Below the pieces are notes generated by a model. The model did not search any database. It worked only from the letters and a program-made list of their open reading frames with translations, and was not told the DNA's origin. A stretch of DNA of 38,799 nt from Chromera velia. Taxonomy: Eukaryota > Sar > Chromeraceae. The DNA is taken from contig JAHBMJ010005849.1 in the NCBI GenBank assembly GCA_018398765.1, positions 1 through 38,799 on the forward strand, written 5' to 3'. A program made the position numbers and the translations under genes. This document shows, piece after piece, positions 1 through 38,799 of this stretch (the first letter of the stretch is position 1; the number at the start of each line of letters is the position of its first letter).

Positions 1-369
1 CCGAGGAGACGGCCGGATGGAGACGGCGGAGACGGCCCCTTTTACTTACCAGGATGTTTCACATGCCTGTTGTTGATACCATTTCATACCGCATGTGACA
101 GAAACCCGCCTGCACAGGCATGCAGTCAAAGAAAGTGGCCATTTGTACATACTCGGACTGATATGCAGCGTCACCGTCCCCCCCAGGAGATTTCCATACA
201 TGTGTGCACTTGGCCGGCATGAGACAACCCGACACTACGAGCGCGGGAACAGATCATTCCTTTCCCTGTGCTGAGGAAGTGTAAACAAGTGACAGCCAAT
301 CCGATCGATCCCTCAATAGCTCAGAAGGCTGATCATCAGCAGTTTGTTTACAGCTACAAAGCAGAAACA
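1..369. other. Upstream spacer, partly candidate divergent first exon
   Basis: This stretch precedes the ATG of the FAD monooxygenase. No confident coding sequence is seen on the plus strand. An in-frame GTG at 268 opens the same frame upstream of the ATG at 370, but the flavin-binding strand starts directly after position 370, so the ATG is preferred. On the minus strand a strong 5' splice site (CCTG then GTAAGT, GT at 49-48) suggests that a divergent gene leaves the window to the left. Confidence 0.5.
50..87 (-). CDS. Possible first coding exon of a divergent gene (partial)
   Basis: On the minus strand an ATG at 87-85 opens a short frame of 12 full codons (starting M-K-W-Y-Q-Q-Q). It runs directly into CCTG followed by GTAAGT, the best-matching 5' splice site in this part of the window. 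The remainder of the gene would lie left of the window. The exon could equally be non-coding 5' leader, because the frame is too short to judge. Its only support is the splice signal plus an open frame; no protein family is recognisable. Confidence 0.2.
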
Positions 370-707
370 ATGAGCCTCCCCAAATGGACCCCCTGCCTCA
401 TTGTCGGAGGGGGTCCCGTTGGTATGACCGTCTCCCTTCTCCTTTCCAAGTTGAGAGTGCCCCACACAATTGTCGACAGACGCGACAAGCTCCCAAGTCA
501 CCCACAAGCTCATTACATCAGCAACAGAACGATGGAGGGTTGGTCTGCTTGCCGGTCGAGAGAACTGAACTTCCGTTTGAAACAGCATGATTGGAGTATC
601 TCTATCTTTGTGCACTCTTGCATTTGCCCGTCTATGTCCTCCTCTCTCTGCGTTCCTGTGTGCAGACCTGTATGTACACTTTTGCATATGCTTGCCAATA
701 GTCATAC

Positions 708-769
<62 letters not shown>

Positions 770-1294
770 GTGTGCGTGTGTGTGCGTGCATGCGGCTGTC
801 CTTCTCAGTGTTCAGGCAGCTTGGAGGTCTTGACAAAGAGGTCCAGGCAGAGATGCCTCCTCTTGGGCAGTGGAGACAGTTTGTGTACTGCACGAGTGTT
901 AAGGGGGGAGGTGGCGGCGGGGGCAGGGGCCCAGGGGACCCTTCTGACAGGAGCCTGATCGGAATCCGAGAGCATTTTGACGGTGAGAGACGGCAGAGAG
1001 AAGAGAGTTCAACAATACAAGAGTGATTTGGCATGCGTTTTTTTTTCTCTTCCTGTTCGGTCTCAACAGTGCGTCCGTTTTTCTCTTCGGTGCGTCATTC
1101 GTGGCTGTCTTTCCAGACACCCATTTTCTCGTCTGTAGACGACCTATGTCGTCTGTATGCTTGTCTGCCTGCAAGTACTCAAAGGAATGACAGAAAGAAG
1201 CAAAGTGCATCTGCTCTCTTCTGTGTAGACGAAATTGACGAAGACTGAGAGAGATTGAGACCATGTCGGAAATCGTTTTTCTGTCTGGGTTGCC

Positions 1295-1344
<50 letters not shown>

Positions 1345-4300
1345 CTATCCGCCTGCCTTCCTGGCTCTCTGTGTCTCTCCTGTGTGCTCGTGTACATGTA
1401 GACACATTTTGATCGAGTCTGTTGTCCCGTCTACCGCTCAGATTATTTCACGCAGGCCAAAAAGGACACGTACACTGAGAGATGGAGTCCCTGTAAAGTC
1501 GGCCACCTCGCACAACACAAGCTCGAACCTATACTTCGGAGACGGCTGGAGGAAGAGATGAGGGGGCAGAAAGCAAAAGCAGGTGGAGCGTCTGACTCTG
1601 CACTTGTGACGGGGTCCGAGCTCGTGTCTGTGGAGGTGAGAAACGCGGGTGTGACAGCGCAATTCCGGGATGCAACCACAGAAGGGCCAAAACGGACAAA
1701 TGGGGAAAACGATTTAATTTCTCCCCCCACGGATGTGGAGGACCCTTCGTTGGTTTCTTCTGTCGAGACTCCTCTTTTGATTGCTGCTGATGGTGCTCAC
1801 AGTCGAGTGCGCAATCTGCTGTCTTTTGAGATGATGGGGAACCCGTGTCTCCAAAATCTGATCAACGTGTACTTCACCTCAAAGGAACTTGGGAGGATGG
1901 CGAAGGAGCGACCTGGGATGCTGTACTTCGTGTTCAACCAGAGAAGCGTTGTCGTGTTGGTGGCCCACAACATGGAGGGAGGGGAGTTCGTCGCGCAGAT
2001 TCCGTGGTTTCCCCCTCAGCAGGTCCGTCAGGGAGTTGGCGCGCCTAGTTTTTTTTGTGTGTGAGAGAGAGAGGGGGGGGAAGGTCGGGGAGTGAATTCG
2101 TTTAATTCAATGAGCGAGGCAGCATTGGGGATTCGAGGGATCAGAATCCAAAACGAGACAGAGGAAGCGCCCCGTGTGAGATCTAGGGTGTGTTTGGACT
2201 GGGAGAGAGAGGTTGTTCATTCGACTTGTTGATTCACATTAGTGTGTTCTGTCTGGAACGCTTGTCCTTGAAATCTTGAATGAACCTTGCAGACAGTCGC
2301 AGAGGACTTCTCAGTCTCCAAATGCACCGAGATCATCCACTCAGTTGCGGGAGCTCCTCTCTCCGATCTGCACATCACGGTGGGTGGGTGGGTGGTTTCG
2401 GGAGTGAGTGTATCGTGATTTGTTTGGTTGGTTGTTCAGCAGTCGTGGGGGGGGAAGTGGATTGAGGGGAGATGGGCGAGGACGGGGGTTTTCGTGCGAG
2501 GTCGACTTGCCCGTGCTTATGATGATGCAATGTGGATAGGATAGGATGCTTTATCTGTTGAGAATATGATGCGATGTGATGCATGGGTGCGTGCAGAACA
2601 TTCGGCCATGGAAAATGTCTGCGGAGGTCGCACGGAGGTTTGTTGAACCTGAAAGTTGTCGGGTCATGCTGGCGGGAGATGCAGCGCACCGCCTCCCTCC
2701 CTCAGGTCGGTATGCACATTTCCTTACTTACTGTCAGATAGAAAGCAGGAACGGAGGTCTCATGCAAGGTTCAGCCTTTGGGGGGATTGTTTTGTTTGAT
2801 TTCTAGATGGGTGCCTGCCTTCCTTTTTGTCTGCCTTTCTCTCATATTCTCAAATGAACAGGGGGGATAGGATCACGGAGGTCACCTGCTTTTTCTGTAT
2901 GGGATAGCCATCCGGCTGCTGTGTAGACAGTCAAGACGATTCGCATCAAGGTGCATGTGCATTTGTATTTGTTATCCTCCCGCTTCCTTCTTTCTTTCCT
3001 TCTCCTCTTGCAGGCGGCTACGGGATGAACTTGGGCGTTGCGGATGCCCTGGCACTCAGCTGGCGTGTGGCGCAGATGTTTCATAGGGGAATACATACCG
3101 ACATGTGAGTCTGTAATTAAGTCGGCAACTGTATAAGGATGCTGCCAGTGAATGTTTCTGCTTTCATTCGTTGGCATTTCCTTTCGGGTGTTTCTTTGCA
3201 CTTTCGGCTGCACTTTCCCTCCCTCCTTCTGGGGATTCTCTCCTTCCTGTGTGACCTGTCTAAGCGAAGGTGTTTGCCTGTCTCTCCTTCTGAGGAGTTG
3301 CAGGCGAGAGGATCGGGAGAAAAGTGGAGGATCTGGGGCTGGGTTGAGTGAGGACAGCAGGAGGCTGCTGCTGTCTTACGAAGTTGAAAGGCAGCTTGCT
3401 GCACAGGTGAGGGAAGGGAGTCGATCGTCTCTCTCAATTGACACAGAACAGCTGAAAGATGGAACAAACTCTCTCAAAGAGAAAAGAAGAGAGCATGGGT
3501 GCGAGGAGCAGAAGTCAGAGAGAAAGAAAGGGACTTGAGACAGGAAGAAGAGAATGCACGAACAACGCCTTTCCACCTTTTTTTTTGTCTTCGGCGGTCT
3601 CCAAGCACTCTCGCTGCTATTTTCCATTTATGTCACCATATTCACCCGTTCTTTTTTGAATTGAATTGATTCGAAGTCAAGTCACTCACTCACAATGGCA
3701 TGCAGGTTTCCTGTTCCTTGCCTATGCAGCTATGACCGGACTTGTTGAGAAACAAAAAAGAGTCGTAAACAGACAGACAGCAGAAAAGGACTTCCCTCCT
3801 GTCCATCTCGCCCGCCCAATTTGTCTTTCTGTATCTTGCAATTTGTCTTTCTGTATCTTGTGTGTGTGTGTTTCGATCGCATTCCCTCCCTCCCTCCTTC
3901 ATTCAGTACAACTGCACCGTGGCTGACCACAACTTTCGGTGTTCCCTCGACGTGGCGGCGCTCCTCGGCCTCAACTGGGGTCTGGCTCAAGGGACCGCCT
4001 CCACAATTGCATCGGCAGCAGGTCTTTTTCTCGACAATTCAGGGAGGGCAGGCAAAGAGAAAGGCAACGGAAAGGAAGGGAAAGGATTTGCCCCAGGCTC
4101 TTCTTCTTTTCTCGAGACTGCAGCACGAGAGACCCTCAACTTTGCTCTCTCTGTGGGGCGTCTCCAGGTACCCGCGCTTCAATCTCTCAGCGTCGTTTGG
4201 GAAAATAGACGACAAGCGGTTGACGACTATCTGGCTGACAGGCACAAGAACCTGAACCTCATCAGCCCGGGTCTAGACTTGGCATTTGCCTATCGGGATT

Positions 4301-6179
4301 CACCTCTCTTCCTTCCTCTGTCGATGGATCCTCAACAAACTGATACAAGCAAGACCGACACAACAGATTATGCTGCCGTCTCCTCCTCGACTCTGGCTGT
4401 TTCCGAGTCTCCCTTCTGGTATCGTCCCGTGCAGTGGGACGGCTGCAGGGTACCCCACCCAGGGCCTGTCTACGTGCCTTTGCAGAAAAAAGGGGGGGAG
4501 CCGGAAGAGTCATCGGGAAAGGGGGGTACCCCAGAGAAAAGTACTGAAGAGGAAGATGAAAAGGTGTTACGAGTGTCAACAGTAGAGCTTCCAGGACTCT
4601 CTGAGGGTCCTGCGGGGGCATTGTATCTTCTATTGACGTTCGGAAACTCGTGGTCGGTCTGCAGAATAAAAACTACGCACAGAATTCCTTCACGACCTCT
4701 TGCTGCAGTAGTTCTATGCCATGCAAATTCTTTCACGGGGTGCGGGATTGTGAGTGAGTTTTTAACATTTCGTTTGCTGCCGTCTTGGCAAGCGATTCTT
4801 TCTGCCACAGCTCTATTGACTGCATGATGACGCACGCATGGTTCGTTGGGGGGTGGCAGCGATTTTCGATTCGAATTCTTTTCTTCCCAGTTCATCTATG
4901 CGTGTGTGTGTGTGCATGCATGTGTATCTGTGTATGTGCGTGCACGTGTCTGGCTCTCTCGGTCTTCTGGTCTTGGTGTCTTCTCAGGGAGGCCTCGGGG
5001 GCCGCTGCCAGGGGCCTGGGGTTTCCTGTTCGGACGTGCAGGTGGTACGCAGTGGGGGGGAAGTCGGGGAGGGGGGCTCCAGTGAAGGACAAGGCCGGAG
5101 ATGCGTCAGGCAACACTTCTTCTTCGAGCAGTTCCGACTCCAAGTTCCTTGGGCAGTTAGAGAAAAAGGATGTCCGATGCTCTTATGAAAGAGGGGGGGT
5201 AGAACGGAAGGATCGCATGGATGTTGAGCACATCAGACCGCAGATGGTTCGGATTGTTGCGACAGACTCGAGGGGAAGTCAATTTGACGGAGGAGGAGAA
5301 GCGGAGGAGGTGCTGCGAGTGTTCAGCTCTTCCACTGTGAGGGGTCAGTCGGTTTCTTTTGCGCCTTCTTTCTGGCTTGTCTGCATTCCTTCAGTCAGAG
5401 ACCAATGTGGAAATGCTGCGCGTGAATCAGACTCCATCTTTAAATAAGTAGGGATCACCTGACCCACAGAACCCGCTCATTGTCTCCTTTGCTCTGTCAA
5501 TTTTCGTTCAGCCTCAGTCTGCCCTTCTACTCACCACTTTCTTTTGAAATGTCCTCTTCAAAGAAGAAAGTGCTTTCTCTTCCCTCATGTTGCTCCCCCT
5601 CTTTTCATGAATCAATTCCCTTAATTGTGGGGTCAACCATGTGAGAGGGCGAAGCCACGAAGGTCCTTGACTGATCTCCTGCTCAAGTCAGTGAAATCGT
5701 TCCAGCGAAAGTCCTCTTGTCTGTAGAAGAAGTTTTTGCCTTTGTGTGTGCACGCAGACCGCTTTATGTCCTGGTTGGAGGACCCCAGCCAGGCGGCACT
5801 GGGGGCCGTCGGGGGACCGGGTCAGAGCGCTCCGCAGTTTGTGGTGCAATTCCCGAAGTCTGCCAGGGGCCCGGATGCACCAGACGCGCCCTCAAGGCCC
5901 CTGGAATCGTTTGCAGGCCCTCCTTTGTTCTCTGCCGGACCGTCTCCGAGGTCAAGCAGGCACGAGTCCCTCCACAGCGATGAGGGAAAACGAGGTCCCT
6001 TGGAAGAAGAACAGCTCCAACGACTCTTCGAAGAAACTGCAGTGCTCTTGCGTCCAGACGGGCATATAGCCACAGTATTCAGGAAAGCAGCTTCTCCGGC
6101 ATCAGAAGATTGCAAAACTGCTGTACTTTGCAAGTTTTTAGAAAGACTTCCATTTTCATCAGCTCACGCGGAGCCATAA
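370..6179 (+). CDS. FAD-dependent aromatic-type monooxygenase (PHBH/phenol hydroxylase-like)
   Basis: Ten inferred exons: 370-538, 809-982, 1442-2022, 2293-2379, 2597-2705, 3014-3104, 3304-3406, 3907-4652, 4988-5343 and 5758-6179. They total 2838 nt and encode 945 aa. Residues 13-18 are the FAD-binding GxGxxG (GGGPVG). Around 230-238 is the second FAD/NADPH motif (ADGAHSRVR). Residues 364-385 carry GDAAHRLPPSGGYGMN followed by G-V-A-D-A, the GD motif of class A flavoprotein monooxygenases. Near the C-terminus LLRPDGH matches the end of the thioredoxin-like domain of the phenol hydroxylase/MhpA branch. The family inserts one oxygen atom from O2 into a (usually aromatic) substrate using NAD(P)H; the substrate here is unknown. 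The protein is much longer than the usual 500-650 aa because of low-complexity insertions (poly-Gly near 100; Ser/Lys/Glu-rich stretches in exons 8 and 9). No signal peptide is evident. The exon 9/10 junction is the least certain. Confidence 0.85.
709..788 (+). repeat. (TG)n microsatellite in intron 1 of the monooxygenase
   Basis: An almost perfect TG dinucleotide run on the sense strand. It ends about 20 nt before the inferred 3' splice site at 808/809 and takes the place of a normal polypyrimidine tract. Confidence 0.95.
1299..1344 (+). repeat. (TG)n(AG)n compound microsatellite in intron 2
   Basis: TG repeats pass directly into GA repeats, about 100 nt upstream of the 3' splice site at 1441/1442. 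Confidence 0.95.
4899..4944 (+). repeat. TG-rich imperfect repeat in intron 8
   Basis: An imperfect TG/TGCA repeat on the sense strand, about 45 nt upstream of the acceptor at 4987/4988 of the monooxygenase gene. Confidence 0.8.
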
Positions 6180-6663
6180 GTTGCTTGGATGGAAATTGAA
6201 AAACTTAAGTTCGAAGCATGCAGTTTCACTGTCAGATCTTGCTCAGATGCATGACTGTAGATATATTCCTGGAGAAATCGAATGGGGTTTCCACTTTAAT
6301 AGTAAAGCGATAAATGTGATTCCCATGATGATTGTATAATCAATTCAATTATCAATGCAATTAGGAATGCAAAAATGATTGCCAGTGCATATTGATATGA
6401 TCAGTGATTCATCATCATCCTGCGTTGTCGCTATTGGCCAGTATAAGGCGTCTACTACCCGCCGTCTAGCGTTTGGTGACATACAAAGTGCTAGACAGAG
6501 TGCGTTTTGAACCTAGGTTTTTGATATGGAAGCTGGACATCTGCCCTGATAAACATATATGTATACATAGATATGACAATGTTATACAATTTTAATAGTT
6601 TTTTATCTAAAACTTCAAGTTTAGGCCTATTTAAGCCTGGGTTTAGGCTCTGACATGTAATGT

Positions 6664-6690
<27 letters not shown>
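6664..6690. repeat. (TA)n microsatellite
   Basis: About 13 uninterrupted TA units inside the AT-rich spacer. Confidence 0.95.
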
Positions 6691-6695
<5 letters not shown>

Positions 6696-8544
6696 TGATA
6701 CATGTCATATCTATGCATTGTATGCAAAGCTTTTACTAGCTTCAAGTTTGCTATAAGACTAGACCTTTGATATGCAGTTTTCTCATCATTATTTGATCAT
6801 CAAACATGGGTAGGCAAGCGCGGACAGAGGGTGCAACTTCACCCCACTCGTGAGTGTGGTCGACAGGACGATGGAGGGAGAGGCTAAGATGTTTTTGAAG
6901 AGGGTGGCAGAGCGATTGAGTGAGAAATAAGGGCAACACGTGAGCAAGACGTGCGGCCGGATCCGAGCCTAACTACAGATTGCCCACCTGAAAGCGGCAA
7001 GCGCATGCATTCGGGGGACCAGAGGAGTGTAGGGGGAGGGCTGGGAGGAAGGAGGAGTAGGCAGTGCGCTGGTCATGACTGAGGGATAGGAAGTACTTAG
7101 CAAATGTCGAAGAAGGCATTCAGACGGAGGAATGTTAAGTATGAGGTCGCATAAGAGAGAGAGCTAGCAGTGAGAGCAGTAACCAGGACAGGCGGAAGAG
7201 ACGAAGGACGCATAGGCCAGACGCTAGGAACAAACTTTAAGTCAATGCCCCCCCCCATTATCATGATCATACGCCATCGTCGTCTGCCTAGACTAGTTAG
7301 TGGGCTAGCCTTCAAGGCTTTCAACGTTCGGCAAGAGACAAGCTCGGTAGCCCTCCCCCAAAGGAGAAAGCACACGCAAAAACATATACGATAAATGACC
7401 CCCAGTGGCTTAAAAAGGGCTTGTCCTAAACTTAGTAGTATGAGAAAAGGTCGGCTTTAAACGCTGATCTGTAGAATTAAAAGGTTGCCGGGGAGAGCTA
7501 AGCTACCCGCCTTCTTTTATCCCACTGGCATATCTCTTTTTTTCTCTTTTTCTTTATTCTCTTTGCTTTTCCCCGACTGGTGTTCATATACTAGGAAACC
7601 CATGCCATCATAGCCGTCCTGATTTTTAGGCAGTTTTATCTAGTTTGACACGTCATTGCTTCATCATCTTCATCTTATATCAAATCATTCAATCAGTCGA
7701 TTTTTATTTTAATCAATCACTCAGCCGAGACTGAAATCTATGAAAAGTTCGATCAATGATCGATTTAAATTTGGAAATCCGAGTATATCAATTCACGTAA
7801 GTTCGGTCATTTTATATTATTTCAAGTTCACTTATGTCCTCAAAGCCTTGTTAGTGGCTTGAGATTTGACATCACTGGATCTAGGATTTAACCCTCAATC
7901 ATTATCATCATCATCATTTAATATAAGTCAAAAACTTATTTTTCTTTTCTAACACTTTTATAGCTGGGGTCTGTCTTTAACCATTTAAATTATTTCAGTG
8001 ATGATCGATAATTACAATTTAATGTGATAAAGGGGCTTCGGGTATAATTTTAATGATTAAAGCCAATCCGATGCCACAGGCACGGATAGGCACGGCTCTC
8101 GTAGAACTGACCTTTTTGATTAGATAAACACTAGGAAAAACAATATGTTCCTAGATATGTTGTCTCTCTTGCATAAGCTGTCTGTAGGACGAGCAGGAAC
8201 GAAAGGCTGGAGACGAGCGCGTTTGATGTCGACTCGGTTAAGATAACCAGAGAGGAGAGCATGGATAAGGGGGGGCATGAGCTTTCAGGAATTTGAGAGG
8301 AAAGGCACCAGAGAGAGTCTGAGAGACGAGCTGGCTGCCTCTTCTTTGATGATCGATGGTGTTGGGGAAGACGGACGACACTCTAACGAACAGTCTTCAC
8401 ATCGTTTTCTTGTGTTTCGTCTTTCCCCCTTCAATCTCTGCAACCCATCGAGCCGCCTCCTTGCTCCCATTTCCCCCCTTCGGATCGGGTCTACCTCGTC
8501 CCCACCAGACAAGCAAGGCATCGATGAGCATCGACACCCACTCA

Positions 8545-8572
8545 CTCATTCATTCATTCATTCATTCATTCA
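8545..8572. repeat. (TCAT)n tetranucleotide microsatellite
   Basis: About seven tandem TCAT units in the spacer downstream of the DOT1/CW gene. Confidence 0.95.
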
Positions 8573-10755
8573 TGAAAGATCAAGCCTGTACATCCATTTC
8601 TTCTTTCATCCACCCACACATCTTCTCTTCCAAAGCATCGCTCTACCTCCCCCTCTCTCCCTCCATCCTCTCTGTTCGTTCTTCGAGAACCTGAAAGAAG
8701 CAAGTTACCTTTTCCGTTGCTGAGAGGCCTGGACCCACACGATACTTGAACAAACGAATTTCAAAGGAGGAGCCTCCATCCATCTGCTCCTGAGCGAATG
8801 GGTTTAGAGATGAAATAGAAAGAAGAGAGAGACCGGAAGTGGGACGGGCTGTACAGAGGGAGAACAGAAAGCGACACAAAAGAGCAAAACGTGCAGCGAT
8901 GAAGGCCTGTCAACGAGCCAGCTGAAAGATGGACTCAAAGAGGCACACAGGCAGAGGCACAGAGACATCGGACATGCACACAAAAAGTTTGAAATGGGAA
9001 CGAAGAATCGAAAGGACCTTTGCCCCCCCCCCCCCNCCCCCCATCCGCGACTTTTCTCTCTTGAAGAAATGGAGCGAGGACATATGTCAATTATCACTCA
9101 ACGTTGCCTTGCTGCACGGGTCTAGAGGCTGAGGGTGGTTTTGGAGACTCTCTCCTTTACTCCTTGTGCCCTCTCACTCTCCCTCCCTTTCTCACTCCCA
9201 CAGTCTTTCTTTGTGCGTGTAGGAGACAAATTGGAGGAAGAAAGAAGGAAAGGCTGCCAATTAATTCAAGAGGAAGTAAGGATTGCGGATGCTTGACTGT
9301 GAGGAGGAGCTGGGTGAGATGACGTTCAGTCCTCTACCTGTCTTCACACACAAAAATAATGGTCGAATTCGAATAATTAAGTCAGCATTCAAATGCAGAG
9401 AAATGCGGAGCAAACGCAAACTCCAAACGTATGCACGCCACACCTTCATTTTGGGTTCTAAATTGAATTAAAGAACGTTCAAGTTATCGAATCAAATCCT
9501 TCAGAGCAGAGAGAGAAAGAGCAAAAATGGATACACGGATGAAGGATGAATAAATAAATAGGAAAGCCATAGGGAAACTGAAACTGAGAGGAATGAAGAC
9601 CAAAGTAGACCTTCAGAAGAGGGACCCCTCTCGCATCTTTAGTGCCTGCAGGGGGGGGGGGCGAGGGAGCATGTCTGTCTGGCCGGAGACAAGAGGAAGA
9701 GAGGAAAAAGAGATGACTGAGGAGGGCAGCCAGACAACATCATCTCATGTGCTGAGAGGAAGTTGTGACAGGCAAGGAAGAGACAATTAAGCGTTGGCTT
9801 CTGTAGAGAACGGGAGAGAGAGAACGAAATTGAGGCACCCCAAGCACGGCATTCTCTTCCTCTCTCTTCTCTTCTCTGCTCTCTTTTTCTCCCGCCCTCC
9901 CTCTTCCTCCCGTCCAAAGGGAGTGAATGCATGGACAAACAAAGGGGAATGCATGCAGGCTTTGATCGGGAATTCAGCCAGTCAATTTGATCGGATCCCT
10001 CAATCAATTCCTTCCACTGATTACACACGTGCAAACACATGCACCCACACGCGAACACGAAAAGGCATACAACAAGTCGAAAACGCACCAAGAAGGTCAT
10101 ACAGCTATTCACAACATTCACCCAACCCCCAATGGAGCTTTTCTTCTCTGTCTGTACAGGCGCCGGCCCTTCCCCGACCGACCGCATCGTGCGCACATCC
10201 ATGCAGGCGATCCATTTATTTAAAGGAAGCGACTTCGAGGAAGACACACCAGCTCTGTGCATGGAGTCGGCGTGACAGCGTAGAAGGGAGAGAGGGGACG
10301 CGGAAAAGAGAGAGGAGGGGATTGTAACCCTGCCTGAAGAAGATGAATAGGAGAGGGAGAGTCACACGGCCAGGCAAAAAAAAAAAACCTGCACACACAC
10401 ACACTCTCTCTCTCTCTCTCTCTCTCTCTCATGTCCTCTCCCCGCTTCTTTTGAGAATCAAAAGGTGCACGAAGAACCGTGGAACCATCCCCCTCCCTTT
10501 CGGCCTTTATCGGGGCCCCTCTCTCTATTTCCTTCCAGCATGTGTACCTGCTCGGAGAACATCCCCCCCATCCTCCCTCTGTCGCTGCAACAAAACAGCC
10601 CGCTACCCTCATTCCATCCCATCGGCCGAATCGGGTCTTCCCTCCCTCGGCTATGTGGACCTTCCAGAATTCAGGTGCGGCTTGCTTTCTTTCTGCGCTG
10701 CAAGACTTCTATTCGGTGCATGGGGGGTTTATCGCAACGCCAACGAGAGATCGTC

Positions 10756-13700
10756 TCATCTCATCTGCTGCTGGGGCCACTCTGCTGCAGCCCCGGTCGT
10801 TTGCTGTACTGAAGGAAACACCGTGAGGGCGGGGGGTAGAGGGGCCTGGACAGGAGGGACAGCCGTGTACGATATGTCTGTTGGATCGGCATGGCTCAGC
10901 ATCTGTCTGCCAGGAGACCCCTCAGGACGGGGTGCAATGGGCACTCGTGCCGCACAGGTGCTTCCCCTCGGGAAACCCCCAACAGCCCCCCTCGACTCGG
11001 TAGCGGCAAAAGGAACGGCAGCTGGCCCATGCGACAGCTGCGGGGATCTGGTCGGCTCTCGTTGGGCTGCTGGAGAGTCTACTCCTCCCCGTGCGTGTGC
11101 ATGTGCGTAACCTCCTGGAGAGGCCGCAAAGGCCCCCCCGTGAACTTGGGCGCTCGCAACGGGTGCACCGACGAGACCCGACGGGCGGCCGAACTGAAGA
11201 GTGGACTGCTGTGCGAAGGAATTGGGGAACCTTTGAATTTGATGAGACGGGTTTCCTCCTGATAGAGGATGAGGGTGGGCAGCATAGAGGGAAGAGGAAA
11301 AGGGAACGGCCCTGCTGAGGTTTGTGCCTGCTGCTGCTGCTGTTGCAACATTAGAATGACCGGAGGGGAGAGGGAGCGACGGAGCGAGGTGGTAGGGTTC
11401 TGAGGGAAAACCCGATTGCCCTGCGGGGGCATTACCCGAGTCGTCAAGTGTCATCCACTCACTGCCCTCCCACTCCTCCTCCTGCTGAGGACCGTCGGCA
11501 GAAACGTGAGGCAGGCTGGGCTGCTGGGACGAGGAAATGGTTTTTGGAGCTGCTGCAGCTGCGACGTCTGCTGAGGGAGATGGCGCTATTTTGTCAGATC
11601 GAATGGAGATCGAAGAATCATCGCGAAGATTGGCGAGCCCCTCCTTCTCCTGTTTCCTTTCTTCTTTCTCTTCCTGCTTCAGCTTTTTTATTGGACGACG
11701 GGAAGGGGGCAGGTCGGACTCATTCCCTGTCTGCTTTTGCTGCTGCTCACTGCTGGTTTTTGCAGTTGCGCTCGCTCCCCCCGGACGTCCACGCATGGAG
11801 TCCATGATGGCAGAAAACCTCACGGAGGCCCGACGGCGAGATCGCGTCAGGCCCTGCATCGACGCTAGCTGCTCCTCTGAAACCCGAGCTCCCCCCCCCT
11901 CTTCCGTCGCAGTGCTTGCTGCTTTGGGGGAAGGGGGGGGCGACTTTCGCTTTCGGAAAGCGACACGTGATTCGGAGTCGGGCGAGGTTGTTGTCGGCGC
12001 TGTGACGACAAAGCGGTTTGCCGTACCATCGAGGGGGTGCTGAGAGGAGACGGGAGAGTGGTCTCCGACTGTGGGAAACGCACCGCTCCTTGCTTCTGAG
12101 ATGAGTGCCTTCGCTTTTGCAGCAGCTGCTGCAGCATCGTATGAGCCCCAGGCAACTGGTGAGATCCCGGGGAACTCGGAAGGAGACTGGGAAGAGGCGG
12201 CGGTAACGGAGGCAGCACTGGCAGCGGCTTCTGCGGCTTCTCGGGCTTTCCGCCTTGCAGTTGCTTCCGCTCTTTTCTTTTTCTTCTCAGCCGCTACCTC
12301 GGCTTCCCGACGTGCTCTCTCTGCTGCTGCTTCGGCTTCTTTCCTTGCCTGCTCTTCTTGGGCTTCTTTTCTTTTCCTTCTCTTCTCAGCAGCTTCTTCT
12401 CTCTTCTTCTGACGTTTTGCTTCTTCCTCCATCAACTTTGCCCTTTCTTCCTCCTCCTGCTTTCTCTTTACTTCCAGTGCCTCGTGTTCTCTCTCCCACC
12501 GCTCTTGCTGCTGCTGGAGGTACTTCTGTCTTGCTACCTCTTTCTCAGCCATGCGCTGCTCCTTCTTTTCCTTTCGCTGCTGTTTAAAGTCCTCCCACGA
12601 AACCCCCAAACGTGCCGCTCTCAAACGGCGACGCTCCTCACGGTTTGCGCGCATTCGGGCTCTTTGAATCTTTCGCCACTCGTGGCCATCCACTAACCTC
12701 TGTCGTCTTCGCCTGCGCTGCTCCTCCTCTTTCCGCGCCTCTCTCTCCTCCCCTGTGAGCTTGGCAATGCGCCCGCTCTTCCTCGTGGCCGTCGAGGCGG
12801 CCGCAGCACCCCCCGTAGTGACTCTAGGGGATGGGGGCACTGCTTCCTCCTCCCTTCCTTCTTCCCCCCCCTCTCCTTTTGCTTGTTGAGTCTGCTGGGT
12901 GACCTGATTGAGGAAATCGGTGTCACCGAAGACACAGAGGGAGAGGGATTCATCAGGAGGCGTGGAATAATCGGCCCAGCCAATCGAGTCTGTCATGATG
13001 CGCTCGGCCTCTTTGGCTAGTCTCTGCCACTCCTTCAACTTCGGTTGTTTTTTCTGCTCCTCTGCGGTCTTGTTGTACGGCCATTTGAGGGATGTCGTGG
13101 GCCGTTTCTTCTTGCCGGACTTGGACACTTCTGCCCCTCCTTCCGTCTCCTTCTCTCCCTCCTCCACTTTCTCTTTATCACCCCCCTCAACACCCGGGAG
13201 TTCGACAATCGCCGGAGCTGGTGACCCATCCTGGGTGGCGGGCTGGTCGGGGACTGCGGTTGTGTCAGTGCCGGATGGAGGGACGGGGGGGGATCCACCG
13301 TGAGGGATCGGGTCTTTTGGATCGCACGCAGACTTGTCGTCTGGGTCTGGGTCTTGGGAAGGCGGAATGGGTTGGAGGTCTGCTGCCACACCCGGCTTTG
13401 CGTCCTTTATAGCAACACCCCCCTCCGCTCTCCCTACTGTAATCTCTGCCTTCCCTTCTCTCTCTCTTTCTCCTTCGGTGCCCTCCTCACCCTCCTGCGA
13501 CACTCTGTCCACACGTATCGACTCTCTTCCTCCACTCCCTCCCAATCCCTCCTGCAAAGCTTGATGACACGAGGGGGGCTGCTCAGACAGAGCGCTGTTG
13601 TCCCCCGACTTTGACGGGGCAACGGAAGGGGGGGGCATGTCGGCAGCGTCTGCCATCAGAGCATATTCTACGTCTGCTGCGGCGGCTACTTCGACTTCTT

Positions 13701-16374
13701 CGACTGGGGACACACTGTTCGGGGGCGGGGGATCAGAAGACGAATTTGAGACAGAAACCGTCGCAGCTGCAGCGGAGGAAAAGGGTGGGTTCTGCTGGGC
13801 AGAGGATGAGGAGGAAGAGGAGGCTGCAGCAGCGGCTGCGTTTGCCACCGTCTCCCGAGTCGACTTTTTGAGAGTCTCTCGGGGCCTTCCCATCTCGTCT
13901 GTGCTCTCCTCCCCGCTTGAAGAGCTGAGACAAGAAGACTCGGAAAGGCAGTTGAAGAGTCGGTCGGAGGTGAATGCTCCGAGAGACCTTCGGCCTTCCT
14001 CCTTCTCCGACTTCTTCTGCTTCATCATGAGCTCATACTCAGAATCAGATGAAAAATCAGAAGATTCATGTCCAGACAAATGCCCCCCCCCATCGTGCCC
14101 TAGCCCTACCGCTTCCAACATTTTCCTCTCACGTTCTTTCTCCTTCTGCAGAAGACGGGTGTATCGGGACCCCGCAAAAAAGAGAGACGCATGAACGGGC
14201 TTGGAGGTTTTCACTCGTCTCTTCAGTGCTTCTTCTTCCTGCTTCACATGGAAGGAATCGGAAATGTTGGTCTGGGTTTTCAGGAACGCGAGGGCAATTT
14301 CGTCGTTGTCTTCCTCCTGGGGCTGCGAACATTTGGCGTACTTCTTGTCGGGATTTTTGCTGCAAAACCACTCTCCCTTGCCGGGGCGACTTCCCTTTCC
14401 GGAAGGGGGAAGGCGTCTCCACTTATTGCACTTCTCACACATGACCCAGGTGGAGACTTCCTCTTCTTCTTCGTCCTCAGACTCAGACTCAGACTCAGAC
14501 TCGGAGGAGGAAGACAGGGAATCCGACGAGAGAGAAGACAGCAGGGAGAAGTCACTTTGGACAGTGTCCCACCAGGACCCCTGAATGTAGTTCTTCTGTC
14601 CCGGCAGCCTCTCTGCTCTATTCAGGGCCCACTCGATCTCTTCCTTCGTCGGTTGCCCTTCCTCTGCAGCAAGCAGACAGTCAAAGGAAACAGAGTTGAG
14701 AATACCACCGAGAAAGGGGAGGAGAGCTGCATCGTTTGGCGAAAAAGAGAAATCACGGGCTCCCCTTTGAAGCGAAGCAGACACACCAAAATCTATCCGC
14801 GTGTTACCCTTCGATTGAGAAAAAGAAATGGACGGGATGTACGAATGCAACCGAATCAAGAGTTGTTGGAGGATGTTAATAAAACAACTCCGGGAAGCAC
14901 AACAAATGCAATCGGTTCTCTTTCTTTCTTTATCCCACTTGCGGCACTCTTCCAAAAAGCGGTCAGATTTAAGTCAGAATGATAAAAAGAAAGAAAACAA
15001 GGTCAGACAAACATCAAAAGGGGAGGCGAAAACACGGGAGAGAAAGAAGGAAAAACACATCGTCATTTTGTGCCTTCCCTCCCTCCCTCCCTCTTCTTCC
15101 TGCCTGCCTGCCTGCCTGCCAGACCCGCCACTGACCAGGCTGTGAGCAGCAGTTATGCATCACGTCCGGGTTCATCTCGCACAACCACAGGCTGGTGCTC
15201 TTCTTCTCCTCCTCACAGAGACCCTCGACCAGCAGACGCCATTTGTCGCACCTGCATTCGTGTCATTCATATCGACGCAAGAAAAGAGCGCAATGGGGCG
15301 TGCACAGCAGCTGAAGGGCCGTTCTGTGGGCCAGAGCACCGGGAGAGAGACCAAACAAAAAACACGAAAAAAAACGATAAAAACGAATCGGCCCATTTTC
15401 CCGTATCAACTGCCTTTTCTACTGTTCTTCCTTTTGTTTCGGCCTCACCAACCTGTCGCACTGGATCCAACAGGGTTCCACATGATTCTCTTCTTCTTCT
15501 TCTTCTTCTGCTGCTGCTGCCTCATGACCATGTCCAGTCGGCCCATTCGTCTGCCCATCCTCCTCTCCTTGCCGTGCCGCAGGGGACACGGAAAACCCTG
15601 TATCGGCCTCTCCCGCTGTGCCCGCGGCCTCTGTCGCCCCCTCCTTTGAGGGAACCAGCTCAGAGGAGTCCTGAACACCCGTCTCTTCGGTCTTCACCCC
15701 GGCAGACGATTCCCCCCCCTCCACCTCCACTTCTTTGTTTTTGGCGGGGGCGCCTCCCCCCTCAGCAGCCTCCCTGGGGCTCCGAGGAACAGGGGAGGGG
15801 GGGAGGGAGGGGGAGATGGACTGCGAGGCCGCTTCTGAGGCTGTCGGGGGGGGGAGTGCGGTCGCAGTTGTGGTGGAGGGACCGTTCGGGTCTGCAGAAC
15901 GCGTCTCGTCAATGGCAGCAGCATCGACTGCGTCAGTTCCCATACCTGCATGAAGACACGGAGACCGAAAGAGGGAGGAAAAGTTCCAGGTGGACCGAAC
16001 AAAAGTGGGACCACCAGCGAGAACAAGGAAAACCGAAGTGGTTGAACGAGTGTGGAAAGAGAAAAGGGTTGGAGCAGAGGAGCGTCCTGACGGGGGGGGA
16101 TGGGAACACAGGCATAAAGAACAGTTGAGAGAGACTGCATCACGGATGAGGGAGAAGGAAGATGAGGAACGAAAAGAGGTAGGCAGCAGATTCGCTGACT
16201 CACTCTCGTCTGTGTGCCCTTCTTTTGAGATCTCCCCCTCCTTCTCCTCCTCCTTCACCTTGAGGAGACAAGAAGGCCCCAAACCGTCGGGTTGATGAGA
16301 CGACAGGAGACGCTGACTCATCAGCATCTGCTCGACTGCATTTTGCATCCTGCTCTCCCGTCTGTCGTCAACCT

Positions 16375-16426
<52 letters not shown>

Positions 16427-18453
16427 GCAATTTGACACCTTCACACCGGACAGACAAGTTGTGTTTTCTGTGCATTCTCATACTCCCATTCGTGGTCATG
16501 ATGAGTAAACTGGGATCACCAATGTGCAACCACGCAGTGACTTGTCCGCTGACGCAATCCACAACAATTGGAAGTAAAACCGAAGGAGCAAAACCTGAGG
16601 GTCAGAAAGAGGCAGAGTGACAATCAAACAAAGAGAGAGACAGAAAAGCCCGCCGCCTGCCTCCTCCTCCGTTTCACCAATTCGTCCTTTTCAGCTTTCT
16701 CCCCTCGAGGTGACACACCAGGCAGACAGTAGACACAAAGACACACGCAGATAGGCAGACAGATAGACAATGAAGCAAACACAGAGGCTGTGAACGAACC
16801 AGTTCATCGACTGACGGTTGACTGACCAACCTGTGTGCGCACCCATCGTCTCTGGTTTTGGATCATCCCCATGATCAGGGAGGGGCCTCTCTCCTTCTTC
16901 TCTTTCTTTTCTTCTTGCACCCCTTTCGCCCCCTTCTTCTTCAACGAGAGCTTTTCCTTTTTTCCCTTTGCAGCATTCTTTCCACCCCCCTTCTTCTTCC
17001 CCCTCGCCGTCCTTCGAGCTTCTCTCTTCTCTCGTCTTTCCTGCCTCTCCTTCTTCGCTTCCTCACGCAACAAACGAAGTTCCAACAGCCGCTTTCTGCA
17101 TTTCTCATGCGTGTAAATTCCGTTCTCATCTTTGTACAGATCAGAGCATTCGGACTCCTCGTCACCATCAGAGAACCGGGCACGGGAACGGCCCCGACTC
17201 CCCCGGGGCCTCTCAACCCGCCGAGAGGACGAGGCGGCAGCAGCAGCGGCAGCGGCGGGCTGTTGGGACTTGGTGGCAGAAGGGGGGGGCATATCGGAAT
17301 CGGCAATTGCCCCGTCGTCGTCTACGTCTGCTGTGCCCTTCTCGTCCTCTTCCTTTCTCCCTCTTTTCGACTGTTTGCGTGAATGGCGGTGAATTAAATT
17401 GTGTTCACGGTCGCACTTCCACTCGAGCAGCTTGTGCCGATAGAGTATCTCTGCCTTCTTTTTGGCTTTGATCGGGTCTCGACGGCTGGAGTGGTTGCCT
17501 AACCATCTCTGGAGCTTCTGCTGCACAGCCCACAGCTGGGAGGCGGTAGGCTGATACGACTGCTTGACTAAGTACCATAGGGTGTCGGCTGCAACAGACC
17601 GTTTCTTCAGGGCCTCTGCCTGAAGGTTCTTGAGCTTGGAGGGGACCTTGAAATCCCTCTTTCTATACACGAATGCACAATGCCGCTCCCCTGAGCCCTG
17701 CATGTTGAGGGTGATCCTGTCGACCACGTCGGCGTTGAGGGAGTACAATAAGTTGAGGTCCTTCCGGAAGGAGACGTAGATGAAGCAAGTCTCACTCTTG
17801 TTGAAGAGCTCAACGAACAGATCGATCATGAACCCAGGCATGGCGAGGTCAAAGGAGAACATGTGGGTGACCGGGTCGAAGGTCTTCAGGGTTGTGGCAT
17901 CGGCACAGAGGAAGCCGATATTCAGGGGGGGAGGGTGGATCAGGGGGCTCTCTCCCTTCCCTCTTTGATGCTCGACACACTGGATGAGGAGGTCCTGTGT
18001 GTGTTTCAGGGAGAGGTGGAAGCAACCCTCGTCCATCTCCACTCCAATGGAAGCGCCCACCTTTGTCCAGGTGGCGCAGGTGATGCTCGGAACTCCCCGA
18101 CCACTTCCGACGTCACAGAAGACAGAGTCTTCTCTCAACTCGTATTTCTCCTTCAGGAGAGCAACGAGAACAGACACAGAGGAACGTTTGTTCTCTCCAT
18201 ACATTCCTGCGTCGGAAGTCATCACCTGCTGTGACTCTCCCTTAAAAAGCTTTTCACTCCATGGCCAGTATTCGCACGAAGTGGGTGCAGATGCCCCCGC
18301 GACTAGGTGAGGCAGAGCATCGGAATACTCGGGAATGGGATTCTCCTGCGACCCTCGGGCCTCAGAAGCGGAAAGATCCGGAGCAATCACAACGTCCGAT
18401 TCTTGCGGACAACTATCGTGGGGAAGAGAGGCACTTGTGCCCTCAACCTCCAT
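10756..18453 (-). CDS. DOT1-like methyltransferase fused to two CW zinc fingers
   Basis: Five inferred exons on the minus strand: 18453-16831, 16372-16204, 15945-15453, 15251-15136 and 14663-10756. They total 6309 nt and encode 2102 aa; every junction keeps phase. Residues 84-87 (MYGE) and 115-120 (VGSGRG, with IGVEMDE at 136-142) match the D1 loop and motif I of DOT1-type SAM-dependent histone methyltransferases. Residues 201-206 (FDLAMP) would be the post-motif region. A first CW zinc finger spans about 757-800 (W757, C760, C763, W766, W784, C786, C796 or C797) and is assembled across an intron. A second spans about 873-912 (W873, C876, C879, W882, W899, C901, C912). CW domains read histone H3 lysine 4 methylation, so a nuclear chromatin-modifying role is inferred. 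The rest is acidic Ser/Glu repeats, poly-Ala, and a long Lys/Arg/Glu coiled-coil-like stretch at about 1440-1615. Further 3' exons cannot be excluded. The methyltransferase assignment is less certain than the CW domains. Confidence 0.82.
16376..16426 (-). repeat. (TA)n(TG)n microsatellite forming the 3' end of an intron
   Basis: Read on the sense (minus) strand, TA units pass into TG units that run straight into the acceptor ACAG at 16376-16373 of exon 2 of the DOT1/CW gene. No conventional pyrimidine tract remains. Confidence 0.9.
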
Positions 18454-19443
18454 TTTCAGAAGGTCGACAAAAACTGCGCTAGCTTTTCCGTCTCCCTACA
18501 ACGCCGGAGGAAACGCTGGACAGTCTGACAAAAAAAATGAAGAAAGAGCACTGGGCAGAGAAGACAACAGTCTGGACAGTAGGCAGATCTCAAGAACTGA
18601 ACACCCGCCAAACTGTTCAGCCAGGTCTACCCGACCTTTTGCTCGGTACGTGTTTTCAGTCCTTCACCAGTGGGGGAAAAAAACAAAAGAACAAACGTGC
18701 GGCTCTGCACGCAAGCGTCAGCACAGACCTGGCGCTGATGAAAGACTACCGACAAGAGACGATGATGCAGGAAATACTGTGGACACGTGCGTAGCAGGCA
18801 AGAAGAAGGAGAAAATAACAGAAGTATAACAGAAGTAGCTGATCATGGAAAAGTGTCTCATGCAGGGGCCCCGGAAAGGACCGTCAAGTGCACAATTATA
18901 ACTTCGCTTTCGAGGACCACAGGGCGGCTGATAATTTGCGTGCGTCAATCAATTCAATTGTCGGCTTTTGGCCTGCAGTTGACAGTTAGTTAATTCGAGT
19001 TTTTCTTTGGAAAGTGCGGCTGGAAAACTCAAAATTTCGGGCGAAATTCGGCCCTAAAACTATATAATTTTAGTATTTCACCGGCCCTTGGATTTCTATC
19101 GAATTTCCACGGCTCAGCCACGCTCAGCCTGATAATATCCTCCGTTCGCTATCGCTCTGTACGACAGAAAGAAAAGGCCGATCGACGTATCTACACCTCC
19201 TTCGGCATATTGTGTGCGAGCAGGAAGAGACCAAAAGGACGGTGTTTGCCTTGAGCGTTCGCCTCTCCAAAGACTTGACTGCCTTTGTGCTGCTCTGTGT
19301 GAAGGAGTGATAAGGAAATAAATTCTTTCAGCCGCAAAGCCGGGGAGATCCGTGGACCTGCCTTGCCTCTCTCCACTCAGTTCCAGGCCGTCTTGCCTTC
19401 TTTCTGTCAGATCGAGGGTCGAGTTTGAGTCGCCGGGCTTGCA
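18454..19443. promoter_or_regulatory. Divergent intergenic region (DOT1/CW and ARP1)
   Basis: Less than 1 kb separates the two start codons, which point away from each other, so both promoters should be here. Visible elements are an exact 11-bp tandem direct repeat (ATAACAGAAGT at 18815-18825 and 18826-18836) and an AT-rich TATA-like patch (ACTATATAATTTTAG) near 19060. No coding frame is convincing. Which elements act as promoters is inference. Confidence 0.45.
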
Positions 19444-26234
<6,791 letters not shown>

Positions 26235-27987
26235 TTTTACTTCCTTCCTTCGTGCCTGTTGTTCTGTTCGGTCGTGCGGGTGGGAACTCTTGTCTTGTTT
26301 GGTGGCAGAGGGGGGAGAGAACGGCGGATGGACTGGTTGGTTGGGAGCGTTTGTTGGTCTCTTTTTTCTCTCTTTTCTCCCCGAAGGTGCGAGCGTGTGA
26401 GTGTGTGCATTCATTCTTTCACTCATTCACAAGTTTCAATTCAAACGCCGGCAGAGGAGGGGGGGGATGACTGGAAGAAAAGGGATACGGAGACAAAGAG
26501 ATTCTTCGTCAGAGAGAAACAGCGAGGCAATGCGAAGGGAAGAAGGGGGGAAAGGGTACGGGATGTTTGCCTTGCTCTCCTGCTCCGCGTGTCTCTTCTG
26601 TTTGTCGCTCTTGGGGGGAAGGCAGAATTTGAAGACAGCCGTCTCTCCTCATTCACTCTTTCTGCCTGCCCGCTTTTTCTGTCTTTATTGTCGATCAGTT
26701 GTCGGCATGATTCTTCCTCCCTTCCTTCCTTCTTTCCTTCGTTTCCCCGAACGAAATTCGCACCTTTCTTCGTTCCGGATTCTCCGCTTGATCGGGTCCC
26801 TTCCTCAATTCCTTGATTCCTTATCGTCCTCTCATCTTTCCCACCCTCGCTCCCACCCCGTGCACGGCCAGGCAAGCACGCAGGCAGGCAGGCGGAAAAG
26901 TGCACACTCACGCATTCGCACACACGTTGGCACACTCACTGACGCACACTGTGTGCACCACCTGTCGGAGAAACGTCCTCGGACCGGATTGAGTTTACAC
27001 GTAGGATAGAACCCTCTCTCTGCCTGATGAAGCTGCTGCGGATTTGTGCTGCTTTTAGTGCTACTTGCACATCGGCAGTTGCCAGTGAACATTTCTAATT
27101 CATCAGTCGACACACCCTTTTATATTCAATAAAATAAAATATAGTAAAAAACTTACAATTTACTGGATCACTTCAAGTTACGATAATATTGATTAAATAT
27201 CGATAGTAGTCAGATTGTTAATTAGATCTGGTAGAATGTGGCCCGGGTACATGTGATACAAGTAGGTGTGATATGATCAGGATAATTAAGATAAAATAAA
27301 TTTTGTATGTTACTAATTTCATGTCTTATATAAAGCAATTGCATATAATTGCATAACGTTAATTACCATAGGTCCATGCAAATGCCCCAGTGGGGCCTAG
27401 GTCGAGGGATCGAATCTATGCAGGAAATACTACTAGGTTGGCCTGAGCCTATATGGCTCACCGGCTTTAACCTCATACATCATCATCATCATCACTTGAC
27501 GAGTTTGTATGCCTTTGAAGCGAACTAGTGACTGAGTGGAGTAAATTAGAAAAATAGTCCTCATATTCAAATTTTAATATTTCTATTAATATTTAAATTA
27601 TATATTTTTTAATTTTTATACCGTATGAGTTTAGTCTTTGCTAAATTTCCTGTCAGTGCTCTTTGCTAAGCTCATTGCCAGTATCTTCAAGTTGTACCCA
27701 TATTGAGCTAAGTCAATTTAATTAAGTTCATAATATGATTTGATTTGAGTTGGTTAAAGCCGCCATTTTAAAGTGACGAGCCGCCTCTGGGACTCTAGCC
27801 AACCATACATAAACATATGACTATATAATATCATTTAATTCCTTTTAATTCAAGATTTAATTTCTTCAAATTCAAAACAGTTTGTATGAAACACAACTTT
27901 TGTCAATCTCTCGGACTTCCGCCTCTTTTTATTGTTGACCATACAGTTTCAGCCTAACTTTTCGGTCCAACAAATAAATTACTCTTA
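26235..27987. other. Convergent spacer, right half AT-rich
   Basis: This lies between the 3' ends of ARP1 (+) and the F-box/UIM gene (-). Positions 26235 to about 27100 have gene-like base composition with TTCC/TCTT-rich patches and no convincing coding frame; this probably includes the ARP1 3' UTR. From about 27110 to 27990 the sequence turns strongly AT-rich and holds a (CAT)n run near 27477-27496. No gene, tRNA or complete transposon is recognisable. Confidence 0.55.
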
Positions 27988-29262
27988 TCAACGCTGGCGA
28001 ACCGCCCATACCTGCCAGGTAGCAATGCTTTTGTAAAACACGGCAAGACGCTGCCCTGAGAGAAAAGCGCAGGCAACTTCGCGAGACTGGGGGTTGTCTG
28101 CCCTCCCTCCTCGTTTCCCTCGAGAGACGCGGGGCGGCAGGAGCCCCCTTACCACCACCTTGCTGCTTCGTCTCGCCTCGCCATTTGCCTCCCGAGTGTT
28201 TGAAGCGGAGGGGCTGAATGGACCAGGGGAGGGTGAGTGTGGATTGGAGCGGGGATTCAGCCTCTCAGGACTGGATGGGAATGGTGAGGAAGAAGAGGGG
28301 TGCGGGGGAACGGGTGAGGAAGGGGAAGAAGAAAAGACACTTTCTACCGCACGGTTTTCGTTCGGACTGGACTCCTCGTCCCCGTGCGGCGGACTCCTTT
28401 CCCTCTCCCCATCTCCGACAATTCCCTCCTCAACAGGACCTGCAACCCCCCCGCATGAACTTGAACTTCGGTCTTCAGGAGGCGGTGAGTCAGCCACCAA
28501 CAGTTCTGGTGGAATCTCTACCCACTCTCCTTCGTCTTCTTGCTGCCCTCCTGTTCCTTTTTTGTCACCTTTCCCCCCAGTACCAGTTTCTAGAAGGGAT
28601 ATCTGCATGGCAAGGGAGAGACGGATTGCTTCCTCAAGATCCGCGGCCTCATTGCTCTGCATCACTTTCTGTTGGTGTCTGAGAAGCTCTGACTGCTTCT
28701 GCTGTTCCTGTCGTCGTCCGGCTGCCTCCACTTGCTGTCGTCTCTCTGCCTCTCTCTGTGCAGACAGAGGGCGGGGCAGAGAGGCAGTCTCTGAAGACAA
28801 ACCCACAACATCTGCCCATGGGCTTCTTCTCATTCTATCCTTCTGCTGCGGTCCCTGTTGGGACTCTGATCCTCTCCTACTTCCCCCCTGTCTCCCCCCT
28901 CCACTACCACGCGCACTTCCACCACCACCCATGAGCGCATTCACATTCGAGTGTGGAAGGTGCATCTCTTCTGCCATCATCCTCCCCACTCGACTCTTCT
29001 TTCCCCCTCCCGATCCCTTCCCCATTCCCATCAACATCACGTCACCCTGAGAGGCCCCCTCTGTGAAGTCGTCAATCAGTTGGAGGTCTTCATGCTCGTC
29101 TTCCTCCTCTTCCTCGAACTCATCACTCTCACCGTCCCCCCGATCGGAACCCTCACGATCACCCGACCCCACAAATCCCCTTCCCTTCCCTGACCTTCCG
29201 CTCCGAGGCGCAGAGGCTCCTCGAAAGTCAAGCTCGAACAGCTTGCAGTGCCTACACACACA

Positions 29263-29300
<38 letters not shown>

Positions 29301-31155
29301 AACAGGCATCATCAAGCACAGGCAAAGGAACAAACACGAGATGAGCGCAGGTTGCAAATCGCTTTTTCGGCTTTCAGAAAAAAACAATCAATGGACGCAA
29401 CGCTCTACCTGCTCCCATGCAATTTGTGTGCCTGTCCACGGCATAGTCCAAACGTGCAGGTACTACACGTGCCAGCAAGCTTTCGTGTCTCTTTCTATCA
29501 TCTTTCTTCTTCTCCCATGCTTCACAGCGTTACACACACTCAGTCAGGAAAGACTCCGACGGCAGACGGTCATCCGTCACCAAGAGAAAAGCATCTCTCT
29601 CTCTCTCTCTCTCTCCCTCCTTCTCCTTCGGCCGCCCACGCACAGGCGCGCACACACGCACACATACACACACACACGCCACGCTGAACTAACTGACTTT
29701 CCCAGGTCCCACACGATTCCGCTGTCGTCCTGGTGGACCGTCAGAACCCGTCGGACGCCGTCGAAAGCGCACGCGTGAATGGGGGGCCTGCCTCATTGCA
29801 TCCACCCATACATACACACATTCATCCGTTTGTCCGTCGGTTCACTCATGAACAAAAGACGATGCAAAGCGATCATACCTGAATGGCATCATTACTGGGT
29901 TTTCGTTGTGTCCTTTCGTGAAAAACTTTTGTCTCGAGGCAAGTGTTAGTGCATTATTCAAGAGACACTAGATCCGTCCATATCTTGCATGTGTGCAGTG
30001 TGGCATCACACACACACACACACATACATACACGCATGAGCTTACAAACACTCACCCACACACTCACGTCCCCGGACACTTACACACATGCACACAAACA
30101 CACACACTTGAACACACATACACTTGCATTAGACAGAGGCGAACGAGCGTGACGGTCACAACCAGACCAGTTGAACAACCAACAGACAGCCATACAGGCA
30201 AGCAGGCAGAAGGAAGGAAGGAAGGAAGGAAGGACGGACCAACCGATGGCACTGAAAGTCTCCAGAAGACGCCCAGTGCAGCCTCCCCCCCTTAGGAGGT
30301 CTGAGCCCCCTGACGCTCCCCCCCTCACCGCCCCTCGAAGATGCGGATCTCCTCCCCTCCCCCATCCCGCCCCCCCCATTCACAACAACATCCATCACCT
30401 TCAGGGTCGACCCTGTGGCTGCGAGAAGAGAACAGAAGAGAAGAGAGAAAAAGGAGGCAGGAAACAGTGGGAGGCAGGCTTCTAATCATATTGTCGGGAG
30501 GGAGAGAAGGGAACTGAAGAATGGAAAACCATTACTATTACTGCCGCCAGCCGACTATATAAACACTTTCTGTTTGCTTTCTTGCCTCCCATTTTCCCTC
30601 TCCCTTCCAGCCTGTTGACACAAAAGGCTTTGTGTGCATCGGAGAAGGACCACGACAGGGAGGGCGTTCTGACGCATCCTCTTAATTATCGTCTGCCTCC
30701 AAACAAAAAAAGGGAAGAGAAGAATCGAACGACGCAAAAAAAAAAAACAACCGGCAGCGACTGACCGATCACATAGCCTCGTTTGCACCAACGGAACAGA
30801 GCTTCGGGTCTGGATGGAATCATCAGAACCGCCTTGTCTGCCTCGTCACTCCCTGCTGGCACCACGTCGATCTTCAGACCAAGCGGACTGCCTAGGTCAT
30901 CTCTGTGAAGACTGGGTGGATTGATTCTCAGAGCCTCCAGCCGAGTGGCAGAGGGAGCACAAACGAGGAGTGCGTCTTCTGGATGGAACACGGGAGGGGG
31001 GCCTGAGGAGATGTGGGCGACCGAAGCGGCCGCGAAGAACTGGTTCTTCAGAGGATCCAGGACTGCCAGGCTGCAAGCAACACAGAAGATACACACAACA
31101 CACGTCGACAAAGACACACACATGCACACAGACACAGACACAGACACACACACAT

Positions 31156-31194
<39 letters not shown>

Positions 31195-33306
31195 TACACA
31201 CAGAAGCACGACTCTGCTTGGACAGACAAAGAGGGAGAGCGACAGAGACGCAAGTACACACATAGAGAGAGAGAGTGCGAGAGAAAAGGAGAGATGGGGT
31301 GCGTGGTGGACGGGCGGACTGAGATGCACGCCCGATCCTTTTCAAGCAGACGCTTCTAATTCGCCCACAGGAATTTCCTTTTTGAGGCAGGGGGAGAGCC
31401 CAAGGCATGGGCGTGAAAGAGCAGAGAAGAAAAAAGACACGAAATACACGTTGAGAGGGTTAAAACAGAATCAAGAAAACAAATGAGGGACTGACTGTGC
31501 ACGATCAGATGCGCAGACGGTCACCCAGATCCCCGACAGTCCCTCCGTCCTCTTCCCTCCCCCCTCCCTCTTCTGTGTCCTCGCGGTAAAATCAAAACGC
31601 CCACCCGCACAGCACTGAACAGACGAGACTGCACAGCGAACGGTGAGTACAGGTAACCAGTCAGCAGCCTCAGTGCTCCTCCCTGTTTCAGTTTCATCGC
31701 ATGCCGTCCCTCTCTTCACCTCTGGCCCCTCTAGGCCTTCTGCAGTGAACTCTCTCGGAACGGCAGAACACACCACACACCCACGCGACCACGGTGGGAC
31801 ACCCCACCTCGGCCTCCCCCCACTTCCCTCCCCTACCTGCACAGGGGCCGGAGTGACAGACAGCCCGAGAGCAACCGACCCCTCGAACCGCATCAACACG
31901 CGACCCCCCTTCCCTCCTACTTTCCCCGCCGTTTCTTCCCATGAGGCACCCACCAGCCCCTGTGTGCCGTTTCCACTTTCAGAAAGATCGACTGAGAAAC
32001 TCATAGGGTTGTCAAAAGAAGAAGAACAAGTCGGAGGTCCTGAGGGTGAATTCAAAGCTCCTCGGAGGAACCCTGAAGCCGTGACGTACAAATGAAAAGC
32101 CTCAGTCGACCCTGACTGAGCGGATGCGTGAGGTTGAGAGCCGATAGGAAGCTTTCTCGTGTTTCTCGACACCCTACAAGCATGCAGAAATCCCTTTGCA
32201 CCCCCCCACATGAAGATGTCTACTCTCTCTTCAATCAACAACCAACGCTCTCCCCCCATTAAGTTTGGATCGTTCTTGTCGATTGCGTCCGGTTTCAGTT
32301 GGGGCCTGTGCAGGACAACAAGAAGAAAGTCAGGAAGTTGGGAGGGAAGGCCTTCCTTCTTCTCATTCTTCACTTGTGCTCTGAAGCCGCTAGAACGCCC
32401 CCCCTCCCCCCCCCGTTCTCCATCTCCTCCTGCTTCAGCAGCAGACGATGAAGAAGAAGAAGAAGATGCTGTACTCCCTTCCATGTGTTCGTTGGCAGCT
32501 GATACAGGCAGCCAGCAAGCCGCAGAAATTTCCCACCCATCTGCATCCCCCGACACCATCGATGAAGCTTTCTCACCCGTCTTAATGGAAGGACGAATAA
32601 GAAGGGAACGCACAGAAATCTCCTCCACAGGTGCCGCCCTGCCCGTCGCGTTCATAGGAACCAACGACAAACCAGAAGACGTCACGTAACACAGGGGAGG
32701 GGGTGGGTGCGTGTAATCAGCCCGAGCGGATTCCAAAACAGAGGTGAGGGCAGGAACATTCACCTGGCTCGGTTCTGGCTCTGATTGTACTGCCTTCCCG
32801 TCCTCTCCACTGAACGCAAGCTGGTGGGAGGAACGGGGGGGGAGGAGCGGTCCCTCTTCTCGAATGATTTCGAGGGGACGAGCCCGCTTGGCACCCTTTC
32901 TGGCCCCGCCCGACTCCACTTCTGCTGCTTTCCCTGTCAACCTAGTGGTCCAACTTCTTCTGAGCTCCCCGCGGGACCAGGAAGAAGAGGGACGGCCGAG
33001 TTCGCAGAGACGGGAAAAGTTCCAGGGAAGACGGACGGTTGGAAAGAGGGAACAATCAAGGCTGAGAGATCCCAGGGGTGTGTGCTGTTTCTGTTTTTGC
33101 ACCCCACTGGCAGACTTTTTTGTTTTCCGTTTGACGAACTTTTCGAAAGCGACGCTCTCCCAGAGGAGACGGAGGTGGACACATCCTTGGCGGACTTCCT
33201 TCGAGACAAGGCAGAACCTCAGGATGGATGGAAAGGGAAGGAACCCAAGAATTCTCTCTAGGCAGACCTCAGGAGCCTCCTTCAAGAACTCAGGAAGCAA
33301 ATGCAT
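27988..33306 (-). CDS. F-box-like / WD40-like / UIM protein, putative E3 ligase receptor
   Basis: Six inferred exons on the minus strand: 33306-31496, 31070-30766, 30418-30244, 29787-29698, 29462-29409 and 29251-27988. They total 3699 nt and encode 1232 aa. Residues about 4-57 resemble an F-box (LPEFLKEAPEVCLERILGF, then FPSILRFCLVSKEVR and LWESVAF), which would bind SKP1 of an SCF ubiquitin ligase. Residues about 767-792, encoded mostly by exon 4, resemble one WD40 blade: IHACAFDG, RRVLTVHQDD, SGIVWDLG. Residues about 1015-1028 (ADLEEAIRLSLAMQ) fit a ubiquitin-interacting motif. The middle of exon 1 and the C-terminal third are Ser/Gly/Pro-rich and acidic. A substrate-receptor role is inferred. 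The exon 3 donor is ambiguous: GT at 30252 would keep frame and remove 9 nt. Exon 5 (54 nt) is supported only by phase and splice signals. Additional blades may be too divergent to see. Confidence 0.72.
29255..29301 (-). repeat. (CT)n(TG)n microsatellite forming an intron 3' end
   Basis: On the sense (minus) strand CT units pass into TG units that run directly into the acceptor TAG at 29254-29252, before the last exon of the F-box/UIM gene. Confidence 0.93.
29594..29680 (-). repeat. Dinucleotide repeats in intron 4 of the F-box/UIM gene
   Basis: A CT run at about 29594-29614 and CA-rich imperfect repeats at about 29650-29680 as written on the plus strand. On the sense strand these read GA and TG respectively. 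Confidence 0.85.
30007..30125 (-). repeat. CA-rich imperfect microsatellite, intron 3 (TG on sense strand)
   Basis: Interrupted CA units over about 120 nt, in the intron between exons 3 and 4 of the F-box/UIM gene. They read as TG on the coding strand. Confidence 0.85.
31098..31202 (-). repeat. CA-rich microsatellite, intron 1 (TG on sense strand)
   Basis: Interrupted then perfect CA units. On the sense strand this is a TG tract that ends about 30 nt before the acceptor TTGCAG at 31071 of exon 2. Confidence 0.9.
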
Positions 33307-33930
33307 CTTCTTAATTGCTGGGAGACTTCGTGTATCAGACTGGAGACGGAGACAGGGTTACTAGGCAACAAAACCTCCCTCTGCTGAAGGATTCTAATCT
33401 CGCAAGAATCCCCAACTCTTGTTGATGATGAATGGACAGCGCTGAAAAGCGTCTTACTGCAGAGAAGTTGAGAAAGAGACCCTGTGGGGTACACAAATGA
33501 AGGAAGAGAAGCAGAGTTATATGGAGACGGCAATCATTCCATAATTCGTCGCGCAGACCTCGATCTGCTTGACGAATAATCGCGCGGCTAATGGCCCCGG
33601 AAAGCGTAACGTGGGGCACTTAAAAAAACCGGAAAGAGAGCTAGGCTGTCATGCATGTATTAATACAGCTAGCTCGCCGTGCGCGCGCGCATGCAGTTCA
33701 GCTGTCGAGACATGTCGAGACGCAGTGACGTGAAGAACGGAATAGAACGGAAGAGACACATGTAGCTTATATTAATATAAACGTTGTTGATGTGTCAATG
33801 CACGTTGAGGGATATCACCAAGCTGGGACAGAGGGCCATATTTGATCTGTTCAAAAGATTCATCTGGGCAAGTCTTGTAGAAAGACAGAGCCTTCGCAAA
33901 GAGACAAACTCGACTGATCGATCAATCACA
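33307..33930. promoter_or_regulatory. Divergent intergenic region with paired 10-bp direct repeats
   Basis: The start codons of the F-box/UIM gene (-) and the small Trp-rich protein gene (+) are 624 nt apart and point away from each other. Visible elements are GTCGAGACAT/GTCGAGACGC at 33704-33723, TGACGT at 33726-33731, GAACGGAATA/GAACGGAAGA at 33735-33754, a GC alternation near 33680, and a TATA-like ATTAATATAAA near 33770. An ATG at 33790 is in frame with the downstream gene and would extend it by 47 codons if used. Regulatory roles are inferred. Confidence 0.45.
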
Positions 33931-34478
33931 ATGGCGACCTCAGTCTCCGATGCCACGACTCCCCTGTACGATGATAAGGCTGTCTCTGTTTTCCCTGACG
34001 AGCTCAAGATCAAGGGATTCTACTTTCCGTTTGGAAACGGGTATACATTGAAGACATCTGACTTGACGAAAATCAAGGTAATTCGATGCATGGCCGTCTA
34101 CTTCCGAAACTTTCGAATCCTACGACTTCGTAGCGTGTATGTTTTGAAATGAATCTTCCGATATCTTTGCTTCATTTTCCTTCATTTTGCTTCACTTTCT
34201 GTTTGCAGATCGGAACTGTTCCATTGTTCGAGAAGAAGAGTTGGGGCATGGGGTTCTCCAATTTCTGGTGGAGCGTGCCCAACGGCTGGTGGAGGGAGTT
34301 CAAGGGTGACCAGATTGAAGTCCAAATGTGGGAGAAAAAGTACAAGACCGGGTACGGATTCACCCCTACAGATCCCAAACTGTTTGCAGAGGCTGTGCGG
34401 GAGCTCCAGAGAAGGGGACTTGCACCGGACCTCGTGCTCTTGGATGACTCCAGAGCCCCCCTCACAGCAGGAAGCTAG
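33931..34478 (+). CDS. Small Trp/Phe-rich protein of unknown function
   Basis: Two inferred exons, 33931-34077 and 34209-34478, encode 138 aa; the junction keeps phase. I do not recognise the family. The N-terminal half has a short segment of alternating hydrophobic residues (IKGFYFPFGNGYTLKTSDL, residues about 28-46), and its DLTKIKIG suggests beta strands. The centre holds a Trp-rich patch (WGMGFSNFWWSVPNGWW, about residues 61-77), followed by a basic strand and a C-terminal helix (DPKLFAEAVRELQRRGL). The strand-loop-strand-helix order loosely resembles bacterial-type PH (bPH) domains, but this is only a hint. There is no signal peptide or membrane segment. The ATG at 33931 has purine-rich context and is preferred over the in-frame ATG at 33790. 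The gene is divergent from the F-box/UIM gene. Confidence 0.7.
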
Positions 34479-35330
34479 AGGGGGCAGAAGCTAGCCATCA
34501 GAGCGGGTGTCAAATTTCTCCAGCATGACTCGGGGGTTGATTGTCGCAAGACGGGCAGACACGCATGACACATGTGGGTCCGTCTGCTCTTTTATGCTCT
34601 GTCGTATGCCCAGAGCCTGTCGAGTTGTACCAGGGTCATGTGTGGGGTGCATGCGTGAGCCAAGAAACTGAAGTGTCTAGCTGGGGGGGTCGTGCGCTGC
34701 GTCTCCGGCCACAGTGACTGTAAACCTGGATTTTGTTTGGCAACTATATAAGAGTGGTTGATATCAGATCGAAACCGCTTCGTTATGTATTCCTTGTGAT
34801 AAATGATTGTCTTCTGTGTGGTCTGCTTCATGCCCATCCTCTCTTGTATGAGACTGCGTAGGTGGATTTACATGGACCCACAGGCAGGCCTATTCTTTCA
34901 GTGCGTGACTGTGGCAAAGGAAAATGAGAGAATCAGAAAGCGGGCAGTCGGAGAAAATAACAAGAAAGAGGAGGGGTGGGAGGGTTTATATCTTCTGACG
35001 TGAGGTCTATCGGCGTTCTGCTCGTTCATTCTCTTTCATCAGACGCTGCGTTCTCTCGGAGGCGTCGTTCGGGGTGCGCTGCCCACTCATGCACGTGTGT
35101 TGAGCATGCAACTATATTTCATTCGAGTATATTTCGTTGCGATGTGAACAATACAATCCAGGCAAAGGAAATTCATGAGAGCATGACAGTCTCCGCCTAG
35201 CTCGCTGTGCTGCTTAACCAGCTGAGGTGTTCTTGTGTGCCGTATCGTTCGAGGAACAAGGAGAAGACTAGTTTTGTTCGACTCACTTCAGGAATCACTG
35301 GTCATGAAGGGAAGGGGCGTACTCAGTTAC

Positions 35331-35370
35331 TAGACAGACAGACAGACAGACAGACAGACGCACGCACATC
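35331..35370. repeat. (ACAG)n microsatellite
   Basis: About eight tandem ACAG units. Confidence 0.93.
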
Positions 35371-35409
35371 CACAGCTTTACACAAGGGGGGTAACTGGGA
35401 GAGAGCTCT

Positions 35410-35613
35410 GGCGCGCTACGGAGAGAGGGGGAAGGGGGGGGNGGGGGGGGGGAGGGAGAGAGGGAAAGAGACAGACAGACAGACAAACAGGCAGACAGGG
35501 GGAAAAAGAGAAAGACAGTCAGTCAGGCAGACAGAAAGAAGGACGGAAAAGAAAATGACAGAAAGGCAAGAAGGGAGCGAGGCCGAAAGGAAGAAGGAAA
35601 CTGTAACAGAGAA

Positions 35614-35664
<51 letters not shown>

Positions 35665-35732
35665 AAGAAAGAAAGGAAGGAAGGAAGGAAGGAAGGAAGG
35701 GAATAGGAAAAAGGAAAAAAACAGATACACTT
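35410..35732. repeat. Long homopurine-biased tract with embedded microsatellites
   Basis: About 320 nt in which the plus strand is almost entirely A and G, with few pyrimidines. It includes a poly-G run with one unknown base (35442), ACAG units, a (TA)n run at about 35614-35632, (GA)n, (GAAA)n and (GGAA)n. Confidence 0.85.
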
Positions 35733-35837
35733 TTAGTTGGGTCATTCAAGGAGTATCTTGCTGGAGCATTTGTTCACATGCTTCCCTTATAGACTATTGG
35801 ACTCGATGCCGTTAGGTGCCGTGCGATTGGCCAACGC

Positions 35838-36288
35838 ATGCCGGGGGCGAGTGGGGTGCTTTTTGCCCCCCTAAAGCGGCGCATTTCCGCAAAAAACTCG
35901 TTCTCATAATTGGTAAGGAGTTAGAAGCTGAAACTTTGTGTAAGAAGACGTTGTAACGATAGAAAAAGAACTATGGAACAGATTTTTTATATCATTTCTA
36001 GAAACATAGGCTGCCATACAAATTTTTTGATTTTGCGGTCATTTTTTAACGGTTTTTAACAGTAAGAAAAACGGTATGAAACTCACAAAATTTATATGGC
36101 AGCCTATGTTTCTAGAAATAATATAAAAAATCTGTTTCATAGTTCTTTTTTTATCGTTACAACGTCTTCTTACACAAAGTTTCAGCTTTTAACTCCTTAC
36201 CAATTATGAAAACGAGTTTTTTGCGGAAAAGCGCCGGTCTCCTATGCAGAGAGGGGAGCAAAAAGCACCCCACTCATGCCCCCGGCAT
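35838..36288. mobile_element. Fold-back (long inverted repeat) element, non-autonomous
   Basis: Two arms of about 190-200 nt (35838 to about 36027, and about 36088-36288) are near-identical inverted copies. Shared landmarks are ATGCCGGGGGC at the outer ends, GTGGGGTGCTTTTTGC, GCAAAAAACTCGTT, AATTGGTAAGGAGTTA, GTGTAAGAAGACGTTGTAAC and TTTCTAGAAACATAGGCTGCC. The arms differ by scattered substitutions and one short insertion near the right outer end. The central loop of about 60 nt has no coding capacity. A target-site duplication cannot be assigned cleanly because the ends are self-complementary; a 2-bp AT is possible. It is most likely a MITE or fold-back transposon; a structured-RNA source is an alternative. 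Confidence 0.75.
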
Positions 36289-36464
36289 ATGAAGAAGAAG
36301 GAAGAAGACCTCAATCAGCAGAAAATGATCATCGGAAGAGAGAAGGAAGGGCAGACGCCACTATAATTCTAAATTTAACAGAGGATGCGAAGAACGTCCT
36401 CAATGAAGTTATTCCTGTATATATCTGTTTGAGGCAGTTACATTTAGATATCATAAGAGTTTTT

Positions 36465-36505
36465 GATTGATTGATTGATTCATTAATTGATTGATTGATT
36501 AATTT
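36465..36505. repeat. (TGAT)n degenerate microsatellite
   Basis: TGAT/TTGA units with one interruption (CATTAA) in an AT-rich block. Confidence 0.85.
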
Positions 36506-36722
36506 GTTTCGCCCTAGGGCTTTTCTGGCGAGTTCCCACTAGATTTAGGCCGGTATTAAAACGTGATAAAACCCTAGCTCTGACTGACTTCAATCTATAT
36601 ATATAACTGATGTTTATTTATGAATTTTAATTCTTGTGGCATACAACTATATATATGGTGTGATGCGGTGTGGTACGTTATAGTATGACATATGCATATA
36701 TATGTAGTAATATCTAGCGGTT

Positions 36723-36954
36723 ACCTCCCTGAACCTAAGTGCCAGTTGAAAAAATATAATCATGATGATCTCTATCTGTGGCATCGTTTTTCAAGAGACC
36801 GTCTATACCTGCAGCATAGATGGTCAAGACACCGTCCAGATATGTGGCTTTGGCTTTCAAGACACTGTAAATGATCCGTACCTGCGGCGCAGACTTTCAA
36901 GCTTATCCAAAAATGCGGCTTGAACTTTTAAGTAGTAGTTAGCTTCAGGGAGGT
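36723..36954. mobile_element. Small element: 11-bp inverted ends enclosing tandem units
   Basis: ACCTCCCTGAA at 36723-36733 is the exact reverse complement of TTCAGGGAGGT at 36944-36954. Between them, from about 36776 to 36931, lie four to five degenerate tandem units of about 32-39 nt with the core TGYGGC...TTTCAAGACACCGT...TAC. Together this looks like a small non-autonomous element or a decayed minisatellite. No open frame of note is present. Confidence 0.5.
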
Positions 36955-37140
36955 CGTAGGCTAATCTAGAATGTTCTCTATTTACTCTTGGTAACTCTCA
37001 GTTATATACTTGGTTGCTCCTCTTTAGACCCAGTTAGCATTAGTCTATATTAGTCAGCATCAGCTCCGATTCAGCTGTGTACAGCTGTGATAGGCATACA
37101 GTAGCAGAATTCAGTAGCATGCAGTGTGTACAAGACTCTA

Positions 37141-37190
37141 AGTAACTGTAAGTAACTGTTAGTAACTGTAAGCTGTCTAAAGTTGTCTAA
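37141..37190. repeat. 10-bp minisatellite (AGTAACTGTA-type)
   Basis: Five consecutive 10-nt units: AGTAACTGTA, AGTAACTGTT, AGTAACTGTA, AGCTGTCTAA, AGTTGTCTAA. The first three are nearly identical; the last two are a diverged pair. Confidence 0.8.
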
Positions 37191-37607
37191 GTATCGTCTC
37201 GTCGATGATCGTTGGCGCTGATCTACGCTGCGTTGCCAACGTCCCCGGCATGCCAAGTACAGCAGTCCTGCATGAGCCCAATTATCCGGGGCCCTCCTAG
37301 AAGAGTGGGCCCGACGTGGGCCCCGACACGCACTGATCCCTGTGGTCAGGAGCATGAATGGAGCATGATGGAGCATGTCAGGAGCAGACAGGAAGTTAAT
37401 TACTTGCATGTGTCATCCATTGTCAGTCTCCGAACGTAGGAACTCGCTACATAGTTCGAAAGAAGAAACGTTTCGCACGTTCAGAAGAAGCTTATGAAAA
37501 AGTGGACACCTGAGAGTCTTTGAAAAACGCCGATTTCCTTCCGTTTCTCAGATCGACCTGACTCGAGCCAGACCGAGACTGAAAAAGCAAACGCACAGCG
37601 AGTCGAA

Positions 37608-38759
37608 ATGACCGTCTCTCGAGGATCTGTCCTCGGAAAGCTGACCATCAGCTTGGTGGCCTCCTCTTTCTCTGTGTTATCAGTGCGACAACCGGAAAGT
37701 CTTCCTCGGTTGTCCGGCTTCATCCAGCGCCCCTGTTCCTCCAGGCCCCGGCAAAACAGGAGACGTCTTTTGAATTTCAGAGTGCAAAGGTGCTCAAGTG
37801 AGATGGGGTCTTCTGTTGATCTTCGTGAGTCTGGTCCTCGTCTCAGAGGAGAAGAAGCAGGGTTGGAGCACTTCCAGCAGAATAATTTGGTGATGGGGAC
37901 AGAGGCATCCGAGGGGCTCTCGCGAGTCGATACTATCAGAGGAGGTTCAGTCGTTTCGTCTTTATCTGTACCCTCCTCTCTTCCTGAAGTTCTTCAGAGG
38001 GGAGACCAAAGAGAAAGCCGACTCTGTCAAAGGCCGAAAAGGGAGATTGCAGATCTTCTTGGATCTGTAGTACAAATTTGGTCGGACAATGCGGGTAAGT
38101 AGGCAGGCCTACCGGGAGGAAAAGTCGATGAGCTGTGTCTCTTGTTTGACGTCCTTTCTCCTAGTTTGTTTTATTCCTGATTGGTGTTTCTGCTGTGTCG
38201 CTGCAGCTCCCAACTTTGCGCAACCGTGGCTTCTTCAGCGACAGCAAAGAGTCTGTAGCTCCGGCTTTCTCATCGAAGGAGGAAAAATCCTTACCACAGC
38301 AAGGACGGTCAGTCGGTCTGTCGATCGGTCGGTAATTTTCTCCCATTTCCTCCACTGATAGTGATACTGATACTGATTTAGTGGTCCCCTAGAGGACTGT
38401 CGTCCTCTTGTTTTTTAAAGGTCGCCCCCGCACTGCTTCTCTGCCTGCACATTTTGTCGGTCGTCCCGTTCCCGTCTCCTTCTGGTCCTGTCCTAGCTGG
38501 CTTGTATGGCCGCTCGTGTACTCTTTATGGGGGGGTAAACAAGCCGGCATGCATGCAGGTCGAACACAGCCGGCTGATCACGGTGCGACGTCATGGACAG
38601 GCACGAAGGTTCAAGGCGCGTCTAGAGGTCGCATCTCCCGACTGCGACTTGGCGCTGCTCTCGGTGGAGGACGCAGAGGAGGGGGGCGCCTTCTGGAGAG
38701 AGGCGGAGGGTCTGAAGTTCGGGGGGCTCCCGGCTCTGAGGGAGAGGGTCGTCGCTGCG
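37608..38759 (+). CDS. Deg/HtrA-like trypsin-fold protease (3'-partial), catalytic His replaced
   Basis: Three inferred exons, 37608-38094, 38207-38307 and 38559-38759; the gene continues beyond the window, and the donor at 38760 (GTTGGT) is tentative. The N-terminus has a hydrophobic stretch (LGKLTISLVASSFSVLSV, residues about 9-26) followed by an Arg/Ser-rich, acid-poor segment, as in a signal peptide plus transit peptide for a complex plastid; simple secretion is the alternative. Residues about 164-263 match the first barrel of plant-type Deg proteases: QPWLLQRQQ, SSGFLIEGGKILTTART, VEHSRLITVRRHGQ, DCDLALLSVED. In this family LTNAHCVEH carries the catalytic His; here the aligned residue is Arg (LTTARTVEH), while the catalytic Asp (DCDLALL) is present. 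The Ser region and PDZ domains lie outside the window. It may be a pseudoprotease. Confidence 0.72.
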
Positions 38760-38783
38760 GTTGGTTGGTTTCTCCCTCTCTGT

Positions 38784-38799
38784 CCCCCCCCCCCCCCCC
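38784..38799. repeat. Poly-C run at the window edge
   Basis: The window ends in an uninterrupted C run, directly downstream of the last inferred exon of the Deg-like gene. Confidence 0.95.

What the first reader, a model, noticed from the sequence alone, without database searches (positions are those of the whole stretch)
10756..18453. One gene joins a DOT1-like methyltransferase to two CW zinc fingers
The spliced frame links an N-terminal domain with MYGE and VGSGRG signatures (DOT1-type) to two separate CW domains about 115 residues apart. All four introns keep phase and the sum of exons is an exact multiple of three. CW1 is split by an intron between its first two zinc-binding cysteines and is restored only by splicing, which argues for a real single gene. 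DOT1 is known to methylate H3K79 and CW domains to read H3K4 methylation. A writer carrying two readers of another mark would couple these marks in one polypeptide. I do not know of this architecture in model eukaryotes.
Basis: partly seen in the sequence, partly recalled or inferred. Interest (0 to 1): 0.78.

Follow-up and report, generated by a model that had tools for sequence, protein, structure and literature searches.

The report
DOT1-like methyltransferase carrying two CW domains
A single protist gene joins a distant relative of the chromatin-marking enzyme DOT1 to two zinc-finger modules of a type that reads another chromatin mark, which suggests one protein that reads one mark and writes a second, although what the enzyme part methylates is not known.

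Summary
The minus-strand model (five exons, 18453-10756, four GT-AG introns, 2102 aa) translates without an internal stop. A dispersed paralogue in the same assembly (C488:20969-28612, 2128 aa, 75% identical) keeps all five exons, the intron phases and the MTase-CW-CW order; dN/dS is 0.18 for the MTase, 0.06 for CW1, 0.20 for CW2. Both CW domains are real; CW2 is closest in the PDB to the ASHH2 CW.

The DOT1 label needs qualifying. Pfam DOT1 just passes its cut-off (24 vs 23 bits), over profile positions 22-84 of 205. DOT1 motifs X, I and II are present, IV and VIII are absent, III and VI are unclear. The domain belongs to a family of at least four loci here that share a different C-terminal half. 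The genome's H3 keeps K4 and K79.

Best reading: a CW-guided, DOT1-related chromatin methyltransferase of unproven substrate. DOT1 expansion with new domain partners is published for brown algae (PMC13076208), hence a new variant of a known kind. No usable structure was obtained; the organism was not identified.

The parts
16831..18453 (-). exon 1 (residues 1-541): MTase domain and basic region
   Evidence: matched by C488 exon 20969-22621
16373..16830 (-). intron 1 (458 nt, GT-AG, phase 0)
16204..16372 (-). exon 2
15946..16203 (-). intron 2 (258 nt, GT-AG, phase 1)
15453..15945 (-). exon 3 (its end encodes the start of CW1)
15252..15452 (-). intron 3 (201 nt, GT-AG, phase 2), splits CW1 between C760 and C763
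15136..15251 (-). exon 4 (most of CW1)
14664..15135 (-). intron 4 (472 nt, GT-AG, phase 1)
10756..14663 (-). exon 5 (CW2, low-complexity and charged C-terminal region, stop codon)
   Evidence: no Pfam family at E<=1 in residues 927-2102
17644..18243 (-). DOT1-like class I methyltransferase domain, residues about 71-270
   Evidence: Pfam DOT1 24 bits over residues 84-150; dN/dS 0.175 over residues 71-300
18193..18204 (-). MYGE, residues 84-87 (DOT1 motif X, VYGE)
   Evidence: motif list from PMC10951340
18094..18114 (-). DVGSGRG, residues 114-120 (DOT1 motif I, DLGSGxG)
18037..18045 (-). GVE, residues 137-139 (DOT1 motif II, GxE)
17836..17856 (-). SFDLAMP, residues 200-206, family-specific; lies where DOT1 has motif IV (NNFAF)
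   Evidence: conserved as FDxxMP in 4 of 4 family members; no NN in either alignment to DOT1L
17686..17697 (-). GSGE, residues 253-256, family-specific; lies where DOT1 has motif VIII (VSWT)
16843..17097 (-). basic region, residues 453-537, net charge +22 in both paralogues (segments of 85 and 90 aa)
14659..15469 (-). CW1, residues 757-802, spliced from exons 3, 4 and the first bases of 5
   Evidence: zf-CW 31.5 bits for the exon 4 part alone; dN/dS 0.06 over residues 753-803
14311..14451 (-). CW2, residues 872-918
   Evidence: zf-CW 59.9 bits; ASHH2 CW E=5.2e-14
14272..14310 (-). post-CW2 segment, residues 919-931, holding I923, F927 and Q931, which line up with ASHH2 I915, L919 and Q923
   Evidence: alignment for I and F; Q by counting eight residues on; ASHH2 residues from PMC9043364 passages

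Best explanation
A single nuclear protist gene encodes a chromatin-associated methyltransferase. Shown by sequence: one spliced reading frame, conserved in a paralogue; an N-terminal AdoMet-binding domain of the DOT1-like kind; two CW zinc fingers with all zinc ligands and both binding-pocket tryptophans. Inferred: the CW domains bind the H3 tail methylated at K4 (CW2 possibly preferring K4me1, as ASHH2 does); this docks or orients the enzyme on nucleosomes of active or primed genes; the basic region after the catalytic domain adds nucleosome affinity; the catalytic domain methylates a residue on the same or a neighbouring nucleosome, H3K79 being the first candidate but not established.
For: Gene model. 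Best Pfam family is DOT1 for 4 of 4 family members. CW domains. Selection: dN/dS 0.175 MTase, 0.06 CW1, 0.20 CW2, against 0.26-0.74 in nine other segments; the post-CW2 segment (0.173) and residues 1401-1600 (0.205) are as constrained as the domains. Histone H3 with intact K4 and K79 in three near-canonical copies. Precedents: ASHH2, where a CW domain sits in a histone methyltransferase (PMC9043364 passages), and T. brucei ZCW1, a CW reader that interacts with the methyltransferase SET26 (PMC8638923 passage).
Against: Clear DOT1 similarity stops after motif II: motifs IV and VIII are absent, III and VI unclear. The only structure prediction failed (pLDDT 33). With the four-member profile an RNA methyltransferase (5bxy, E=0.00069) scores level with a DOT1 chain (9ne1, 0.00073); METTL5 (0.0029) and yeast Dot1p (0.0041) follow, so a non-histone substrate is possible. 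No expression, localisation or activity data.
Confidence: 0.6

Rival explanations
1. It is a true DOT1 orthologue: an H3K79 methyltransferase whose H3K4-methyl readers couple the two marks.
For: Pfam DOT1 above cut-off; motifs X, I, II; both MAFFT runs set FL (residues 181-182) against motif III and FSF against the FAF of motif IV; T. brucei DOT1A/B carry Ser/Ala at the first Asn of motif IV and human DOT1L N241A still makes H3K79me2 (PMC10951340 passages), so motif IV is not fully rigid; H3K79 is conserved.
Against: Motif VIII and the NN of motif IV are not recognisable; residues 198-598 match no Pfam model at E<=1. C556 (32.1 bits) and C1568 (28.3 bits) score higher with DOT1, so this family need not be the H3K79 enzyme.
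Confidence: 0.25
2. The catalytic domain is a DOT1-like enzyme with a different substrate (another histone residue, a non-histone chromatin protein or RNA), and the CW domains only anchor it to active chromatin.
For: A family-specific C-terminal half (FDxxMP ... FNxS ... SFR ... SxE) is conserved in 4 of 4 aligned members, and clear counterparts of FDxxMP and SxE are not seen in DOT1L; an RNA methyltransferase scores level with DOT1 in the profile search.
Against: DOT1 is still the best Pfam family for 4 of 4 members, the next family reaching E about 0.01; MYGE is a DOT1 motif.
Confidence: 0.45
3. The methyltransferase domain is catalytically dead, and the protein is a tandem-CW reader scaffold with a degenerate DOT1 domain.
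For: Loss of motif VIII and of the NN of motif IV; a 'degenerated DOT1 domain' is named for a brown-algal DOT1.1 gene (PMC13076208 passages).
Against: The AdoMet-binding motifs are intact in 4 of 4 members and the domain is under purifying selection (dN/dS 0.175).
Confidence: 0.1
4. Two neighbouring genes (MTase in exon 1; tandem CW in exons 2-5) are wrongly joined.
For: No transcript data; exon 1 is open to a stop that follows eight codons past the donor.
Against: That stop is absent in C488, donor and acceptor of intron 1 are kept in both copies, and intron gaps are not coding-like.
Confidence: 0.07

Closest known systems
DOT1/DOT1L/Dot1p (H3K79 methyltransferase, PF08123)
   Same: MYGE, DxGSGxG and GxE motifs; class I AdoMet fold region; a basic stretch C-terminal to the catalytic domain (the DOT1L comparison is recalled)
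   Different: No NN of motif IV and no VSWT (motif VIII); family-specific FDxxMP and GSGE elements instead; carries two CW domains
T. brucei DOT1A/DOT1B
   Same: Divergent DOT1 enzymes in a protist, with Ser/Ala at the first motif-IV Asn (PMC10951340 passages)
   Different: Proven H3K76 activity; no CW domain known to me (recalled)
ASHH2/SDG8 (CW plus SET histone methyltransferase)
   Same: CW domain in a histone methyltransferase; CW2 is closest to the ASHH2 CW (5.2e-14) and has I/F/Q where the ASHH2 alpha1 helix has I/L/Q
   Different: Catalytic domain is DOT1-like, not SET; two CW domains
Expanded DOT1.2-DOT1.5 subfamilies of brown algae
   Same: Lineage-specific DOT1 expansion with novel domain associations (PMC13076208 passages)
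   Different: Other lineage; zf-CW is not named in the main text (0 occurrences; figures not seen)
Dinoflagellate Dot1 expansion
   Same: Numerous Dot1 proteins in an alveolate group (PMC4751559, section 23)
   Different: Domain partners not given in that section

Membership tests
DOT1 (PF08123) | Passes Pfam gathering score | tested here: met
   24 vs 23 bits, but only profile 22-84 of 205. Over the cut-off in 3 of 4 family members; C3694 at 21.5 is below
DOT1 (PF08123) | Motif X (VYGE) | tested here: met
   MYGE 84-87, V to M; invariant in 4 of 4
DOT1 (PF08123) | Motif I (DLGSGxG) | tested here: met
   DVGSGRG 114-120; DIGSGRG or DLGSGRG in relatives
DOT1 (PF08123) | Motif II (GxE) | tested here: met
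   GVE 137-139
DOT1 (PF08123) | Motif III (F(V/L)) | tested here: inconclusive
   Both MAFFT runs set F181-L182 against the FL of DOT1L (FL in 3 of 4 members, FG in C1383/C2332); by eye ADA (186-188) could instead match the GDF loop, without the F
DOT1 (PF08123) | Motif IV (NNF(L/A)F) | tested here: not met
   No NN in either MAFFT run; FSF stands against FAF there
DOT1 (PF08123) | Motif VI (Gx6K) | tested here: inconclusive
   DOT1L GGRIVSSK falls in or beside a gap; SFRK is nearby
DOT1 (PF08123) | Motif VIII (VSWT) | tested here: not met
   GSGE at that place, no W
DOT1 (PF08123) | Methylates H3K79 | not testable with these tools
   Substrate lysine present in H3; activity needs an assay
DOT1 (PF08123) | DOT1 fold of the catalytic domain | tested here: inconclusive
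   Single-sequence AlphaFold2 model pLDDT 33; no fold search run on it
CW zinc finger (PF07496) | Passes Pfam gathering score | tested here: met
   CW2 59.9 bits; CW1 31.5 bits from exon 4 alone; cut-off 27.5; 94.5 bits together
CW zinc finger (PF07496) | Four zinc-binding cysteines | tested here: met
   CW1 C760, C763, C786, C797; CW2 C876, C879, C901, C912
CW zinc finger (PF07496) | Two binding-pocket tryptophans (ASHH2 W865 and W874) | tested here: met
   CW1 W757, W766; CW2 W873, W882
CW zinc finger (PF07496) | Binds H3K4 methylation | not testable with these tools
   Needs peptide binding
ASHH2-type CW methyltransferase | SET catalytic domain | tested here: not met
   No SET match in the scanned residues 1-400, 198-598, 743-1000 and 927-2102; residues 599-742 were not scanned

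The most novel reading that the evidence does not exclude
A lineage-specific class of DOT1-derived writers has replaced much of the substrate half of DOT1 and gained tandem H3K4-methyl readers. H3K4 methylation would then directly steer core-histone methylation (H3K79 or a new site) in one polypeptide, a route of mark-to-mark coupling distinct from the H2B-ubiquitin route of opisthokont Dot1.
Probability: 0.3. Interest if true: 0.72.

Novelty: new variant of a known kind. Interest (0 to 1): 0.52.

Why it matters
If the CW domains guide the enzyme, H3K4 methylation and a DOT1-type mark would be coupled within one protein. Toxoplasma, Plasmodium and C. parvum are reported to lack DOT1-domain enzymes (PMC9487757 passages). 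If this organism is a chromerid, which was not shown, its DOT1-like set would help date that loss. The family's divergent C-terminal half also makes a concrete test of what DOT1-like domains can methylate.

Tried and rejected
Relatives in virus contigs and in bacterial and archaeal genomes: none confirmed by tblastn. NCBIfam: nothing near its cut-off. AlphaFold2 on residues 60-300 without an alignment: pLDDT 33, discarded, no fold search run. hhalign of the four-member profile with human DOT1L: 51 columns, probability 80%, ending after motif II. Plastid PsaA/PsaB for naming the organism: no match. Separate genes: rejected. Alleles instead of paralogues: rejected, dS about 0.39, and no flank homology with C488:15001-33000 except short repeats. 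Naming the organism from assembly size: Chromera velia is published at 193.66 Mb in 5953 scaffolds (PMC4501334 passages); G000 has 177.8 Mb in 4040 contigs; compatible if small scaffolds were dropped, but not shown.
Full report
Observation. The five minus-strand exons give 6309 nt, 2102 residues plus one stop, with all four introns GT...AG and the frame preserved. Intron phases are 0, 1, 2 and 1. Intron 3 lies between C760 and C763 of CW1.

Is it one gene? The window's own assembly (G000, 177.8 Mb, 4040 contigs) holds a second copy of the whole gene on contig C488, positions 20969-28612. It has five exons with the same phases, 2128 residues and 75.3% identity over 2036 aligned residues (1533 identical). 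The homology of the window with C488:15001-33000 (the stretch compared) runs from 240-340 bp upstream of the start codon to the end of the coding sequence; outside the gene only short repeat matches are left. This is therefore a gene-sized dispersed duplication. Overall dS is 0.39 and dN/dS 0.39. By segment dN/dS is 0.175 (MTase), 0.06 (CW1), 0.20 (CW2), 0.173 (post-CW2), 0.205 (residues 1401-1600) and 0.26 to 0.74 in the other nine of 14 segments. Gaps between the two copies are multiples of three in 59 of 83 exon gaps and 10 of 45 intron gaps. Nucleotide identity over aligned bases is 0.82-0.92 in the five exons and 0.78-0.84 in the four introns, a small difference, so the splice sites rest on kept dinucleotides, kept phase and gap lengths rather than on a drop in identity. 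The stop that would end an exon-1-only protein in the window (after 549 codons) is missing in C488, where the frame runs open through 702 codons. No transcript data were available.

The CW domains. zf-CW scores 94.5 bits over two stretches. In the whole assembly, searched in six frames without splicing, five zf-CW matches passed: two on C3920 (this gene), two on C488 (the paralogue), one on C3391; a second, improvised CW query touched the same three contigs. So two of the three CW-bearing genes found have this architecture; the count is a lower bound. CW2 is closest in the PDB to the ASHH2 CW (5.2e-14). CW1 is closest to MORC3 (7.9e-7). Both keep four zinc cysteines and the two tryptophans equivalent to ASHH2 W865 and W874 (PMC9043364, passages seen). 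ASHH2 CW binds H3K4me1 more tightly than me2 or me3, and I915, L919 and Q923 of its alpha1-helix region contact the ligand (same passages). CW2 has I923, F927 and Q931 at the matching spacing; CW1 has I810 and L814. Reading of H3K4 methylation, with CW2 possibly preferring me1, is an inference from these residues.

The methyltransferase domain. Pfam DOT1 passes its cut-off narrowly (24 vs 23 bits), over profile positions 22-84 of 205. Three further sets of exons in the assembly encode the same kind of domain: C488, C3694 and C1383/C2332, the last probably one gene broken by a contig end. DOT1 is the best Pfam family for 4 of 4, with E-values from 1.4e-07 to 1.8e-04, in each case over the N-terminal part; C3694 falls below the cut-off at 21.5 bits. 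Two of the four were joined by hand from exon translations. The four share 49 invariant columns, including GMYGE, the GSGRGVPS stretch, FDxxMP and SFR. Residues 198-598, from just before FDLAMP, match no Pfam model at E<=1. hhalign against human DOT1L aligns 51 columns and stops after motif II.

PMC10951340 (passages seen) lists seven invariant DOT1 motifs. X, I and II are present. VIII (VSWT) and the NN of IV are not. III and VI are unclear. In favour of DOT1, both MAFFT runs set F181-L182 against motif III and F199-S200-F201 against the FAF of motif IV, with NN in a gap. By eye, F199-M205 could instead lie opposite DOT1L F239-F245, so that N241 and N242 become F201 and D202. Neither placement gives an NN motif. 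The same paper notes Ser or Ala at the first Asn position in the T. brucei enzymes, and that human N241A still makes me2, so loss of that Asn alone would not exclude DOT1 activity. The divergence of the substrate side still leaves the H3K79 assignment uncertain. In the PDB profile search an RNA methyltransferase (5bxy) scored level with a DOT1 chain (9ne1), followed by METTL5 and yeast Dot1p.

Context. H3 in this genome has intact K4 and K79 in three near-canonical copies (90-94% identical to the query); three further matches are divergent, two of them with in-frame stops. SET domains are plentiful (22 matches). Contigs C556 (32.1 bits) and C1568 (28.3 bits) carry DOT1 matches that score higher than the window domain (C556 35.5 bits when joined by hand), so the genome has other candidates for H3K79 methylation. 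A basic region (residues 453-537, net +22, kept in C488) follows the catalytic domain; a comparable lysine-rich stretch aids nucleosome binding in DOT1L (recalled).

Literature. DOT1 expansion is not new in itself: numerous Dot1 proteins in dinoflagellates (PMC4751559, section 23 read), and brown-algal DOT1 subfamilies with novel domain associations (PMC13076208, passages). I recognised no paper on a DOT1-CW fusion among those listed (16 of 16; 15 of 15; 30 of 162; 15 of 188); I saw listings and abstract starts, and passages of PMC8559703, PMC8638923 and PMC13076208. The library misses most subscription papers and the brown-algal figures were not held, so this is weak evidence of absence. DOT1-domain proteins are reported absent from Toxoplasma, Plasmodium and C. 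parvum but present in C. muris and C. andersoni (PMC9487757, passages). H2B ubiquitin is the known route that stimulates Dot1 in opisthokonts (PMC13289920, passage).

Verdict. The label should be 'DOT1-like methyltransferase of unknown substrate with tandem CW readers'. It works plausibly like ASHH2, a writer carrying a CW reader; it is not shown to be a member of DOT1 proper.

Noticed in passing
G000 C488:20969-28612 (L006, L007): Full-length paralogue of the window gene with identical exon phases; a dispersed gene-sized duplication.
   Followed up: yes
G000 C3694:about 13450-16200 (L017, L018) and the ends of C1383 and C2332 (L019, L020): Further members of the MYGE/GSGRGVPS methyltransferase family, intron-rich; the assembly-wide zf-CW search gave no match on these contigs.
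   Followed up: partly
G000 C556:9389-9568 (L009, L021) and C1568:25835-25957 (L010, L022): Two other DOT1-like loci scoring higher with Pfam DOT1 than the window domain.
   Followed up: partly
G000 C3391:64363-64485 (L003, L008): The only other CW domain found in the assembly. I saw no methyltransferase motif in the printed frames around it; no profile search was run on them.
   Followed up: partly
window 35836-36008 and 36105-36275: Two copies in opposite orientation of a roughly 170-bp repeat about 97 bp apart, also present on C488 near 16540-16716 (87-94% identical); looks like a small transposable element.
   Followed up: no
window 31474-33357 (-): Open frame of 628 aa with an F-box domain (24.1 bits, cut-off 20.5).
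   Followed up: no
window 223-1023 (+) and 1402-2061 (+): Two open frames matching FAD_binding_3, probably exons of one FAD-dependent monooxygenase gene.
   Followed up: no
G000 C1557:13535-13834 (L026), C1899 (L027), C821 (L028): Divergent histone H3 matches; C1557 may be a centromeric-type variant, and the other two carry in-frame stops.
   Followed up: no
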